Below, piece by piece: positions 1 to 64,000 of a DNA stretch of 64,000 nucleotides. The translations under genes were made by a program, and so were the position numbers. The first letter of the stretch is position 1. Each line of letters begins with the position of its first letter. The stretch covers positions 1 to 64,000 of the forward strand of contig JAJECX010000038.1 of the NCBI GenBank assembly GCA_022821805.1, given 5' to 3'. Source of the stretch: Anaerolineae bacterium. GTDB lineage: Bacteria > Chloroflexota > Anaerolineae > Aggregatilineales > Phototrophicaceae. Under the pieces are notes generated by a model. It ran no database searches. It was given only the letters and a program-made list of their open reading frames with translations, and was not told where the DNA came from.

Positions 1-99
1 GCGGCATTCAGCTTCTTTGCCAAGGTAAACATTCGACTCATTTGCCAGAAAATCCCGTATCTTCGTCCATTGTTCGTCAGATAGTCTCATGTTTGTCAT
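1..99 (-). CDS. Transposase, N-terminal fragment at window edge (IS5/DUF4096-like)
   Basis: The reverse strand reads from an ATG at 99 (or a second in-frame ATG at 90) into the left edge, giving a protein that begins MTNMRLSDEQWTKIRDFL. The LSDEQW...I opening resembles the N-terminus of IS5-group/DUF4096 transposases. Only about 33 residues are visible, so no catalytic DDE residues can be checked and it cannot be told whether the element is intact. Both possible start codons lie inside a perfect inverted repeat (81-107), which could be an IS end or a hairpin limiting translation. The family call rests on one short motif. Confidence 0.5.
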   Translation of the reverse strand, partial: MTNMRLSDEQWTKIRDFLANESNVYLGKEAECR

Positions 100-107
100 G
101 AGACTAT
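81..107. repeat. 11-bp perfect inverted repeat over transposase start codons
   Basis: ATAGTCTCATG at 81-91 is matched by its reverse complement at 97-107, with a 5-base TTTGT spacer. The repeat contains both candidate start codons of the edge transposase fragment. It may be the terminal region of the element or an mRNA hairpin hiding the start codons; the sequence alone does not separate these. Confidence 0.7.
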
Positions 108-186
108 TTTACGCATTTATGCAGATGCCAATGCCAAAATATCAACAGAACCTAACTTGCATTTACTCAGAATTACCCGTGCGTTT

Positions 187-213
187 TGTAGGGACGACCT
201 ATCAGGTCGCCCG
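187..213. repeat. Family A hairpin repeat
   Basis: Copy of the commonest repeat in the window: arms of the type GGGCGACC and GGTCGCCC around a TGATA-like loop, with a flanking CCCTACA tail (here on the reverse strand as TGTAGGG). It starts a few bases beyond the stop codon of the TPR gene ending at 218, so it could act as a terminator or mRNA 3'-end hairpin. Confidence 0.75.
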
Positions 214-217
214 CTGC

Positions 218-1429
218 TCAATCCTGAAACGAGATCGGCTCTGCCGCCTCATCGATGCACTTCGGGTCGGCTTCGATGGCGTCCAGCCCCTGCAGGATAT
301 TGCCCAGCGTGGTCTCATCGCCCCCGGCCCGCGCCAGATCCAGCGAATCGCGCAGCAGCGTCCAACCGACGGCGCAATTGCCGGTGTAATAATGCGAAAG
401 CCCCAGGCGATAGCGGCAGGACAGGTCGTAGGCGCCCTCATCATGCGCCAGGCACTGCTGGAATGCATCGCGCGATTGCTCAAAGCGGCGCTCGCGATAA
501 TAGAGCAAGCCCAGGTGGAACTGCGCCTCAGGGTCGCTGCTGTCATTGCCGACCGAGTCCTCGCAGAAGCCGAGCGCGCGCGCGAATTCGCCCACCTTGC
601 GGTAAGCGAGGCAGAGCCGCAGCATGGCGCGGGCGTTTCGCGGGTCAATGGCGAGGATGTGGTCGTAGAGGTCGATGGCGCTCTGGTCTTCATCGCGCGC
701 CAGGAACAAGCCCGCCAGCTCAAAGTGGGTTGGCAGGTAGCTCGGACGCAACTCAATGGCGCGCTGGAGATAGGCGATGGCGTCGCTGTAGGAGCCGACC
801 GACTGCAAGGCGTAGGCGTAGGCGCGGTTCAGCTCGGCCTCATCGCCGCTGATGGATAAGCCGCGCTCGCCCGCCTCCAGCCCGTCCGCCCAGCGCTCTT
901 CATCGACGTAGGCGCGCGCCAGCGAAGCGTAGAGGGGGAGGAAGCGCGGGTTCAGCTCCAAACCCGACAGCGCGATCGGGATGGCTTTGGCCGCCTCGCC
1001 CGCCCAGGTGAAGGCGGCCGCCTTCAGCGCGAAGCCGCGGACATCGCGGGCGTCGATGGCGGTGATGGCTTCGCCCAGCGCCTGCGCTTCCTCATAGCGC
1101 CCGAGCTCGATCAGGGCGCGTCCACGCTCATAGAGGAGGGCGATATTGTTCGGCTCTTGGACGACCGCCGTCGCCAGCAGCGCCTCCGCGTCGTCGCTGT
1201 CGCCGCCCTGGTAGAGCGCCGCGGCGCGCGCCGCCAATTCGCTGGCTTGCGGCGTCGGCGTCGCCGGCTCGCCGAGGAAGCTGTCGACGACGCCCTCGAC
1301 CGCCTCCAATTGCCAGAGGATGGCGAGGCCCAGCACCAGCCCGAGCGCGGCGGCGATGAACATGTTGCGGATGGGGTGGCGCTTGGGCTGGCGGAAGAAG
1401 GGCTGCGTGTAATCACGCCTGATCTTCAT
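218..1429 (-). CDS. Membrane-anchored TPR-repeat protein (paralogue 1)
   Basis: The 403-residue protein has a basic N-terminus (MKIRRDYTQPFFRQPKR), one hydrophobic helix at about residues 23-40, a short Pro-Thr linker (PATPTP), then tetratricopeptide repeats to the C-terminus (for example blocks with ALLYERGRALIELGRYEEA and LRPSYLPTHFELAGLFLA). Topology suggests an inner-membrane anchor with an external TPR scaffold for protein-protein contact; no catalytic domain is seen. It starts three bases after the stop of a paralogue at 1433-2689 with the same layout and a similar N-terminus (RxxYxxPFF), so the two are a tandem duplication in one operon. Partner and pathway are unknown. Confidence 0.85.
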   Translation of the reverse strand: MKIRRDYTQPFFRQPKRHPIRNMFIAAALGLVLGLAILWQLEAVEGVVDSFLGEPATPTPQASELAARAAALYQGGDSDDAEALLATAVVQEPNNIALLYERGRALIELGRYEEAQALGEAITAIDARDVRGFALKAAAFTWAGEAAKAIPIALSGLELNPRFLPLYASLARAYVDEERWADGLEAGERGLSISGDEAELNRAYAYALQSVGSYSDAIAYLQRAIELRPSYLPTHFELAGLFLARDEDQSAIDLYDHILAIDPRNARAMLRLCLAYRKVGEFARALGFCEDSVGNDSSDPEAQFHLGLLYYRERRFEQSRDAFQQCLAHDEGAYDLSCRYRLGLSHYYTGNCAVGWTLLRDSLDLARAGGDETTLGNILQGLDAIEADPKCIDEAAEPISFQD

Positions 1430-1432
1430 CGC

Positions 1433-2689
1433 CTAGATGCCTCCGATGGGCGTCGGCGGTATGGGAGTGGGAGGTATCGGCGTTGGCAGGCGGACGTCCT
1501 CGAAGCCGGGGCAGTTGGCGCGCACGCTGGCCAAGCCGTCGTTGATGATGCTGATGATGTGGGGCTCGCGGGTGTATTGCAGCGCTTCCTGCAGCACATC
1601 CCAGGCGCGCGGACATCGGTCGAGCACATAATAGGACCAGCCGCGCATATAATAGCATTCGACGGCGGTGGAGCCGAGCGCGACGCACTTCTCCATCGCC
1701 TCGAGCGTGCCTTCGTAGTTGCGGCGCGTATAGCGCATCTGCCCCAGCCATTGCCAGGCGTCGGCGTAATTCTCATCGATTTCGGTCGCCGTCTCGCAGT
1801 ATGGCGTGGCGGTCAAGAACTCGCCGACTTCGGCGTAGGTCTGGCAGATGCGCAGGTAGGCTTTGGCGCTGCCCGGCTCGAGTTCCAGGACGCGCCGATA
1901 AATGCCGACAGCCATCTCCTGATAATCTTGCTGGCGGTATTGAAGCGCGAGCTCGAAGTAAGGCGCCGTCAGGTTTGGATTGATGGCGACCGCCTGCTCC
2001 AGCGCCGCGATCGCTTCGTTGCGCCGGTCGGTGTAGATCAGCGGGATGGCGAATGCGCGATGGCTGAAGGCGTCAAGCGGGTCAAGTTGCGTGGCCAGCA
2101 GTCCGCGCTGATAGCCTTCACTGTAACGCCCGATATTGGTATAGGCGATAGCGAGCGCGGCGTGCAAGGGGGCGAAATCGGCATCCAGCTCCAAGCCCCT
2201 AACGGCGAAGGGAATGGCGGCGCCGGGATCGCTCCACATCAGCGCGCGCGCCATGATCGCATAGCCTCGCGCATCGTCGTCCGCCGCGTCGATGGCGTCT
2301 TGGCCGTATTTGAGGGCTTCGCCGAAGTTGTCCAACTCAATCAGAATGCGGCCGAATTCGTAAAGGTAGTCAATGTTGTTGGGGCGCTGCGCAACCGCTA
2401 TTTCAAACTCGGCCAGCGCATCCTCGACCTTGCCCTCGGTATAGAGTGTGATGCCGCGTTGGGCGTGCTGGCTGGGGAAAAGTGTAGGCGTCGCGCGCGG
2501 CAAACCCAGCATGCCTCGCGCGGCGTAGTCGATGACGTCCCGCGAGAGGGAGGCGACGAAAAGCAGGCTACCCGTAGCGCCGATGACAGCGAGCGTAAAG
2601 ATTAGTAATGGAATGCCCGACAGACCGCGCCGTCGATTGCTGAAGAAGGGCTTGCTATAGTTGCGATTTATCTTGCGGTACGGTCTCAT
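1433..2689 (-). CDS. Membrane-anchored TPR-repeat protein (paralogue 2)
   Basis: This 418-residue protein shares the plan of its downstream neighbour: basic start (MRPYRKINRNYSKPFF), a transmembrane helix at about 24-46, a Pro-Thr linker, and about eight or more TPR units between residues 75 and 395. It ends in a proline-rich repeat (TPIPPTPIPPTPIGG), which may be flexible or a binding tail. It is the first gene of the two-gene operon, with only three bases before the next start. Likely a surface scaffold; no enzymatic motif is visible. The long open frame on the opposite strand (1157-2605) has a biased Arg/Val/Gly composition and looks like a shadow. Confidence 0.85.
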   Translation of the reverse strand: MRPYRKINRNYSKPFFSNRRRGLSGIPLLIFTLAVIGATGSLLFVASLSRDVIDYAARGMLGLPRATPTLFPSQHAQRGITLYTEGKVEDALAEFEIAVAQRPNNIDYLYEFGRILIELDNFGEALKYGQDAIDAADDDARGYAIMARALMWSDPGAAIPFAVRGLELDADFAPLHAALAIAYTNIGRYSEGYQRGLLATQLDPLDAFSHRAFAIPLIYTDRRNEAIAALEQAVAINPNLTAPYFELALQYRQQDYQEMAVGIYRRVLELEPGSAKAYLRICQTYAEVGEFLTATPYCETATEIDENYADAWQWLGQMRYTRRNYEGTLEAMEKCVALGSTAVECYYMRGWSYYVLDRCPRAWDVLQEALQYTREPHIISIINDGLASVRANCPGFEDVRLPTPIPPTPIPPTPIGGI

Positions 2690-2862
2690 CTTACGCAGTC
2701 TGTCATCATGCGAAACCTATTTTACCACAGGCTCCATGGCGATCCGTTTTGGGACTGCGACAGGCGACGCAAGGGTGGACCCCGCGCGTAATCGATTGGG
2801 GGCGAACCGCCGGATCGCCCGTACACCACTTGCGCGATTGCGGGCTAGATATAGTGGGAACG

Positions 2863-2868
2863 TATAAT
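2863..2868 (+). promoter_or_regulatory. Possible -10 box for NUDIX gene
   Basis: A consensus TATAAT lies 33 bases upstream of the ATG at 2901. No good -35 hexamer is seen at the usual distance, so the call is tentative. Confidence 0.35.
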
Positions 2869-2900
2869 GGCGATACGAAGACACGAGCGGAAGGCATGAC

Positions 2901-3512
2901 ATGAGCAAGCAGGTGGAATGGGCGAAACAGATCGCGGCGCTGGCTAAGACCGGGCTGCATTACGCGAATAACCATTACGACGAAGAGCGCTATCAGCAAC
3001 TGCTCGATATAGCCGCGGACATGCTGGCTAATGCGGCGGAATCAAGCGCTTCGCAGGTAAAGCTCATACTGAGGTCGGACGATGGCTATATCACGCCCAA
3101 AGTGGATGTGCGCGGCGCTGTATTTCGCGATGACAAGGTGCTGCTGGTGAGAGAAGCGGTCGATGGCCGCTGGACCCTGCCGGGCGGCTGGGCGGATATC
3201 GGCGATGCGCCGTCTCAGGCGGTTGAGCGCGAAATACGCGAAGAGAGCGGTTATGAGGCGAAGGCGGTCAAAGTGCTGGCGCTGGAAGATCGAAAAGTCC
3301 GCCATCCGCCCTCGCTGAACGAAGTGTACAAGGTGGCCTTCCTCTGCGAATTGGTCGGCGGCGCGGCGCGGACGAGCGCGGAGACGACGGCGGTCGCCTG
3401 GTATGGCGAGGACGAATTGCCGCCCTTATCACAGGGGCGGGTGACGGCGGAGCAGATCGGGCGCTGGTTTCAGCATTGGCGGCAACCCGACCTGCCGACG
3501 GAGTTTGATTAA
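2901..3512 (+). CDS. NUDIX hydrolase with N-terminal NUDIX-associated domain
   Basis: 203 residues. Residues 1-50 (KQVEWAKQIAALAKTGLHYA...) match the helical N-terminal domain found in some ADP-ribose pyrophosphatase-like NUDIX proteins. The NUDIX box runs from G96 to about Y118 and contains REIREESGY; the first acidic position is Asp102 instead of the usual Glu. The family cleaves nucleoside diphosphates linked to another moiety (ADP-ribose, sugar nucleotides) with a divalent metal; the substrate cannot be assigned here. The ATG at 2901 gives the full helical domain. The gene stands alone between the TPR operon (divergent) and the metal ATPase. Confidence 0.88.
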   Translation: MSKQVEWAKQIAALAKTGLHYANNHYDEERYQQLLDIAADMLANAAESSASQVKLILRSDDGYITPKVDVRGAVFRDDKVLLVREAVDGRWTLPGGWADIGDAPSQAVEREIREESGYEAKAVKVLALEDRKVRHPPSLNEVYKVAFLCELVGGAARTSAETTAVAWYGEDELPPLSQGRVTAEQIGRWFQHWRQPDLPTEFD

Positions 3513-3571
3513 CATTGACTTGGCTCATGTTGCCGGGCTTTATACAAGACATTTCACCGTAGATGGCCGCA

Positions 3572-3602
3572 TGAGTCGCGTAGACGCTAACCGCCAACAC
3601 TG
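3572..3602 (+). repeat. Family E element
   Basis: Contains GTCGCGTAGACGCTAACCG, close to the GCGTAGACACTGACCG core seen at five other sites in the window. Here it lies in the intergenic stretch before the metal ATPase promoter, flanked by GGCCGC on both sides. Confidence 0.55.
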
Positions 3603-3681
3603 GCCGCCGCCACAAAGATTTTCATGCTGCGATGAAGCTGTCATGCAGTCGGAATCCGCCGCTCCTGTCCTGGTTAGCTTG

Positions 3682-3710
3682 TTGACAGTCGCGCGCGAAA
3701 CCTGTAGAAT
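3682..3710 (+). promoter_or_regulatory. Sigma70-type promoter of the metal ATPase
   Basis: TTGACA at 3682-3687 and TAGAAT at 3705-3710 are separated by exactly 17 bases, a near-perfect housekeeping promoter. The expected start of transcription is near 3717, leaving a leader of about 48 bases that contains the palindrome at 3737-3757. Confidence 0.8.
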
Positions 3711-3736
3711 TACTTTGAATATTGTAAGCGTATCGT

Positions 3737-3757
3737 TAATGATACATGATATCATTA
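3737..3757. promoter_or_regulatory. Palindromic operator candidate upstream of metal ATPase
   Basis: TAATGATA and its reverse complement TATCATTA flank a 5-base spacer, 8 bases before the ATPase start. AT-rich dyads of this kind are typical targets of ArsR/SmtB-type metal sensors, but no such regulator gene is in the window, so the binding protein is a guess. It lies downstream of the predicted transcription start, which would allow a roadblock mechanism or action as an mRNA hairpin. Confidence 0.55.
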
Positions 3758-3764
3758 GCAGGAA

Positions 3765-5939
3765 ATGATGATGGAATCGCGTCAATTCAACATCGGCAAT
3801 ATGGATTGCGCCGGCTGCGCGCGCGAAGTGGAAAACGCCGTGGGGAGGCTCGATGGCGTGCGATACGCGCATGTAGACTTCCTGAGCAATACGCTGCAGG
3901 TGATCGGCGATGTGGAATTCGGTCGGCTGCGAAAGCAGGTTGAGGCGGTCGGCAAGACGATAGCTGTTGACCAGGAGACGCGCGACGAGCAAGCCGACGG
4001 CCTAAAACGGGCTGGGGTACTGGGATTCTGGGATTTTCTCGTGCTGCGGCCCGCGAGCCGTCTGGCGCTAGCCGGCGGCGCATTGCTGCTGATTGCCATT
4101 GCCGCCGATGCGCTGCGGCTGCTGCCGGTTGATATCGGCAATTTGCTCTATGTGGCGGCGATGCTGGTGGCGATGAAACCAATCGCGGAGAGCGGAATCA
4201 ACGCGCTGCGCGTCAACCGCGAGTTCAACATCAATTTTCTGATGACGGTGGCGGCTCTAGGCGCGCTTTTCCTGGGCGAATATCTCGAAGCGGCGACGGT
4301 GATCTTCCTCTTCGCTATCGGCGAGGCGCTGGAAGGCTATACAGCCGACCGCGCGCGCGACAGTTTGCGTTCGCTGATCGCGCTGAAGCCGCCGACAGCG
4401 CATCGGATTGTTGGCGATCAAACTGAGGTCGTCCCGGTTGAGGAACTTCAAGTGGGCGACTTCGTCCGCGTGCTGCCCGGCGAACGGATTCCGATGGATG
4501 GGCTGGTGACAGCGGGGCAAAGCACAGTCGATCAGGCGCATATCACCGGAGAGAGCCTGCCGCTGGCCAAGGCGCCGGGCGCCGAGGCTTTTGCCGGATC
4601 GATCAATGGCGCGGCCGTGCTTGAGCTTCGCGTCAGCCGCGCGTCGGACGACTGCGCGGTCAGCCGCATCATCGAGATGCTGCAGCAGGCGCAATCACGC
4701 CGGTCGCCGAGCCAACGGCTTATCGATCGTTTTGCGCACTACTATACGCCGGCGGTGGCGCTGGCTGCTTTGGCGCTTGCCTTTATTCCGCCGCTGTTTT
4801 TTGGCGGGAGCTTCTGGAGCGCGGCTGAAGGAACCGGCTGGTTTTATCGCGCTCTTGCCATGTTAGTCATCGCCTGTCCCTGCGCCTTGGTGATCAGCAC
4901 GCCGGTGACAGTGATCAGCGCGATCACGGCAGCGGCGCGGCGAGGCGTATTGGTCAAGGGCGGCGCGCCGTTGGAAACGCTGGCGGGGAGCAAGGTCATC
5001 GCCTTTGACAAGACGGGCACCTTGACGCGCGGCGTCCTGAGCGTCGAAGCGACTTACACCGATAACTGTGATGGGGGACCGGACTGCCTACCCTGCTCGG
5101 AATTGATTGGCCTAGCGGCGTCGGTGGAAGCGCAGAGCGCGCATCCCTTCGCTGGCGCGATCTTAGCTATGGCGGCGGAAGGGAATGTGAGCTATGCGCG
5201 AGCGACTGGCGTAGAAACACTTGTTGGTCAAGGTATGCGTGGCAACGTAAAGGGCCAGCGCGTCACCATCGGCAGTCACAGCTACTTTGACGATGAGTTT
5301 GGTCACAGCGCGAATCTCTGTGACCTGGCGGGGTCAATCGAGCAGGCGGGCAAAAGCGCAGTGATGGTGCACGACGGCGAGGAGGTGCGCGGCCTGATAG
5401 CGCTGGCTGACGAGGCGCGCGAGGAGAGCGCGCAGGTGGTCGCCGAGCTGGACAAGATGGGTATCGAATCCGTCATGCTCAGCGGCGACAACAAGCACGT
5501 GGCTGAGTGGATCGCCGAGCAGGTCGGCGTCGATCGCTTCTATGGCGAGTTGCTGCCGGAGGATAAGGTGACCGCCGTGGAGAAGCTGGTGACGCGGCAC
5601 GACAACGTGGCGATGGTTGGCGATGGCATCAATGATGCGCCGGCGCTGGCGCGGGCTTCGGTGGGCATTGCGATGGGCGGCGCCGGCAGCGCGCAGGCGA
5701 TGGAGACGGCTGATGTCGTCTTGCTGGCGCAAGGGCTGCGTCAATTGCCGCGGACGATTAAGCGGGCCCGCTTCGCTCGGCGGCTAATCCGCGAGAATAT
5801 CGCGCTGGCTATTGGCTTAAAGGCGGTTTTTCTGCTGCTGGCTGCCACCGGCAATGTGACCATGCTGGCGGCGGTGTTCGCCGATATGGGCATGTCGCTG
5901 GCGGTGACGCTGAATGGGATGCGGGCGCTGAGGGATTAA
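3765..5939 (+). CDS. Soft-metal (Zn/Cd/Pb-type) translocating P1B ATPase
   Basis: This 724-residue pump has an N-terminal heavy-metal-associated domain (GNMDCAGC, metal-binding Cys15 and Cys18), transmembrane helices, the CPC ion-site motif at 371-373, the phosphorylation motif DKTGT at 415-419, an SAHPF loop typical of the P1B nucleotide domain, and GDGIND near 619-624. The CPC motif with one HMA domain fits ZntA/CadA-type efflux of Zn2+, Cd2+ or Pb2+; copper cannot be fully excluded. A Cys-rich insert (NCDGGPDCLPC) follows the phosphorylation site. Three consecutive ATG codons open the gene; the first is annotated. A strong promoter and a palindrome precede it. It overlaps the convergent Fic gene by 4 bases. 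Confidence 0.93.
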   Translation: MMMESRQFNIGNMDCAGCAREVENAVGRLDGVRYAHVDFLSNTLQVIGDVEFGRLRKQVEAVGKTIAVDQETRDEQADGLKRAGVLGFWDFLVLRPASRLALAGGALLLIAIAADALRLLPVDIGNLLYVAAMLVAMKPIAESGINALRVNREFNINFLMTVAALGALFLGEYLEAATVIFLFAIGEALEGYTADRARDSLRSLIALKPPTAHRIVGDQTEVVPVEELQVGDFVRVLPGERIPMDGLVTAGQSTVDQAHITGESLPLAKAPGAEAFAGSINGAAVLELRVSRASDDCAVSRIIEMLQQAQSRRSPSQRLIDRFAHYYTPAVALAALALAFIPPLFFGGSFWSAAEGTGWFYRALAMLVIACPCALVISTPVTVISAITAAARRGVLVKGGAPLETLAGSKVIAFDKTGTLTRGVLSVEATYTDNCDGGPDCLPCSELIGLAASVEAQSAHPFAGAILAMAAEGNVSYARATGVETLVGQGMRGNVKGQRVTIGSHSYFDDEFGHSANLCDLAGSIEQAGKSAVMVHDGEEVRGLIALADEAREESAQVVAELDKMGIESVMLSGDNKHVAEWIAEQVGVDRFYGELLPEDKVTAVEKLVTRHDNVAMVGDGINDAPALARASVGIAMGGAGSAQAMETADVVLLAQGLRQLPRTIKRARFARRLIRENIALAIGLKAVFLLLAATGNVTMLAAVFADMGMSLAVTLNGMRALRD

Positions 5940-7312
5940 GCGCCAAAGTCGCGTTCTACGACCTGTTCGAAGAACATATAGGCAAACTCTTCAACTGTAC
6001 CGGTCCACTTACCTCCTGCTGTTGAAGCAATAAATTCCTGTTTCTTCATGTTGAAGCCTACCTGAAAGATGTCTAGGCGATTCGGCTGCGTCAATTCATG
6101 CATTGGAACGTAGAAGTAGTTTAGTTCCAAGTCCTTTGCGAGAATCAGTATCACTGAAGTGTGCTGGTTAATCTTATAGTCAGGATAACCAAAATACAGT
6201 AGGTACCGCGCACGTCTCTTTTCGCTGTTGAACTCAATTCCGAAAAACCATGTGCGCCTAGCCGTACCTTTTTCTCGCAACGCCACATACTTTTCAGAGC
6301 TCAGAATCCCGAAGTCTTTGAATTTCAGATTGACGCTCTCGAATGTTGTCGTCTCGTTTACATCGTCCACGAACTGCTTGAAATAGCTCTTAAGCAACTC
6401 CATAGCGTTAAACCAGACTTCATATTCGTTTTCTGCACGCACTCTTGCCGGTTTTTCAAGTCGGGCTGCAATTTGCACTCGTCGTTCCTTGTCCTTAATC
6501 TGTTGTTCCGCAGCCTGCTCCCAAACCTCTTGACTTTCAACCACGCCTTCGTAAATCAATTCAATTAGCGGGGTCAGGTTCCCGGCTTGAGATTCCTCCA
6601 AAGCGTCATAGTAACGCAGTCGCTCCTCTTGCGTCACAATGCATATAGGATAGCCGCTTCTGATCAGTATCAAATTCATCAATATCCTGGAAGTCCGTCC
6701 GTTTCCGTCTACGAATGGATGAATTCGCGCGAGCCAGGCATGTACCGCGGTGGCGGTCAGAATTGGCAATTCACGGATGTCGCCCTCTGCTGATGTTACA
6801 GTCTGTACGTAGTCTCCAAGTTCGGCCATCTTTTGCGATACTTCATAAGCCTTGGGAGGTTGATAGTCGGAACCCGAAATCTCTACTTCACCGTCGCGAT
6901 AGTTTCCTGCAAAGTCATCTTGAATGTCTGTCAGAATGAGCTTGTGTAATTCTCTTATGTCTTTCAATGTAATGGGGATGTCTTTCGCGCTGGCGATTTC
7001 TTCCATCCGATCCAATGCATGAGATAGATTCTTTGCCTCCGCCTGATCTCTCAGCGATTTACCCGAAAGAGTTAGTCCTTGCTCTACTACTTTCCGCGTC
7101 TCACCTATCGACAGCGCGTTGCCTTCTATCGCATTTGAATGGTAAATGCCTTTAATCTTGAAGTGTTGTTCAATGTGGGAATGCACTTGAGTGCTAAGCC
7201 TGCCAATCTGGCTGCGGATTATCCTGACGCGCTTGTCAAGCTCATGTAGACGCGACTCTATATTTGAGTAATACATGTAGCCGGTACCCGGCAGGTCTTT
7301 GAGTTCATTCAT
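5936..7312 (-). CDS. Fic-domain protein (class II, self-inhibited AMP-transferase family)
   Basis: The 458-residue protein carries the Fic catalytic motif HPFVDGNGRTSR at 198-209 (catalytic His198). Upstream, SNAIEGN at 59-65 matches the inhibitory motif [S/T]xxxE[G/N], which places it in class II, where an N-terminal helix blocks the ATP site. Fic enzymes usually transfer AMP to hydroxyl side chains of target proteins. The last 150 or so residues (from about 300) form an additional domain not recognised here. Base composition is clearly more AT-rich than the flanking pump gene, suggesting acquisition. No antitoxin gene is adjacent, consistent with built-in inhibition. Target unknown. Confidence 0.9.
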   Translation of the reverse strand: MNELKDLPGTGYMYYSNIESRLHELDKRVRIIRSQIGRLSTQVHSHIEQHFKIKGIYHSNAIEGNALSIGETRKVVEQGLTLSGKSLRDQAEAKNLSHALDRMEEIASAKDIPITLKDIRELHKLILTDIQDDFAGNYRDGEVEISGSDYQPPKAYEVSQKMAELGDYVQTVTSAEGDIRELPILTATAVHAWLARIHPFVDGNGRTSRILMNLILIRSGYPICIVTQEERLRYYDALEESQAGNLTPLIELIYEGVVESQEVWEQAAEQQIKDKERRVQIAARLEKPARVRAENEYEVWFNAMELLKSYFKQFVDDVNETTTFESVNLKFKDFGILSSEKYVALREKGTARRTWFFGIEFNSEKRRARYLLYFGYPDYKINQHTSVILILAKDLELNYFYVPMHELTQPNRLDIFQVGFNMKKQEFIASTAGGKWTGTVEEFAYMFFEQVVERDFGA

Positions 7313-7400
7313 GTTGGCATCTCAGGATTGTATGGTTAGCGTAGGAATCGTAGCCTCAAGCCATTAGACAAGGAAGAATATGATTGTGGATCAACCGCAT

Positions 7401-8042
7401 TCACCTCCGCGGTCGCGCCTTCCAACTATAGGCATCACGAAGTTCATGCCGGTCAAGCAGATCGTCGTACAGGCCCGCGAATTGACGGCGCGTTTCTCGA
7501 TCAAGCTTCACGCGCATATCCCAGGCATCTTCATTGTTGTTGCGGTAGTAGTTGCGTTTGCGTCCGCAGCGGCTGAAACCATATTTCTGATACAGCCCCT
7601 GCGCGACGGCATTGCTGACCCGCACTTCGAGCACAATGAACTCAGCGTTAAGTCGGAGCGCCTTTCCAAACATGCCAGCGAGCAGAATCTCGCCGTAACC
7701 GTTGCCGCGGAAGTCGGGATGGGTGGCGATGGTGCTGACGTGAGCTTCGCCTTCGATTTTCCATAAGCCGCCATAGCCGATGATGTTGCCGCGCCTGTTG
7801 AGCGCGCGCCCGTTCCCGCGCAGCTTCTCGCCAAGATTTGATAGCCAACCATTTTGCCGCGCTCTCGCTGGAGCTATAGGCGGCTCCACTGGGCGATCAA
7901 GCACGACCATGTGGCTGACGCGCGATTCCTTGATTTCGAAGGCGTATGAGTCACGCGACCAGGGCGGCTGGAAACATGTCTTGTCAATTGCCGCGACTTG
8001 CTGGATGTCGGGCAACTGCATGTAGCGGAGAGTTAAGGACAT
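7401..8042 (-). CDS. GNAT N-acetyltransferase, RimI-like
   Basis: About 213 residues from the ATG at 8042; a TTG three codons upstream is possible but unnecessary. The sequence follows the GNAT fold: an N-terminal strand-helix (LRYMQLPDIQQVAAIDKTCF), acetyl-CoA loop in ATHPDFRGNGYGEILL, and C-terminal NAVAQGLYQKYGFSRCGRKRNYYR, the last being characteristic of RimI, which acetylates the N-terminal alanine of ribosomal protein S18 or related peptides. An inserted basic stretch (about residues 58-85, PIAPARARQNGWLSN) is longer than in E. coli RimI. It lies downstream of the YCII gene, with a strong hairpin between them. Confidence 0.82.
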   Translation of the reverse strand: MSLTLRYMQLPDIQQVAAIDKTCFQPPWSRDSYAFEIKESRVSHMVVLDRPVEPPIAPARARQNGWLSNLGEKLRGNGRALNRRGNIIGYGGLWKIEGEAHVSTIATHPDFRGNGYGEILLAGMFGKALRLNAEFIVLEVRVSNAVAQGLYQKYGFSRCGRKRNYYRNNNEDAWDMRVKLDRETRRQFAGLYDDLLDRHELRDAYSWKARPRR

Positions 8043-8153
8043 GACTGGCAAATGAACTCGCGACGGCTAGCGCAAAGTGTAGCTTTTGTTCGGAATGGTG
8101 GCAAATGACTGGGAGAACGTTGCCGTTGACGAGGCGCGACCGGGCGGGGAGAT

Positions 8154-8192
8154 GCGCCTGCCGCGCTCATATAGGGGAGGCGCGGCAGGCGC
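8154..8192. terminator. 13-bp perfect hairpin between YCII and RimI genes
   Basis: GCGCCTGCCGCGC at 8154-8166 is exactly complementary to 8180-8192 with a 13-base loop. It lies immediately 3' of the YCII gene (stop at 8201, reverse strand) and before the RimI start. There is no T-run after it, so it may be a processing or mRNA-stability hairpin and not a classical intrinsic terminator. Confidence 0.6.
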
Positions 8193-8200
8193 GGAAAGGG

Positions 8201-8515
8201 CTACATGTTCATCTCGAAAATCTGTACCACATCCAGCGCGGCCACCTCGATATAGGGGCAGTTCTTTGCCATCTCAAGGGCGGCGTCCATGTCATCGGCT
8301 TCGACAATTGTCAAGCCTGTCAGTCGGTCGGCTCGTTCCTCGCTGGATACGCCATCGGCGGTTACGCGTGTCGGCGGTCCCATGGGGATGCCCCTGTTGA
8401 CGATGGCATCGCCGAGTCCGTTAAGCCATTCCATATATCTCTGGGAATTTGATTGCCCCTCTTCCGGGCTGCTGAATTGGGGTTCTCCTACGTATAGCAA
8501 TCCAAATTGCGCCAT
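8201..8515 (-). CDS. YCII-related (DGPF) domain protein
   Basis: A 104-residue protein, MAQFGLLYVGEP... followed by a helix (NSQRYMEWLNGLGDAI), the strand segment GLTIVEADDMDAALEMAKNCPY, and ending VVQIFEMNM. This ferredoxin-like alpha-beta pattern is that of the YCII/DGPF family, small dimeric proteins sometimes fused to sigma factors; no sigma factor is present nearby. A clear Shine-Dalgarno (AGGAGA) lies upstream of the ATG at 8515, supporting the start. Function not known from sequence. Confidence 0.8.
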   Translation of the reverse strand: MAQFGLLYVGEPQFSSPEEGQSNSQRYMEWLNGLGDAIVNRGIPMGPPTRVTADGVSSEERADRLTGLTIVEADDMDAALEMAKNCPYIEVAALDVVQIFEMNM

Positions 8516-8748
8516 GAAAGCTTCTCCTGATTGGCATTGTCGATTTGATTGTTGAATGCGGCGTCAAGCATAAACGCGCCAGTTGGTTCGTCAATGGCGA
8601 AGTCCAGGCTTGATGAAAACGACGCTCTTGATTGCAGCTGCGCGTCTGTGTTACGTTTGGGCTTGCGGCGGGGGATCATTGCTAAAGATTCTGAAACGTG
8701 TCGAGCAGATAACAGACCGCCCGCCTTCATTGCTTTGGAGGGTCCACA

Positions 8749-9471
8749 ATGCTAAGCATCGGCGATTTGAAGAAGCTGCGCCAGGCCTACAGCGTCCGCA
8801 GCCATGTCAGCGTCGATGAGGTCTTACGCCAAATCGGCGACCCGACTGATGAGGCGATAATCGATTTTGCCGTCGAGCTAATGTCCTGTTCGGATCGAAA
8901 TATACGCGTGCTGGCGCTGCGCGTATTGGAGCATTATCGTGGCGATCGGGCGCTGCAAGGTCTGCTTGCGGGATTGCGCGATGAGAAGCGACGGGTCTGC
9001 GCGGCCGCGATTCAAGCTTGCCCAAACTACTTGGCGCGCGAAACGGTCGCTGAACGGTTGGAAGAAATCGTCAGAGATACAGCGCTAAAGCGAAAGCTGC
9101 GCCAGCGCGCCTTGAGCATGCTGGCCGGGAACGAAGGGCGCTTGCCAGGCGACTTGACCAAAGCGGCTGCCGCTGCCTTGCGTCGGCTGATGGCGGAGCG
9201 CGAGTACCGATTTGCCATCTTATGCGGTCTGGTAAGGCTCGATGCAGCGCCAAGGACTGTATCGTTAGTAAGCGACTTTGCCGCTTCCGCAGACGAAAGA
9301 GAGCGCCGAATGGCGGGGCGGGCCCTGCGCGGCGAGCGCGTAATTCATATCGATCGCTATGCCGGGGACGAGGCGATGCATCGGCGTATCATGCAGACTT
9401 GCGATATCGCGCACGGACGTATGTACTATTGGCTATCGCGCGAAGATATTGCGCTTCGGCAGGCGACCTGA
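8749..9471 (+). CDS. HEAT-repeat-like protein
   Basis: 240 residues made of paired amphipathic helices (DEAIIDFAVELMSCSDRNIRVL, RALQGLLAGLRDEKRRV, LKRKLRQRALSMLAGN), resembling HEAT/ARM repeats used for protein binding. No signal peptide or catalytic motif. GGAGG at 8737-8741 with 7-base spacing supports the ATG at 8749. The stop codon is the TGA inside a family A repeat, so the C-terminal QAT residues come from the repeat; the ancestral protein may have ended differently. Standing alone; partner unknown. Confidence 0.7.
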   Translation: MLSIGDLKKLRQAYSVRSHVSVDEVLRQIGDPTDEAIIDFAVELMSCSDRNIRVLALRVLEHYRGDRALQGLLAGLRDEKRRVCAAAIQACPNYLARETVAERLEEIVRDTALKRKLRQRALSMLAGNEGRLPGDLTKAAAAALRRLMAEREYRFAILCGLVRLDAAPRTVSLVSDFAASADERERRMAGRALRGERVIHIDRYAGDEAMHRRIMQTCDIAHGRMYYWLSREDIALRQAT

Positions 9472-9487
9472 TAGGTCGTCCCTACAG
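9459..9487. repeat. Family A hairpin repeat supplying a stop codon
   Basis: GGCGACC and GGTCGTCC arms around TGATA, followed by CTACAG. The TGA in the loop is the stop of the HEAT-repeat gene. Confidence 0.75.
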
Positions 9488-9521
9488 ACTGACATTCGGC
9501 ATACGCTTTCGTTGTGATCAA

Positions 9522-10418
9522 TCAGAAAAGCGGAATGCCCGGGATCTGCGTTCTCAGTCGGTACAGTGCCGTGGCGCCGGTCAGATATATGCCGCGCAGG
9601 TCCTCATCGCCAAAAGTGAAATTGGGAATCTGCATTGGGGCGAGCAGACGTCCAAGAAACTTTCCATCGGCGGCAAAGACATGTAAGCCGCCGGCGGCGC
9701 AACAATATAGATTGCCCTCGCTATCGATTTTCATACCGTCGGGCGCGCCAGGTCCATCGCCTCCGGTTTCCGCGAATAGACGGCCATTCGCCAGCGTGCC
9801 ATCGCTTTCTACGTCAAATACGCGAATATGACTCTCAGGCGTGTCGTTGATGTAAAGGAGCGTCTCGTCCGCAGAAAAGCACAATCCGTTGGGACGATTA
9901 AAGGCGCTAGACAACAGGATTAGCGTGTTCTCTGCGGGATCAAGGCGGTAAACGCCGTTGTATTCGAGCTGACGCTCGCGCGGGATGCCGACCTTGGCTT
10001 CGCGTCCGTAGGGCGGATCAGTGAAGTAAATGGCGCCATCGCTCTTGACCACGATATCGTTGGGACTGTTCAATTCTCTGCCTTGGTAGTGAGAGGCGAG
10101 CACGGTCATTGTCTGGTCGTCGTCCATGCGCGTGACGCGACTGCTGGCGTGGTGACAGCTGAGTAAGCGGCCCTGACGGTCGTAGGTATTGCCGTTGGCC
10201 ATGTGGCTGTTGGCGCGGTAGATGCTCAAGCCGGCCGATTCCGACCACTGCAAGGTGGCATTGCCCGGGATGTCGCTGAATCGCAGGTGCTTTTCATATG
10301 GGTGCCAGGCCGGTCCCTCGAGAAATCGGTGACCGGAGGAGATGGTTTCGAGTTCGGCAGCGTTGTCAAAAATGTCATAAAGGCGCTGGTCGTGGACATC
10401 AAGTTCAATCGCTGGCAT
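9522..10418 (-). CDS. SMP-30/gluconolactonase-family sugar lactonase
   Basis: 298 residues with the six-bladed propeller pattern of SMP-30/LRE proteins. The metal-site segments are visible: FLEGPAW (Glu), NSPNDIVV (Asn) and APDGMKID (Asp), plus FTDPPYG. Family members hydrolyse sugar lactones with a divalent cation, the second step of oxidative sugar catabolism. GGAGGG eight bases before the ATG supports the start. It follows the TfoX-N gene by 14 bases and is probably cotranscribed; the sugar oxidation context fits the sugar importers elsewhere in the window, which is inference. Confidence 0.88.
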   Translation of the reverse strand: MPAIELDVHDQRLYDIFDNAAELETISSGHRFLEGPAWHPYEKHLRFSDIPGNATLQWSESAGLSIYRANSHMANGNTYDRQGRLLSCHHASSRVTRMDDDQTMTVLASHYQGRELNSPNDIVVKSDGAIYFTDPPYGREAKVGIPRERQLEYNGVYRLDPAENTLILLSSAFNRPNGLCFSADETLLYINDTPESHIRVFDVESDGTLANGRLFAETGGDGPGAPDGMKIDSEGNLYCCAAGGLHVFAADGKFLGRLLAPMQIPNFTFGDEDLRGIYLTGATALYRLRTQIPGIPLF

Positions 10419-10432
10419 TTGGAATTCCCTCC

Positions 10433-10795
10433 CTATTTGCGCTTGCGCTGCTGCGGTTTGAGCGTCTTGGCATAAGCGTAACTCTGTTCGAGATATGGCA
10501 GCAGCCGCTCGGGCGCCGCCAGCAAATCATCGGGCACTTCAACATATTCCTTCAGCGTCGCGCCATAGCTTGCCAGCAGCCCGCTGTCGAATTCGGCGAT
10601 GAAGGCTTCGCGTTCGGCTTTACCCATGCGCAAGCCGACGGCGCCCGCTTTGGTCAATTGGCTGAACATATTGCCCTGATAAGAGGTATAGGGTAGCTTC
10701 AGTCCGCCCTTGAGTTCAATCTCGGGATGCAAGTCGAGCAGTTGTTTGTATAGTTCAAGCTTGTCCTGCGGCACTTGACCATAATTCTTGCTCAT
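10433..10795 (-). CDS. TfoX/Sxy N-terminal domain protein
   Basis: The 120-residue protein starts at the ATG at 10795 (MSKNYGQVPQDKLELYKQLL); the longer frame upstream is not needed. The pattern GNMFSQLTKAGAVGLRM, then EYVEVPDDLLAAPERLLPYLEQSYAYA, matches the stand-alone TfoX N-terminal domain. In gamma-proteobacteria TfoX/Sxy promotes competence gene expression, but single-domain relatives are widespread in non-competent bacteria and have no clear role. Ends in a basic tail (KPQQRKRK). First gene of a pair with the SMP-30 lactonase. Confidence 0.78.
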   Translation of the reverse strand: MSKNYGQVPQDKLELYKQLLDLHPEIELKGGLKLPYTSYQGNMFSQLTKAGAVGLRMGKAEREAFIAEFDSGLLASYGATLKEYVEVPDDLLAAPERLLPYLEQSYAYAKTLKPQQRKRK

Positions 10796-10959
10796 GATTT
10801 GCCTGACGATTATGGTTTCCTTATCAACATATCCTGCTTTGAAAATGAATAAGAAGCAATGGCTTGTCGAATCGGGATAAGGAAAATCCTCTGTATGCTC
10901 AAGCGCTTTCTGATTACTATGGAGGCGGACCAGTTGCATTTGACGGCAAGGGGGCGTGA

Positions 10960-12165
10960 ATGGCGATTTACGATCTTGCAGTGATCGGCAAGGGACTTGT
11001 CGGTAGCGCGGCAATACGACACCTGACGGTGAATTGTCCGGAGTTGAATGTCTGTGTTATCGGACCCGACGAACCGAGCAACCGCAAGACGCATGATGGC
11101 GTATTCTCCAGCCACTACGACCAGGGGCGGATCACGCGCGTGCTGGATCCAAGTCCGCTTTGGGGCAATCTGGCGCGCGAATCGATCGCCCGCTATCCGC
11201 TCATCGAATCGACGAGCGGACTGCGGTTTCATCATCGCGTCGGTTGCCTGCGCGCCACCGATATCCCCGAACGCGTACTGGAGATTGATGCCTGCGCTGC
11301 GCGCTTCAAGCCGCCACATCGGCGGCTGGACGCGGCCGGCTGCCTGGAACGATATCCGTATCTTTCGTTTTCCGATAAGTTCGTCGCCTGGGATGAACAG
11401 GGGGAAGCCGGCTACATCAATCCACGCCAGCTGATTGAGGCGCAGTTGAAAGCGGCTGAGGCGAAGGGCGCGACGGTCATACGGGAAATCGTAAGCGGCT
11501 TGGCAGTCAAGCGTGACGGCGTTGAAATTACGACGCGTGTTGGGCAGCGATTTCAAGCGCGCAAGGCTTTGCTCAGCGCGGGAGGTTATAGCAATACCCT
11601 GCTTGAACGGAAGCTGGATATGCCCACCAAGTCTCATACGATCCTATTGGCGGAGACGCCGCCCGACGAGATCGAGCGCTTGCGCCGGATGCCGTCCATC
11701 ATCAGCTCATTTGACAATCCCGCCGTCGATTCGCTTTATATGCTGCCGCCCTTGCCCTATCCGGACGGCAAGACATACATCAAGCTGGGACCGAGCGGCC
11801 TAGATGAGCGCTATTTCGATACGACTGAAGACGACCGCGAGCTGATTCCATGGTTCCAGAGCGACGGGAGCGCGGTCATCGCGGCAAAAATGAAAAATGC
11901 CCTGCATCGGATGGTTACAGATTTGAAGGTGATTTCGTATCAGACAGCGCCCTGTCTCATCACGTATTCGGCGCACGGGAATCCGTATATCGATGCGATC
12001 GTTGAGGATCGTCTATATGTGACGACGGCGGGCAACGGCTATGGCGCGAAATCGTCGGATGAGATTGGGCGAATCGGCGCCTTGCTATGCGCGACTAACG
12101 AATGGCATAGCGATCTGGAACGCGCTGAATTTCGCGCGATTTACGCCGACGGCGGATCGAAGTAA
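10960..12165 (+). CDS. FAD-dependent oxidoreductase (DAO / sarcosine oxidase-like)
   Basis: 401 residues opening with a dinucleotide-binding fold (YDLAVIGKGLVGSAAIRHL, glycines at 10-15), then SHYDQGRITRVLDPS, and a C-terminal FAD segment with TTAGNGYGAKSSDEIGR. The order matches the DAO family (PF01266-type) of flavoenzymes that oxidise N-methyl or D-amino acids; the substrate is not evident. It is transcribed divergently from the TfoX-N gene with about 165 bases between them. Its 3' end overlaps the convergent NUDIX gene by 25 bases. Confidence 0.85.
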   Translation: MAIYDLAVIGKGLVGSAAIRHLTVNCPELNVCVIGPDEPSNRKTHDGVFSSHYDQGRITRVLDPSPLWGNLARESIARYPLIESTSGLRFHHRVGCLRATDIPERVLEIDACAARFKPPHRRLDAAGCLERYPYLSFSDKFVAWDEQGEAGYINPRQLIEAQLKAAEAKGATVIREIVSGLAVKRDGVEITTRVGQRFQARKALLSAGGYSNTLLERKLDMPTKSHTILLAETPPDEIERLRRMPSIISSFDNPAVDSLYMLPPLPYPDGKTYIKLGPSGLDERYFDTTEDDRELIPWFQSDGSAVIAAKMKNALHRMVTDLKVISYQTAPCLITYSAHGNPYIDAIVEDRLYVTTAGNGYGAKSSDEIGRIGALLCATNEWHSDLERAEFRAIYADGGSK

Positions 12166-12686
12166 GTTCGAGGGTCGTCTTTCAGCGCGAGGTCGATCAT
12201 CCACTGGTGGCGGGGCAACATGTTGTCAGGCAGCGCGTCGGTCTTGAAAAAGCGGATATCCCGCGATTCGTCATCGTTCACGCGCGCAGACGCGGCATCC
12301 AACGGGCGGCAGCGGAAAACGGTAGTAACGCTCGCCAATTGGTCGCCGTTGGGATAGGTCACATTGTAATCCGCGCCTGAAAGCACGGCGACGATGGCTT
12401 TTGGCTCAACTTTGATGCCGGCTTCTTCCAGCACTTCTCGCCTTATGGCTTCGGCGACGGTTTCGCCCGGGTCGACGCCGCCGCTGGGTGGCGCCCAGGT
12501 ATCGGTATCACGGCGCAACTGCAGCAGCACTTCGCCGCTGCTGTTGATGACGATGGCGGTCACACCGGGCAGCAGCAGCAGGTCGCTGCCTATCTTCGCG
12601 CGGATATTCTTGACGTAATCTGATATCGGCACGGAGCGGATCCTAAGCCTGTCCGGCAAGATCTTGCGGGCAGTCGGTTCACGCAC
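12141..12686 (-). CDS. NUDIX hydrolase
   Basis: 181 residues. The NUDIX box is canonical: G69 to I91 with GETVAEAIRREVLEEAGI, following LPGVTAIVINSSGEVLLQLR. The first 20 residues before VPISDYVKNIRAKIG are Arg/Pro-rich and may be a misassigned extension; a GTG at that Val is a reasonable alternative start. Closest in look to mutator-type or general NTP/NDP-X pyrophosphohydrolases of unknown substrate. It is convergent with, and overlaps, the FAD oxidoreductase, and lies just downstream of the DinB gene in the same direction. Confidence 0.85.
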   Translation of the reverse strand: MREPTARKILPDRLRIRSVPISDYVKNIRAKIGSDLLLLPGVTAIVINSSGEVLLQLRRDTDTWAPPSGGVDPGETVAEAIRREVLEEAGIKVEPKAIVAVLSGADYNVTYPNGDQLASVTTVFRCRPLDAASARVNDDESRDIRFFKTDALPDNMLPRHQWMIDLALKDDPRTYFDPPSA

Positions 12687-12695
12687 GCATCTTTG

Positions 12696-13214
12696 TCAGC
12701 CGTAGTTCTCCTCGATGCTGCAAAGGTGATGCAATTCATGGCCCGCGATGTCATAAACCAGAGCGCGGACGCTCGTAAGTTCCGTATTGCATCTGGCAGC
12801 GCGAGTCATTGCATTCTCGTCGAAGCTCTTGATTAAACTCAGCGTCGCCCGGCGAACCGTTTTGTACTCCGCAAGGATATCTTCTAGGGTGCGCTGATTT
12901 GCCAGAGCCGAGGCTACATACTCTTCATGCTGAAAACCGGGCAACTCGGTAGTATCGCCACGGGCGATACGCAGGGCGCGGTAGGCGAAAACGCGCTCGG
13001 TATCCATGACATGCGCCAAGATATCCTGCACCGTCCACTCATTGGGAGCATGCGGGTTAGTCAATCTGTCTAGCGGCAATGTCCTTACAAATTCCAGCAT
13101 TCTGCCGCAGTTATGTCGCAAATGTTCCAAGACCATGCCGTCGTCAGGCAGGAGGCTGATATAGGCGATGGTATAGGGAGCGTACTCGCCCGCTTCCGGC
13201 TTGGCGATGAACAT
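12696..13214 (-). CDS. DinB-family metal-dependent protein
   Basis: 172 residues, four-helix bundle type. EHLRHNCGRMLEFV, then WTVQDILAHVMDTERVFAYRAL and IAGHELHHLCSIEENYG contain the three conserved histidines (HV..., HELHH) that bind a metal in DinB/YfiT-like proteins. Such proteins often act as thiol-dependent transferases or remain uncharacterised. The ATG at 13214 starts two bases after the stop of the OsmC gene, so translation is probably coupled; both could belong to stress or thiol metabolism, which is inference from company only. Confidence 0.83.
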   Translation of the reverse strand: MFIAKPEAGEYAPYTIAYISLLPDDGMVLEHLRHNCGRMLEFVRTLPLDRLTNPHAPNEWTVQDILAHVMDTERVFAYRALRIARGDTTELPGFQHEEYVASALANQRTLEDILAEYKTVRRATLSLIKSFDENAMTRAARCNTELTSVRALVYDIAGHELHHLCSIEENYG

Positions 13215-13216
13215 GC

Positions 13217-13615
13217 CTAGCCGACCGAAACAGAAAGATCGACCGCGTCCTTGAGCGTGTTGGCGACAATGCAGGCGCGCTCCGACATGAGGACAAGCTT
13301 CTCAAATTCGGCGCGGTCGGCATATTCGGACCTAACCACCATGTCAATTGAGGAGAAGCGGGCGGGCGCCTCTGCCAGTTTGCCGCTGACCTCGATGGCG
13401 ATATCGTCAATTTGCAGGTCGCGCGCGCGGATCGCCGCCAGCAGATTGCTATTGAAGCAGCCGCCCAGCGATGCCAGCAGCAATTCGCCGCCCATGGCGC
13501 CTTTGTCATGCCCGCCTTTGGCTTCCGGGCGGTCGATGTCAATGGCGTGACTGCGAATTTGAGCGGCGGTGGTGGCTTCATTTACTTGGTTGAGGTTCAC
13601 TGTGATTGTTGGCAT
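13217..13615 (-). CDS. OsmC-family protein (peroxide/thiol stress)
   Basis: 132 residues. The two conserved cysteines of the OsmC/Ohr fold are present in LASLGGCFNSNLLAA and SERACIVANTL; a conserved Glu before the first Cys (MGGELLLAS) is also seen. OsmC/Ohr proteins reduce organic hydroperoxides through these cysteines. The length is close to the short YhfA-like subgroup. GAAGGA lies upstream of the ATG. The gene directly precedes DinB and follows the sugar importer, separated from it by a family A hairpin. Confidence 0.87.
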   Translation of the reverse strand: MPTITVNLNQVNEATTAAQIRSHAIDIDRPEAKGGHDKGAMGGELLLASLGGCFNSNLLAAIRARDLQIDDIAIEVSGKLAEAPARFSSIDMVVRSEYADRAEFEKLVLMSERACIVANTLKDAVDLSVSVG

Positions 13616-13634
13616 GGGGCATTCCTTCTATTCG

Positions 13635-13662
13635 GGCGACCTGATGGGGCGCCCCTACAATT
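13635..13662. repeat. Family A hairpin repeat
   Basis: GGGCGACC...GGGCGCCCCTACAA, located between the ABC permease stop (13687) and the OsmC start. Placement 3' of the importer operon suggests a terminator-like role. Confidence 0.7.
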
Positions 13663-13686
13663 GTCTGCACTGAGCTTGCTGTTGGC

Positions 13687-14640
13687 TTAACCTTTTACGG
13701 CGCCCATAGTAAAGCCTTGCACCAGGCTGTCAAGGAAGAGGTTGTAAGCCAAGCCGACCGGTATGGCGATGATTAAGGCGGCAGCCAATAGCGGCTGCCA
13801 AAAGTAGACATCGCCCAGGATGAGCTCGGTAGGCACGCCAACGCTGAGCGTCCGCTGGGACGTGTCGGCGATGAAGACGAGACCGTATATGAATTCATGC
13901 AAGGTCAGGGTGAAGGTGAAAACGATTGTGGATATGATGCCGGGCAGCGAGAGCGGCAGGACAACGCGCAAAAAGGCCTCGACGCGGTTGTATCCGTCAA
14001 CGAGGGCGGCTTCTTCCAGCTCGGGCGGTACCGCTTTGAAGAATCCGCTGAGCAGCCACATGCTAAAGGGCACGGTGAACGAGGGATAGACCACGATCAG
14101 CGACATTGGATCGTCCTTCAGCCCCAGCAGCACGACAATGCGGAACATAGGGATGAAAAGCAGAGTCGGCGGCACCAGATACACCAAAAACATGAGAATG
14201 CCGGCGCGCTCGCCCCAGCGCCCGGTCAGGCGAGCGAGGGCGTAGGCGGCTGGCAGTGAGAGCGCGAGCGTGATGATGACGACGGCGATGCCAACCACGA
14301 CCGAGTTGCGGATGAACTCCAGGTAGGCGGTGTTGTTGAAGAGGGCATCCAAATGCTCAAGCGTCGGGTCTTGGCGGAAGACAAAGGGCTGGGGGCGCCG
14401 ATACAGATCGCCATCCGTTTTGAAGGTGTGCATGAACATAATCAAGAAGGGCGCGGCGGCGAAGAAGCAGAAGGTCAATACGACGAGATAAAAAGGGCTG
14501 CGCCGCAAGATATAAACGAACTCCGCGCGGGTAGCGCCGAATCTGTGGATGCGCCAGGCGATGCGCAGCGCAACCAGCGCCAGAAACAGCAGAACCAGCA
14601 GCGCCCAGAAGTTCTGCAGAATCCAACTGAGCAAGCTCAC
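13687..14640 (-). CDS. Carbohydrate ABC transporter permease (MalG-type)
   Basis: 317 residues with about six membrane helices and the EAA loop ELEEAALVDGYNRVEAFLRVVLP, which contacts the ATPase. The start codon is GTG at 14640, overlapping the TAG stop of the upstream permease, so the two are translationally coupled. Together with the adjacent MalF-type permease it forms the channel for a sugar taken from one of the two binding proteins encoded upstream. The N-terminus (LQNFWALLVLLFLALVALRIAWRIHRFG) is an extra hydrophobic segment compared with standard MalG proteins. Confidence 0.9.
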   Translation of the reverse strand: MSLLSWILQNFWALLVLLFLALVALRIAWRIHRFGATRAEFVYILRRSPFYLVVLTFCFFAAAPFLIMFMHTFKTDGDLYRRPQPFVFRQDPTLEHLDALFNNTAYLEFIRNSVVVGIAVVIITLALSLPAAYALARLTGRWGERAGILMFLVYLVPPTLLFIPMFRIVVLLGLKDDPMSLIVVYPSFTVPFSMWLLSGFFKAVPPELEEAALVDGYNRVEAFLRVVLPLSLPGIISTIVFTFTLTLHEFIYGLVFIADTSQRTLSVGVPTELILGDVYFWQPLLAAALIIAIPVGLAYNLFLDSLVQGFTMGAVKG

Positions 14641-15560
14641 TACTGCACCTCCGCCCGGCTGGCGGTGCGCAGCATGAAAATAGCCATCGCCAGCAGCAGC
14701 GGGAAGGCAAAGAGAGAGATTGCCGCGCCTTGGGCCAAGTTGCCGCCCTCAATGCCGACCTGAAATGAATACAAGCCTAATACGCGGGTGTAATCCACCG
14801 GTCCGCCGCGCGTGAGTACATAGACGACGGTCATATCGCCGAACATGGTGATCATGCTGAAGAGCAGGGCGATCACCATGATGGGCAGGATCAGCGGCAG
14901 TTTGATTTGCAGCAGCGTACGCATGAAACGGGAGCCATCGACTTCGGCTTGGTCGAGAATATCGGTGGGAATGGAGGAAAGCCCCGCCATCAGGATCACC
15001 GTCGCCAACGGAGTCATCCGCCAAACTTGCACGAAGATGACGCTGATTTGGGATAGATCGGGCGTCGCCAGCCAAAACAGATTCCTGCTGTTGCTGAGGA
15101 TGCCGTTGGGACCGAGAAAGCCGGTTTGCAGCAGGAGATAATCAATGGGGCTGTATTTGGTATCGAGCATCCAGAGCCAGCCGATCATCGCCAGCGAAAC
15201 CGGCGTCGCCCAAGGCAGAATAAAGATGAAGCGGGCGAACCACTTGCCGGTGAAATCCTGAGTGAAGATGATCGCCAAAATATTGGCGAAGATGAGGATG
15301 AAGATCTGCGAAACTAGGGTGAAGCGGATGGTGGTTTCGAAGACTTGTCGAAAGATATCATTTTCCCAAACGGCGAAGTAGTTGCGAAGTCCGACGAAGT
15401 TGAGATCGGTGTTGCCGACCGTGACATCGGAAAAGCCGAAGGCGATCGCCAGCAAAAAAGGAAAACCCACCAAGAGCAAGATGTAGAGCAGCGCCGGCGT
15501 CAAGAACATTATGCCGACAAGTCGCCGGTTGTCGAGCGGATAGGAGAGGCGAGCCATCAA
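14640..15560 (-). CDS. Carbohydrate ABC transporter permease (MalF-type)
   Basis: 306 residues, six predicted helices, with the cytoplasmic EAA-like loop DILDQAEVDGSRFMRTLLQIKLPLI. The opening (LVGIMFLTPALLYILLLVGFPFLLAIAFGFSD) is typical of short MalF/UgpA-type subunits. Its ATG overlaps the ATPase stop by 4 bases and its stop overlaps the next permease start, giving a tight operon ATPase-MalF-MalG. Confidence 0.9.
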   Translation of the reverse strand: MMARLSYPLDNRRLVGIMFLTPALLYILLLVGFPFLLAIAFGFSDVTVGNTDLNFVGLRNYFAVWENDIFRQVFETTIRFTLVSQIFILIFANILAIIFTQDFTGKWFARFIFILPWATPVSLAMIGWLWMLDTKYSPIDYLLLQTGFLGPNGILSNSRNLFWLATPDLSQISVIFVQVWRMTPLATVILMAGLSSIPTDILDQAEVDGSRFMRTLLQIKLPLILPIMVIALLFSMITMFGDMTVVYVLTRGGPVDYTRVLGLYSFQVGIEGGNLAQGAAISLFAFPLLLAMAIFMLRTASRAEVQ

Positions 15561-16609
15561 AATGCCTGTGCCAGGCTCTGCTGTTCGATGCGCTGGCCCG
15601 AGATATTGTCGAAGTATTTGATGTCGCGGTTATGCACCGCAAATTCGTAGTCGCCTTCGATATCGAGCGAGACGCGCACGTTCGAGGGCACTTTTGCCAG
15701 CGTCAGCTCGCGTTCATGTCCCTGCACGTAGCCATATACCAGGCGGTCGGAACCGAGGTATTCGACGCGTTTGACGTAATAGTGGAAGATGCGCGAGTTT
15801 TCTGGATTATCGTGAAGCGTCTTTGGCAGAAAGTGTTCGGGCCGAAAACCGAAGCGAAAGCGTTTGGCGCTGAGGATATTCATGCTGGGCGAGCCGAGGA
15901 AGGTGGCGACAAATTCGTTGGCTGGGTCGTCGTAGATGCTTTGCGGCGTGCCGATTTGCTGGATCTTGCCCTCTGACATAACGACGATGCGATCGCCCAA
16001 GCCCATGGCTTCAATTTGATCGTGCGTGACGAATACGGCGGTTATGTTGGATGAGCGCTGAAAGTCTTTCAGTTCGTCGCGAGCGTTGGCGCGCAGCTTG
16101 GCGTCAAGGTTTGACAGCGGCTCATCAAGCAGTAGCACGGACGGCTGCGTGACCATGGCGCGGGCGATGGCGACGCGCTGACGCTGCCCGCCGGAAAGCT
16201 GGCGCGGGCGGCGGTCTAGCAGTGAATCGATTTCCAGCACGCGCGCGGTGTTTTCGACTTTTTCGCGGATCGCGCGCTTGTCAAATTTGAGTTCGCGGCG
16301 CTGCGCTCGCAGTGGGAAGGCGATGTTGTTGAAGACGTTCATATGCGGGTAAAGGGCGTAACTCTGGAAGACCATCGAAACACCGCGTTTGCGCGGCGGT
16401 AGGTCGGTGACGTCTTCGCCGCCGATTTCGATATGGCCCGCGGTGGGTTTTTCCAAGCCGGCGATCATGCGCATCAGGGTCGTCTTGCCGCAGCCGGATG
16501 GTCCTAGGATGACGAGGAATTCGCCCTGGTCGATGGCTAGATCAACGCCGTCAACGGCGCGCACCGAGTCGAAGTATTTTTTCAGGCTCGTGATTTGGAC
16601 GATGGACAT
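15557..16609 (-). CDS. Sugar ABC transporter ATP-binding protein (MsmK/UgpC/MalK-type)
   Basis: 350 residues from the ATG at 16609 (MSIVQITSLKKYF); the open frame runs 19 codons further up but that part is family A repeat sequence. Walker A GPSGCGKTT, signature LSGGQRQRVAIARAMV, Walker B VLLLDEPLSNLDAKLR and switch His in FVTHDQIEAM are all present, followed by a C-terminal regulatory domain. Such ATPases often serve several importers. Two other sugar importers in this window (39.9-43.4 kb and 52.5-55.9 kb) have no ATPase gene, so this one may be shared. Confidence 0.93.
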   Translation of the reverse strand: MSIVQITSLKKYFDSVRAVDGVDLAIDQGEFLVILGPSGCGKTTLMRMIAGLEKPTAGHIEIGGEDVTDLPPRKRGVSMVFQSYALYPHMNVFNNIAFPLRAQRRELKFDKRAIREKVENTARVLEIDSLLDRRPRQLSGGQRQRVAIARAMVTQPSVLLLDEPLSNLDAKLRANARDELKDFQRSSNITAVFVTHDQIEAMGLGDRIVVMSEGKIQQIGTPQSIYDDPANEFVATFLGSPSMNILSAKRFRFGFRPEHFLPKTLHDNPENSRIFHYYVKRVEYLGSDRLVYGYVQGHERELTLAKVPSNVRVSLDIEGDYEFAVHNRDIKYFDNISGQRIEQQSLAQAF

Positions 16610-16630
16610 AGCAAACCGTGAATGTGCGAG

Positions 16631-16658
16631 CGGGCGACCTGATAGGTCGCCCCTACAA
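16631..16658. repeat. Family A hairpin repeat (type copy)
   Basis: Perfect arms GGGCGACC and GGTCGCCC with a TGATA loop, followed by CCTACAA. It lies between the binding-protein gene (stop 16741) and the ATPase start. Confidence 0.85.
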
Positions 16659-16670
16659 TTCCACATATTG

Positions 16671-16720
16671 CGGGCGACTCACAGCCGAGCGTAGACACTA
16701 CGGTTCAGTCGCCCCTACAA
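16671..16720. repeat. Family A repeat with a nested family E element
   Basis: GGGCGACT and AGTCGCCCCTACAA arms enclose GCGTAGACACTACGG (family E core) where a short loop would be expected. The neighbouring copy at 16631-16658 shows the uninterrupted form. Confidence 0.7.
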
Positions 16721-16740
16721 CTAATCGCGGCAGTGCGAAA

Positions 16741-18078
16741 CTACATCCCGCCGCCGACCAAACCTCTGGCGCGCCATTCGTTGAAGATCTCCTCGACGCG
16801 CTCATGCGCCTGCGCCACCGCTTCTTCCGCGCTCAACTCGCCCAGGGCGACCTTGGCGGTCATATTGGGAATGATGCTTTCGGCGAAGACCTGGCTGATT
16901 GCCGGGTTGGTGACACCCGGAAAGCCAAGGTGGACGGACCAGTCGTTGACGGTCTTCAGCACTTCAAACTTGTTCGGCGGCATGGATCCCCATGGATCCT
17001 CTTCCAGCCAGCCGTCCAGCTCGGGCACGGTGCTGGCGTGGCAGGGGAAATTATAGAGCTCGCTGTAGTAGGTCGCTTCGCTGTAGTTAGCGCTGTGATC
17101 AAGGATGAATTGCTTGGCGGCTGCCAACTCGTCGCCTTCGACGTACTCGGGAATCACGTAAATCTGCCAGACGTGGGACGAAGCCCAAGCGCCGGCGGGA
17201 CCAGCAAGCGCGCTGGTGAATCCGATATTGGCGGCCGCTTCTTCATCAATCTTCTGCAGGCTGCGATAGGCGGAATTGGAGTTGAGAATGTAGCTAAGCT
17301 CGCCCGCGATCAGACCCTGGTTGTTGCTGGCGGCTGTCCAACCGAAGACCTCGTCGGTCATGGCTTCGTTCTGCAGTTGCGCCAGGTATTTGACGGCGGC
17401 GATGGTCTCTTCGCTATTGAGCACGACATTTTCGTCCTCGTCTTGAACGCTGCCGCCGAAGCTCCAGATAGCGGCGCGGTTCGCCATGCGGCTGTCCAAT
17501 TCGGGGCTCATGCCGATGCCGACCGGGATGCCTGTCGCTTCGAAGATGGCGCGCCCGCCTTCCAGCAAATCGTCCCAGGTCTTGGGACCTTCTGGGTAGC
17601 CGGCGTCAGTCCAAAGGGCGATGTCATAGTCGCCGGGATCAGGCACATAACCATGAGTGTAAGCGTAATAGGTATCGGCGACTGGCAAGTAAGAAGCAGC
17701 CTGGCAGGTGCTTGCGCGCTCGCCCCACATTTCAGCCGCGGCTGCGTTGATGTCGCCGAGGTCATGCAAGCCGTCAATGAATGACGCGGGCGAAAATAGC
17801 ACTTCAACAATCGTATGGCCGTCACCGGCGTCAATTTCGGCGGCGAGCGTAGAGAAAAGCTCGGTGAAATTGACGTGGTCGACGGTGACGCCGACGCCAT
17901 TCGCTTCGCCCCATTCGGCGGCGTAGCCATCGAACCATTCATCGTAACGGGGCACGAAATGGCTCCACTGGAGCAGGCTGATTTCGGTGCCTTCGGCATA
18001 GTCGCCCTGGGCAGCAATGCCGATGCCCAGCACGGCGACGATCGTCACAACCATCAGTAAACGTATTGCCTGTTTCAT
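16741..18078 (-). CDS. Extracellular sugar-binding protein of ABC importer (copy A)
   Basis: 445 residues with a signal peptide (MKQAIRLLMVVTIVAVLGIGIAAQGD); no lipobox Cys is seen, so it may be held by an uncleaved helix or be secreted. The mature part (ISLLQWSHFVPRYDEWFDGYAAEWGEANGV...) is a family 1 extracellular solute-binding protein, the receptor for the permeases downstream. It is strongly similar along its full length to the next gene (18220-19542); the shared SPASFIDGLHDL-like and GIPVGIG(M/I)SPE(L/I)DS segments show a tandem duplication. GGAGAG precedes the ATG. The sugar is unknown. Confidence 0.9.
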   Translation of the reverse strand: MKQAIRLLMVVTIVAVLGIGIAAQGDYAEGTEISLLQWSHFVPRYDEWFDGYAAEWGEANGVGVTVDHVNFTELFSTLAAEIDAGDGHTIVEVLFSPASFIDGLHDLGDINAAAAEMWGERASTCQAASYLPVADTYYAYTHGYVPDPGDYDIALWTDAGYPEGPKTWDDLLEGGRAIFEATGIPVGIGMSPELDSRMANRAAIWSFGGSVQDEDENVVLNSEETIAAVKYLAQLQNEAMTDEVFGWTAASNNQGLIAGELSYILNSNSAYRSLQKIDEEAAANIGFTSALAGPAGAWASSHVWQIYVIPEYVEGDELAAAKQFILDHSANYSEATYYSELYNFPCHASTVPELDGWLEEDPWGSMPPNKFEVLKTVNDWSVHLGFPGVTNPAISQVFAESIIPNMTAKVALGELSAEEAVAQAHERVEEIFNEWRARGLVGGGM

Positions 18079-18219
18079 GAATATCTCTCCTCAACATTTG
18101 GAATACGGTCGCAACGCTTGCGCCACGTTACGCGCGCAATTCTAACGAACAGCGCGCGGCATTTCAACTTCATTTGGGCGGCGGCGCCTGCTGGAAGGAA
18201 GTATCAATGAGCTGCGTAT

Positions 18220-19542
18220 TTAGTCTTTGCCGCCTAGCCCTCGCCCGCGCCAGGAGACGAAAATCTCCTCAATGCGCTTGTGCGCCTGGGCAACCGCCTC
18301 TTCGGCTGTGGCTTCTTCAAGCGCAACCTGGGCTATCGCTTTAGGAATGATGTGTTCGGCATAAACTTGGGCGATTGCCGGACTGCTGAAGCCGGGATAA
18401 CCAAAGTTCACCGCACGGTCAATTGCCGTCTTCAGGATGGCAAATTTGTCGGCGGGAACTGAACCAAAGGGGTCTTCGTCAAACCAATTGCTCAATTCTA
18501 CGACGGTGTCGGGGTAGCAGGGGAGATTGAATAATTCGCTGTGGTAGGTGACGTCGCTATAATTGGCGGTGTAATCGAGCAGAAACTTCTTGGCTGCGCG
18601 CAGTTCATCGCCACTGACATAAGCCGGGATGACGCTGACCCATACATGTGTACCGCCGTAAGCACCGGCGGGACCCCTCAGCGCGGGCGTAAAGCCAATG
18701 TTCGCGGCGGCGGCTTCGTCGACCTTTTGCAGACTGCGGTAAGCCGAATCAGGGTTGAGAATAAAGCTGGCGGCGCCAGCGATGAGCGCCTGATTGTTGC
18801 TGGCGCCGGTCCAGCCGAAGACTTCCGCGGTCATCGCTTCAGTCTGCAGTTGCGCCAGATAGGAAATGGCGGCGACGGTCGCCGGACTATTGAAGACGAC
18901 GTTTCCGTCTTTGTCCTGTACACTGCCGCCAAAGCTCCAGATCACTTCGCGATTCGCCATTTCGCTGTCGATTTCCGGGCTGATGCCGATGCCAACCGGG
19001 ATGCCGGTTGATTCATAGATCGCTCTTCCTCCGGCAAGGAGTTCATCGTATGTCGCGGGACCATCGGGATAACCGACATCCGTCCACAACTCAATGTCAT
19101 AATTGCCGTGATTGAGCGCATATCCGGTGACAAATCCGTAAAAGAGGTCGTTAGCAGGCAGGTACGATAAGGCAGCGCAGAAGTCATGCTGTCCGCCATA
19201 AAGCTCAGTGGCTCGAATGTTGATTTCTCGCAGATCATGCAGTCCGGCGACGAAGGATGCTGGTGAGGAAGGCAGCTCAATAATGGTATGTCCTTGGCCG
19301 GCGTCGATATCCGCCGCGAGCGCTGCAGGAAGCTCGGCGAAGTTCACGCGGTCGACATGGACTGAAACGTTGTTCGCTTCGCCCCATTCGCGGATGTACT
19401 GGTCGAACCATGTATCGTAGCTCGGCACAAAATGCTTCCACTGGAGCAGACTGATGCTTGTGCCATCGGGGAAAGCGCCTTGGGCATTAATCGCGAGAGA
19501 TAGCGTGGTCAACAGGCACAATATGGACAGAATCCGAATCAT
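18220..19542 (-). CDS. Extracellular sugar-binding protein of ABC importer (copy B)
   Basis: 440 residues, signal peptide MIRILSILCLLTTLSLAINAQG, then a family 1 solute-binding domain almost colinear with the downstream copy A. Differences cluster in the region after about residue 110 (TELYGGQHDFCAALSYLP) that may line the ligand cleft, which would allow two related sugars to use one transporter. It is the first gene of the importer cluster, with 141 bases to copy A. Confidence 0.9.
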   Translation of the reverse strand: MIRILSILCLLTTLSLAINAQGAFPDGTSISLLQWKHFVPSYDTWFDQYIREWGEANNVSVHVDRVNFAELPAALAADIDAGQGHTIIELPSSPASFVAGLHDLREINIRATELYGGQHDFCAALSYLPANDLFYGFVTGYALNHGNYDIELWTDVGYPDGPATYDELLAGGRAIYESTGIPVGIGISPEIDSEMANREVIWSFGGSVQDKDGNVVFNSPATVAAISYLAQLQTEAMTAEVFGWTGASNNQALIAGAASFILNPDSAYRSLQKVDEAAAANIGFTPALRGPAGAYGGTHVWVSVIPAYVSGDELRAAKKFLLDYTANYSDVTYHSELFNLPCYPDTVVELSNWFDEDPFGSVPADKFAILKTAIDRAVNFGYPGFSSPAIAQVYAEHIIPKAIAQVALEEATAEEAVAQAHKRIEEIFVSWRGRGLGGKD

Positions 19543-19661
19543 CGTTTACTCCGCGAATTGTCTGGCAACAGGATGGCGCCAGCCATCTTAATGGATCGCC
19601 AAACAAATAACAACGACCCTCACATTCCGCCTGAAAGCCGGCAAGGGCTGCCAACGGCGAG

Positions 19662-20825
19662 CTAGAAGAGCTTGAGTTGATGAACGGGCTGCCGGCCATT
19701 CAGCAGGATGTATTTTGCCAACTTCTGCGGGGTACGGATGCCAATCTGCCTGAGGTGGATTAGTTCGCTGAGCGCGCCGCGCCGCCGCGAGCGAATGATG
19801 GCATCGGCGCCGACAGGACCAACACCCGGAATGCGCAAGAGCTGCTCGCGCTCGGCAGTCATCACTTCAATGGGCTGGCGCAGCAGATGTATATCCGCCC
19901 AGGCTTGTTTGGGGTCGACATCGGTGCGCAAGTTGCCATCGCCCAGGAAGGGCAGCTCTTCGACATCCCAAGTGTAATCGCGCAGCAGAAAGCTGGACTG
20001 ATACAGGCGGAATTCGCGGATGGCTTCGGTCGCCGGCAGGTTTTCGAATGGCGTGCCCGGCACTGGACCGAAGGCGGAATAATAGACGCGGGCCAACTTG
20101 GCCAAGCTATAGAGCTTGTCGCTCATCGTCAGTAATTCGAGATCGGTATCGCCAACTGCGCCGACGACGAATTGCGTGACGCTGCTGGCCAGTTTTTCAT
20201 GGCGGTTGTCACGGCGGATCTGCTCCGCCCATTGCAGCATTCGCACCAGTTCTTCGACGAAGATCTTCTTGGGCGCCAAGGCGGCCAAGCGTCCGCTGGT
20301 CGGCGCTTCGAGATTGACCGAGACGCGATCCGCCAGCTGCATGGAGCGATAGAGTTGGTCGTATTCGATGCCCGGCATGATTTTGAGGTGGATGTAGCCG
20401 CGGTATCCTTGTTTATTCCGGATGATATCGGCGGTATCAATGATTTTGTCCTGCGTGGTCACCGAGCCCTTGATGATGCCGGATGACAGGAAAAGCCCGT
20501 CCACTTTGCCGCTGCTCTCAAGCGTTTGGAAGGCGGACGCCATCTCGTCGGGCTGGAAGGTCACGCGCTTGGTTTTCGCCCGCCCGGCGCGGAAGACGCA
20601 ATAGTTGCAGTTGCGCTCGCAGGCGGTGGTCATCATCGACTTCATCACCGCTTTGGGTCCGCGCGGCGTGCTGAGGTGGGCGATGCAATCGTTGAGGTTG
20701 TATTCCTGCTTGCGACTGCGGCGTTTACGCTCCGTCTGCGGGCTGTCGCCGGCGGGTTCGTGCAGGGTGACATCGCCCATCTGCGAGAGTTTGTTCAGGG
20801 TTTGGAAGACAGTTTTTCTAGCCAT
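19662..20825 (-). CDS. Radical SAM protein with C-terminal helix-hairpin-helix
   Basis: 387 residues from the ATG at 20825 (MARKTVFQTLNK). The [4Fe-4S]-binding CX3CX2C is at Cys69, Cys73 and Cys76 (CERNCNYC). The C-terminus has a DNA-binding-like HhH (LLRIPGVGPVGADAIIRS). This arrangement is that of the 'putative DNA modification/repair radical SAM' group, often next to a uracil-DNA glycosylase-like gene, which is absent here. The frame is open to 20861, but a TTGACA-17-TATCAT promoter overlaps that segment, so the 20825 start is preferred and the mRNA may be almost leaderless. The reaction is unknown. Confidence 0.85.
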   Translation of the reverse strand: MARKTVFQTLNKLSQMGDVTLHEPAGDSPQTERKRRSRKQEYNLNDCIAHLSTPRGPKAVMKSMMTTACERNCNYCVFRAGRAKTKRVTFQPDEMASAFQTLESSGKVDGLFLSSGIIKGSVTTQDKIIDTADIIRNKQGYRGYIHLKIMPGIEYDQLYRSMQLADRVSVNLEAPTSGRLAALAPKKIFVEELVRMLQWAEQIRRDNRHEKLASSVTQFVVGAVGDTDLELLTMSDKLYSLAKLARVYYSAFGPVPGTPFENLPATEAIREFRLYQSSFLLRDYTWDVEELPFLGDGNLRTDVDPKQAWADIHLLRQPIEVMTAEREQLLRIPGVGPVGADAIIRSRRRGALSELIHLRQIGIRTPQKLAKYILLNGRQPVHQLKLF

Positions 20826-20832
20826 GCCTCCC

Positions 20833-20861
20833 ATGATATAGAACAAATGTGTTAGTGTCAA
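20833..20861 (-). promoter_or_regulatory. Sigma70-type promoter of the radical SAM gene
   Basis: On the reverse strand TTGACA (20861-20856) and TATCAT (20838-20833) are 17 bases apart. The predicted transcription start falls at about 20826-20825, on the ATG chosen as start, implying a leaderless message. Confidence 0.6.
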
Positions 20862-20889
20862 GCGAGAGTTACGCGGATTCGCCCTAGGA

Positions 20890-21546
20890 TTATTCTAGTA
20901 GCAACGGCTGCTGAATGCGGAGCCAGGGCGGCGCTCGTTCCTCGAGTGCGACGAGGACATTATTAATAACCTCCGGCAGCTCGCCATCGCCCTCCACTGT
21001 GATGATTTGTTGTCCCTTGCCGCGAAGCAACTCGACGCCCGCGCAGTATTTCTTGAGGCGCGTCGGCAAGTCATTCTCAAACAATTCGCGCGCGCTTTTG
21101 CTGCGCTCATCCATTCGCCGGTAAGCGATGTGGGCGGACACCTGCAGCACGATGGTCAAGTCGGGCACGCGCGCCCAGCGGTTGAGTTGGTAGACGTCCG
21201 CCATTGTAATGTCATCGCGCGTCTGATACACAAGCGACGAAAGCAGGTAGCGGTCGCAAATTACGACGGCTTTTTCTTTTTGCAAATGGCATTCGATAAT
21301 ATTTTTTAGGTGATTGCTTCGATTAAGGGCGAATGCCTGCGCCAGTTCGACGGGTCTAAGCTCACGCTCTCGCCTTAGCGCGCGCCGTATCTCCTCGCCC
21401 ATGAACGATTCGTTGTGAGGCTCTTCAGTTAACAGGACGTTCTCGCCGAGCGTCTGACGCAAAATGTTGTTGAGCGCCCGCGCGATGCTCGTCTTTCCCG
21501 CGCCATCAATGCCCTCGATGACGACAAAGTAGCTACCATTCGCCAC
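20890..21546 (-). CDS. tmk: Thymidylate kinase (dTMP kinase) family
   Basis: 218 residues. P-loop FVVIEGIDGAGKTS near the start, the DRY-type motif AVVICDRYLLSSLVYQ, and a LID-like region around RMDERSKSARELFE fit dTMP kinase, which phosphorylates dTMP to dTDP. The start codon is GTG; no in-frame ATG lies closer to the P-loop. Sequence after residue 170 is more divergent than in standard Tmk, so a related deoxynucleoside/TMP-kinase-like role is possible. Divergent from the amidase gene. A single copy here cannot be shown to be the essential one. Confidence 0.82.
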   Translation of the reverse strand: MANGSYFVVIEGIDGAGKTSIARALNNILRQTLGENVLLTEEPHNESFMGEEIRRALRRERELRPVELAQAFALNRSNHLKNIIECHLQKEKAVVICDRYLLSSLVYQTRDDITMADVYQLNRWARVPDLTIVLQVSAHIAYRRMDERSKSARELFENDLPTRLKKYCAGVELLRGKGQQIITVEGDGELPEVINNVLVALEERAPPWLRIQQPLLLE

Positions 21547-21723
21547 TGACTGAATTCATCCGTTCTTCGTAATCGGACAGATAGAATAACGTCAGTAAGT
21601 GTAGTTTACAAGCATACTCAGATGGCAATGGGGATTCGCGTAGGAATCGTAAGTCATGAGCGGGAAGTATTAAGTCTACTATACTGAAAGGGAGGTGTTG
21701 CAAACTTTTATGCGGGCGACTGG

Positions 21724-22530
21724 ATGACAGCACGAGAAAGCGTACGCAAGCGTGGCGGATCAAGCAGACGGCAGATGCTGCGGGGGCTGGCGCTGGCCGG
21801 CGCTGCGTGTATTGGCGGCGTCGGCGTCGGATTGCTGCGCAATCGGCCGCGCTTGGTAATCGTGCCGCATGGCGATGATATGCCGGAGGCCTCGCCGGCG
21901 ATCGCGCGTCCCGCCATTGTCCGCCGCGACCAATGGGGTGCGCTGCCCGTCAATCATGCGGCGCGCAACGAAAACGGATTCTATCAGCGGGATAGCAATC
22001 CCTACGGCTGGTATGTTTATCAAGGCGATCTGCGGGATAACTACCAGACGCTGATCGTGCATCATAGCTCTTTCTATGAGGCGGACGTACAGGCGACGCT
22101 GCTCGAAGTGCAGCGCCTGCACCGTGACGACCGGCATTGGGCGGACATCGGTTACCATTTTTTGATTGACATCGACGGCACGATATATGAAGGGCGGAAT
22201 CTGGGCGCGCGCGGCGTACATACGATGGGTCATAACACCGGCAGCGCTGGTCTCTGCCTGTTGGGCGACTATCGTTTTGCGCTTCCGCCGCAAGCGCAGT
22301 TGGAAGCGACGGAGGCGCTGGCTCGCTGGCTCGTCGCCGAACTCGCCGTGACGCATTTGGCGGGACACAGTCAGTTCAATCCGTCGACCCTGTGCCCGGG
22401 CGGGGCCCTGTTGGAGTATTTGCCGGATATGGCAGCGCGGCTTGGTCTGGAATACGGCGCGGGCGGATACGTGCCGACGGCGATGGTCGGAGGCGGCTGC
22501 GATTGCTGCGGCTGCGTTGACCTGCTGTAG
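21724..22530 (+). CDS. Tat-exported peptidoglycan amidase (PGRP / N-acetylmuramoyl-L-alanine amidase)
   Basis: 268 residues. The N-terminus holds a twin-arginine-type signal (SRRQMLRGLALAGAACIGG). The PGRP/amidase-2 domain spans about 65-245, with zinc ligands His113 (LIVHHSSF), His215 (AGHSQFNP) and Cys224 (TLCPGG), and catalytic Tyr144 (WADIGYHF). It should cleave the lactyl-peptide bond of peptidoglycan outside the membrane. The C-terminus ends in a Cys-rich stretch (GGGCDCCGCVDLL) and the stop codon falls in a family A repeat, so the last residues may be repeat-derived. A remnant of the same repeat precedes the ATG. Confidence 0.9.
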   Translation: MTARESVRKRGGSSRRQMLRGLALAGAACIGGVGVGLLRNRPRLVIVPHGDDMPEASPAIARPAIVRRDQWGALPVNHAARNENGFYQRDSNPYGWYVYQGDLRDNYQTLIVHHSSFYEADVQATLLEVQRLHRDDRHWADIGYHFLIDIDGTIYEGRNLGARGVHTMGHNTGSAGLCLLGDYRFALPPQAQLEATEALARWLVAELAVTHLAGHSQFNPSTLCPGGALLEYLPDMAARLGLEYGAGGYVPTAMVGGGCDCCGCVDLL

Positions 22531-22555
22531 GTCGCCGGCGGGCGCCCCCTACACA
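22525..22555. repeat. Family A-like repeat at amidase 3' end
   Basis: TAGGTCGCC...GGGCGCCCCCTACA; the TAG is the amidase stop. A divergent copy between the amidase and the pterin dehydratase. Confidence 0.55.
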
Positions 22556-22610
22556 TGGGGCGCGCCAGTATGATAGAGTAACCCGGGAAGACGAAGAGGA
22601 GGCATGAACT

Positions 22611-22901
22611 ATGTCCGCGGCGCTGAACGATCGAGAAATTAACGCCGGTCTCGCCAAGCTGAGCGGCTGGGCCCGCGATGGCGATGAATTGACCAAGGAA
22701 TTCCGATTTGACAATTATCTTGCCGGTTTGGCTTTCGCTTCGAGCGTGGGGGTGATCGCCGAGGGTTTGAATCATCACCCGGATATGACCATTGGCTGGC
22801 GGCGGGTGAGCGTATCCTTCACGACGCATGACGCCGGCAGCAAGCTCACCGCAAAGGATTTCGCCGCGGCGGAAGCGATTGACGGGCTGGGTTATCCCTA
22901 A
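22611..22901 (+). CDS. Pterin-4-alpha-carbinolamine dehydratase
   Basis: 96 residues, the standard family length. The active-site motif EGLNHHPDM (tandem histidines) and the preceding FDNYLAGLAFASSVGVIAE helix match PhhB/DCoH proteins, which dehydrate 4a-hydroxytetrahydrobiopterin and also occur in bacteria without phenylalanine hydroxylase as part of molybdopterin or folate metabolism. AGGAGG eight bases before the ATG supports this start over an out-of-frame ATG a few bases upstream. Confidence 0.92.
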   Translation: MSAALNDREINAGLAKLSGWARDGDELTKEFRFDNYLAGLAFASSVGVIAEGLNHHPDMTIGWRRVSVSFTTHDAGSKLTAKDFAAAEAIDGLGYP

Positions 22902-22914
22902 AGTGTTTTGCAAT

Positions 22915-24048
22915 TTAGGACTGCTCGCTCTGTTCCAGGTAATTGGTAGTAGCGAAACTAAATTCGATTCTGCTGTGCAAGAGAATTTCGTCAACAATGG
23001 AGGCCATCCGGCCTGTATCTGACAGACGTTCTAACATAATTGCCAGTTTCGGGATATTTATGATTTCCTCTATCGAAGACATATACTTGTCCACGATTGC
23101 TTTCACGGGGTAAAGCTCTTCAGCCCTGCCTTTAATCGCTGTTCCCAGTTCATCTATTGTTAAATCCGACTTCACCACAAAAGTTATCGGATAATGCAAA
23201 ACTTTGTCTATATCCAAGAAGTACTTGGAAACGTCTGTGGTCTCTGTTACTTGGAAAAACCGGCCGAGCGGCTTCATCACGAAGTCAATACCGCCATCAT
23301 TGGCGTTCGTGCGGCCGGTCTTGTATAGGAGTAACGTCTCTCTCTTTATAGATTCAAGCGACCATCCCCAATAGATCGAGGTTTCGTGAAAATGTGTCTT
23401 TAGAATTGCGTAGCTGACGATTTCGAGTATTCTCGTGTCAACATTAGGGCGAAGAAGTTCGTTGATATACTCGAACGCATGCGACGAATCATTATCAGTC
23501 ACATGCTTTAGATTCTCTAAATCGGCAATAAGCGACCTAATAGCACCCTGCTTAGCCTCAATGTACGCGTCAATAATGTCGATTACGGACCGACTCAAGT
23601 TAAATACTGCGTTTTCTAATTCTACTAATAGCAGTCGCTCATTGAACCAGTAACGAGAAGTTTGCGTATCCCTGAGTATTGGCATCAAATCTTGTTGTGG
23701 AAAACGACGGCTAAACTCCTGGTTCAGTCTGTGGTTAAGCGCATGGTTCTGCAATTTTGCTCCGAATGGCAACTCTCGCTGCCGATTTAACAGATCCGAA
23801 AATCGCGCGCCTTTATATTCTCCATACTCACCTGTGTCATCGAAATCATGAATTATATAGTCCTCAACCAACACGTAAATTGCGTACAGATTTGCAAAAG
23901 AAGATCTAGCCTTGGATCCTTTAGACGCGGAACTGGTTTTGACATTTAGATATTGAATCAGATCACTCTTCGAAAATAGACTGTCGGCGGCAGATCCAAA
24001 ATGGGCGGCCAGAATTTCCCGAATTGTCACCGTAAATTCGTGCTCCAT
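22915..24048 (-). CDS. Putative type II restriction endonuclease (partner of adjacent methyltransferase)
   Basis: 377 residues of unrecognised family. It begins 8 bases after the methyltransferase stop and shares its AT-rich base composition, the usual layout of a type II R-M pair. A possible PD-(D/E)XK core is seen: Glu209 (LEIVSYAILKTHF), then DGGIDF with Asp255, then QVTE at 266-269 in place of the common ExK. If the methyltransferase is YhdJ-like, the cut site could be ATGCAT; this is inference. No other DNA-binding domain is recognised. It is convergent with the pterin dehydratase, 13 bases apart. Confidence 0.65.
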   Translation of the reverse strand: MEHEFTVTIREILAAHFGSAADSLFSKSDLIQYLNVKTSSASKGSKARSSFANLYAIYVLVEDYIIHDFDDTGEYGEYKGARFSDLLNRQRELPFGAKLQNHALNHRLNQEFSRRFPQQDLMPILRDTQTSRYWFNERLLLVELENAVFNLSRSVIDIIDAYIEAKQGAIRSLIADLENLKHVTDNDSSHAFEYINELLRPNVDTRILEIVSYAILKTHFHETSIYWGWSLESIKRETLLLYKTGRTNANDGGIDFVMKPLGRFFQVTETTDVSKYFLDIDKVLHYPITFVVKSDLTIDELGTAIKGRAEELYPVKAIVDKYMSSIEEIINIPKLAIMLERLSDTGRMASIVDEILLHSRIEFSFATTNYLEQSEQS

Positions 24049-24056
24049 GTGGAATC

Positions 24057-24917
24057 CTATTCGTCCTCGAAAAATGACAATTGCGATTGGTCTACATTCC
24101 TAGTAAAAGTCTTCTGAGGGGCGTACAATGCCTCTCCATTGAACTGTGTCCGTATACGAAGTCTGCGAAGTCCAATTTTTATGTATTCTTCTTGAAGCTC
24201 AATTCCGATTGACCGCCTTCCTAAGCGCTGCGCTACGGCACAAGTTGTAAACGATCCCGAAAACGGATCTAGAATCGTATCCTCTTTGTTGCTACTGGCA
24301 AGAATAATGCGTTCCAATAGTCTCTCTGGCTTTTGAGATGGATGATTTTCGTATTCGGGCATCCGGTATCGTACACGCGGAAAATACCATATGTTGCCGG
24401 GAACTTTCTGTGAATTGTAAGGCTCTGGTTTTGGTTTGCGATAGTCAATAAGTTTTCGTTTTGCTCCTGTCTTGGCTTCCACCATAATCTCATGCGAATT
24501 GAAAGTATAGTTGCTGCGATCCTTTACACAGTGCAAGATTGGTTCATATAAAGAACCAAAGTAGTTTTTTGCTTGAACACCAGAACTATCGTAATGCCAG
24601 ACGATTCGTGACAGAACGTGCAGTCTCTTCCTCAAATAGCAGTCAATGTAAGGCATTCCTTGCGTACTTGACATAACATACAACGTTCCGTAAGGTTTAA
24701 GCTTTTGGATACACAGGTCAAGCCATTGGTAGCACCATTCTGCGTAAGCTTCATCATTCGCCCATTTGTCTACAAACTTAGAGAATCGCTTGCCGATGTT
24801 GTATGGCGGATCAGCAAAGACAAGATTGATTGAGCAGTCAGGAATTGCTTGAGACAGGACTTCAATAGCATCGCCCCAATATATTTCTGTGTAATCGCGC
24901 TCAAATTTTTGAATCAT
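24057..24917 (-). CDS. Adenine-specific DNA methyltransferase, YhdJ-like (beta class)
   Basis: 286 residues from the ATG at 24917, which has AGGAAA upstream. Catalytic motif IV DPPY at 36-39 precedes motif I DPFSGSF at 217-223, the beta-class order. The central segment (RIVWHYDSSGVQAKNYFGS, VEAKTGAKRKLIDYR, KVPGNIWYFPRVRYRM) closely follows E. coli YhdJ as remembered, an N6-adenine methylase of ATGCAT, so the same target is plausible. It is the first gene of an R-M pair. Base composition is much more AT-rich than the glycosyltransferase next door, pointing to acquisition. Confidence 0.88.
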   Translation of the reverse strand: MIQKFERDYTEIYWGDAIEVLSQAIPDCSINLVFADPPYNIGKRFSKFVDKWANDEAYAEWCYQWLDLCIQKLKPYGTLYVMSSTQGMPYIDCYLRKRLHVLSRIVWHYDSSGVQAKNYFGSLYEPILHCVKDRSNYTFNSHEIMVEAKTGAKRKLIDYRKPKPEPYNSQKVPGNIWYFPRVRYRMPEYENHPSQKPERLLERIILASSNKEDTILDPFSGSFTTCAVAQRLGRRSIGIELQEEYIKIGLRRLRIRTQFNGEALYAPQKTFTRNVDQSQLSFFEDE

Positions 24918-25074
24918 CGCTTTTCCTATTGAAAATACGTGTAAGAATTGTACTTCAGTTTTGGAGATGTTGGTGCCGGGCGCACGGTCGACGCCATTCC
25001 GCAAGCTAAAGAACCGATTACAATGGCAACTATAGCATACTTGTGCTGTGGGCTATGCTAGTGACGAGCGGCTG

Positions 25075-26217
25075 ATGCGCCTACTGCTCTTCAACTTAGT
25101 GACAGACGAATCCGACCCTGTGTTGGGCTTCGCGGCCAACTGGGTTCGCTGGTTGGCGGCGGAGTGCGAAAGCGTCGATGTCATCACCATGTATCGCGGC
25201 GAATATGAACTGCCGCCCAACGTCCGCGTGTATTCCGCCGGGCGCGAGCGCGGATTGAGCAAGGCGCGGCGAGTCGCCAACTTCTACTGTCATCTGCTGC
25301 GGCTGCTTGCGACGCGGCGCTATGATGCCTGCTTCGCGCATATGATGCCGCTTTTCGCCGGCTTGGCTGGACCCTTGCTCACCGCGCGCGGCATACGGAC
25401 TGCCCTGTGGTATACGCATCGGCAGCGGTCGGCGCAGTTGCGGTTGGGCTTGGCGATGTCCTGGCGGGTCGTCAGCGCCGATGCCACGAGCTTCCCCTAC
25501 CGGACGGACAAGCTGCGCGTCATCGGGCACGGCATCGACACCGACTTCTACGCGCCTTGCCCCCACCCTAAATCCCTCCCCCAAGATGAGGGAGGGACTT
25601 CACCGCTTTCCCTCGAGCGACGGTCTCCCTTCCCTCCTGGTGGCGGAAGGGCTGGGGATGGGGGGGAAGCCCTGGTTGTGCAAGTGGGACGGCTGGCGGC
25701 GATCAAGCATCAGGCGACGACGATCAAGGCGGTCGCGGCGACGACGGGCGCGCTGGCGCTGATCGGCGGCGCGCAAGCGGGCGCCAGCAGCGAGTATGAG
25801 CGAAGGCTCGTTGGCATGGCGCGGGAGCTTGGCTTGGCGGAGAACTGCCATTTCACAGGCGATCTGCCGGCGGCGGAGGTTCGCGACTGGTATCGGCGGG
25901 CGACGGTGGCGGTCAACATGAGTCCGGTCGGGCTGTTTGACAAAGCGGCGCTGGAGAGCATGGCTTGCGGACTGCCAACCATCGTCTGCAATCCGGCATT
26001 TGCGCCGCTGCTAGGCGAGCATGGCGACCTGCTGCTGACAGCGGGACCGGACGATGTCGCTGGACTGCGCGACCGGCTGGAGCGTCTGTTTGCGCTGCCG
26101 CCAGCAGAGCGCGCTGCAATCGGGGCGCGGCTGCGGGAAGGCGTCCTGCGCCAGCACAGCCTTGACGGATTGACCGAGCGGCTGCTGGCAGTGCTGCGGA
26201 CGGGGGAGTCGGCGTGA
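25075..26217 (+). CDS. Glycosyltransferase family 4-like protein with an in-frame repeat insertion
   Basis: About 380 residues from the ATG at 25075 (MRLLLFNLVTDESDPVLGF); a GTG at 25048 is possible. Two Rossmann domains are recognisable: the N-terminal half ends in VIGHGIDTDFYAP, and the C-terminal half starts VVQVGRLAAIKHQA and contains the donor-site E-x7-E region (LFDKAALESMACGLP). Between them residues 162-199 are encoded by a family B repeat (25557-25672) read without a stop, giving PHPKSLPQDEGG and a Pro/Gly-rich linker. The enzyme may still be active because the insertion falls in the interdomain linker. Acceptor and donor are unknown. Confidence 0.85.
   Translation: MRLLLFNLVTDESDPVLGFAANWVRWLAAECESVDVITMYRGEYELPPNVRVYSAGRERGLSKARRVANFYCHLLRLLATRRYDACFAHMMPLFAGLAGPLLTARGIRTALWYTHRQRSAQLRLGLAMSWRVVSADATSFPYRTDKLRVIGHGIDTDFYAPCPHPKSLPQDEGGTSPLSLERRSPFPPGGGRAGDGGEALVVQVGRLAAIKHQATTIKAVAATTGALALIGGAQAGASSEYERRLVGMARELGLAENCHFTGDLPAAEVRDWYRRATVAVNMSPVGLFDKAALESMACGLPTIVCNPAFAPLLGEHGDLLLTAGPDDVAGLRDRLERLFALPPAERAAIGARLREGVLRQHSLDGLTERLLAVLRTGESA
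25557..25672. repeat. Family B repeat inside glycosyltransferase gene
   Basis: Pyrimidine/purine-rich unit containing ATCCCTCCCCCAAGATGAGG and later CTTCCCTCCTGG with GGAAGGGCTGGGGATGGGGG. The same type of sequence is intergenic at 41835-41880, 41967-42013, 53838-53917, 61435-61482 and 61505-61571. Here it is in frame in a coding sequence. Confidence 0.8.
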
Positions 26218-26229
26218 TAGCTATGACCG

Positions 26230-26257
26230 GAGGGCGACACAAGTGTCGCCCCTACAG
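26230..26257. repeat. Family A-like hairpin (CACAAGTG core)
   Basis: GGGCGACACAAGTGTCGCCC is an almost perfect palindrome followed by CTACAG, 13 bases after the glycosyltransferase stop. An identical core is embedded in the MmeI-like gene at 31014-31042. Confidence 0.8.
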
Positions 26258-26274
26258 GTTTCGATGGTGGCGAG

Positions 26275-26766
26275 CTAGCCGGCGTAGGACCAGCCGAGCT
26301 GCGTCAGCGACAGGACATCGGGCGGCGCGCCTTCTTTCATCACATCGGCGCTAATCGCTTCGCCGACGACGATATCGTGGTCGCCGCCGACATCGACGAT
26401 TTGGGTCACCTTGCATTCTATATAAGCGGCGCAACCGGCCAATACCGGCACGCCGGTCTCGGGCGCCGCGGTGAATTCAGCCGCTTCCATTTTCTCCGGC
26501 TTTTTGGCGCGCCCGCTCGTGACGCCCATGATGGCGTCTGAATCGGCTTGCAGGAAGAGGTTCAGCCCGAAGGCGCCGCCGACCGCGAGCAAGCCGCGTG
26601 AATAACAGGATTTCTGTATGCCGACCGCGAGCAGGCGCGGGGCGTATGACATCTGCGAGACCCAATTGACGACCATCGCGTTTACGTCATCGCCGTTTTT
26701 GGTGGTGAAGGCGTAAAAGCCGTAGGGCATCATGCGCAGGGCATCTTTGATCTTGTCGTCGGACAT
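26275..26766 (-). CDS. Flavin reductase-like FMN-binding protein
   Basis: 163 residues from the ATG at 26766; AGGAG ten bases upstream favours it over the ATG at 26799. The split-barrel pattern of the flavin reductase family is visible: MPYGFYAFTTKNGDDVNAMVVNWVSQMSY, then PRLLAVGIQKSCYSRGLL, FGLNLF and the C-terminal HDIVVGEA. These proteins bind FMN and reduce it with NAD(P)H or serve as flavoredoxins. The electron partner is not identifiable from context. Confidence 0.86.
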   Translation of the reverse strand: MSDDKIKDALRMMPYGFYAFTTKNGDDVNAMVVNWVSQMSYAPRLLAVGIQKSCYSRGLLAVGGAFGLNLFLQADSDAIMGVTSGRAKKPEKMEAAEFTAAPETGVPVLAGCAAYIECKVTQIVDVGGDHDIVVGEAISADVMKEGAPPDVLSLTQLGWSYAG

Positions 26767-26887
26767 GGTTATTTTCTCCTGGTCAGTTACATATTCCACG
26801 ATTCACTATAACGCAATAGGGCGGGGCTGTCATGGTTTGTTCGGCGGGCTAGTTATTGGGTCACGCCTACAGCTTTTGAATATTGCG

Positions 26888-26955
26888 GAGGGCGAGCCAA
26901 GGCTCGCCCCTACACGGTACGTTCTTTGCGCGGGCGAGCCAAAGGCGCCCCTACG
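26888..26955. repeat. Two adjacent family A-like repeats 3' of mscL
   Basis: GGGCGAGCCAAGGCTCGCCCC (palindrome split here as GGGCGAGCC/GGCTCGCCC arms) at 26889-26910 and a second, imperfect unit at 26931-26955, each with a CCTAC tail. They begin at the mscL stop codon and may end its transcript. Confidence 0.7.
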
Positions 26956-27490
26956 GCTTGGATGATTGATCGGCTTTGTCCAGTTGGGCGGAGATGCGTT
27001 CCAGCACTTCGAGGATCTTCTCGTCCGTTGTCGGCTCCGGCTCTGGCTCTGGTTCGGGTTCGGGCTCTGGCTCAGGTTCCGGCTCGAGGACGACTTCTTC
27101 CTCTTCGCCATCGAGCTTGTCGCCGATATCGTCCACCGCTTCATCCAGCTTGTTGACGACTTTGACCAGGAAGAAGATGGCGATGGCGGTGATGAGAAAG
27201 TCGATGACGACATTGACGAAGTTGCCGATATTGATGGTTGCCGCGGCCGCTTCGACTTCGCGCCCGAAGTTGAGCAGATCGAGCGGGATGACCCAATGCG
27301 AGAAGTCAAGCCCGCCGGTGAGCTGCCCGATCGGTGGCGTGACCACATCTTTGACCAGCGAGGTGGTGATGCCTTTGAAGGCGGTGCCGATGATGATGCC
27401 GACGGCGAGGTCGACGACATTGCCGCGCATGACAAATTTCTTGAATTCTTCGGCGACGCCGTGGGCGCTGTTTCTGAGTCCCTGGAACAT
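26951..27490 (-). CDS. mscL: Large-conductance mechanosensitive channel MscL
   Basis: 179 residues. The N-terminus EEFKKFVMRGNVVDLAVGIIIGTAF is the hallmark of MscL TM1, followed by LVKDVVTPPIG and the second helix at about 92-112 (NVVIDFLITAIAIFFLVKVVNKL). The channel opens under membrane tension to release solutes. A run of nine Glu-Pro dipeptides (136-153) separates TM2 from the C-terminal helical bundle (DEKILEVLERISAQLDKA); most MscL proteins lack this linker. The antisense open frames here, rich in Ser-Gly, are produced by the repeat and are not genes. Confidence 0.95.
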   Translation of the reverse strand: MFQGLRNSAHGVAEEFKKFVMRGNVVDLAVGIIIGTAFKGITTSLVKDVVTPPIGQLTGGLDFSHWVIPLDLLNFGREVEAAAATINIGNFVNVVIDFLITAIAIFFLVKVVNKLDEAVDDIGDKLDGEEEEVVLEPEPEPEPEPEPEPEPEPTTDEKILEVLERISAQLDKADQSSKP

Positions 27491-28061
27491 GGTGCTTCTC
27501 CGTGAATTGTGGATGGTTTCATTTTAGCAGGTCAACCCCCCTCAGTCCCCCCAAAGCATTGGGGGGAAGCTGTACTCGCCGCGGCGGGGCGCAATTCTCA
27601 CCACCGAGGAAGGGAGGCAACACAGAGGGCACAGAGAGACTTCTTGAACCACAGAGGGCACAGAGGGTTTATGTTCATTCGTTCGGGGATTGGGAATATT
27701 TTTTTGCCCGTAAAGCGCAAAATCCCCATAAAACGGCGCGGGCTTAAGACCGCAGAGGCGCTGAGGCGCAGCGCCATACGGGGCTGTTCGCGTGATCTTA
27801 TCGGACGTCCAATTGGACGGCGAATATTTTTTTGTCCAATAAAAGCGGGTTTTACTGGACGCCGGATGATGCGGCGGGATATGGGCGCAGGCGGTCATGC
27901 GCTGAGGGTAGCGCAGCGCGGCGGGGAAGCGGTGAGTGGATGTTCGCGGTTTTTTCACCACCGGATCACCGAGGATTTTGAGATCACCGAGGGTTTTCGC
28001 CGCCTGCGTTTGACAGGTTGGCACAGCGCCATTACAATAAATGCGTACTCAAGGAGGCGGC
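27491..28061. repeat. Non-coding stretch with family C and D repeats
   Basis: No convincing gene. A family C unit lies at 27533-27570 (CCCCCCTCAGTCCCCCC, short loop, GGGGGGAAG). Family D units at about 27600-27670 and 27957-27995 are made of CACAGAGGGCACAGAGAG and CACCGAGG phrases. A perfect GTCCAATTGGAC palindrome follows near 27808. The promoter of the gene at 28062 lies at the end of the stretch. Confidence 0.7.
28010..28038 (+). promoter_or_regulatory. Sigma70-type promoter of small coiled-coil gene
   Basis: TTGACA at 28010-28015 and TACAAT at 28033-28038 with a 17-base spacer. The predicted transcription start near 28045 lies after the ATG at 28041 and before AGGAGG at 28052, which decides for the ATG at 28062. 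Confidence 0.7.
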
Positions 28062-28319
28062 ATGGCAGCGACAACAGACATTCGATTCAAGCGCATGCAA
28101 GGCGAGTATCAGGTTTTGCACGATGCCCAAGATGAGTTGTTTGATAAAGTAGATTCATTAGAAGCAGCGGTGCTGGGTTTGACGGAGATTGTCTCGGAGA
28201 ATCGGGAACTGATCCTGGCAAACACTCAACGCATCAATTTGATTGACGGCAAACTGGATGCCATCATCAAGCATCTGGACGTGCCATACAAACCGCCCGC
28301 CGGCTTCGTCAAGGAGTGA
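28062..28319 (+). CDS. Small coiled-coil protein of unknown function
   Basis: 85 residues from the ATG at 28062, preceded by AGGAGG and by a good promoter. The sequence (FKRMQGEYQVLHDAQDELFDKVDSLEAAVLGL..., ENRELILANTQRINLIDGKLDAIIKHL) has heptad-like hydrophobic spacing over residues 10-75 and should form a parallel coiled coil; no membrane segment. It ends in KPPAGFVKE. The family was not recognised. It stands alone between repeats and the TIR-like pair, to which it is convergent. Confidence 0.65.
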   Translation: MAATTDIRFKRMQGEYQVLHDAQDELFDKVDSLEAAVLGLTEIVSENRELILANTQRINLIDGKLDAIIKHLDVPYKPPAGFVKE

Positions 28320-28371
28320 GGGACGGGATTTTGCGCTTTAGCGGGATTGTTTTGTTCCATTGCAGTTCTTG

Positions 28372-29007
28372 CTAATTCTCTGCCTGTTGACTATCAGCCT
28401 TTTCTTGATTATTGGATTCCCGCAGAAACCACCAATAAAGCACTACAAAATAGATAATGACGAAAGCAAAGAGAGCATTTTGAAATAGCAGGAAATTTTC
28501 TGTATTTAGACAGATTTGAACCAGAGCCGCGATCTTCATCAATGCGACTAGCACGAAGATAAGCGGAATAACCTGTTTATAAAGTATGTCGATTGCATCA
28601 AGAAACTTAGGATAGTTCTCCAAATAACTTTCTCCTTCATGCAGGAATACTTTATCTCCAAAGAGACAATTCATCTGATCTTCAAGGCGGTTAGTTGTCT
28701 TATAAGAACGCTCGACGTTAATAGAAATCTGCAGATAGCGCACAATAAGTAACATCTGCGCAAACGAAAATCCAAATTCAACAATTTGAAAACTGATTGG
28801 GATAGATTCGCTTTGTAAGATATGCTCAAGCAGTGTTGAGACGAGCTTCTCAATATCCGCGGGGAATTGGGTTTGTAGCAGAATCAACAAGGTGAGGATG
28901 AGAATATAAAAGAGATACCGATAGCGATATCTGATATTATTACGTCGAGTATCTACAATATCTCGATAGTGCGCGTACAGCAGTTCAAGTTTCTTGTCAT
29001 CAGTCAT
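28372..29007 (-). CDS. Four-helix membrane protein paired with TIR-like protein (putative defence effector)
   Basis: 211 residues with hydrophobic helices at about 30-46, 73-92, 145-167 and 174-194, and a charged cytoplasmic loop (EDQMNCLFGDKVFLHEGESYLENYPKFL) between helices 2 and 3. No macro, SLOG or nuclease domain is found. It starts five bases after the TIR-like stop and shares its AT-rich composition, so the two form one unit. In Thoeris-type defence a TIR protein makes a nucleotide signal that activates an effector; a membrane protein is a plausible pore-forming effector here. This role is inferred from context, not from homology. Confidence 0.6.
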   Translation of the reverse strand: MTDDKKLELLYAHYRDIVDTRRNNIRYRYRYLFYILILTLLILLQTQFPADIEKLVSTLLEHILQSESIPISFQIVEFGFSFAQMLLIVRYLQISINVERSYKTTNRLEDQMNCLFGDKVFLHEGESYLENYPKFLDAIDILYKQVIPLIFVLVALMKIAALVQICLNTENFLLFQNALFAFVIIYFVVLYWWFLRESNNQEKADSQQAEN

Positions 29008-29012
29008 ATCAA

Positions 29013-29435
29013 CTAGGTGTCATTGAGCGCTTTTAGTATCGCGTCATGCGTGAAACTCATTGCCCATTCCGCGCCGGAGTTGAGCAACTCTTCGGGGCTA
29101 TCGTATTGCTTGTCTATTTTTGCCCCTACTAGCTTCTTGCCATGCTCTTTACTTCGGGCAATTTCAAAGTTGATCCAATTCCGATACCCTATCTTGGTCG
29201 AGTCTTTGTTCTTCTTGTTGGCGTTCTTTCCAACAATTACCAGGGTATGCGTCGCGCTTTTGATTCTCTTGGTTAGCGCGGCCTTGATGGTAGGTATGTC
29301 GTCTGATTGGATCTCTGGCGGAGTTCGGTCGACTATCTCGAAATCAAACTTGGGATTTTTGCTCCATGCATCAAGCAAATACCTGTAGTGCCTGTCATCC
29401 TCATAGTCGAAGCTTATGAATACCTTCTTCGCCAT
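29013..29435 (-). CDS. TIR-like (MTH538/ThsB-type) domain protein
   Basis: 140 residues forming a single domain: KKVFISFDYEDDRHYRYLLDAW (strand A and first helix), FEIVDRT, IKAALTKRIKSATHTLVIVGKNA, then YRNWINFEIARSKEHGKKLVGAKID. This is the pattern of the MTH538 TIR-like family that includes ThsB of Thoeris. In the W-x3-E arrangement, Glu91 would be the NAD-cleaving residue. ThsB proteins sense phage infection and make cyclic ADP-ribose-type signals. AGGAG lies 10 bases before the ATG. The usual effector ThsA (SIR2/SLOG or TM-macro) is absent; the next gene is a four-helix membrane protein. Confidence 0.8.
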   Translation of the reverse strand: MAKKVFISFDYEDDRHYRYLLDAWSKNPKFDFEIVDRTPPEIQSDDIPTIKAALTKRIKSATHTLVIVGKNANKKNKDSTKIGYRNWINFEIARSKEHGKKLVGAKIDKQYDSPEELLNSGAEWAMSFTHDAILKALNDT

Positions 29436-29585
29436 TTGAATTCACTCCTGTGTTTGATGGCTTCGAGTACACGGTTGAAAACTGACCCGACCAAGCATAC
29501 CATCAGAGTAAAGAAGTGTACATATGTTCTCGCAATATTAACACTATTCTTATACTACGCACTCTCCACCACGCTTACCTCTACC

Positions 29586-32513
29586 TCACCCAGCCCGCTC
29601 CAAATTCAGCGCCAGCAGCCGCCGCAGAATCTCCTCCTCATCATCCAGCACCGCATAGCCCCAGCCATAGGCATCGCAGACGGCCTCATCCAGCGCCCGA
29701 TGCAGCGCATCCAAACGCGGCGCGAAGTCACTGGCAGCGGGCTTGGTCTTCATGCTGTCGCGTCCGCGAAAGATGTTTAGGGCGTTGTAGAGGTTGGTGA
29801 GCGTGCGGTCTTTAACCCCCCTCGGTCCCCCCGTAGCAACGGGGGGAAGTTTGCTCGCGTCAGCGTCTACGGGATTGAGCCAGGCGTCGCGCTCTTTGTG
29901 CAACTGCTTGGCGGCGGCGCTGATGGCGGCATGGGCGGCGCAGGACTTGTCTTCGTTGCCGGGCGACCAGGGGAAGGGGAAGGTCTCGAATGTGGTGGTG
30001 GGCGTGTAGCGGGGACGGTCTTCGAGCGATGTGCCCATGCGAAGGGACCAGGTTTCGTGGAGTTTGGAATGGAGGACGCCGAAGAAGTAGTCATCGTCGC
30101 GGGCAGCTACAATAAGCGCGTGGTCAGGATGTGTATCGTGGTTCAGCCAAACAAATAGTCTGTGCTTTGCTACTGCGGACGTTGCAATGTATCGTCGCAA
30201 TGGTTTTAGTTTCGCTCGCATCTTCGGTCGAGGATTCCAGTGCAGCCACCAATAATTGCGCGAGTGCGCCTGTTTCGTTTTCTGGCGCATCGGTTTCACG
30301 TTGTCCTCAACGTGCTTGAAAGGTAACTCGTATTGCCTCGCAACCTCGATAGGCGTATCGACTCCAAAGTCAACAATCCATTGTCCGCGGGGTCGCCTCG
30401 TAACATCCATTCCATTTGCGATGGGTTTTAACACTTCTTGGTTCTTTGGGTCAGCGTCGATCATCGACTTAGCAAGACTTCCATCCATATCGAACGGTCC
30501 GCGCTTTATGATTGCTTGAAACGAAAGGTTCTCATTTTCAGACAGTACACGCGCCCTGGTGATATCAACATCCGCAGTTAGGTCAGAGTGAATCGTCTGT
30601 ACTGGTATCCCATCTAGTCGCACTAAACCGTCAACACCATTGTCAAAGCAGATCATTGATACTCGGACTGCCGCGCCATCAAGAATCCAGTTGCGGTCTG
30701 ACCAAGCGTTGAAGATGCTGGCACGGTTCACAATATTTTGGAGCACAGTTCGGTTTGTACCACCGCGAATCGAATTGGTCGCTAGCAGACCCACACGGTT
30801 GACCTTATGTTGAAGCAAATGGTTTAGCGCTTTCTGATGCCAATAGCAGACCAAATCAGGTGTTAAGGCTCCGAAATCGGAGCGGAATTGTTGTACGAGT
30901 CGATCAACATACTCATCGCCTAATTCCGGCCGCATTTTACGATTGCCCAAAAAAGGCGGATTGCCGACGATGACATCGACGGGGGGCCAGTCGACCGCAG
31001 CGTTTTGCGCGTTGAGGGCGACACAAGTGTCGCCCCTACAATTTTGGAGGGCAGGCGGGGGCTTTGGCGGCAGGATGGCGTCTTTGCAGACGATATTGTC
31101 TTCCAGCTCTTCCAGAATCGGCTCTCGGAAAGCTTGCCCGTAGCCATTGTCTTGCCGCCACTGGATGTAGCCGATCCAGACGACGATGCTGGCCAGCGCG
31201 TGGGCGATGGGGTCGAGCTCGATGCCGTACATCTGGCGCGGGTGGACTTCCGGCGCCGGCAGCTGCAAGCCGGCCCAGAGCGGATGCTGGATGACCTCTT
31301 TTTCCAGGTCCATCAGCATTTGCAGCGAGACGTAGAGGAAGTTGCCGCTGCCGCAAGCGGGGTCAAGCACGGTCACGCTGCGGATGCGTTTCAAGATGCG
31401 CTCGCGCAAATCCAGCAGTTGGCGGCGGGCCTTGGTTTGCGCTTTGCCCGTGCGCGCCGCTTCGAAACGTTCGCGGATCGGCTGCGCCTCAAGCTGGATC
31501 GTATCCCATTCGTAACGCAGCGGCTGCATCAGCACCGGCTCGATGATGAGCAGAATATCCTCGCGCGAGGTGTAGTGGGCGCCGAGTTGGGCGCGTTTGT
31601 CCGGGTCGAGGCTGCGCTCAAACAGGGCGCCGAAGATGGTAGGCTCAATCGCGCCCCAATTCAGCGGCGCCGCCGTCGCCAGCGCTTCCAGCGCCTCAAC
31701 CGAGAGTTCTTCCACCGTGACGACATGGAAGAGCGTGCCGTTGAAATAAGGAATATCGCGCATGAGGATATTGCCGCCTTCGTTCATGGCGACGAAGAGG
31801 TTCCGCACATATTGCTTGAAAACGGCTGGTTTGCCGCGCGCCTGCTCGATGATATGGCTGAAGATGCCGCGCGGGCTATCCACGGCACTGGGCAGCAAGC
31901 CGACATCTTCGGCGAAGAGGCAGAAGACCAGCTTGGTCAGGAAATAGGCGATGCGCGTCGGCTCGGCGTTCCAGTCGCGCATATTGTCGGCGATCAGCTG
32001 AAAGGCGTCGGCCGCTTCTTTTGTTACCTGCTCGGTATTGCGGCGCGGATGCAAGCGCATGGGATCGTGAAACATCGCTTCAAGCCAGCGCATGACCTCG
32101 CGATTGCTGCCGATTTCGCGGTGCTGGAAGGCGTAGACGCGCTTCTGGGTATTGGGGAAGTTGCTATGGATCTCCCAGTGGTTGATGTCGGTGACGACCA
32201 GCAGCGGCGGATTGTTCAGGTTTTCGCGATATTGCAATAGTTGTTGGTAGGCGGCGTTCAGGTCGGGATATTTGTCCGCGCCTTTGTATTCGATGGCGAA
32301 GTGATTTTCGTAATAGACATCGGCGCGTCCGTGCCCGCTGGCTTTTTGCAGCGGCTGCTCAAAGACGAAGGTCTCGCCCGCTTCCGTTCTGCCATCGCCC
32401 CCGGGCATCTCGACGCCAAGCAGTCGGCAGACATCAAGAAAATGCGCCTGCCCGCTCTGCAGCTCTCCAAGGGCGGTGTTCGCCCATTTGTTGAGGAATT
32501 CGATCGGCTGCAT
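29586..32513 (-). CDS. MmeI-like (type IIL) fused restriction endonuclease-methyltransferase
   Basis: 975 residues. The N-terminal nuclease has D65-x9-E75-Y-K77 (ADVYYENHFAIEYKG), matching MmeI. A helical spacer leads to the gamma-type N6-adenine methylase: motif I DPACGSGNFL near 381-390 and motif IV NPPF near 515-518; a target-recognition region and C-terminal helices follow. Such enzymes methylate one strand of an asymmetric site and cut about 20 bases away. Two repeats are read in frame: family A at residues 491-500, shortly before NPPF, and family C at 888-900. TGAGGAGAG precedes the ATG. Activity may be altered by the insertions. Confidence 0.88.
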   Translation of the reverse strand: MQPIEFLNKWANTALGELQSGQAHFLDVCRLLGVEMPGGDGRTEAGETFVFEQPLQKASGHGRADVYYENHFAIEYKGADKYPDLNAAYQQLLQYRENLNNPPLLVVTDINHWEIHSNFPNTQKRVYAFQHREIGSNREVMRWLEAMFHDPMRLHPRRNTEQVTKEAADAFQLIADNMRDWNAEPTRIAYFLTKLVFCLFAEDVGLLPSAVDSPRGIFSHIIEQARGKPAVFKQYVRNLFVAMNEGGNILMRDIPYFNGTLFHVVTVEELSVEALEALATAAPLNWGAIEPTIFGALFERSLDPDKRAQLGAHYTSREDILLIIEPVLMQPLRYEWDTIQLEAQPIRERFEAARTGKAQTKARRQLLDLRERILKRIRSVTVLDPACGSGNFLYVSLQMLMDLEKEVIQHPLWAGLQLPAPEVHPRQMYGIELDPIAHALASIVVWIGYIQWRQDNGYGQAFREPILEELEDNIVCKDAILPPKPPPALQNCRGDTCVALNAQNAAVDWPPVDVIVGNPPFLGNRKMRPELGDEYVDRLVQQFRSDFGALTPDLVCYWHQKALNHLLQHKVNRVGLLATNSIRGGTNRTVLQNIVNRASIFNAWSDRNWILDGAAVRVSMICFDNGVDGLVRLDGIPVQTIHSDLTADVDITRARVLSENENLSFQAIIKRGPFDMDGSLAKSMIDADPKNQEVLKPIANGMDVTRRPRGQWIVDFGVDTPIEVARQYELPFKHVEDNVKPMRQKTKQAHSRNYWWLHWNPRPKMRAKLKPLRRYIATSAVAKHRLFVWLNHDTHPDHALIVAARDDDYFFGVLHSKLHETWSLRMGTSLEDRPRYTPTTTFETFPFPWSPGNEDKSCAAHAAISAAAKQLHKERDAWLNPVDADASKLPPVATGGPRGVKDRTLTNLYNALNIFRGRDSMKTKPAASDFAPRLDALHRALDEAVCDAYGWGYAVLDDEEEILRRLLALNLERAG
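29814..29850. repeat. Family C repeat inside MmeI-like gene
   Basis: CCCCCCTCGGTCCCCCC, short loop, CGGGGGGAAG; nearly identical to the intergenic unit at 27533-27570. Read in frame it encodes KLPPVATGGPRGVK near the C-terminus of the R-M enzyme. Confidence 0.8.
31014..31042. repeat. Family A-like repeat inside MmeI-like gene
   Basis: Carries GGGCGACACAAGTGTCGCCC with a CTACA tail, the same core as the intergenic copy at 26230-26257. It encodes NCRGDTCVAL in frame, 15 or so residues before the NPPF motif. Confidence 0.85.
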
Positions 32514-32961
32514 CGTCTCTCCTCAGGCTGGGAGGCATTCTACCATCATACAGACTCAGATTTACCACTGAGTACAGCGGGGCAAAGAAGGCAGGCAAGT
32601 AAATGCAAGTAAGCAATCGTAATTTGACCACCGAGTACAAAGAGTTTTAGTGAGGTCACAGAGGGGCATTCTAAACCATTAGATGTCACGCCATGCCAGC
32701 GGCCAGTTGGGGCGAGCCTTGGCTCGTCCGCGAGCGAATCTTACTTCGTCTTACTGAGATAAGCTTTTTTGATATATGAAGGCGGCAGATTTTGCGGTTA
32801 GATAGGGGCAGCTCTTTGGCTTGGGTCCCACCTGGCCAAATCCTCGGTGTCCTCAAATTAACTCGGTTTCCTCGGTGGTAAAGATAAAGTCTGGCGCCGC
32901 TGCGCTGAATACGCCGCCACTGCAACCATCCTCAAATCCGAACGATGCTATACTGCCCGTT
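32514..32961. repeat. Non-coding stretch with family D repeats
   Basis: No gene seen. Family D phrases (ACCACTGAGTACAGC, CCACCGAGTACAAAGAG, TCACAGAGGGG, and in reverse CTCGGTTTCCTCGGTGG) occur at about 32560-32665 and 32836-32890. A short family A-like GGCGAGCCTTGGCTCG palindrome lies at 32713-32728. Short open frames here consist of repeat sequence. Confidence 0.7.
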
Positions 32962-33213
32962 ATGGATGGCAAAACACAGCTTGTCGGCTGGATTGAAGGT
33001 GCCAAAGTCCGCGGAAGCGCGCCCCTGCTGCTGACGCTGCTGGATGCCTTTGAGCCGCTGGCGCCGGCGCTGGCGCAGGGTCTGCTGGTGGCGCAGCCGC
33101 TGGCGAAACTTTGGCGCGGCGCCGACGCGTTTGGCGCGCTCGCCGACCTGCTGGAAGAGCCGGAGGGCTTGCGGGAATTGCGGCGGCAGCTGGCTGACGA
33201 CGGGGCGGAGTAA
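32962..33213 (+). CDS. Small hypothetical protein, first gene of the MutL operon
   Basis: 83 residues from the ATG at 32962 (MDGKTQLVGWIEGAKVRGSAPLLLTLLDAFEPLAPALAQGLL). Leu/Ala-rich with two amphipathic helices and a charged C-terminus (EEPEGLRELRRQLADDGAE); it is not clearly a membrane protein. Its stop is 5 bases before the next start, and it has the same GC-rich composition and codon style as the following genes, which supports it being real. The family was not recognised. Confidence 0.55.
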   Translation: MDGKTQLVGWIEGAKVRGSAPLLLTLLDAFEPLAPALAQGLLVAQPLAKLWRGADAFGALADLLEEPEGLRELRRQLADDGAE

Positions 33214-33218
33214 GCGGA

Positions 33219-34037
33219 TTGGACGATACAACCCTGCAGGTCTACAGCCTCCTGTTCGTATTCGCGACGGTGGTGCTGGTCTACACCGCGCGTTTCTTCC
33301 AGGCGCGGCGCGGGCGGCGGCGCAGGCAGCGTCAAATCGCCGGCTTTGAGCGAATCCCGCAGTGGACGACGCAAAGCATCGAATCGAACAGACCGCTGCA
33401 TTTGGCTTATGGCGGCGCGGCGGTCGGCGGCGACAATACGCCGGTGACGCTGGCGGGCGCTGAGTTCTTTCATCAGGTGATCGAAGGGGCGAACGCCAGC
33501 GATGCGTCGCCGCTGGTGACGATGTCGGCGCCGGAGACGATTCCGCTGGGGCAAGATACGCTGCGGCGCGCCTGGCATAAGGGCGATACGCTTTCGCGCG
33601 CGCGCTGGCTTCCGCCGGGTCTGGCTTATGCCGGCGCGGTGACGGCTTCGATGGCCGATGACGAGCCGACGGCGCATATCATGGCTGGGCAATTTGGCCC
33701 CGAGTTGGCGCTGCTGCTGGATAGCGCCAGCCGCCACGGGCAGCCTTCTCTGGCGGTCAGCGACCGGTTGGACGGGGGGGCGGTGGCGTATGCGATGGCC
33801 GATTACGTCTTGATCGGCGAAGAGCTCTATGCGGCGGCCGGCTACCTCGCCGAGGATTCGCCGGCGCGCGCCGATGCGGCCGTGCTCGATGTTTGGCGCG
33901 CTTTGATTCTCTTGGGCGTGACGGCGCTGCTGCTCTTGGAGTTTAGCAAGCAGCTTGCCGTCTTGAGTGGACCCCTGGTGGCGGTTGTCGCGGCGATTTT
34001 GGTCCTGCTGGGCCTCGTCAGCTACCGGAGGCGCTAG
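33219..34037 (+). CDS. Membrane protein of unknown function (DUF6754-like) in MutL operon
   Basis: 272 residues, start TTG at 33219 with GGAG upstream. One N-terminal helix (VYSLLFVFATVVLVYTARFF), a basic stretch (RRGRRRRQRQ), a soluble alpha-beta domain (about 35-225), and two C-terminal helices (ALILLGVTALLLLEF and a VAAILVLLGLVSY segment). The opening and the following HLAYGGAAVGGDNTPVTLAGAEFF recall DUF6754 proteins of Chloroflexota; this match is from memory. Position between two tightly spaced genes (5 and 3 bases) puts it in the operon that ends with the MutL-like ATPase. Confidence 0.65.
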   Translation: MDDTTLQVYSLLFVFATVVLVYTARFFQARRGRRRRQRQIAGFERIPQWTTQSIESNRPLHLAYGGAAVGGDNTPVTLAGAEFFHQVIEGANASDASPLVTMSAPETIPLGQDTLRRAWHKGDTLSRARWLPPGLAYAGAVTASMADDEPTAHIMAGQFGPELALLLDSASRHGQPSLAVSDRLDGGAVAYAMADYVLIGEELYAAAGYLAEDSPARADAAVLDVWRALILLGVTALLLLEFSKQLAVLSGPLVAVVAAILVLLGLVSYRRR

Positions 34038-34040
34038 CGA

Positions 34041-34694
34041 ATGGGTCTCGGGTCGCGCGCCGGCTTGTCCGCCTTTGTCGCCTTTATGGTCGGCGTCGTC
34101 ACCATACTCAGCTTGCTCTTGGGTGACAATCCGGCGCTGTTTGGCGATCAGCCGGGGAGCGACGAATTGGCGCGGCGGCTGGCTTTGCCCGGCGATGTCC
34201 TGTTGCGGCTGGTTGTGATTGTCGTCGCCGTCAGCATCGTCATCGGCATCGCCAATCTCTTGTTTGTGCATATCGGTCGTCTGGCGCGCCGCAAGTTCAT
34301 CAGCGCCGTATTGCTGGCGAGTTTCGGCTTCACGATTTACTGGTATGTGACCAGGCAAGGCGATACGAGCTTGTTGGAAGCGGTGCAAGTTCCGATTGAA
34401 TCTTCGCTGGCGGCGCTGCTGTTTTTGTCGCTGGCCTTAGGGGGCGCGCGCGTCATGCGGAAGCGCGCCGATATCTGGGGCATGCTCTTCGTTGCGGTCG
34501 CGCTGGTTGTTCTGCTAGGCAGCCTGCCGCTGGCGGAGTTGGCGCCGGTCAAAGCCTGGAGCGACTGGCTGATGTCGGCGCCGGTCAGCGCCGGCGCGCG
34601 CGCGCTGCTGCTGGGCATTGCGCTGGGCGCGGTTGTCGCCGGTGTGCGCGCCTTGCTGGGGCAGGACCGCGCTTACCGCGCTTACCGCGGTTAG
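34041..34694 (+). CDS. Six-helix membrane protein in MutL operon
   Basis: 217 residues with about six hydrophobic segments (LSAFVAFMVGVVTILSLLLG, VLLRLVVIVVAVSIVIGIANLLF, FISAVLLASFGFTIYWYV, SLAALLFLSLALG, MLFVAVALVVLLGSL, ALLLGIALGAVVAGVRALL). A short external segment after helix 1 contains GDNPALFGDQPGSDELA. It starts three bases after the previous stop. No transporter signature or catalytic motif was found. Confidence 0.65.
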   Translation: MGLGSRAGLSAFVAFMVGVVTILSLLLGDNPALFGDQPGSDELARRLALPGDVLLRLVVIVVAVSIVIGIANLLFVHIGRLARRKFISAVLLASFGFTIYWYVTRQGDTSLLEAVQVPIESSLAALLFLSLALGGARVMRKRADIWGMLFVAVALVVLLGSLPLAELAPVKAWSDWLMSAPVSAGARALLLGIALGAVVAGVRALLGQDRAYRAYRG

Positions 34695-34795
34695 GCGATG
34701 GATATTTGCCGGACCGGCGCAAAACAGTCCGCCGTACTCGGGAAGCGCATTAAGCCCTTCGCTATTGCGCTTGATGGAGTTTGTAAAACCGATAG

Positions 34796-36784
34796 ATGAG
34801 CGAAGAATTTAACTGGCTGGAATACGCTGAGCCGGAGGAAAGCGCCCCTGAGCTGCCGCAGCGCAGCGGTCGGCGTCGCATTCTGCCGCGCTTGCCGTCT
34901 TTGCCTCGCCCGCGGCTTCCCCGCTTGCCCGGAAAGCCGCGCAAGCCGCGCATGCCGCGCCTGCCCAAGCTGGCGCTTTTGTGGCGGCGGCGTGGGGAGG
35001 CGGCGCTAGAGCAGCCGTCTGCTACTGATCTGCTGGGCGGTCATGACGAGCGATCGCTGGACGAATTGGACGATCGCTTGCTCAGCTTGCGTGAACGCTC
35101 GGTCGCCAGTTCGCAGCCGAGCGCCGATTCGCGGCAGGCGCTTTATGATGTCGATGATGTATTGGTGACGCCGGAAATCCTGGAGAAGCCGGGCGGCGTT
35201 ATCAGCGCGGTTGCGCTATCGAAAGCGCAGCAGCAGCAGGTGGAATTGCTGCGGGATATCGTCGGCGGAGCGCCGCAAGCGGATGAACCTGGCGGAGGCC
35301 GCCTGTTTCGCAGCGCCCCCGTCTTCTCGCTGAGCGCGGTTCCGCGTGTTGTCGGCACGGGCATTCTGCTATTGATGGCGTCATTGCCATTTGTCTCGTC
35401 GGATTTCTCCGAGGGCGAACTTCCGCCTTCGGATTTCGCCGAGGATCGTCCCGGTCCGACTACCGTATATAACCTGCTGGACAATTTGTCGGCCGACGAT
35501 TTCGTGCTAATCGGATTCGAATATGGACCCACGTCCGCTGGCGAACTGGACCCGATCGCCGATCTCATGCTTCGTCATATCGTGGCGCAGCGTGCCGTAC
35601 CGCTGATCGTCAGCAGCAACCCGATCGCGATTGCGCGCGCGCAGAATATCATCCGCGAGATCAATCGCTCGGTTGCTTCGACCGAGCTTAGTCTGGAGCG
35701 CGGCGCCGATTATCACATTCTGCGCTACTTGCCGGGCGGCTCGCTGGGGCTGCGCGAATTGAGCGAAAATTTCGCTGATGTCGTTAGGGTTTCCGCAAAG
35801 GGAGAACTGACCGGGCTGGAATTCGCATCGCTGAGTGAGATGTCGCTTATCGTGCTAATCGCAGAATATGCGGAAGATATGCGCAATTGGGCAGAGCAGG
35901 TGATTTCCGAGGCCGACGGTGCGCGCCTGCTCGCGGCCACTGGTTATGCGGCGGCGCCAATTGCCCAAGTCTACGCCGATACCATGGATGGGATCACCGG
36001 CTTGGTGGTGGGCTATCGCGATGCCTACACATACGGTGAAAAGCTGGAATTGAACTTCGGCGAGCTGCCGCAAGCCCAGCCGGAGGTCGAGCCAGCGTTG
36101 CCAGAAACCGCTCCCGTTTCGCCGGTGGAGCGCGCCCCGGCAACGGCGCAGCCGCCTCCGACCGAGACAGCGATTCCGAGCGCCACGCAGCTGACAACGG
36201 CCACGCCGGAACCGACAGTGACGTCGCCGCCAACGGCGACCCAATTGCCAACCGCAACCGCCACGCTTGAGACCATCCGCATCGTCGAAGTGACTTCGCC
36301 GCAGCAAGTGCGGATTCGGCGCGGTCCGACAACGGCGGATGACATTCTGCAGCTGGCGCGGGCGGGCGACTCCTTTGAGGTGACCGGCGCAAATGGCGAT
36401 GGAAGCTGGTATAGCATTGCATTGTCGAATGGTCTCGAAGGCTGGATCGCCGCGTTTCTGGTGGAAGAACGCACCGTGACTGTAGTGGAGTTTCAGTCTG
36501 GTCAAGCGAGCGCCTCGGCAAACCTTTCAGATGAGCGCGTCTTTTTGTGGCTGGAAAGCATTGTCAGCCTGGGGAAGACGCGTCCGCGCTTCTATCAGTC
36601 CGATTCACCGGTTCCTGGCGACGAGCTGGAATATATCTGGATGCGCGACCGCTCGCGGGAGGTCCCGCGGCTTCGCGCCATGACCTTCGGAACGTTGGCG
36701 GCGACTTTGCTGATCGCCGTTGGCAATGTATTTTATGCGCTTGCAGCGCTGCGTCGGCGCGGGCGCGACGCGCAAAGCGAGTAA
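34796..36784 (+). CDS. Large membrane protein with Arg/Pro-rich N-terminus and SH3-like domain
   Basis: 662 residues. Residues about 18-68 are PRLP-type repeats (RPRLPRLPGKPRKPRMPRLP), strongly basic and cytoplasmic. A helix near 185-205 (VVGTGILLLMASLPFVSS) leads to an external domain (TVYNLLDNLSADDFVLIGFEYG...) of unknown type, then a Thr/Pro-rich linker, a bacterial SH3 domain (VRIRRGPTTADDILQLARAGDSFEVTG...GWIAAFLVEE, about 490-550) and a final helix (LAATLLIAVGNVFYALAAL). Bacterial SH3 domains bind cell-wall material, so it may connect the membrane complex to the envelope. The 100 bases before it hold no gene. Confidence 0.65.
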   Translation: MSEEFNWLEYAEPEESAPELPQRSGRRRILPRLPSLPRPRLPRLPGKPRKPRMPRLPKLALLWRRRGEAALEQPSATDLLGGHDERSLDELDDRLLSLRERSVASSQPSADSRQALYDVDDVLVTPEILEKPGGVISAVALSKAQQQQVELLRDIVGGAPQADEPGGGRLFRSAPVFSLSAVPRVVGTGILLLMASLPFVSSDFSEGELPPSDFAEDRPGPTTVYNLLDNLSADDFVLIGFEYGPTSAGELDPIADLMLRHIVAQRAVPLIVSSNPIAIARAQNIIREINRSVASTELSLERGADYHILRYLPGGSLGLRELSENFADVVRVSAKGELTGLEFASLSEMSLIVLIAEYAEDMRNWAEQVISEADGARLLAATGYAAAPIAQVYADTMDGITGLVVGYRDAYTYGEKLELNFGELPQAQPEVEPALPETAPVSPVERAPATAQPPPTETAIPSATQLTTATPEPTVTSPPTATQLPTATATLETIRIVEVTSPQQVRIRRGPTTADDILQLARAGDSFEVTGANGDGSWYSIALSNGLEGWIAAFLVEERTVTVVEFQSGQASASANLSDERVFLWLESIVSLGKTRPRFYQSDSPVPGDELEYIWMRDRSREVPRLRAMTFGTLAATLLIAVGNVFYALAALRRRGRDAQSE

Positions 36785-36797
36785 TGGGTCCGGCTTG

Positions 36798-37478
36798 ATG
36801 GCAGAGAACACAGTAGCGCTCGTCAGCTTCGTTTTGACCCTGATGGTCTTCAGTTATTTGTTGGGAGACCTGCCGCTGATCGGCATTCTGTATCGCGTGG
36901 CTGTCTACATTTTCGTGGGCATGACTGCCGCCTTTACCTTGGTCGTAAGCTACGAAGGCGTGATCTTGCCATACCTTCAGGATATTCAGAACGTTGAGAC
37001 GAGTTGGACGACGCTGGGCAATGCGGCTGATGTAGCCATCTTCTTCACCGCGCTGCTATTTGGATTGCTGCTGCTGCTGAAGCCGATACGATCGCTGACC
37101 TGGCTGACCAACAGCGTATACGCCGTGGTGATTGTCGTTGGCGCCTCGGTTGCGGTGGTCGGCGCCTTGAACGGCACAATATTTCCCTTGCTTCAGGCGA
37201 CCGCTGCAATTCCAGAGGATCTAACGGCGGACTTTAGCGCCATGGTTGATACGCTGATTATCTTCATCGGCACGATGTCGGCTTTGTTCTATTTTCATTA
37301 CCAGGTACGCGCGAATGGCGCTGGGGGCGAGCAGCAGAGCCGCCTCAGCCGCGGTTTTCGCCATATTGGCAAAGTGTTTATTGTGACGGCTTTGGGCGCT
37401 ATCTACGCATCTATGATCTTGAGCAGCCTGACGATTCTCACCGAGCGGATCAGCTTCCTGTTTCAGATTGGCGCCTGA
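36798..37478 (+). CDS. Membrane protein of unknown function in MutL operon
   Basis: 226 residues from the ATG at 36798 (MAENTVALVSFVLTLMVFSYLLGDLPLIGILYRV); a frame extending to 36720 overlaps the previous gene and is unlikely. Six or so hydrophobic segments include VAVYIFVGMTAAFTLVV and VAIFFTALLFGLLLLL, the last near the C-terminus (FIVTALGAIYASMILSSLTIL). It ends three bases before the MutL-like start. The arrangement is like a small channel or assembly subunit; function unknown. Confidence 0.65.
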   Translation: MAENTVALVSFVLTLMVFSYLLGDLPLIGILYRVAVYIFVGMTAAFTLVVSYEGVILPYLQDIQNVETSWTTLGNAADVAIFFTALLFGLLLLLKPIRSLTWLTNSVYAVVIVVGASVAVVGALNGTIFPLLQATAAIPEDLTADFSAMVDTLIIFIGTMSALFYFHYQVRANGAGGEQQSRLSRGFRHIGKVFIVTALGAIYASMILSSLTILTERISFLFQIGA

Positions 37479-37481
37479 TTC

Positions 37482-39227
37482 ATGAACGAGTCAGGCATCA
37501 ACTCGATTCTGGCCGCGGACTTCGGCAGCGTTAACACGCGCGCCATGCTGATCGAACAGGTCGATGGCGAGTATCGGTTGGTCGGGCAGGGTATTGGACG
37601 TACTACGATGGGCAGGTCCACGGAGGATGCCTATCAAGGCTTGGCAGCGATACTTCGGAAGATGAGCGAATCGACCGGACGCCGGTTCTTCGATGAAGCT
37701 GGTCAATTGATTCGACCGGAACAAAGCGACCGCGTCGGCGTCGATTATTTCCTCACGACGACTAGCGCAGGTCAACCCTTGCGCGCCGTGTTGGTTGGCT
37801 TGTATCCGCAGGTCAGCATTGCGGCGGCGCGGCGCGCGATCGCTCCATTTTACATTGATGCCGTCGCCGAGGTTCATCTCGAAGACGGCTTGGGCGCCAA
37901 GGGCCGTCTCAACCGCATTATCCATAGCCGGCCACAGCTGATCTTCATCACCGGCGGAACCGATGGCGGCGCGCGCGCAGTTTTGCTGGAAATGCTTGCG
38001 CTAACGCGCGAGGCAGTCTTGTTGATGCCGCAGAGTAACAGACCGACGGTCCTATATGCCGGAAACAGCAGCTTGGCGATTTCTGCGCGCGAGATGCTGA
38101 GCCAGCAGGTTGAAGTCCTGATCGCGCCCAACATTCGGCAAGGCGACGGCGAGGCGCTGGATCCAGTGCAATCTGTGCTCACTGGCAACTTTGACAATGT
38201 CAAACGGCATAGCAAGAGTTTCCAGCGAATCGCGTCAATGTCTGATTCCGGCTTGACGCCGACCGCGCGCGGCGTCGAGACACTGACTGCGTTTTTCGCC
38301 CGTTCACTGGACAAGGGAGTGTTGACAATCGACTGTGGAAGCGCGCGGACGATGCTGTCACTGGCGCGACAGGGGACAGTGCAAACCGTCGTCCAAAACG
38401 ATCTTGGCCTTGGGCATAGCGCTGCCGCAGCGCTCGAGCTGATTGGCGACGAAGAAATCGCGCGCTGGCTGCCGTTTCATCCGCGCAAAGGAGAGTTAGC
38501 GCAATACACGCTGAACAAAGGTTTGCGTTCGTCCAGCGCGCCGCTGGATATGCGCGAGCGCTATATCGAATACGCGCTGCTGCGAGCCGCTATCCGCCAG
38601 ATGAAGCCTGAGTTAGGTCAGCTTGATGGCGCGCAGATTGGCTTGGTCTTATTGGCTGGCGCGACATTGACTGGCAGCGGGATTGGCGCGCTTGATATGC
38701 TCTTGCTGGCGGATGCGCTTGAATTTGAAGGCGTCGTCGAGGTCAAGTCGGATCGATTCGGCGTTTTGCCGACGCTGGGGACATTAGCTTCGGTTGCGCC
38801 AAAGGCGGTCATTCAGTTGATCATCGGCAATGCGCTTGAGCACGTGGGTTCTCTGGTCCGCGTATCCGGGCGGGCGGCGGCGGGAGAAACAGCGGTCAAG
38901 GTAAAAGCGATGCGGGAGAAGGGCGAGACAATTGAGCGCGAAGTCCTCGCGGGCGATGTCTGGCATTTGCCAGCGCCAGCCGCGAGCGCTATCGATCTGC
39001 GCATGCAGACGCGGCGTGGATTGTCTATCGGCGGGAAGCGGCGGCTGCGCCTTCAGGCGCGGGGCGGGCGCGGCGGCGCGCTGATCGACGCGCGGCTGGA
39101 TGCGCAAGCGGGGTCGAAGACGATGACCGAGCGGGCAGTGAATATGCTGCGCTGGTACGCGGCGGTTACCGGGCAGGAAGGTCCCGTGGCGATTCCCGAA
39201 AGTTGGCTGGAGGGGGTGGATGCTTAG
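37482..39227 (+). CDS. MutL-like (glutamate mutase L family) ASKHA ATPase
   Basis: 581 residues. An actin/Hsp70-type nucleotide fold is visible: phosphate-1 loop ILAADFGSVNTRAMLI (about 8-23), a second glycine loop FITGGTDGGARAVLLE, and TIDCGSARTMLSLA and LVLLAGATLTGSGIG further on. The order matches the MutL family encoded beside coenzyme-B12 glutamate mutase, thought to reactivate or assemble that mutase. No glutamate mutase (MutS/MutE) gene is near; five upstream genes encode mostly membrane proteins instead. A role in assembling or powering this membrane complex is inferred. It is the last gene of the operon. Confidence 0.82.
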   Translation: MNESGINSILAADFGSVNTRAMLIEQVDGEYRLVGQGIGRTTMGRSTEDAYQGLAAILRKMSESTGRRFFDEAGQLIRPEQSDRVGVDYFLTTTSAGQPLRAVLVGLYPQVSIAAARRAIAPFYIDAVAEVHLEDGLGAKGRLNRIIHSRPQLIFITGGTDGGARAVLLEMLALTREAVLLMPQSNRPTVLYAGNSSLAISAREMLSQQVEVLIAPNIRQGDGEALDPVQSVLTGNFDNVKRHSKSFQRIASMSDSGLTPTARGVETLTAFFARSLDKGVLTIDCGSARTMLSLARQGTVQTVVQNDLGLGHSAAAALELIGDEEIARWLPFHPRKGELAQYTLNKGLRSSSAPLDMRERYIEYALLRAAIRQMKPELGQLDGAQIGLVLLAGATLTGSGIGALDMLLLADALEFEGVVEVKSDRFGVLPTLGTLASVAPKAVIQLIIGNALEHVGSLVRVSGRAAAGETAVKVKAMREKGETIEREVLAGDVWHLPAPAASAIDLRMQTRRGLSIGGKRRLRLQARGGRGGALIDARLDAQAGSKTMTERAVNMLRWYAAVTGQEGPVAIPESWLEGVDA

Positions 39228-39389
39228 CGCTAGATTTGCTGGCGCGTCTTTGATGAAACTGCATACTGTTCAATAGATTTTCAACCCTGTGCGATATACT
39301 AGAATTAGGCGCTATCGTTTGATTTTGCATCGGTAATGTGCTAATTTTGCCGACGAGGTAGCGCGTAAGACTGATTTTGATCGGTAGAG

Positions 39390-39407
39390 GCTTTTCGTGC
39401 GAAAAGC
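39390..39407. promoter_or_regulatory. Small perfect hairpin before 79-residue ORF
   Basis: GCTTTTC, GTGC loop, GAAAAGC; it ends 10 bases before the ATG at 39417, in an AT-rich intergenic stretch (39228-39416) that holds nothing else obvious. Could affect translation of the ORF; no T-run follows. Confidence 0.4.
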
Positions 39408-39416
39408 AACAGTCCA

Positions 39417-39656
39417 ATGCTCAGCGTTTCGCAATTGCGAACAATTCAATGGACTCGTGAAACTTCTCAGATTGATAGTATTCAAATGCTTGCTGTTGCC
39501 AATACAATGTTGATTTCTCCTCCGTTTTGGACAAACCTCAAGGAAGGTCAAATTCGTTCGGATCATGTTCTCTATGACGGTCGCTCTTACCTAATTGTTT
39601 ACGTTTGTTTGACCGCCGAAGATGAAATTCTATTGGAGATTTTGCAAGTTCAATAG
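39417..39656 (+). CDS. Small hypothetical protein
   Basis: 79 residues, MLSVSQLRTIQWTRETSQID..., with a beta-strand-rich second half (VLYDGRSYLIVYVCLTAEDEILLEIL) that vaguely recalls small RelE-like or related toxins, but no family is recognised. AT-rich compared with neighbours. A start at an internal Met (residue 24) is possible. It precedes another small ORF by 17 bases in the same direction, so the two could be a two-gene unit. Confidence 0.4.
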   Translation: MLSVSQLRTIQWTRETSQIDSIQMLAVANTMLISPPFWTNLKEGQIRSDHVLYDGRSYLIVYVCLTAEDEILLEILQVQ

Positions 39657-39673
39657 CTGAAATGGAATGATTT

Positions 39674-39874
39674 ATGGTGTACGAATATACACAAGAGATT
39701 CGCGACCAGCAGGCTGTAGTAAAGCGTGAGCTCGAAAAACTGGGCAGAATGCGTCGGGAACATCTCATCGCCACCGGACAGATGCCCACGGCGCAAGACG
39801 TCGCTGCTTTTCTCAAAGAGAACGGCATTGCTCCCGAGCAGCAGCCCAGCCAGAAAGAATCCTCACCTAGCTAG
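39674..39874 (+). CDS. Small hypothetical protein
   Basis: 66 residues (MVYEYTQEIRDQQAVVKRELEKLGRMRREHL...QDVAAFLKENGIAPE), mostly charged helix followed by a disordered Gln/Ser-rich tail. No domain recognised. GGAATG lies upstream of the ATG. It is the second of two small ORFs and is convergent with the sugar permease ending at 39932. Confidence 0.45.
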   Translation: MVYEYTQEIRDQQAVVKRELEKLGRMRREHLIATGQMPTAQDVAAFLKENGIAPEQQPSQKESSPS

Positions 39875-39931
39875 CGCCTAGGTCCCTACAACATATTTGC
39901 AGTCTATAAGTTCTGCGGGAATGCGGCGGGG

Positions 39932-40843
39932 TTATTTCACGGCGCCCATGGTTAAGCCGTCGACCACATTCTTGCGAATGAACAGCGCCAGGAAGAAGAT
40001 CGGCACCATCACGACTAGACCGGCGGCTGCCATCAACTCCCACATGATTCCCAGCGCGCCTCGCGTGGTCATGAGCGCCACTTGCATCGTGCGCATCTCG
40101 CGCCCGATGATGAGGGCGAAGAGGAATTCGTTCCAGGACATGATAAAGGCGAAAACCGACGCGACCAGCACACCCGGTCGGATCAGCGGCAATGAGATGA
40201 AGAACAAGATCTGAAAGTCGTTGCAGCCATCGACGAAGGCGGCTTCTTCAATTTCGCCGGGCAAAGCGTCGACGAAGCCCTTGATCATCCAGATGGCATA
40301 GGGCAGGACGATCGACATATTGACGATGATCAAGCCGAGCCGCGTGCCGAGAAGCGGGCTGCCAAAGACCTCCAAGGTGCGGAAGAGGGTGAAGAAGGGG
40401 ATGGCGACAACGATGGCGGGGATGAATTGCGTAGTCAGGATCCAGACGAGTAAAACGCCATTGCCAAAGAAGCTGTAGCGGCTGAAGGCGTAGGCGGCGA
40501 GTGTCGCCAGCGGTATGGCAATCAGGATGGTGGCGCCGGAGACGACGACGCTGTTGACGACGCTGGGGAACATATCGCGGCCCAACTCGCCGCGCTCGCG
40601 ATCGGTCCCTTCATTCATAATCACGGTATAGTCGGCGAATATCACGCGGAAATTGTCAAGCGTCGGCTGAAACACGATTTCGGTAGAATAGGCTTTTTCT
40701 CGCGGCTTGATGGAGGTAAGCGCCAACCAGATGATCGGCAGCATGATGAAGGCGATGATCAGAAGCAGCGCCAGCGTCTCAAGGACTCTAAGGCTTTGGA
40801 GGCGGAAGCTGCTTGGGTTCTGACCGATCGTGCTTGCAGTCAT
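39932..40843 (-). CDS. Carbohydrate ABC transporter permease (MalG-type)
   Basis: 303 residues with about six helices and the EAA loop EIEEAAFVDGCNDFQILFFISLPL. The signature ending (NVVDGLTMGAVK) is typical of MalG-type subunits. Forms the channel with the MalF-type subunit encoded 9 bases upstream and receives substrate from the binding protein at 42019-43371. No ATPase gene is linked. Confidence 0.9.
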   Translation of the reverse strand: MTASTIGQNPSSFRLQSLRVLETLALLLIIAFIMLPIIWLALTSIKPREKAYSTEIVFQPTLDNFRVIFADYTVIMNEGTDRERGELGRDMFPSVVNSVVVSGATILIAIPLATLAAYAFSRYSFFGNGVLLVWILTTQFIPAIVVAIPFFTLFRTLEVFGSPLLGTRLGLIIVNMSIVLPYAIWMIKGFVDALPGEIEEAAFVDGCNDFQILFFISLPLIRPGVLVASVFAFIMSWNEFLFALIIGREMRTMQVALMTTRGALGIMWELMAAAGLVVMVPIFFLALFIRKNVVDGLTMGAVK

Positions 40844-40852
40844 CAGATAATC

Positions 40853-41824
40853 TCAATCGCGATTCAGCACCAGCGAAACATAAAGCGCCGCGCAGACAGT
40901 AAGCACGACAACCAATATGTAGGACATGGCCGAGGCGTAACCAATATCGAGGCTGCGGACGAAGCCGATTTGATGGATGTAGTAGTTGATGGTCTGGGTG
41001 GCGCGGACGGGACCGCCGCCGGTCATGGTGACTACCTGGTCGAACATTTTGAGCGAGAAGATCGTCTTGAGCATGGTGACGATCAGGATGACCGATCGCA
41101 GCAGCGGCAGGGTGACGCGGAAGAATATCTGAAGGCGGTTGGCGCCGTCGATGCGGGCGGCTTCATATATCTGCTCGTCGATCGAACCGAGCGCGCCGAC
41201 GAACATCAGGGCGATCAAGGGCGCCCAGCCCCAGGTTTCGCTCATGGCAAGCATGAAGAGCGCCCAAAACTTGTCGCCCAGCCAGACGATCGACTCGCTA
41301 ATCAGCGGAATCTCGACGAGAGGCAGGGCGTTGATAATGGACAGCAGGGCATTGATGGGCGCCACAATCAACTGGTCGATGAGCAGGTCGTAGATTCCGT
41401 ATTCTTCGTTGAGCATGAAGCGCCAGCTGAAGCCTTTGAGCGCGGGACTAACGGCGAAGGGGAAGATCAGCAGGACTTTGGTCAGGGTATGGAGGCGGCC
41501 GCCCTTTTGCACGATGACGGCGATGAACAAGCCAATGATGACGGACAGCGCGACGCTGATGACGGTGAACCAAAAGGTGACATAGAGACTGTTGATGAAG
41601 CGCGAGTCGTTGAAAGCCAGGGCGTAGTTGTTGAGCGAAAGCAGGTTCCAATCAATGTGGATGCCATTTTCGCCGATCTGAATGGCGAATTGGGCGGGCC
41701 TGCGCAGATTATATTTGTGAAAGCTGAAATAAAGCGCAGCCAGTAAGGGATAAATTGTAGTCAAGACTATGATCAACAGGGCGGGACCCACAAGCACCCA
41801 AGGGACCCAGCGTTTCTTGCGCAT
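40853..41824 (-). CDS. Carbohydrate ABC transporter permease (MalF-type)
   Basis: 323 residues from the ATG at 41824 (MRKKRWVPWVLVGPALLIIVLTTIYPLL). The frame continues 13 codons upstream but there it consists of family B repeat sequence, so the shorter start is used. Six helices, EAA loop EQIYEAARIDGANRLQIFFRVTLPLL. Second gene of the importer operon. Confidence 0.9.
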   Translation of the reverse strand: MRKKRWVPWVLVGPALLIIVLTTIYPLLAALYFSFHKYNLRRPAQFAIQIGENGIHIDWNLLSLNNYALAFNDSRFINSLYVTFWFTVISVALSVIIGLFIAVIVQKGGRLHTLTKVLLIFPFAVSPALKGFSWRFMLNEEYGIYDLLIDQLIVAPINALLSIINALPLVEIPLISESIVWLGDKFWALFMLAMSETWGWAPLIALMFVGALGSIDEQIYEAARIDGANRLQIFFRVTLPLLRSVILIVTMLKTIFSLKMFDQVVTMTGGGPVRATQTINYYIHQIGFVRSLDIGYASAMSYILVVVLTVCAALYVSLVLNRD

Positions 41825-41834
41825 CTCTATTCTT

Positions 41835-42013
41835 GCCCCCCATCCCCCAGCCCCTTCCCCCACAAGGAGGAAAGGGGAGCATGTCGAGCATCAACATACA
41901 GTTGTCTTTTGTGGCATTCGACATTGGAAAATGGATACGATGCCATGTGTCTCCAGGTGAAGCTATAGCCCCTCCCTCTTGATGGGGGAGGGGATTGGGG
42001 TGGGGGTGAACCC
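41835..42013. repeat. Two family B repeats between binding protein and permease genes
   Basis: A unit with CCCCATCCCCCAGCCCCTTC lies at 41835-41880. A compact unit (CCCCTCCCTCTTGATGGGGG, then AGGGGATTGGGGTGGGGGTG) lies at 41967-42013, ending at the stop of the binding protein gene. The second is the uninterrupted form of the unit that carries a family E element at 61505-61571. Confidence 0.8.
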
Positions 42014-42018
42014 CCGCT

Positions 42019-43371
42019 TTAGCCGTCGTAGTAGCCGGCCGCCTGCATCACGAAGCGCACATCTTCGGCTGTCCGATCGAGAACGTCTTGTGTATCCGCC
42101 ATCGGGTCGGTCGCCAATTCATTGATCGCTTCCGCCAAGAACGGGACGATATCGGTATATTCCGGAATCAGCGGGATGGTGCGCGCGTCAGCCAATACGG
42201 CGGAGGCGACACCCTGCAATCCATTGTGGACTTCGTTGACTTCTTCATCAGCCAGCACGGATAGCCGTACGGCGACGTTGGTATCCAATCCGGGCGTATC
42301 ATCGAGAACGATGCGTCGCTCGGTGATGGGATGGGTCAGCCACTTCAAGTATTCGAGCGCGGCATCGCGGTCATCGGATTGGTCGAGAATACCGACCGCC
42401 CAGAGATAGCCGTAGGAGGTGGTTTCACCGCCTTCCCAGCCGGGCGCTGGGGCAAACGAGGCATTGTCAGCCACTTCGGCGACTTCCGAGTTAATCATGT
42501 TGCTGGCCATCCACCACCAGCCGACGAACATAGCGGCGCGCCCCTGCACCAACTCGGTATTGGCTTCCTGCTCGTTCCAGGCGACCGAGGCGTCGGGGCT
42601 ATTGCCGTCGCGCACATAGCTGATGTACTGCTCGGTTGCCGCTACGCCAATTTCATTGTTGAAAATGGGTTCCCAGTTTTCGTCAAAGATATCGGTGCCG
42701 GCGCCCCAAAGGTGGCTGTACCAGTTGAATAGATTCTGATCGACATTGAGCCCGTAATACATGGCGATGGGGGCGATGTCCATGCCGCTGTCGCTGATCG
42801 CCTGCCCAATAGCGGAAACATCCTGCCAGGTTGCGGGCGGGTCCATGCCAACCGCATCCAGGACATCGGCGCGGTAATGGAGCAGCAAGGGATGTCCGCG
42901 GAAGGGCAAGCCAAAGATCGTGTCCGTATTGCCGGTCGAAGCAGATTGGTACGCCGGACCGTAGTCGTCCCAGTCAATGCCGGCATCCATGACGAAGTCA
43001 TTCAGCGGATGCAGGAAGTCATAGATATTGGTGCCCCAAGCGTCGACGAAAGCGACAACGTCAAATTCTGTATTGGGATTGGTGGCTTCCAGATAGAGCT
43101 GTTCCTGGAAGGAGCCGAAGGGCAGGTCGCCCCAAGACACGGAAATGCCGGTCATGGCGGTAAATTCGGCGTCGCCTTTGACAGCAGCCGAAGCGAATTG
43201 CGGCGCCGCGCTGCAGCAGATTAGGAAACTCAGCTGTGTGCCATCGTAGGGCTTGCTGGCGTCCAGGCCGAATGTAGCCGGGTCCATGATGTCCTGGGCG
43301 CTGACGGCGGCAAAGGGCAGCGCGAGAAAAACTACCAGTGTCAACAGGCAAACAATCTTGCGAAAATACAT
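42019..43371 (-). CDS. Extracellular sugar-binding protein of ABC importer
   Basis: 450 residues from the ATG at 43371, with AAGGAG ten bases upstream; the longer frame to 43473 lacks a signal. Signal peptide MYFRKIVCLLTLVVFLALPFAAVSAQD without a lipobox Cys. Mature protein of family 1 solute-binding type (YDGTQLSFLICCSAAPQF..., FVDAWGTNIYDFLHPL, GRAAMFVGWWWMASN). A Cys-Cys pair near residue 50 is unusual. First gene of the operon with two permeases; substrate unknown but probably a carbohydrate. Confidence 0.9.
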   Translation of the reverse strand: MYFRKIVCLLTLVVFLALPFAAVSAQDIMDPATFGLDASKPYDGTQLSFLICCSAAPQFASAAVKGDAEFTAMTGISVSWGDLPFGSFQEQLYLEATNPNTEFDVVAFVDAWGTNIYDFLHPLNDFVMDAGIDWDDYGPAYQSASTGNTDTIFGLPFRGHPLLLHYRADVLDAVGMDPPATWQDVSAIGQAISDSGMDIAPIAMYYGLNVDQNLFNWYSHLWGAGTDIFDENWEPIFNNEIGVAATEQYISYVRDGNSPDASVAWNEQEANTELVQGRAAMFVGWWWMASNMINSEVAEVADNASFAPAPGWEGGETTSYGYLWAVGILDQSDDRDAALEYLKWLTHPITERRIVLDDTPGLDTNVAVRLSVLADEEVNEVHNGLQGVASAVLADARTIPLIPEYTDIVPFLAEAINELATDPMADTQDVLDRTAEDVRFVMQAAGYYDG

Positions 43372-43529
43372 TGGGAGCTTACTCCTTAACTTGATTCGGA
43401 TAGAAATGTCGTTGGCGCAATGAAAGGGTTTGACGGATTGTCGCGTAAGTTTAACACAAACCGCCGCAATCACAAAATGACGCGACAGCTGTGTGGCTCG
43501 CCCTACGTATAGATCCAGCGGACCTTTGC

Positions 43530-44345
43530 TTAGGCAGTTGGATTCCAGACGAAGGTCCCGTCGTCGACCGTGACTTTGCCCAAGCCGGGAAAGGGCAGGT
43601 GGTAAAAGAGGGTCAGGATGCCCTCATCGGCACAGCGCTGCAGCGTTTTCCGGCGCGTGGCGACGGCGAGCTCGGGGTTCGAGTCGAAGGAGAAATGCCA
43701 GCCCGTATTCTCGAATTGGAAGGGCTGGTGCAGGATGTCGACGACATGGAGCAGTCGGTCGCTGCCCGATTGGACCAGCAGCCCGGAATGTCCTAGCGTG
43801 TGACCCTGGAGGTCAACCACTGATACGCCGGGCGCGACTTCATCACCAGCGTTGACCAGCTTGAAACGATCTCGCAACACGGTAAAGCGCGTCAGATTCT
43901 GCTGATCGGTCGCTGCCGTTGACGCAGCCCAGCGGCCCGTCCACTCGTCCCATTCTGCCTGTGTCGTCACGTAGAGCGCATTGGAGTAAACTGGTTCGCC
44001 CGCAGCGTTGAAAAAGCCGGCGATGTGGTCGCCATGGAAATGTGTAAGGTAAACGATGTCGATATCGGCTGGCGCGACGCCCAAGCTATCGAGCCCGCGC
44101 AGCGCGCCGCCCATGCCTGGAGTGGATTCGCCGAAGCCGACATCAGCCAGGACGCGGGTCGAGCCGCTCTTGATATACAGCAAGTTGAGGCTGCCGGATG
44201 GTTTTCGTCCGGCAAGGGCGGCGTCGATTTGCGCTTTCGAAACGCCGGGATAGCGCTGGGCAAGATTGGCGGCGATAAGATCCGATTCGCCTTCTTGCAG
44301 CGCTGCGCATTCGATGTCGCCGATTTTCAGCTGATGTACCGTCAT
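43530..44345 (-). CDS. MBL-fold metallo-hydrolase
   Basis: 271 residues. The metal motif THFHGDH at 101-107 and later His/Asp ligands (LQGHTLGHSGLLV, RLLHVVDILH) define the metallo-beta-lactamase fold. The layout resembles quorum-quenching lactonase-like or general MBL hydrolases (for example TRVLADVGFGESTPGMGG). The substrate cannot be inferred. It is followed (reverse direction, upstream) by the CPBP-like gene 27 bases away. Confidence 0.88.
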   Translation of the reverse strand: MTVHQLKIGDIECAALQEGESDLIAANLAQRYPGVSKAQIDAALAGRKPSGSLNLLYIKSGSTRVLADVGFGESTPGMGGALRGLDSLGVAPADIDIVYLTHFHGDHIAGFFNAAGEPVYSNALYVTTQAEWDEWTGRWAASTAATDQQNLTRFTVLRDRFKLVNAGDEVAPGVSVVDLQGHTLGHSGLLVQSGSDRLLHVVDILHQPFQFENTGWHFSFDSNPELAVATRRKTLQRCADEGILTLFYHLPFPGLGKVTVDDGTFVWNPTA

Positions 44346-44372
44346 TGCGTCTTCCTTTCGTTAGCTAGCTGC

Positions 44373-45140
44373 TCAGTTGCTGACCAAGGCGATCGCGGTC
44401 AGCAAGAATATCAGGCCGGCGCCCATGCGGGCGATGATCACCGCGCTGGTGGAAGCGCTATACACCTTCAACAGGCAGAACGCGAGCCCGGTCAAGAACG
44501 GATAAACGATGTCGTACCAGGGATTGACGTAGATGGCGCGGTTGGCGCCGGAGAACACGACCAAGTGCAGAAGCGTGAAGCCTAGACTGGTGACGAGCAC
44601 GCCCGCTCGCGGTCCAAAATGCCAGCGAAGCGACGGCATCAATACCGCATGGAAGACGAGTGATTCGGCGACAGGTTGCAGCAGCAGTAGCAGACCAGCG
44701 GCAATCAGGCTTTCGGGCCGAAGGTCATAGATGCCAACCAACTCCGGAATTGGCAGGAACTGGCCGCCAGCGAGGCTGATGACGAGGTCGATGGCAAGGG
44801 CGATGGCGATGCCGACGAGCAGCGCGAGTGGAACTGGCAGATTGCCTTGTTGCAAGTTGAGCGCGCGCCAGCTTTCCGCGCTGCTGCGGCGATTGACCAG
44901 GACGAATACGATGTTCAGCGCAAATCCCAGAATCCAGCTAAGCGTCAGTAATGAAGGCGAAATTGTCTCGCTGCCCAGCAGTAGAGAGGCCAGCGCCGGA
45001 CCGACAACGATCAAGCAGATGAAGCTGACGGCGACGGTGAGCAGCGCGCCAGGCGCGCTCCAAGGCGGGGCGGCCGCTTCCGGGATGGTGAGCTTGGCCA
45101 TCAGGGACATTTCACGGCGGTCTACAGGATTCTCAGACAT
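44373..45140 (-). CDS. CPBP-like intramembrane protein, degenerate active site
   Basis: 255 residues, about eight hydrophobic helices. The segment PVAESLVFHAVLMPSLRWHFG sits where CPBP (Abi) proteases have EExxxR, but reads AESLVFH, losing the second Glu and the Arg. The second motif FxxxH is kept (FTLLH). It may be inactive as a protease or a distant relative with another function. Between the MBL gene and a glycosyltransferase in the same direction. Confidence 0.7.
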   Translation of the reverse strand: MSENPVDRREMSLMAKLTIPEAAAPPWSAPGALLTVAVSFICLIVVGPALASLLLGSETISPSLLTLSWILGFALNIVFVLVNRRSSAESWRALNLQQGNLPVPLALLVGIAIALAIDLVISLAGGQFLPIPELVGIYDLRPESLIAAGLLLLLQPVAESLVFHAVLMPSLRWHFGPRAGVLVTSLGFTLLHLVVFSGANRAIYVNPWYDIVYPFLTGLAFCLLKVYSASTSAVIIARMGAGLIFLLTAIALVSN

Positions 45141-45161
45141 GTTCTTTTTGGGGTTGGTCAG

Positions 45162-46298
45162 CTAGCCGCGCATGACTTTTTCATACACTCCGAGCGTCTC
45201 CTGCGCCGTTTTGCGCCAGGAGTAGTTGCTGGCCAGCGCCAAGCCTTGATTGATCATGGTTTCGCGCAGCGGCTGTTGAATCAACAACGCGATGATGGCG
45301 CCAGCCATCTCCCGCGCATTATTGACGATAAAGGCGGCGTCTTCCAGTACTTCTTCAAAAACGATAGCGTCCGAAGTCACCACCGGTGTGCCCGATGCCA
45401 TCGCCTCCAGCGCCGTCAAGCCGAAGCCTTCGTAGAGGCTGGGGAAGACGAATACGTCAGCCAGGCGATAGAGCGAAGGCTTGTCCGCCTCGTCGACGAA
45501 ACCAATCCATTGCACGTAATCGTCAATCTTGAGACGGCGGCTGTATTCGCGCAGATCCGGGAAGAGGCGGTTGTCGTATTTTGGTTCGCGCCCGGCGATG
45601 ACGAGGGGAAAGGTATCGCCATCTGCTTCGCCGACGTAGGTGTAAGCCAGCATCAAGTCATTGACCTGTTTGCGCCAGTCGAAGCCGCCGAGGTAAAGCA
45701 CGAAATGGTCGGGAAGGTCGTATTTTACGCGGACGGCTTCGTCGTTGTCGGCGCCGATTTGGGGATGGAAGCGCTCGGCCGGCGCCAGGTAGGTGACGAT
45801 GATCTGATCTTCGGGGATTTGGAGCTGTTCTTCGATGTCAACCTTGGCTGTTTCGCTGATTGTGATGATGTGATTGCTGCCGCGCGCCGCCGAACTGACG
45901 AGCGATGTGTACATGCCCGTAAGCAGCCCCCGATTGTATATGGGGTATAGAAGGGGAATGACATCAAGGACTGTCGTAATGAGCTTAATCGGGCAAGCCA
46001 GCGGCGTTCCCCAATAGGGCACGTGGGCTATGTCGGCGCCGATATCGCATGCGATTCGCGGGAAGCTGCGCTGTTCGAAGTAGACTTTGCCCCACTTGCT
46101 CGCTTGATTGCGCGAACCTGTCTCGATGGGTTTGACTCCCGCAGGCAAATCTTTCGGCGCCCGCAAATGGGGCGGCAAGATCAAGGAGAGCTCCAGCTCT
46201 TCAGCAGCGATTGACAGATGCTTTATCAGATGGCGCAGGTATTGCCCGCTGCCGGTCGATTCCTGGTCGTAGAACCAGCCGTTTATCGCGATGTGCAC
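45162..46298 (-). CDS. Glycosyltransferase family 4
   Basis: 378 residues. GTG start at 46298 with GGAGG five bases upstream. The C-terminal donor domain has FVLYLGGFDWRKQVNDLM and SLYEGFGLTALEAMASGTPVV, with the E-x7-E motif; the N-terminal domain has WFYDQESTGSGQYLRHLI. Probably adds a sugar to a cell-surface glycan or lipid from a nucleotide-sugar donor. The adjacent sugar-nucleotide epimerase-type gene supports glycan assembly. Confidence 0.88.
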   Translation of the reverse strand: MHIAINGWFYDQESTGSGQYLRHLIKHLSIAAEELELSLILPPHLRAPKDLPAGVKPIETGSRNQASKWGKVYFEQRSFPRIACDIGADIAHVPYWGTPLACPIKLITTVLDVIPLLYPIYNRGLLTGMYTSLVSSAARGSNHIITISETAKVDIEEQLQIPEDQIIVTYLAPAERFHPQIGADNDEAVRVKYDLPDHFVLYLGGFDWRKQVNDLMLAYTYVGEADGDTFPLVIAGREPKYDNRLFPDLREYSRRLKIDDYVQWIGFVDEADKPSLYRLADVFVFPSLYEGFGLTALEAMASGTPVVTSDAIVFEEVLEDAAFIVNNAREMAGAIIALLIQQPLRETMINQGLALASNYSWRKTAQETLGVYEKVMRG

Positions 46299-46347
46299 GG
46301 CTACCTCCGACTGCAGGTTTCATTGTCTCAAACGCGCGCGCCAGCGG

Positions 46348-47328
46348 CTAGCCAGTGTACATCTCGTTCTGACAATAAGCGATGATTTGGTCAATGGTTT
46401 CGTCCAGCGAGGTTGACGGCTGCCAGCCAATGGCGGACTGAATCTTGTCGATGCTGGGCACGCGGCGGCGGAAGTCCTCGAAGCCCGGCTGCTGATAGGC
46501 TTGTTCATAGGGAATCAATGCGATTTCAGAGACGCTATCGGCGCGGTCGCGAATGCGCTCCGCCAGATTGATGATGCTGAGTTCCTCGCTGCTGCCGATA
46601 TTGTAAAGTTCGCCGATTGCGGAATCGCATTCAGCAAGACCTTGAATCGCCCTGACCACATCATGGACGTTGGCGAAGCAGCGCTGCTGCCGCCCGTCGC
46701 CGTAAACTTGTATCGTTTCGTTCGCCAGCGCCCAGCGCACGAAGCGCGGCACCACCATGCCGTATTGCCCAAGCTGACGCGGACCGACCGTGTTGAAAAG
46801 CCGAAACAGGGTGACCGGCAAGCCGACCTCGTCGTGATAAGCGAATGCCAGGAATTCGTCAATTGCTTTGGAAGCGGCGTAGCTCCAGCGGCTGCGCCTT
46901 GTCGGACCCGAAAGGGTATCGTCGTCTTCGCGGAAGGGGAATTTAACGCCTTTGCCATAGACCTCGGATGTGGAAGCGATGAGAACGCGGCGACGATAGC
47001 GGCTGGCTGTTTTAAGGATCATCTCGGTGCCGCCAATGTTCACTTCAATGGTATTGATCGGGCGGTCAATGATATTGCGCACGCCGACGGCGGCCGCCAA
47101 ATGGAAGATGATGTCGCATTCGCTGACGAGCCGATCGATGACGTGAATATTGCGGATATCCTCGACCGCGTAGCTGAAGTTGGGATGGGACATGACGCAT
47201 TTGATGTTGCGCAGGTTTCCGGTGGACAGATTGTCGATTACCGTTACCTGGTAGCCGCTATCCAACAGCCGTTCCGCCAGATGACTGCCGACGAAGCCAG
47301 CGCCGCCGGTGATAAGCGCACGGATCAT
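46348..47328 (-). CDS. NAD-dependent epimerase/dehydratase (extended SDR)
   Basis: 326 residues. NAD-binding GGAGFVG at 8-14, IIFHLAAAVGVRN, and the catalytic Ser...SYAASK motif are present. FRLFNTVGPRQLGQYGMVVPRF and YGDGRQQRCFANVHDV are typical of UDP-sugar epimerases/decarboxylases such as UDP-glucuronate decarboxylase or UDP-glucose epimerase; the exact reaction is open. It is upstream of the glycosyltransferase gene, same direction, 49 bases apart. Confidence 0.88.
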   Translation of the reverse strand: MIRALITGGAGFVGSHLAERLLDSGYQVTVIDNLSTGNLRNIKCVMSHPNFSYAVEDIRNIHVIDRLVSECDIIFHLAAAVGVRNIIDRPINTIEVNIGGTEMILKTASRYRRRVLIASTSEVYGKGVKFPFREDDDTLSGPTRRSRWSYAASKAIDEFLAFAYHDEVGLPVTLFRLFNTVGPRQLGQYGMVVPRFVRWALANETIQVYGDGRQQRCFANVHDVVRAIQGLAECDSAIGELYNIGSSEELSIINLAERIRDRADSVSEIALIPYEQAYQQPGFEDFRRRVPSIDKIQSAIGWQPSTSLDETIDQIIAYCQNEMYTG

Positions 47329-47415
47329 ATTGAGTCCTTCCCGCTACGGGGACGCGTCACAATCATGGATTCTACACGCGAATGGCGATTGTTACTTGAG
47401 GAAGCGGCGAGAGAG

Positions 47416-48213
47416 TCAAATCCTTCGCGCGAGGTAAAGCAGCGCGACGGTTTCGCGGATAATGGACCCGGCAAATTCCTCATTGATTAGCTGTTCAACG
47501 CCAGCGAGCAGCTTCCGCCGCCTTGATTCGTCCAGCCTTTGGTGGTCAGAGAAGGTGCCCAACAGGTCGATATAGGCGCGCGCGCTGTACTCGGTCGCGA
47601 CGTAGTGCTTGCGAATCGCAAGATCGGCAAAAAAGCCGCTAGCCGGGATGAGCCCTTCGTATTCGGTGGCGACGGCATCGGGCTGAGGCGGCTGTACATA
47701 ATCGCTGATCAATTCTGGCGCAACCGCCTGGTAAATCCTTTGGACGGCGTCGAAGAAAGCGCGGCTTGCTTCGGTCTGCGCGGACCGATGCCAGAAGAGC
47801 GCGAGCGTGCTGTCCTCGGCCAATAGCTCATGCGCCTTTTGAAAGCGGATGCGCGGATCGGTCCAGTGAAACGCGGTGGCTGAAAGCAGCAGGTCATAAG
47901 TGGCTGGCGAGCAGGAGTAGGCCTCGAAGCTGGCGCATGTCACCTTGACCCGAGGGAAAGCCGCCAGCTTGGCGCGGGCGATGGAAGCCATTTGCGCGCC
48001 GGGTTCGAGGCAATCGATGGTATAGCCGCGCCGCGCCATCGGCAGGGTCGCTTGGCCGGTGCCGCAGCCGACTTCGAGGACGCGGGCATCGTCAGCGAGA
48101 TTGGCGTAGCTGACAATGTCGTCAAAAAGAGCGGTGGGATAGCCGGGACGGGCGCGGTCGTAAAGTTGGGCTACCTGATTGTGGAGGAGCGTCCGTCGCC
48201 TGTTTTCGGTCAT
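47416..48213 (-). CDS. SAM-dependent methyltransferase, class I
   Basis: 265 residues from the ATG at 48213, seven bases after the stop of the CrtC/AttH-like gene; the longer frame from 48249 would overlap that gene. SAM-binding motif ARVLEVGCGTGQATLPMARRGY and YDLLLSATAFHWTDP are typical of UbiE/trans-aconitate-type small-molecule methyltransferases. The substrate is unknown. Confidence 0.87.
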   Translation of the reverse strand: MTENRRRTLLHNQVAQLYDRARPGYPTALFDDIVSYANLADDARVLEVGCGTGQATLPMARRGYTIDCLEPGAQMASIARAKLAAFPRVKVTCASFEAYSCSPATYDLLLSATAFHWTDPRIRFQKAHELLAEDSTLALFWHRSAQTEASRAFFDAVQRIYQAVAPELISDYVQPPQPDAVATEYEGLIPASGFFADLAIRKHYVATEYSARAYIDLLGTFSDHQRLDESRRRKLLAGVEQLINEEFAGSIIRETVALLYLARRI

Positions 48214-48220
48214 GCGCGCG

Positions 48221-49375
48221 TTAAAATCGATTCTGCATTGAGCTGGCATAGCCGGTTAACTCGGCGTAACCGTAGCCGCTCTTGTCGCCGCTGATCGCGA
48301 CCGCGCCTTCCCAATAGACGATGTCGGCGCTGTGCAATTCCTGATCGGCTTGCAGGGGCGAAATCACGATGTTGAATTCGTCTTCGCCGCGAACCGCTAT
48401 CTCCCAGCCGGCGGGATATTCCGCTTCGCTGTGGGGGCTGCGCCAGGTATCGGTGACAGCGATGGAGAAATCGGCGGCATCGAGGTAGCGCGTACTGCCG
48501 TCGCCGTAAATGTAGAGTCCGCCAAACACGGGTTCTATGCCGCCATCAATCTGTCGGATCTGCCCGACCATTAACTCGCTGTTGTCCTCGAAGATCAAGC
48601 CAAACCAATCCCAGCCGCGGGCGTTTGCGCCCAGGGCGGAGGTGCTGAATTCATGATCCATCCAACTGGTTCCGCTTACATCATAGGTCTGGTCGCCAAT
48701 TGTGATGCCGCCCTCGGTGAGCAGTCTGCTTAAGCTGTAGTAGTAGCTGGCGTTGCCGATTTCGCCGCTTTTGGGGCTGAGTCCCTTATCGCCTTGCAGC
48801 GCTGGGCGTTTCATTTGGTAAAGATGAAAATCAATGGCGAAGTCGGCGCTGGCGGCGCTGATATGTGTTTTGTTCGCATTGTCGTCCAAGGCGAGGATCT
48901 GCCAGTCTTCCAGCCAAACGCGGTAAAAGGGCTCGACTGTAGCGCCAGCCAGACCAGCGCCGCCACGGGCGTAGCGCAGATCATGATAAAAGTCCGCATT
49001 GGCGATATCGCTGACGGTGAAATGCGCCAGATAGATATCGTTGGCGCGAAACTCGGATTCCGATGATTTGGCGAGCGGCGAAAGCGCGCGGCGAAATATC
49101 GTGAATTGGAAGCCGAAGCGCCTGCCCGCTGCAGTTGCCAAATTGCCGGTGTAATACCACCACTCGGTTTGAAACTCAGGATGGGCGCCATGGTCGCGCG
49201 GGAACTGCCAATCCCAGGGCTCGATGGCGCGGGCGAATCCGCTTGCCTCCTGCGGCGGCGCTTCAAGCCGGGTATGGGCGCTGAGCGCGTTGCCGCTCGG
49301 CGGCTCATAAAGGCTGATGCCGAAGAGCAGGACCAGCCCAATGAGCAGCAGGAGTATGATGATGCGCCAATTCAT
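48221..49375 (-). CDS. Carotenoid 1,2-hydratase / AttH-like lipocalin-type protein
   Basis: 384 residues with one N-terminal helix (IIILLLLIGLVLLFGISL), suggesting an exported, membrane-tethered protein. The mature domain has WDWQFPRDHGAHPEFQTEWWYYTGNL followed by FGFQFTIFRRAL and SWMDHEFSTSALG, the hallmarks of the CrtC/AttH double-lipocalin family. CrtC hydrates carotenoids, but many AttH-like proteins are of unknown ligand. No carotenoid genes are nearby. Stop and downstream methyltransferase start are 7 bases apart. Confidence 0.85.
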   Translation of the reverse strand: MNWRIIILLLLIGLVLLFGISLYEPPSGNALSAHTRLEAPPQEASGFARAIEPWDWQFPRDHGAHPEFQTEWWYYTGNLATAAGRRFGFQFTIFRRALSPLAKSSESEFRANDIYLAHFTVSDIANADFYHDLRYARGGAGLAGATVEPFYRVWLEDWQILALDDNANKTHISAASADFAIDFHLYQMKRPALQGDKGLSPKSGEIGNASYYYSLSRLLTEGGITIGDQTYDVSGTSWMDHEFSTSALGANARGWDWFGLIFEDNSELMVGQIRQIDGGIEPVFGGLYIYGDGSTRYLDAADFSIAVTDTWRSPHSEAEYPAGWEIAVRGEDEFNIVISPLQADQELHSADIVYWEGAVAISGDKSGYGYAELTGYASSMQNRF

Positions 49376-49429
49376 GCTGGATCGCCTGGATCAAGGTCGA
49401 AATTGCGAATGCGCAGCTGCAGGCGCATA

Positions 49430-50674
49430 TTAGGCCACGCCGGCGACATCGAGTACCGCATGCAGCAGGGCATTGCAGACGGCTTCGAGGTCTTCGGGCT
49501 CGGCGCTCTCCGATTCGTGATGGCTGATGCCGTCTTTGCATGGGGCGAAAAGCATCGCCGTCGGGCAGCGCTCGGCAACATAGCAAGCGTCATGACCGGC
49601 GCCGGATGTAATGAAAGTGTGAGATATATCAAGCCGCTCACAGGCGCCTTTTACGGCGGCGACGCAGCGCTGGTCAAAGGCGACCGGCGCCGTGTATGAG
49701 ATTTGCTCCAGAGACAGATCCAAGCCGATATCGTCAGCGACCTGCTCGCAGACAGCGCGAAGGGCGCTGTCCATCGCTGAAAGGGTATCGGCTGAAGGAT
49801 GGCGCATATCGACAGTGAAGTCGACGCGTCCCGGAATGACATTGCGCGAGCCGGGTCCGACATCGACCTGGCTGCCGACGGTGCCGCGGGCGAGCGGGGC
49901 GTGTTCATGCGCGATGTCATCGACAGCGCTCACCACCTTGGCCGCGCCCAGCAGCGCATTGCGTCTTCCCGCCATCGGCGTCGAGCCGGTGTGCTGAGCG
50001 AAGCCTTCCAGCGTCACATCGTACCAGCGAAAACCTTGCGCCGCGTCCACGACGCCGACGGCGATGCCCTCGCTGTCGAGGATGGGACCCTGCTCGATAT
50101 GGCACTCAAAGAAGGCGGAAAACACATGATCGCGCGCTGGCGCTTCGCCCAGATAGCCGATCCGCTTAAGCTCGTCGAGCACGGTCGCGCCGCTATCGAC
50201 CGCGATGCGAGACTGCGCCCAATCCAGGTCGAAGACGCCGCCGTAGACGCCCGATGCCAGCATCGCCGGGGCGAAGCGAGCGCCTTCTTCATTGGTCCAA
50301 TTGACGACTCCGAGCGGCGCAACCGTGGTGATGTTGTGGTCGTTTAGGCTGCGAATCACTTCCAGCCCGGCCAGCACACCGAAGACGCCATCGAATTTGC
50401 CGCCGTAGGGCTGGGTGTCAAGGTGGCTGCCCATGCCGACTGGCGCCATCTCATTTGAAGAGCCGGCTCGCAGCGCGAACATGTCGCCCATATTGTCTAC
50501 GGTCATGCTCATACCGGCGTCGGCGCACCAGCTGGCGAAGAGGTCGCGGGCGACCTTGTCCTCATCGCTTAGGGTAAGCCGATGGCTGCCGCCATTGGCG
50601 GTGGCGCCGATTTTCGCCATCTCCATAATGCTGTCCCAGAGCCGTTCGCCATTGACGCGGATGTGTTTTGTCAT
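49430..50674 (-). CDS. M20-family Zn amidohydrolase (N-carbamoyl amino acid / allantoate type)
   Basis: 414 residues. Zinc motifs GSHLDTQPYGG, WTNEEGARFAPAM and FECHIEQGPILD are those of the hydantoinase/carbamoylase (HyuC, AllC, beta-ureidopropionase) branch. These cleave carbamoyl groups from N-carbamoyl amino acids or ureido compounds. The last segment HDACYVAERCPTAMLFAPCKDG is also standard. No hydantoinase or allantoin genes are adjacent, so the substrate is not fixed. Confidence 0.9.
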   Translation of the reverse strand: MTKHIRVNGERLWDSIMEMAKIGATANGGSHRLTLSDEDKVARDLFASWCADAGMSMTVDNMGDMFALRAGSSNEMAPVGMGSHLDTQPYGGKFDGVFGVLAGLEVIRSLNDHNITTVAPLGVVNWTNEEGARFAPAMLASGVYGGVFDLDWAQSRIAVDSGATVLDELKRIGYLGEAPARDHVFSAFFECHIEQGPILDSEGIAVGVVDAAQGFRWYDVTLEGFAQHTGSTPMAGRRNALLGAAKVVSAVDDIAHEHAPLARGTVGSQVDVGPGSRNVIPGRVDFTVDMRHPSADTLSAMDSALRAVCEQVADDIGLDLSLEQISYTAPVAFDQRCVAAVKGACERLDISHTFITSGAGHDACYVAERCPTAMLFAPCKDGISHHESESAEPEDLEAVCNALLHAVLDVAGVA

Positions 50675-50688
50675 CGTCGTTCTCCGGT

Positions 50689-50752
50689 GGGCGGCCTGTT
50701 AAGTCGCCCCTAGGGTCTTCGATTTGGCGGGCGACCGGATAGGTCGCTCTTA
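50689..50752. repeat. Two family A repeats between sulfatase and amidohydrolase
   Basis: A divergent unit (GGCGGCCTGTTAAGTCGCCCC) at 50689-50712 and a better one (GGGCGACCGGATAGGTCGC) at 50729-50752 that ends at the sulfatase stop. Confidence 0.65.
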
Positions 50753-52090
50753 CATGGCTTGTGTTAGGACGGGATCGTCGGCGCGCGCCTGTCGCTCGCG
50801 CAGCGAAGCCTTCAACTGATCGACCAAAGCGGCTTTAGCCGGATCGTCAATCAGATTCCTGGTTTCGTGGGGGTCGGCGGACAGGTCAAAGAGCTGCCAA
50901 GTGGTTTCGCCATCGACGACAGTCTGGATCAGCTTGTTTCGATCATTCTTGATGCTGCGCTGATAGGGCGCGCCCTGTGGATGACCATATACGCCCTGAT
51001 AGGCGGAGAAGATCTGGCGGCGATGCATATAGGTATCTTGGCGGAGCAGGGCGGCCAGGCTGTGACCGGCGGTGCTGGCAGGCGCGGAAAGGCCGGCCGC
51101 TTCGAGCAGCGTCGGGTAAAGATCGAGCAGATACAGCAATGCGCCGCTCTGTATGCCAGCGGGCACACCCGGTCCGCGCATGATCAGCGGGATGCGCATG
51201 CTGTGGTCGTAGAGGTTCTGCTTGCCCATCAGCCCGTGCTGGCCAAGTCCCAAGCCGTGATCCGACGTGTAGATGACGATGGTATTTTCGCTCAGTCCTC
51301 GGGCTTCCAATGTATCGAGGATGCGGCCGATATCATAATCCATGTGAGATATCATTCCATAATAGTCGGCAATATGGCGCTTGATCTCGTCTTCGCCGCG
51401 CGGATAGCCAGCCAGCACCTCGTCGCGGATATCGCGAACGCCGATGTCGAAGGGATGCTCGGGAACAAAGTTGGGCGGCAATTCGATCTCGGCGGGATCG
51501 TACATCGTATCGAAGGGCGGCGGCGGCGTTCGCGGGTCGTGGGGAGAAGTGAAGGCGATATAAGCGAAGAATGGCTCGTCGTCATCGGCGCCGCGCGTAT
51601 TCAAGAAGTCGATCATCTCGTCGCTGAAAACGGTTGTGGCAAATCCATCTGCGATATAGGTCTCTTCGGGCGGATATTCGCCGGCGGGGTCGAAGTCGTT
51701 GACGGGCATGGCGTATTGATCGTTCATGCCGCCGAAAAAGACCTTGCCGCTCTCGCCGAAGCAGCGGGCGTAGCTGCCGCGGCGATTATGCCATTTGCCG
51801 GCGCCGAAGGTGGTGTATCCGTTCTGCTGCAGCAGCTCGGGCAGCAATGGCACATCATCCGGCAGCGGGTCAGGCGTATGGAAGAGGCCGCAGCCGGACA
51901 TCAACATGCCGCGGCTGGGCATGCAGACGGCGCCCGAGGTCGAGCCCATGATATGCGCCTGCGTGAAGCAGGTTCCGTCCGCGATAAGCTGGTCGAAAGT
52001 CGGCGTCGATACCGCCTCCGCGCCCAGCGCGCCAAGGGCGGAGTGGCGGTGATCATCCGCGATCATAAAGAGGAAGTTGGGTCGGCTCAT
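50750..52090 (-). CDS. Sulfatase (formylglycine-dependent)
   Basis: 446 residues. The sulfatase signature Cys56-Met-Pro58-Ser-Arg60 (VCMPSR) supplies the Cys that is converted to formylglycine; ADDHRH near 11-16 and the C-terminal IYTSDHGLGLGQHGL and LMGKQNLYDHSMRIPLI segments are metal- and substrate-binding parts. No signal peptide is seen, so the enzyme may be cytoplasmic. It could release sulfate from sulfated sugars taken up by the importers; this is inference. No formylglycine-generating enzyme gene is in the window. Confidence 0.9.
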   Translation of the reverse strand: MSRPNFLFMIADDHRHSALGALGAEAVSTPTFDQLIADGTCFTQAHIMGSTSGAVCMPSRGMLMSGCGLFHTPDPLPDDVPLLPELLQQNGYTTFGAGKWHNRRGSYARCFGESGKVFFGGMNDQYAMPVNDFDPAGEYPPEETYIADGFATTVFSDEMIDFLNTRGADDDEPFFAYIAFTSPHDPRTPPPPFDTMYDPAEIELPPNFVPEHPFDIGVRDIRDEVLAGYPRGEDEIKRHIADYYGMISHMDYDIGRILDTLEARGLSENTIVIYTSDHGLGLGQHGLMGKQNLYDHSMRIPLIMRGPGVPAGIQSGALLYLLDLYPTLLEAAGLSAPASTAGHSLAALLRQDTYMHRRQIFSAYQGVYGHPQGAPYQRSIKNDRNKLIQTVVDGETTWQLFDLSADPHETRNLIDDPAKAALVDQLKASLRERQARADDPVLTQAM

Positions 52091-52515
52091 GGCGCCTGCT
52101 TTCTTCGCTTAGCCTATACGACGATGATACAGCTTGAAGGCATGGCTGGTCAAGATAGGACGCAGTGTAAGCGCTTTCCTGCAGGCGGGCGACCTGGCAG
52201 GGCGGGTAGGACGCGTAGGTCGCGTAGGCACTGACCGCCGACACTGACCGCCGGTTATCCCGACAGAATATTTCTGATGGTGGCTTGTGGATGACTCGCG
52301 TAATAGTCCACGACTGAGCCTCTACCGAGAAATTGGGTTGCCGGCCAATCATGTTGCGCGCCGTGAGAAACTGTCGATTCTAAAAGCTTGCTTTATTCAT
52401 TCCTCGCGCTATGCTCGTATGTAAAGGTGGGCTCAAGGTCGAGGAGGCGTCTATTCCAGTTAACTGAAGCAAGAGTTTCATTGTTCGGCAATTTACTTTG
52501 AGGAGATGGATTACG
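52091..52515. repeat. Non-coding stretch with family A/E repeats
   Basis: A half family A unit (GGGCGACCTGGCAGGGCG) at about 52188-52206 is followed by family E material at 52210-52254, where GTCGCGTAGGCACTGACCG is followed by a second ACACTGACCG. The rest of the stretch, up to AGGAG before the next gene, shows no recognisable gene or site. Confidence 0.6.
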
Positions 52516-53829
52516 ATGGGTAGGTTCAGATTACTTTTGGTGATTGTGCTGCTGCTGGGGGCGGCAGTCGGCGTGGCTGCGCAAGACGACGGACTGGTCA
52601 GCGAAGCCGGCACTGGCGAAATCCAGTTGCTCTTTTGGAACGGCTTGACCGGTCCCGATGGCGAGACCATGATCCCGATGATTGAGGACTTTGTCGCGCA
52701 AAACCCTGATGTGTCGGTGCGTATGGAGCGCTTGAACTGGACGCAGCAGTACTTCCCGAAATTGCTGGCCGGTCTGGCAGCGGGCAATCCGCCCGATATT
52801 TTCTTGATGCATGAGTACGAGATGACGCAATTCAACACCATGGGGGTCTTGCGCGACTTAAGCGACCTGTATTCCAACAATGGCGGTCCGATTCCGATCG
52901 ACGATGTTTCTCCCGCCATCATTGACTCGCTGACGGACCCCAATGGCAGGATAATGGGCGTGCCGCTGGATTTCCATGGCTACGGCGAATGGCATAACTG
53001 CGATTTGTTTGACGCGGCCGGCGTGCCCTGCGACACGGTGGCGACCACCCCCGACGAATACCTGGATCTGGCCAAGAAACTGACGCTGGATGGCAACGGC
53101 AACAATGCGCATTCTGACGACTTTGACCCGGATAATATCGTCCAGTGGGGCACGTCAATCTTTTGGTACCGTCCCGGCTTCCTGACGGCGCTGGCGCAGA
53201 ATAGCATGAGCTGGGCCGATGATATGGGCAATGCGCTGCTGGAAGATCAGGCCATCATCGATACGATGCAGTGGTTCCAGGATCTGGAGTGTGTGCACCA
53301 TGTAGCGCCGCCACCGGCTGGCTTCGACCGCTATCGCGCTTTGTCCATCAACATGGCGATATTCAATCACGGCAGTTGGGCTTGGAACTTTGTGAGCCAA
53401 AACGTGCCGAACTGGATGGCTTTGCCCTATCCGGCTTTGGGCGAAGAGGGTAATCACGCCGTGTGGGCGAGCGCGCACGTTTTCTATCTGCCGATTCAAG
53501 CCGAGGGCGAGCGGCTGGAGGCATCAAAGCGCTTCTTGGCGTATATGTCGGATGCCGGTTTGGATTGGGCGCATTCGGGCATGCCGCCGGCGCGCATTTC
53601 GCAGATCGAAAACATGGATCCGGAAGTGTATCCGTCGGCCTCGGTCTTCGGCGCCAATTTGCTGGAGAATGGCGTCTTTGATCGGCAGCATCGCAACTGG
53701 CTGGAAATCGAAGCGCAATATGCCGATGCGATGGCGCGCGCTTTCGAGAGCGAATGCGAAGTCTCGATGGCGGATGTCTTCCCCGAGGCGAACGCGCGCA
53801 TCCAGCGCATTTTGGATCGCTACAACTAG
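52516..53829 (+). CDS. Extracellular sugar-binding protein of ABC importer
   Basis: 437 residues from the ATG at 52516 (MGRFRLLLVIVLLLGAAVGVAAQDD), preceded by AGGAG; the TTG at 52498 would add only WITM-type residues. Signal peptide without lipobox. Mature part is family 1 solute-binding type (IQLLFWNGLTGPDGETMIPMIEDF, MEYEMTQ-like DIFLMHEYEMTQ). First gene of a third importer with permeases at 54041 and 54977, then sugar oxidoreductases, which suggests uptake and oxidation of one sugar. Confidence 0.9.
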   Translation: MGRFRLLLVIVLLLGAAVGVAAQDDGLVSEAGTGEIQLLFWNGLTGPDGETMIPMIEDFVAQNPDVSVRMERLNWTQQYFPKLLAGLAAGNPPDIFLMHEYEMTQFNTMGVLRDLSDLYSNNGGPIPIDDVSPAIIDSLTDPNGRIMGVPLDFHGYGEWHNCDLFDAAGVPCDTVATTPDEYLDLAKKLTLDGNGNNAHSDDFDPDNIVQWGTSIFWYRPGFLTALAQNSMSWADDMGNALLEDQAIIDTMQWFQDLECVHHVAPPPAGFDRYRALSINMAIFNHGSWAWNFVSQNVPNWMALPYPALGEEGNHAVWASAHVFYLPIQAEGERLEASKRFLAYMSDAGLDWAHSGMPPARISQIENMDPEVYPSASVFGANLLENGVFDRQHRNWLEIEAQYADAMARAFESECEVSMADVFPEANARIQRILDRYN

Positions 53830-53837
53830 GCGATACC

Positions 53838-53917
53838 CTCAGCCCAAACCCCTCTCCGGCGGTCGGTGTCGTAGGGCGGTGTCTACGCGCCTTACGCGAC
53901 CCATAAAGGGAGAGGGG
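53838..53917. repeat. Family B repeat with nested, inverted family E element
   Basis: AAACCCCTCTCCGG and AAAGGGAGAGGGGCTT form the two arms. Between them, on the reverse strand, is GTCGCGTA...GCGTAGACACCG, an inverted family E core. Confidence 0.7.
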
Positions 53918-53933
53918 CTTCAAGGACACGACG

Positions 53934-54007
53934 CGGGTCAGCCGCCGGCTGGCCCCTACAGGCATCGTATGTTTCGTAAATGCAGGGACGACTCCGCGAG
54001 TCGCCCA
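53934..54007. repeat. Two degenerate family A repeats
   Basis: GGGTCAGCCGCCGGCTGGCCCCTACAGG-type unit at about 53934-53962 and GGGACGACTCCGCGAGTCGCCC at 53983-54004, both with hairpin arms, between the binding protein and permease genes. Confidence 0.55.
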
Positions 54008-54040
54008 CACTGGCGCTAGCGAGAAACTTGGGATGTGTGG

Positions 54041-54967
54041 ATGATCGGCCGCTTGAAGCAATCGTTGCTTCCTGAGAAAAAGAGCGCGTCTGGAAGTTGG
54101 CGAACATGGAAGTGGTACGTCAGCAACTACGCTTTCATTCTCCCGTTCATGATTCTTTTCGCCATTTTCATCTTCCGTCCCATCATCGCCAGCCTGCAGA
54201 TGAGTTTCTTCCGCTGGGAGATCTTCGGTCCCAAGCCCTTCATCGGTTTCGAAAACTATGAGGAGTTGTTGACTGATGATCTATGGTGGGTGGCGCTGCG
54301 CAATACGGTTTATTTTGCGTTTCTGACCAGCGCCTTGCTGACGACGATCCCGATTTTCATTGCTATCGCGCTTAATGTGCCCTTTCGAGGGCGGAACATC
54401 TTTCGTACGCTGTTCTTTTTCCCCTATGTGTTGAGCGCGTCGGTCGTGGGCCTGGTGATGAGGTGGCTGCTTGGGCAGCAGTTCGGCATCGTCAACTATT
54501 TGCTCGGCGCCGTCGGGGTCGGTCCTATTCCCTTTATTGCCGATTCGGATTTGGTTATTCCCTCACTGAGCGTGATTACCTTGTGGTGGGCTTTCGGCTT
54601 CCCGATGCTGATCTACCTGGCTGGGCTGAGCAATATCCCGCAAGACATTTATGAAGCGGCTCGAATAGATGGCGCGCGCGGCTGGCAGATGATCCGCTAC
54701 ATCACCGTTCCCTTGCTGCGGCCGATCATCTTATTTGTCGCCGTTACCCAGCTTATCTCGCACTTCCAAGTATTTGCGCAACCGTATGTGATCACGAACG
54801 GCGGACCCGGTCAAGATTCGGTCACGGTCATCTTTTACATGTTCCGCGCCGCCTGGACATATTTCCGCATGGGCTTCGCCACCACCATGGCGGTATTTCT
54901 GGCGATAATCATCATGGCTTTCACCTTGCTGCAATTCCGCTTTGGCGCAAGCCGACTGGAGTACTAA
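54041..54967 (+). CDS. Carbohydrate ABC transporter permease (MalF-type)
   Basis: 308 residues from the ATG at 54041 (a GTG two codons earlier is possible). Six helices starting YAFILPFMILFAIFIFRPI, with EAA loop QDIYEAARIDGARGWQMIRYITVPLL. Second gene of the third importer. Confidence 0.9.
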   Translation: MIGRLKQSLLPEKKSASGSWRTWKWYVSNYAFILPFMILFAIFIFRPIIASLQMSFFRWEIFGPKPFIGFENYEELLTDDLWWVALRNTVYFAFLTSALLTTIPIFIAIALNVPFRGRNIFRTLFFFPYVLSASVVGLVMRWLLGQQFGIVNYLLGAVGVGPIPFIADSDLVIPSLSVITLWWAFGFPMLIYLAGLSNIPQDIYEAARIDGARGWQMIRYITVPLLRPIILFVAVTQLISHFQVFAQPYVITNGGPGQDSVTVIFYMFRAAWTYFRMGFATTMAVFLAIIIMAFTLLQFRFGASRLEY

Positions 54968-54976
54968 GGAGCGCGG

Positions 54977-55858
54977 GTGCAAGCAGAAGCGCAACCTCCG
55001 CATTTGACCGACACCAATACGCAGATATCGCGCATTGCGCTCTACGTTCTCCTGACTTTGCTTGCTATCGCGATACTCTTCCCCTTCTATTGGATGGTTG
55101 CGACATCGTTGAAGACAAATCCTGAAGCCTTCTATTACCCGCCGGACTTTTATCCGCCAGAGCCGACGCTGGAACACTACCATGAAATTATGACGCGCGG
55201 TGACATCAATGTGCCGCGCTGGGGCTGGAACAGCCTGGTTATCGCAGTCGCCACGACGGCGGTCACGCTCTTCGTGACCAGCCTGGCCGCTTATGGCTTT
55301 GCCCGGCTGGAGTTTCCCTTCAAGAATCTGATCTTCATCGTTGTCATATTCACGCTGATGATTCCATCGCAGATCTATATGATTCCCAATTATCTGCTGG
55401 TGCGCGATCTGGGCTGGCTGGACAGCTATCACGCGGTGATTTGGCCTGCCGCGCCCAATGTCTTCGGCTTATTCTTGCTGCGTCAGTTCTTTTCCACCTT
55501 TCCGCGCGAACTGGAGGAAGCCGCCACTGTCGATGGCGCGAGCCGCTTGCGCATCTATTGGCAGTTGATGATTCCGGTCAATCGCAACGCGCTAATCGCA
55601 CTGGGTATTTTTGTTTTTCTGCACTCCTGGAACGATCTCTTCTGGCCCTTGATTGTGCTCAGCCGGGTTGAGAATCGGACGCTTCCGGTCGGCTTGGCGG
55701 TGCTGGCGGGGGCATACGGCGCGGGAGATTCATTTTCCGAACCCGCCCTGATCATGGCGGCCAGTTCCATGTCGAGCATTCCCGTGCTCATTGTTTATGT
55801 CATATTCCAGCGTCGGATCACACAGAGCTTCATGCTAACGGGCATGGGCGGACGCTAA
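54977..55858 (+). CDS. Carbohydrate ABC transporter permease (MalG-type)
   Basis: 293 residues; GTG start with AAGGAG upstream. Helices and EAA loop RELEEAATVDGASRLRIYWQLMIPV match MalG-type subunits. The gene ends just before the zinc dehydrogenase. No ATPase follows, so the operon depends on one from elsewhere. Confidence 0.9.
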   Translation: MQAEAQPPHLTDTNTQISRIALYVLLTLLAIAILFPFYWMVATSLKTNPEAFYYPPDFYPPEPTLEHYHEIMTRGDINVPRWGWNSLVIAVATTAVTLFVTSLAAYGFARLEFPFKNLIFIVVIFTLMIPSQIYMIPNYLLVRDLGWLDSYHAVIWPAAPNVFGLFLLRQFFSTFPRELEEAATVDGASRLRIYWQLMIPVNRNALIALGIFVFLHSWNDLFWPLIVLSRVENRTLPVGLAVLAGAYGAGDSFSEPALIMAASSMSSIPVLIVYVIFQRRITQSFMLTGMGGR

Positions 55859-55876
55859 ACAAGGTATAATCGCACG

Positions 55877-56908
55877 ATGCTCAAACCGATTCCCGAAGTC
55901 ATGACCGTGCCCAAATTCGAGGGTGGCGGGATTATCAGCTTTCATGAGAAGGATGTGCCGACGCCGGGACTGGGCCAGTTGCTGCTGCAAGTGGGCGCCA
56001 ACGCGCTCTGCGGCTCGGAGCGCGGGCAGTTTTATGAGGGCAGCGAGGTGACGCCGGGGCATGAAGGCGCTGGCATCGTCGCGGCGGCAGGACCCGGTAC
56101 GAGCACGCCGGTGGGGACGCCGGGCGCGGTCTTCTTGATGGACTTTTGTGGCGAATGTCGCAGCTGCGCGCTGGGCTTCACCAATCAATGCCTGAACAAA
56201 CGCGCCGATTATGGCTTTAACAGCGATGGCGGTTTCGGTGTATATGAGCTGGTCAACGAGAATGTCTTCTTCGCGGTTGACAGCGACATGACGCCGACGG
56301 AGGCGACCCTGCTTCTGGACATCATGGGCACGAATGGACACGGTGTGCGGCGGGCGCAGCTGATGCGGAAAGACATTGAATCGGCTGTAGTGACCGGCGC
56401 GGGACCGATTGGGCTGGGCATGCTGGCGATGCTCAAGGTGATGGTGGGCTTTGAGTTGCCAGTTGTCATTACTGATGTCTTTCCCTATCGGCTGAAGCTG
56501 GCGGAGCGGATGGGCGGTTTGCCGGTCAATGTGGCGGATGAGTCTTTGTCAACCGGCTTAAAACGTCATGGGCTGAGGCAAGTGGATGCGGCATTTGATA
56601 CCAGCGGAAGGGGAAGCGCGCGCCGAGAAGCGCTGGACTGTCTTTCGCAACGGGGTGTTTTGGTTTGCATTGGGCACGGGCAGGGGCTGGAGCTCGCCAT
56701 CTCTCCCGACTTGATCGGGCCCGAGCGGGCTGTGATCGGCAGCGAATACTTCTGTTACGACGAATTGCCGAGCAACCTCGATCATTTGCGCGAGCACAAA
56801 GATTATCTGATGCAAATCATTACCCATCGCATGCCCGTGAGCGACATTCAGCGCGCGTTTGAGCTCTTCTTCAAGGGCAACACAGGAAAGGTGGTCATCG
56901 AACAATGA
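55877..56908 (+). CDS. Zinc-dependent alcohol/sugar dehydrogenase (MDR family)
   Basis: 343 residues. Catalytic-zinc segment NALCGSERG and GHEGAG, structural zinc motif CGECRSCALGFTNQC, and a Rossmann segment VTGAGPIGLGMLAML identify a medium-chain zinc dehydrogenase, similar in look to sorbitol, threonine or L-idonate dehydrogenases. TATAAT ends 7 bases before the ATG and could start an almost leaderless internal transcript. Its last four bases overlap the next gene (ATGA). With the importer upstream it likely oxidises a sugar or polyol. Confidence 0.9.
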   Translation: MLKPIPEVMTVPKFEGGGIISFHEKDVPTPGLGQLLLQVGANALCGSERGQFYEGSEVTPGHEGAGIVAAAGPGTSTPVGTPGAVFLMDFCGECRSCALGFTNQCLNKRADYGFNSDGGFGVYELVNENVFFAVDSDMTPTEATLLLDIMGTNGHGVRRAQLMRKDIESAVVTGAGPIGLGMLAMLKVMVGFELPVVITDVFPYRLKLAERMGGLPVNVADESLSTGLKRHGLRQVDAAFDTSGRGSARREALDCLSQRGVLVCIGHGQGLELAISPDLIGPERAVIGSEYFCYDELPSNLDHLREHKDYLMQIITHRMPVSDIQRAFELFFKGNTGKVVIEQ

Positions 56909-57894
56909 GCCGAATCAAGGTTGCTCTGGTCGGCGCGGGCGGCTGGGGTTATCAGCATGCGCGGGTATTCTCGGCGCGAGAGGATGTGGAGCTTTGCGCA
57001 GTCGCTGGGCGAACCGAGGAACGGACCAAGGCGCGGGCCGAGCAATTTGGCCTGCGATTTTATCTCGATATTGAGGAAATGCTCGCTGCCGAGAAACCCG
57101 ATCTGGTCAGCATCAGCTTGCCAAATATGGGGCATTATGAACCGACGCTGAAAGTGATTCGGGCGGGTTATCCGCTGCTGGTGGAGAAGCCGCTGGTATT
57201 TGATTTGACAGAAGGCGAAACCTTGCTTCGAGAGGCGCAAGCGCGCGAACTCTTCTTCGCGATCAACTTTAATCATCGCTACGCGAAGCCGGTGCAAATG
57301 ACGAAGGCGGCGATTGAGGACGGTCGATTGGGAGATCTCGTATTTGTTACCTCGCGCTTCGGGGGCGAGGGCGGCTGGGGTGGACATCCCCATGCGAACT
57401 TGATCGAAACACAATGTCATGTTTTCGACATGCTGGAGCACTTTTGCGGCGCGATCGCGTCAATGCAGGCGGAAATGACCGATATCACTGGCATCGGATT
57501 CAGCACGATTGTCTTGTCGCTGAAGTTCGCCAATGGCGCCGTGGGCAGTTTGCTTGGTACCTACGATTCATCTTATGCCTACCCCGGAACTTCCCGTGTA
57601 GAGGTTAACGGGCCGGCCGGCCGCATCGTGATTGACGACACGGTGAAACGATTCACCTTTCATCGCGCAGGCGAAGAAATGGGCCAGATCTGGGAAGCCG
57701 GATTCTTCAACGACATCGAGCGCGAGTTCCACCGCACCTTTGATCGATACCTCGATCCGATGCTCGACTCTTTCAAACGAGGCGCCGAACCACCGGTTCA
57801 CGCGCGCGCTGGTCAACGGGCGCTGGCGCTTGCCTGGGCGGCGATTGAATCTTACGAGACCGGGCGGCGTGTTGCTGTCGCAGATGCTGTATAG
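56905..57894 (+). CDS. Gfo/Idh/MocA-family oxidoreductase
   Basis: 329 residues. NAD-binding VALVGAGGWGYQHARVF, then the EKP motif LLVEKPLVFDLTEGE at about 92-107 and the C-terminal domain with GFFNDIERE. The family oxidises sugars, inositols and amino-sugar derivatives with NAD(P). Coupled to the zinc dehydrogenase by a 4-base overlap, so both probably act on the imported sugar. Confidence 0.9.
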   Translation: MSRIKVALVGAGGWGYQHARVFSAREDVELCAVAGRTEERTKARAEQFGLRFYLDIEEMLAAEKPDLVSISLPNMGHYEPTLKVIRAGYPLLVEKPLVFDLTEGETLLREAQARELFFAINFNHRYAKPVQMTKAAIEDGRLGDLVFVTSRFGGEGGWGGHPHANLIETQCHVFDMLEHFCGAIASMQAEMTDITGIGFSTIVLSLKFANGAVGSLLGTYDSSYAYPGTSRVEVNGPAGRIVIDDTVKRFTFHRAGEEMGQIWEAGFFNDIEREFHRTFDRYLDPMLDSFKRGAEPPVHARAGQRALALAWAAIESYETGRRVAVADAV

Positions 57895-58012
57895 CGCGGC
57901 CGATAAAGACGGCACGCTATTTGCGCTATAGTCGATAGCGCGTCATCAGCATGTAAGAAACTTGTGCTAAGCTAGGCGCATATCCAAGGGCTTAAACAGG
58001 CAGGTGACTCCA

Positions 58013-59068
58013 ATGGTTCGTCTTTTAGCGGCGCTGCTAGCGGTTGCGCTGTATATGATTCCCTCAATGGCGCAAAGCAACGAGGCGGAATTGCAGCTCG
58101 AACATGATTCAAGTGTGCGTATCGCGTCCTGGAACGATGACGAGACAGGCATCCTGACGGCGGAAGGCGATGGCGCGCTTCACGTCTGGTCGGCGAAGGA
58201 TGGCGAGCGACTGCTCACCTTCCGTGAAGGCGAGAGTACGGCGACGCATGCGCGCTGGGTTCTGAACGCTACGGCAATCTTGTCGGCGCACGAATCCGGC
58301 GAAGCGCTACTGAGCGATGCGGCTGATGGCGCGCCCATCGCCAGTTGGACGCTGGATGGCTTGCCGATGGCGCTGGAGCTGAACTCGGGGGCGAGCGCTG
58401 CGCTGGTGTTTACGCGAAACGGTGATGGCGCGGTTCTCTCGCTTGAAGACGGCGAGCTGACGCGGCGTTTTCAGGCGCCGATGGAGATCAGCGGCGCGGT
58501 TTGGAGCGCGGATGAAAAACAGGCGCGCGCTTGGTCGGAAGCCGGTCGAATATACGCTTGGGATGTTGCCAATGGCGACGCGTTCGAGTATGGGCTGCCG
58601 CATCGGAGCATGCTGCTTGGCTTGGATTGGAGCGCCGATGAGACGCGCTTGCTCGCCTGGTTCACCAATGGCGCCGTTCAGGTGTATGAGACCGATGGGA
58701 GAAATGTACGTGGTCGCGCAATCAGCGGCGTGCGCCACCGCAGCTTCGTCAAGCGCGCGATCTGGTCGGCCGATGAATCGATGGCGATGTCCTGGGCTGG
58801 TGATGATACGGTGCATATCTGGTCAGTTGATGACGGCAGTTCACAGCGCGTTTATCGCCACGACGACTGGGTGATCGGCGCGCGTTGGGATGACGCGGAA
58901 GAGCGCGTGCTCTCCTGGTCGCATATCTACCTATATTTGTGGCAAGACGATGAGTTTCTGCGGCGCTTTCGGCACGGCAACCTCGTAAACGGCGCGGTAT
59001 GGAATGACGATGGCACGCGGATTTTGTCCTGGTCCTGGGATGGAACGGCGCGGGTCTGGCGCGTGTGA
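58013..59068 (+). CDS. Secreted WD40-like repeat protein
   Basis: 351 residues from the ATG at 58013, preceded by AGGTGA. Signal peptide MVRLLAALLAVALYMIPSMAQ. The mature part is seven or so blades, each with a W-(S/N)-x-D-(E/D) turn and ending in (H/Y/R)-x-W (HVWSAKDGER, YAWDVANGD, HIWSVDDGS, LYLWQDDEF, ARVWRV). A beta-propeller for binding, acting outside the cytoplasm. No catalytic domain. Convergent with the PAP2-like gene, 8 bases apart. Confidence 0.8.
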   Translation: MVRLLAALLAVALYMIPSMAQSNEAELQLEHDSSVRIASWNDDETGILTAEGDGALHVWSAKDGERLLTFREGESTATHARWVLNATAILSAHESGEALLSDAADGAPIASWTLDGLPMALELNSGASAALVFTRNGDGAVLSLEDGELTRRFQAPMEISGAVWSADEKQARAWSEAGRIYAWDVANGDAFEYGLPHRSMLLGLDWSADETRLLAWFTNGAVQVYETDGRNVRGRAISGVRHRSFVKRAIWSADESMAMSWAGDDTVHIWSVDDGSSQRVYRHDDWVIGARWDDAEERVLSWSHIYLYLWQDDEFLRRFRHGNLVNGAVWNDDGTRILSWSWDGTARVWRV

Positions 59069-59076
59069 AGTCCCGG

Positions 59077-59721
59077 CTAGAGGAACATCCCCAATGCGGC
59101 GACTGCTCCCAGCGGCGTGAGAAGGCCGATCAGGACGCCGATGAATATTTGAGCTGGCGTGTGGCGGCCCAATACCAGCCGAGCCAGCGCAACGAGCAAT
59201 AGCACTGGCAGGAACAAGAGCCCCTGATTGAAGCCGAACATCAAGGTGGTGGCGCAGATTACGCTCGCCATGCCGGCCGCATGGAAGCTGATGTGGATAA
59301 AGAGCGTGCCGACCAACATGAACGCCAATTTGACGATGGTCGCCAGCGTCACCACGTACAGAATGGGGTTGGCGCCTAACTGCGGAAAGATGATCAGGCA
59401 GCACAGCCCGCCGATGATGGCGATTGAATAAGGGATGTAGCGTTCGCGACTTTCACGCAGGTTTACGTCGCTTATGCGTCCGTTGCGGACCATGAAGGTG
59501 ACGAAGAATATGGGCGCGGCGCAGACAGCCACGACAAAAAGCGCTGCGTAGCGCAGGTCTGCGTGACGATGATCGGCGTTGGATGTCCAGGCAATTGCGA
59601 GAATCCAGGCTGCCCATACCACCGGCGGACTGAGCGCGAGCGAAGCGAGGGTTGCCCAAAGATGTTCTTCTGATTCGACTCGATGGCGGAGCGCGGCCGG
59701 CAGCGGCAGACGAGTGTCCAT
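59077..59721 (-). CDS. PAP2-superfamily membrane protein
   Basis: 214 residues, about six hydrophobic helices. VNLRESRERYIPY, HISFHAAGMAS and LVLGRHTPAQIFIGVLIG occupy the places of the three PAP2 phosphatase motifs (KxxxxxxRP, SGH, SRxxxxxHxxxD), but the Pro, the Ser before Gly-His and the final Asp are changed. It may be a lipid phosphatase relative such as undecaprenyl-type phosphatase, perhaps with altered activity. Confidence 0.7.
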   Translation of the reverse strand: MDTRLPLPAALRHRVESEEHLWATLASLALSPPVVWAAWILAIAWTSNADHRHADLRYAALFVVAVCAAPIFFVTFMVRNGRISDVNLRESRERYIPYSIAIIGGLCCLIIFPQLGANPILYVVTLATIVKLAFMLVGTLFIHISFHAAGMASVICATTLMFGFNQGLLFLPVLLLVALARLVLGRHTPAQIFIGVLIGLLTPLGAVAALGMFL

Positions 59722-59869
59722 TGGTTACTCTCGATAGGCGCGTCTAGACTCTCATTATATCAGTCTATAATCCAGGAGCGCCAAAGGCAGAACTCTCATC
59801 TATGTCGCTGCCAAGTTGCCGCGGAAGATGTGAGGATACTTGGTCGCCCACATTGAGCGGCAGGGCACG

Positions 59870-60322
59870 TCATGAATCCAGCAGGTCTAGCAAGCCTGCG
59901 GGATACAGCGGCGGGGCGTCTTCAGCGCGGAAGAAATCGAGCGTCTTCCATGACCCTTCGTAGAGAATATCGCCGTCATCGGCGCCGATCACAGTGACAT
60001 CATCGCGATTCATCGCCGGATCGCTAAAGCGGCCATCGTAAATCATGAGAATCTCATGATGCGGCTCGCCTTCGTAGGTAAATATGTTTTCCAATGAACC
60101 GAGGAATGAGAGGTCGACGACCTCAGCTTGGATCTCTTCACTGACTTCGCGTACGACTGCCTCCGCGCCTTGCTCGCCAAATTCAATACGCCCGCCGATT
60201 GGCCGGTAGAAGGTTTCGTCTTTATGCGAATCGTAGCCTCGTGAAACGAAGATCTTGTCGCCGCGGCGGAAAACGCAGAGAGCGAGCGGACGAATGCGGC
60301 GTTTTTTCTTTTTCTTTGCCAT
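59870..60322 (-). CDS. NUDIX hydrolase
   Basis: 150 residues from the ATG at 60322 (MAKKKKKRRIRPLALCVF); upstream in-frame sequence to 60367 is repeat. NUDIX box GGRIEFGEQGAEAVVREVSEEIQAE is canonical, followed by LGSLENIFTYEGEPHHEILMIY. The length and YRPIGG start resemble dinucleoside polyphosphate or ADP-ribose hydrolases; substrate unknown. Very basic N-terminal tail. Confidence 0.85.
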   Translation of the reverse strand: MAKKKKKRRIRPLALCVFRRGDKIFVSRGYDSHKDETFYRPIGGRIEFGEQGAEAVVREVSEEIQAEVVDLSFLGSLENIFTYEGEPHHEILMIYDGRFSDPAMNRDDVTVIGADDGDILYEGSWKTLDFFRAEDAPPLYPAGLLDLLDS

Positions 60323-60337
60323 GTAGATATGCGCTTT

Positions 60338-60388
60338 GGCGGGCGACTCAATGGGTTGCGTAGACACTAACCGTCAGTCGCCCTTGCG
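60338..60388. repeat. Family A repeat with nested family E element
   Basis: GGGCGACT and AGTCGCCC arms enclose GCGTAGACACTAACCG. Same nested arrangement as at 16671-16720; located between two genes in the same direction, at the 5' side of the NUDIX gene. Confidence 0.75.
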
Positions 60389-60412
60389 ATTGCTAGGTTT
60401 GTGGACAGCGGC

Positions 60413-61435
60413 TCATTCCATTTCGAAGCGCGCGCCCAGCGCCTTTGGCGGGTCGGAGCGGAGGAAGGCGCGCAGGCGTCGCTGCACCGCGCGCGGCATA
60501 TACTGCAGCAGGCGCTCGGTAAGCCCGCCGCTGACGATGAGCAGCGTAACAATCATCAGCAGCCAGGGCAGGGTGTTGAGCAGAACAAAGGGAAAGTTAA
60601 TCTCCTGACCGAATATGAAGAGGCCGTTGGTCTGAATATAACTGGCGACAGCGCGCAGGGCGGCGAAAAGATACGCGCCCAAGACGACGCGGAAGGGATG
60701 CCAGCCGCCGAAGATCACGATGGCGAGGGCGATCCAGCCATCGCCTTGCATCGCTGGCGGGCTTGACCAACCCGGCTTGACATTGAGCGAATAGGCAGCC
60801 CCCGCCAAGCCGACCAGCGCGCCGCCGAAGAAGGTATACCAGTATCGGAGGCGCTGCACTTGGGCGCCGCGGGCGTAAGCCGCTTCGGGCCGTTCGCCGA
60901 TGGCGCGCAGGGTCAATCCGCCGCGAGCGCGAAAGAGCCAAAACCAGATGCCAAACATCAAAATGTAGCTGAAATAAACGAGGAGGTTCTGTTCAAAGAA
61001 GATAGTTCCCAGGATGGGAATATCTTCCAGCAGGGGAATGGCGAAGCGCTTGATCTGCGGACCGGGAATGCGCGTGAAGTCAGCGCCGAGGAAGCGCGCC
61101 AGCTCGGCCGCCAGCAGCGTCAAGACGAAGCCGACCGCGACTTGATCGCGCCGGAGCTTGATGCTGGAAAAACCGACCAGGGTGGCGATCAGCGCGCCGA
61201 CCAGCATGGCGACGGCGATGCCAAGCGCGATTTGCATGGGCGCATCAATTGCGCCGGTTTCTTGGGCGGTCCGGGCGGCGGCGAAGCCCAGCACGGCGGC
61301 CAGCGCCAGGCTGCCATCCAGCGACAGATTGACCACGCCCGCGCGCTCGGTGATGGTCTCGCCCAGGCTGGCGATCACCAGTGGCGTGGCTGTCCCGACG
61401 ATGCTGCTTAGCGTATTGAGGAATTCTTCGTTCAT
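60413..61435 (-). CDS. Nucleoside/simple-sugar ABC permease (NupQ/YufQ-type)
   Basis: 340 residues, about nine hydrophobic helices. LGETITERAGVVNLSLDGSLALAAVLGF is the typical opening of the branched-chain-amino-acid-like permease fold in BmpA-linked nucleoside importers. RAIGERPEAAYARGAQVQRLRYW is the conserved cytoplasmic loop. It pairs with the permease at 61502-62638. Neither the ATPase nor the BmpA-like binding protein is in the window. Confidence 0.87.
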   Translation of the reverse strand: MNEEFLNTLSSIVGTATPLVIASLGETITERAGVVNLSLDGSLALAAVLGFAAARTAQETGAIDAPMQIALGIAVAMLVGALIATLVGFSSIKLRRDQVAVGFVLTLLAAELARFLGADFTRIPGPQIKRFAIPLLEDIPILGTIFFEQNLLVYFSYILMFGIWFWLFRARGGLTLRAIGERPEAAYARGAQVQRLRYWYTFFGGALVGLAGAAYSLNVKPGWSSPPAMQGDGWIALAIVIFGGWHPFRVVLGAYLFAALRAVASYIQTNGLFIFGQEINFPFVLLNTLPWLLMIVTLLIVSGGLTERLLQYMPRAVQRRLRAFLRSDPPKALGARFEME

Positions 61436-61482
61436 GCCCCCATCCCCCGGCCCCTTCCCCCAGAGCGAGGGAAGGGGAGTTT
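61435..61482. repeat. Family B repeat between the two permease genes
   Basis: CCCCATCCCCCGGCCCCTTC with GAGGGAAGGGGAG; it starts at the NupQ-type start codon and matches the unit at 41835-41880. Confidence 0.8.
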
Positions 61483-61501
61483 CGACATTTGCAGTTTCAT
61501 T

Positions 61502-62638
61502 TTAAGCCCCTCCCTCTTTATGAGGTCGCGTAGACACTGACCCGTTGGGGAGGGGTTTGGGGTGGGGGGCTGATGATTCGTCTTCGTCTCCCAAGGTCCC
61601 CGGGAAGAAGACCTCCTGCACGCCATGGAAGAGAATCACAAAGAGGACGAGCAAGCCTTGCAGCACGCCGGCCAACGACGAATCCAGTTGGAGCGCGATC
61701 TGCAGGCGGGTGCTGCCGGTCAGGATTGCGGCGAAGGCGAAGGCGATAAGCGGCACCCAGAGCAGGCGGATGCTCAGCAGCAGCACGACCAGCAGACCGA
61801 GAAATCCGATGCCGCCCGATGCCAGGGGGCGCAAATTGTCGAAGGTGAAGAGGACGCGATAAGACCCGGCGATGCCGGCCAGCGCGCCACAGACGAGGAA
61901 GGCGCTCAAGGACGCGCGCTCGGTAGCGACGCCGAGCAGCAGCGCCGAGCGCATATTCTTGCCGACCGCTTTGAGATTCAGCCCCCAGCGCGTGGCGTTG
62001 AGCATAACCATAACGATGACAAAAGCGGCGATGACCAGCGCGATCATGAAGATATTGGTGGGAAAGCGCGAGGAGAATTCGGGCAGCAGGGCGGGCGTCG
62101 GGAAAGGCTCAGTGCCTTGCGCCGATCCGCCGATGCGCGGCTGCCAGGGTCCGGAGATCAGGTAGATCGAAATTACGTTGACCAGGGCGTTGAGCGCGAC
62201 GCCGCCGAAGATCTCGTTGACGCCCAGCCGGATTTTCAGCAAGCCCACGACGCCGCCCCAGAACATGCCGCCCAGCGCCGCGAGCGCGATCAGCATCACG
62301 TGGAGCAGGGGCGACAGACTCTCGTCAAGCAGGATATATTGCGCGCCCCAGCTGGCGAAGAGCGCGCCCATCATCATTTGCCCTTCGACGCCGATATTCC
62401 ACAAGCCGGCGCGGAAGGTGACGACCAGCCCGATGCTGACGAGGGTGAGCGGGATCCAGAAATTGACGACGCCGCCGATTTTGCGCGTGTCTTTGAAGGC
62501 GCCTTTCCAGAGGGCGTCGACGACTTCGAGCGGGTCGCGCCCCACGGCGATGACGAGGACGGCGCCGATCGCCAGCGAAATGGCGATGGGCAGGAGCAGG
62601 AAGGCGATTCGGATTGTGAGGGCGCGGGGGGAGTTCAT
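61502..62638 (-). CDS. Nucleoside/simple-sugar ABC permease (NupP/YufP-type)
   Basis: 378 residues with about ten helices. NFWIPLTLVSIGLVVTFRAGLWNIGVEGQMMMGALFASWG and VIMVMLNATRWGLNLKAVGKN are typical of the first permease of BmpA-type importers. The C-terminal 20 or so residues (SAPHPKPLPNGSVSTRPHK) are encoded by a family B repeat with a nested E element, replacing a normal short tail. It starts 8 bases after the AIPR stop, which is unusual for this operon type. Confidence 0.87.
   Translation of the reverse strand: MNSPRALTIRIAFLLLPIAISLAIGAVLVIAVGRDPLEVVDALWKGAFKDTRKIGGVVNFWIPLTLVSIGLVVTFRAGLWNIGVEGQMMMGALFASWGAQYILLDESLSPLLHVMLIALAALGGMFWGGVVGLLKIRLGVNEIFGGVALNALVNVISIYLISGPWQPRIGGSAQGTEPFPTPALLPEFSSRFPTNIFMIALVIAAFVIVMVMLNATRWGLNLKAVGKNMRSALLLGVATERASLSAFLVCGALAGIAGSYRVLFTFDNLRPLASGGIGFLGLLVVLLLSIRLLWVPLIAFAFAAILTGSTRLQIALQLDSSLAGVLQGLLVLFVILFHGVQEVFFPGTLGDEDESSAPHPKPLPNGSVSTRPHKEGGA
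61505..61571. repeat. Family B repeat with nested family E element, partly coding
   Basis: CCCCTCCCTCTTTATGA and TTGGGGAGGGGTTTGGGG arms enclose GGTCGCGTAGACACTGACCC (61524-61543). Compare the uninterrupted unit at 41967-42013. It overlaps the 3' end of the NupP-type gene. Confidence 0.75.
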
Positions 62639-62646
62639 GGGGCGTG

Positions 62647-64000
62647 TTACTGTTTTCTGATTACCGTCTCTAGGTCTTTGAAGAATACGATCTCAAACTC
62701 GCTCCATTTCATCCGACGACTTTCCTGCTCTTTACGGAAATCATCGAATAGCTGCAAAACACGATTGATAGACTCGAGAATCAGTTCCTCGGCAATTTCA
62801 CCGACATCGATTCCGGCAATTAGGTTTATGGATTTTGGAAGTTGCGAGGGAGCAAGCCCAGTGTGACGAGATATCACATGGGTCATTACGTGGTATCGAA
62901 TGGAGCTTCTCTGTGCCTGTTCGTACTTCTCATCTATGGAATCGTGCTTTAACAATTCATCAACAAGCTTGTAGAATCTAGCGCAGAAGAAATAGAATGC
63001 CGGATGAGTGTCATCATCAAATACGGCGCGGTACTTCTCGTCGTCCTCCGCACCCAAGTAATCGGACGGTCGTCCCCGCGCATCATCGGGCTTGCCAAGG
63101 CCAGTTGCGATTATGGCTTGTGCCAATGTCCTCAGGTCAATAATGCTTTTTGAAGGTTTGCCTTTATTTTTGTAGAAGTTTTTTCTGCGGTCGTAAAATA
63201 GAGGGAATTCCTTTTGTGCCAAGAAATACTCTTCAATGTTGCGATGTACCCTGTCGAGGGAGCGCAGAGCGTAAGTTGGAACAGCTGTTTGGCTATTGGT
63301 CGCTCGGATGATCGTTTCTCGATTCTCGTTGCCTTCGCCGACATCGATTATCCTTACCAGCAACCGTCTGTCATCTGACGACTTCTCGGGCAGCTCTCCA
63401 AAGTGACGCCAGATTGCTCGTGTCGTTTGCAATCCATTGACGATTTCCGGATTCTCTAGCTGCAGCGTTTTCCCTTTTGATGTGACTGATTTCACTAGCA
63501 AGGTTATGCCGTTGTTGAGCCACCAAAAGTCGTTTTCATCTCGTTGCTGGAGAGACTCTTGAATCTGGTTGTTAACCTTGTTATTCCCTTGCCAATCGCG
63601 GACGTTTGCTTCGAAGAGTCGCCAGTGCAAGCCGCCGTCATCCGCAGTGATGAACTCATTGTATTTGTCCAACCGCACTAAAGCCAAATAGCTAATACCT
63701 TTTTCATCTGCAGCAAGAGGTGGCTCGGCGGCAATAAGTTCTACAATATCTGGCGGTTTCGCTCGCGATAAATCCAGCAATTCGGTAGCGCCGAGAAAAT
63801 GAAATTTACAGTTGCATCCGCTGATTTGACGTTCGACCTTTCTTTCAAGTTGCCCGGCCTTGTCTTTGTGCTTCTTTGTTGGACTGCCCGCTTTAATGGA
63901 ATAAGAGAAAACGATGTTGATCTTTGGGGACGTGTGGCTTACGGAGTGGTATATGTCCCAAAACCACTCGAAAACCTGAATCACGCCAGAGTTATATGTC
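62647..64000 (-). CDS. AIPR-family abortive phage infection protein (5' end beyond window)
   Basis: At least 450 residues; the reading frame is open through the right edge, so the first visible start (GTG at 63984) is probably not the real one. The AIPR pattern is seen in the middle: LFEANVRDWQGNNKVNNQIQ, FWWLNNGITLLVKSV, NPEIVNGLQTTRAIW and REKGT-free NRETIIRATNSQTAV. AIPR proteins are linked to abortive infection defence, and the motif region resembles that of nucleic acid-processing enzymes. AT-rich compared with the permease operon it immediately precedes (8-base gap), pointing to insertion of foreign DNA there. Confidence 0.82.
   Translation of the reverse strand, partial: TYNSGVIQVFEWFWDIYHSVSHTSPKINIVFSYSIKAGSPTKKHKDKAGQLERKVERQISGCNCKFHFLGATELLDLSRAKPPDIVELIAAEPPLAADEKGISYLALVRLDKYNEFITADDGGLHWRLFEANVRDWQGNNKVNNQIQESLQQRDENDFWWLNNGITLLVKSVTSKGKTLQLENPEIVNGLQTTRAIWRHFGELPEKSSDDRRLLVRIIDVGEGNENRETIIRATNSQTAVPTYALRSLDRVHRNIEEYFLAQKEFPLFYDRRKNFYKNKGKPSKSIIDLRTLAQAIIATGLGKPDDARGRPSDYLGAEDDEKYRAVFDDDTHPAFYFFCARFYKLVDELLKHDSIDEKYEQAQRSSIRYHVMTHVISRHTGLAPSQLPKSINLIAGIDVGEIAEELILESINRVLQLFDDFRKEQESRRMKWSEFEIVFFKDLETVIRKQ

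Follow-up and report, generated by a model that had tools for sequence, protein, structure and literature searches.

PilM is a soluble, ATP-binding protein of the actin fold, which links the PilN/PilO membrane platform of the type IV pilus to a separate motor ATPase; the ASKHA part of this system is a coupler and not a motor (PMC6325625). FtsA, another protein with an ASKHA fold, belongs to the divisome, and GlmL/MutL proteins (NF040745, TIGR01319, PF13941) carry a MutL-type ASKHA domain. Here we describe a bacterial gene cluster that shares this domain with GlmL/MutL and its general layout, a cytosolic ASKHA-fold protein alongside membrane proteins with extracytoplasmic domains, with the PilM-PilN-PilO system. 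At least seven co-conserved protein families, mostly without assigned domain, form one widespread unit lacking an assigned function. One of them, DUF6754 (PF20539), is a Pfam entry, but as a single protein: we found its seven-gene context in no paper, and literature searches for DUF6754 and for PF13941 returned none, while further searches yielded general papers on GlmL, PilM and FtsA only. As a member of Pfam MutL, the ASKHA protein tends to be taken for an accessory protein of glutamate mutase, and the system is thereby obscured. This putative membrane complex is very widely conserved in bacteria and undescribed as a system, and its ASKHA protein is misnamed after glutamate mutase.

In the window, i.e. 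the whole stretch of 64,000 nucleotides from an Anaerolineae bacterium (Chloroflexota) that was analyzed, an ORF check located six genes on the + strand between positions 32962 and 39227, g1 to g6. These encode a small soluble protein of 83 residues (g1, 32962..33213; profile search, alignment), a DUF6754 membrane protein (g2, 33219..34037; PF20539 match, hydropathy, positive-inside rule, alignment), a membrane protein with six transmembrane (TM) helices and without known family (g3, 34041..34694; hydropathy, alignment with homologs from several phyla), a bitopic membrane protein of 662 residues (g4, 34796..36784; domain search, hydropathy, topology), a further 6-TM protein without known family (g5, 36798..37478; hydropathy, family searches) and a MutL-type ASKHA protein of 581 residues (g6, 37482..39227; PF13941, AF2 model, Foldseek). 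Neighboring genes lie 3–13 bp apart, save for g3 and g4, which are separated by 101 bp. Hydropathy predicts three TM helices for g2, six for g3, two for g4 and six for g5, and no credible ones for g1 and g6. ORFs, hydropathy and Pfam thus bear out the original prediction, which had seen six tightly spaced genes for a small protein, four membrane proteins and a MutL-type protein. A promoter and terminator scan gave no useful site, with terminators at chance level. Beyond that prediction, g2 was already a Pfam family, and a seventh gene, c5, normally lies 3' of g6.

The order in the window is g1-g2-g3-g4-g5-g6; it contains the g2-g3-g4-g5 block together with g6 and g1, by which we recognize the system. 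In 53 of the 67 DUF6754-bearing Chloroflexota genomes, g2 and the MutL-like g6 lie 2.2–6.3 kb apart on one strand; in 12 of the 67 they are on separate contigs, and in none are they on the same contig yet apart. Across about ten phyla, the order g2-g3-g4-g5 is kept in 77 of 77 complete blocks. In most Chloroflexota, c5 adjoins g6 downstream, and beyond this phylum the genes are usually arranged as g1-g6-c5-g2-g3-g4-g5. The share of sampled genomes with DUF6754 is 22% in Chloroflexota, 25% in Planctomycetota and 85% in Armatimonadota. Because the same gene order recurs in Chloroflexota and in other phyla, the cluster is far from chance, and the gene-order survey upholds the view of one conserved unit; a restriction to Chloroflexota would be too narrow. 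That the genes are merely co-transcribed housekeeping neighbors without joint function is barely conceivable, given that their order stays fixed across these phyla while the flanking genes vary, and that the gene set remains intact even when permuted.

The membrane block is also modular. In some genomes it has been separated from the rest, has undergone tandem duplication or occurs in several copies, with 2–6 DUF6754 copies and g2-g3-g4-g5 repeated in tandem, and the g6-c5 pair is also found without it. As for functional clues from neighboring genes, only c5, a PH-like membrane protein (upstream of g1) and, in some phyla, a GcvPB-like gene recur.

On the level of the individual proteins, the g1 family is present, by profile search, in 27 Chloroflexota loci and in 46 of the 80 loci of an out-of-phylum scan. 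Its conserved core, PAIxFLE..PLxFxGSQ..xFxxP, is degenerate in the window, and g1 matches no family in Pfam or NCBIfam. Over residues 8–238, g2 belongs to DUF6754 (57.8 bits, E 1.2e-15, cut-off 27); hydropathy and the positive-inside rule predict one TM helix, a cytoplasmic domain of ~195 residues and two further TM helices. Searches of g3 and g5 against Pfam and PDB profiles, transporter families included, gave no family over cut-off, and profile-profile comparisons lent no support to a common origin of g3 and g5, or of the soluble domains of g2 and g4. The seventh protein, c5, combines a barrel-sandwich hybrid with a KOW motif. It is not found 3' of g6 in the window and was not detected elsewhere in the genome, in an assembly that is 95% complete and a lineage where the reach of the profile is uncertain; the sister contig L062 ends just past g6.

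g4 consists of a cytoplasmic, Pro/Arg-rich tail, TM1, an extracytoplasmic α/β domain, an SH3 domain and TM2. The tail (34796..35320, + strand; topology, repeat analysis) contains PRLP repeats. The conserved extracytoplasmic domain (residues 224–413, 35465..36034, + strand) is Rossmann-like in its AF2 model (mean pLDDT 83, pTM 0.76), and a fold search returned generic Rossmann matches alone (TM about 0.35). Residues 505–553 (36308..36454, + strand) match SH3_3 (PF08239, E 9.3e-8), and the positive-inside rule places this domain outside the membrane, as does the original prediction of a PRLP-rich cytoplasmic part and an external SH3-like domain. The same-family relative L062 also has it (E 4e-11); it is, however, not a general feature: of the g4 proteins scanned, only those of the window and of its closest relative carry it. 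The tails of other Chloroflexota carry a zinc ribbon and LPxW[LMI] repeats (185 in 46 tails versus 1.1 expected), whereas g4 in other phyla is almost tailless; the window tail has neither an LPxWL motif nor a zinc ribbon. In Ktedonobacteria, the same zinc-ribbon/LPxWL protein is free-standing beside g6-c5, with no membrane module nearby.

The extracytoplasmic domains of g4, the signal-peptide N-terminal extension of g2 in several other phyla and the resemblance of an ASKHA protein with polytopic membrane proteins to PilM-type platforms could point to the assembly or movement of an extracellular appendage or surface polymer, such as a pilus, gliding or S-layer machine. We consider this quite unlikely, since pilins, secretins and traffic ATPases recur beside the cluster in no phylum examined and the carriers include phyla with very different surfaces. 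PilN and PilO do not recur there either, and the cluster falls outside the PilM platforms.

g6 scores 148 bits against Pfam MutL (PF13941, cut-off 27), and its AF2 model (pLDDT 92.9, pTM 0.92) has a confident ASKHA fold, which places it in this superfamily and agrees with its initial description as a MutL-type ASKHA protein. The best PDB matches of the model in Foldseek are ASKHA proteins, PilM and FtsA among them; acetone carboxylase beta and hydantoinase also match, and diol dehydratase reactivase is listed too. The TM-scores are low (0.25–0.33; acetone carboxylase slightly above PilM/FtsA), so the likeness to PilM and FtsA is at superfamily level.

The Pfam match and the reactivase among the fold matches would fit a chaperone (GlmL, OR-4 or KamB type) that reactivates a B12-dependent mutase, with the membrane genes as incidental neighbors. 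However, NCBIfam sets GlmL membership at 475 bits (equivalog NF040745), and g6 of the window reaches 61 bits and six homologs 83–245 bits, whereas a true GlmL beside MutE (L003) scores 563.6; seven of seven operon proteins stay under all NCBIfam GlmL, OR-4 and GlmL-family cut-offs. Glutamate mutase E (PF06368) is absent from the whole assembly and over cut-off in just 4 of 301 Chloroflexota, compared with 67 for DUF6754. The only B12-binding proteins found in the genome are, by sequence, a methylmalonyl-CoA mutase, followed downstream by a gene for a MeaB-type GTPase of its own, and a methionine synthase, and in the tree the g6 group forms a clade separate from GlmL. An identity of g6 as GlmL is ruled out by the scores and the missing glutamate mutase E, and the wider chaperone reading is very improbable. 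The claim of a MutL-type protein without B12 mutase partner holds: neither a glutamate mutase operon in need of this protein nor a lack of conserved gene order was found.

The g6 subfamily is marked by a C-terminal β domain (residues 453–545, 38838..39116, + strand; alignment, AF2 model) with the pattern GGxxGxxIDARGRP, which reads GGRGGALIDARLDA in the window and was used for finding 573 relatives. We define an intact ASKHA site by the motifs DxGSTTTK (phosphate-1), DIGGATTD (phosphate-2) and GSGG (adenosine); g6 of the window carries DFGSVNTR, DCGSARTM and LAGATL instead and lacks an intact site. By motif comparison, its phosphate-2 motif (38322..38372, + strand) is degenerate, IDCGSARTM taking the place of the VDIGGATTD found in 41 of 41 non-Chloroflexota homologs. 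The second aspartate of this motif is kept in all 41 of these, but in none of the 36 Chloroflexota proteins, the window included, and the latter form one supported group in the tree. Judged by its motifs, g6 is an ASKHA ATPase in most phyla outside Chloroflexota; within Chloroflexota, ATP hydrolysis has probably been lost, of which motif loss is no proof. The original prediction spoke of an envelope machine powered or assembled by an actin-like ATPase. With the second aspartate lost, 'powered' is unlikely here and 'assembled' the likelier part, while the envelope role is one that we infer.

The intact motifs outside Chloroflexota, the amplification of the membrane module and the two 6-TM proteins would also suit a modular ATP-driven transporter, with g3 and g5 as conduit, substrate or gating domains supplied by g2 (cytosolic) and g4 (external), and a common g6-c5 pair that energizes several membrane modules of the same cell, by analogy to group II ECF transporters. 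Yet g3 and g5 match no transporter family over cut-off, the recurrent neighbors include no solute-related gene, and in Chloroflexota, with its motif lost, the ATPase could not be what powers transport; likewise, none of the six proteins matches the P-loop ATPases or S/T components of ECF systems over cut-off. We regard a transporter as rather unlikely.

Our preferred reading, to which we assign a probability of roughly 0.45, is that the products of the operon make up an envelope platform embedded in the membrane, with ~17 TM helices and organized by the cytosolic ASKHA scaffold g6. In this platform, g2-g3-g4-g5 would form the membrane module, with about 17 TM helices; g2 would contribute its domain in the cytosol and g4 its extracytoplasmic Rossmann-like domain, to which the added SH3 domain probably lends a grip on the cell wall in the lineage of the window. 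A cytosolic module of g6 and g1, usually with c5 as partner, would dock at the cytosolic face. Since g6 is an intact ASKHA ATPase outside Chloroflexota, the membrane module of most phyla is probably assembled, gated or remodeled through the nucleotide cycle of g6. In Chloroflexota, including the window, g6 is most likely a scaffold, and docking may have passed to the lengthened cytoplasmic tail of g4, mostly with its repeated LPxW(L/M/I) motifs. This tether idea may fail in the window itself, where the tail has neither a zinc ribbon nor LPxWL motifs and c5 went undetected; and with g1, g3 and g5 unmatched and the g4 domain generically Rossmann-like, no specific process is indicated.

On a larger scale, we tentatively envisage an ancient envelope machine, spread over about ten phyla, in which one cytosolic ASKHA/barrel-sandwich pair serves at least one four-protein membrane module, and in which the Chloroflexota ATPase would have decayed to a pseudo-enzyme, with a multivalent LPxWL tail, grown on the membrane partner, holding the complex together. 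With ATPase motifs clearly intact in other phyla and degenerate in Chloroflexota, the question 'motor or scaffold?' is directly testable.

The barrel-sandwich hybrid of c5 is related to the N-terminal domain of RnfC/NqrA in 18 of 30 members, but c5 has no match to an Fe-S, flavin or NADH domain and instead continues with an unassigned middle domain and the C-terminal KOW motif. Like GlmL, g6 outside Chloroflexota keeps the motifs DxGSTTTK and GGATTD; it differs from GlmL in its extra C-terminal β domain (DARGRP) as well as in score and clade, and sits among membrane genes instead of mutase genes. When the g6 alignment was run as a profile against PDB sequences, nothing matched, so that no sequence relation to PilM or FtsA is detectable, and the partners in the cluster are two 6-TM proteins, g2 and g4, as opposed to the single-TM, ferredoxin-like PilN and PilO. 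With FtsA, one of the top PDB matches of its model, g6 shares the ASKHA fold and a proposed role as membrane-associated scaffold, in a different operon and without link to FtsZ. g6 thus belongs to neither family, but is analogous to PilM or FtsA.

The six genes of the original prediction are all present in the window as plus-strand open reading frames: g1 (32962-33213), g2 (33219-34037), g3 (34041-34694), g4 (34796-36784), g5 (36798-37478) and g6 (37482-39227). In a Pfam scan of the six proteins, g2 is a DUF6754 member, g4 matches SH3_3 and g6 matches MutL, each above cut-off, and no family reaches its cut-off for g1, g3 or g5. Simple hydropathy and positive-inside analysis bears out the four expected membrane proteins, with three, six, two and six transmembrane segments in g2 to g5, and places the g2 domain on the cytosolic side and the large g4 domain outside. 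Next to the operon, on the minus strand, lie a type IIG restriction enzyme-methyltransferase gene (29586-32513; PADLOC E 4e-246), transcribed away from it, a gene for a TIR-like ThsB protein (29013-29435; PADLOC ThsB E 2.5e-13) and one for a 211-residue membrane protein without a PADLOC match (28372-29007); the latter two may form a defence pair, Thoeris-like or of the TIR plus membrane-effector type.

A survey of gene order across Chloroflexota, proposed with the prediction, found the arrangement conserved. Of 301 genomes sampled, 67 carry DUF6754. In 53 of these it is followed, 2.2-6.3 kb further along the same strand, by a MutL-like gene; the two are on separate contigs in 12, no MutL is listed in two, and in none do they share a contig yet stand apart. 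In the DNA of 40 Chloroflexota neighbourhoods, the order g1-g2-g3-g4-g5-g6 is constant over many families, usually followed by c5, a seventh gene. Its product combines a KOW motif with a barrel-sandwich hybrid domain, which is RnfC_N-like in 18 of 30 members; a search of the window's genome turned up no c5, a weak negative.

The system extends well beyond this phylum. Relatives retrieved with a g6 C-terminal marker number at least 573, and the 80 best of them represent Armatimonadota, Planctomycetota (including Scalindua), Poribacteria, Zixibacteria, Eisenbacteria, Cloacimonadota, WOR-3, Bdellovibrionota, Bacillota (Symbiobacterium) and Chloroflexota. DUF6754 occurs in 103/121 Armatimonadota, 49/199 Planctomycetota, 2/144 Bdellovibrionota (above cut-off) and 0/14 model genomes. 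The usual order outside Chloroflexota is g1-g6-c5-g2-g3-g4-g5, and g2-g3-g4-g5 is kept in 77/77 strands with all four membrane genes, a few loci being one contig seen twice (e.g. L074/L104, L068/L156, L090/L172); gene calls rest on a simple ORF method backed by profiles, applied to sampled sequences mostly from MAGs. Where g6 lacks adjoining g2-g5, DUF6754 is found elsewhere in the genome in 30 of 38 cases, and such distant copies sometimes number two to six per genome, also in tandem. From these sequences, the best reading is that g2-g5 would form a membrane platform and g6, c5 and g1 a cytosolic ASKHA/barrel-sandwich module; its foremost rival would be a modular transporter that draws on one shared energising unit.

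The g2-g3-g4-g5 block is duplicated in tandem at L135, L196, L206 and L208, and two g6-c5 pairs share one cluster at L160 and the Symbiobacterium locus L173. Just upstream of g1, several phyla encode a small membrane protein that looks like the PH-domain proteins of bacteria, a possible eighth component (L104, L110, L113, L135, L178, L180, L209, L212, L214). In Cloacimonadota, Eisenbacteria and related lineages, g1-g6-c5 has a glycine decarboxylase subunit 2-like gene directly or a short way upstream (L140, L147, L148, L150, L152, L158, L169, L178).

Outside Chloroflexota, g4 comprises some 270-300 residues, with an alpha/beta domain between two transmembrane segments. A model of the g4 domain is Rossmann-like, and a structure search gave no close PDB match. 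Most Chloroflexota g4 proteins carry a cytoplasmic tail of roughly 200-1200 residues, often with a zinc ribbon, and LPxW(L/M/I) repeats (185 motifs in 46 tails vs 1.1 expected from shuffling). In Ktedonobacteria, a free zinc-ribbon/LPxWL protein is encoded immediately ahead of g6-c5, and g2-g5 is missing from the neighbourhood. The motif is thereby linked to g6/c5 and may serve docking. Such stand-alone proteins, with 5-14 repeats, occupy this position in Ktedonobacteria and relatives (L090, L091, L092, L093, L094, L165, L172, L179). The window's g4 tail is short and, as foreseen, PRLP-rich, with neither zinc ribbon nor LPxW(L/M/I) motif; the SH3 domain, also foreseen, occurs among the g4 proteins scanned only here and in the sister locus L062.

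The genome search for a glutamate mutase, also proposed with the prediction, found no MutE in the window's genome, which has a single MutL-like gene. Two B12-binding proteins are encoded there; by eye, they are methionine synthase and a methylmalonyl-CoA mutase whose gene has that of a MeaB-type GTPase downstream. MutE exceeds its cut-off in just 4/301 Chloroflexota. Against the GlmL equivalog (cut-off 475), the window's g6 scores 61 bits and six homologues 83-245; a true GlmL of the same class, its gene adjoining MutE, scores 564. In a maximum-likelihood tree (root unknown), GlmL (support 100/100), Chloroflexota g6 (100/99) and g6 of other phyla (93/91) each form one group. With sub-cut-off scores, no MutE and separate tree groups, we reject g6 as a glutamate mutase protein. 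One further Chloroflexota MutL-like protein (genome G184, L007/L097; ORF of about 1260 residues), with GGATTD intact, falls beside GlmL in the tree, at the end of a long branch, and does not belong to the g1-g6 system.

The confident g6 structure model (pLDDT 92.9) has as best PDB matches the ASKHA proteins acetone carboxylase beta subunit, hydantoinase, PilM and FtsA; because their TM-scores are low, only the superfamily is established, and g6 is an ASKHA/MutL-superfamily member. In 77 aligned g6 proteins, labelled by record titles and handles, TDCGSTTTK, VDIGGATTD and GSGG are kept almost letter for letter in all 41 from outside Chloroflexota, and the second phosphate-2 aspartate is missing in all 36 from Chloroflexota, many of which vary elsewhere too. 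Of the proposal that an actin-like ATPase powers or assembles the complex, the actin-like fold stands, but the lost aspartate speaks against powering in Chloroflexota. The window's g6 (DFGSVNTR, DCGSARTM, LAGATL) retains the first aspartates of phosphate-1 and phosphate-2, so nucleotide binding is possible; hydrolysis, judged from established ASKHA enzymology, is doubtful. An ATP cycle is plausible in most phyla, and a scaffold role more likely in Chloroflexota.

The literature searched, which excluded subscription journals and preprints and so may miss an earlier description, contains no mention of DUF6754 or PF13941. Tested membership fails for GlmL, PilM, FtsA and ECF transporters alike; on the best reading, the membrane platform with its cytosolic ASKHA/barrel-sandwich module would work like the complexes that PilM or FtsA organise.
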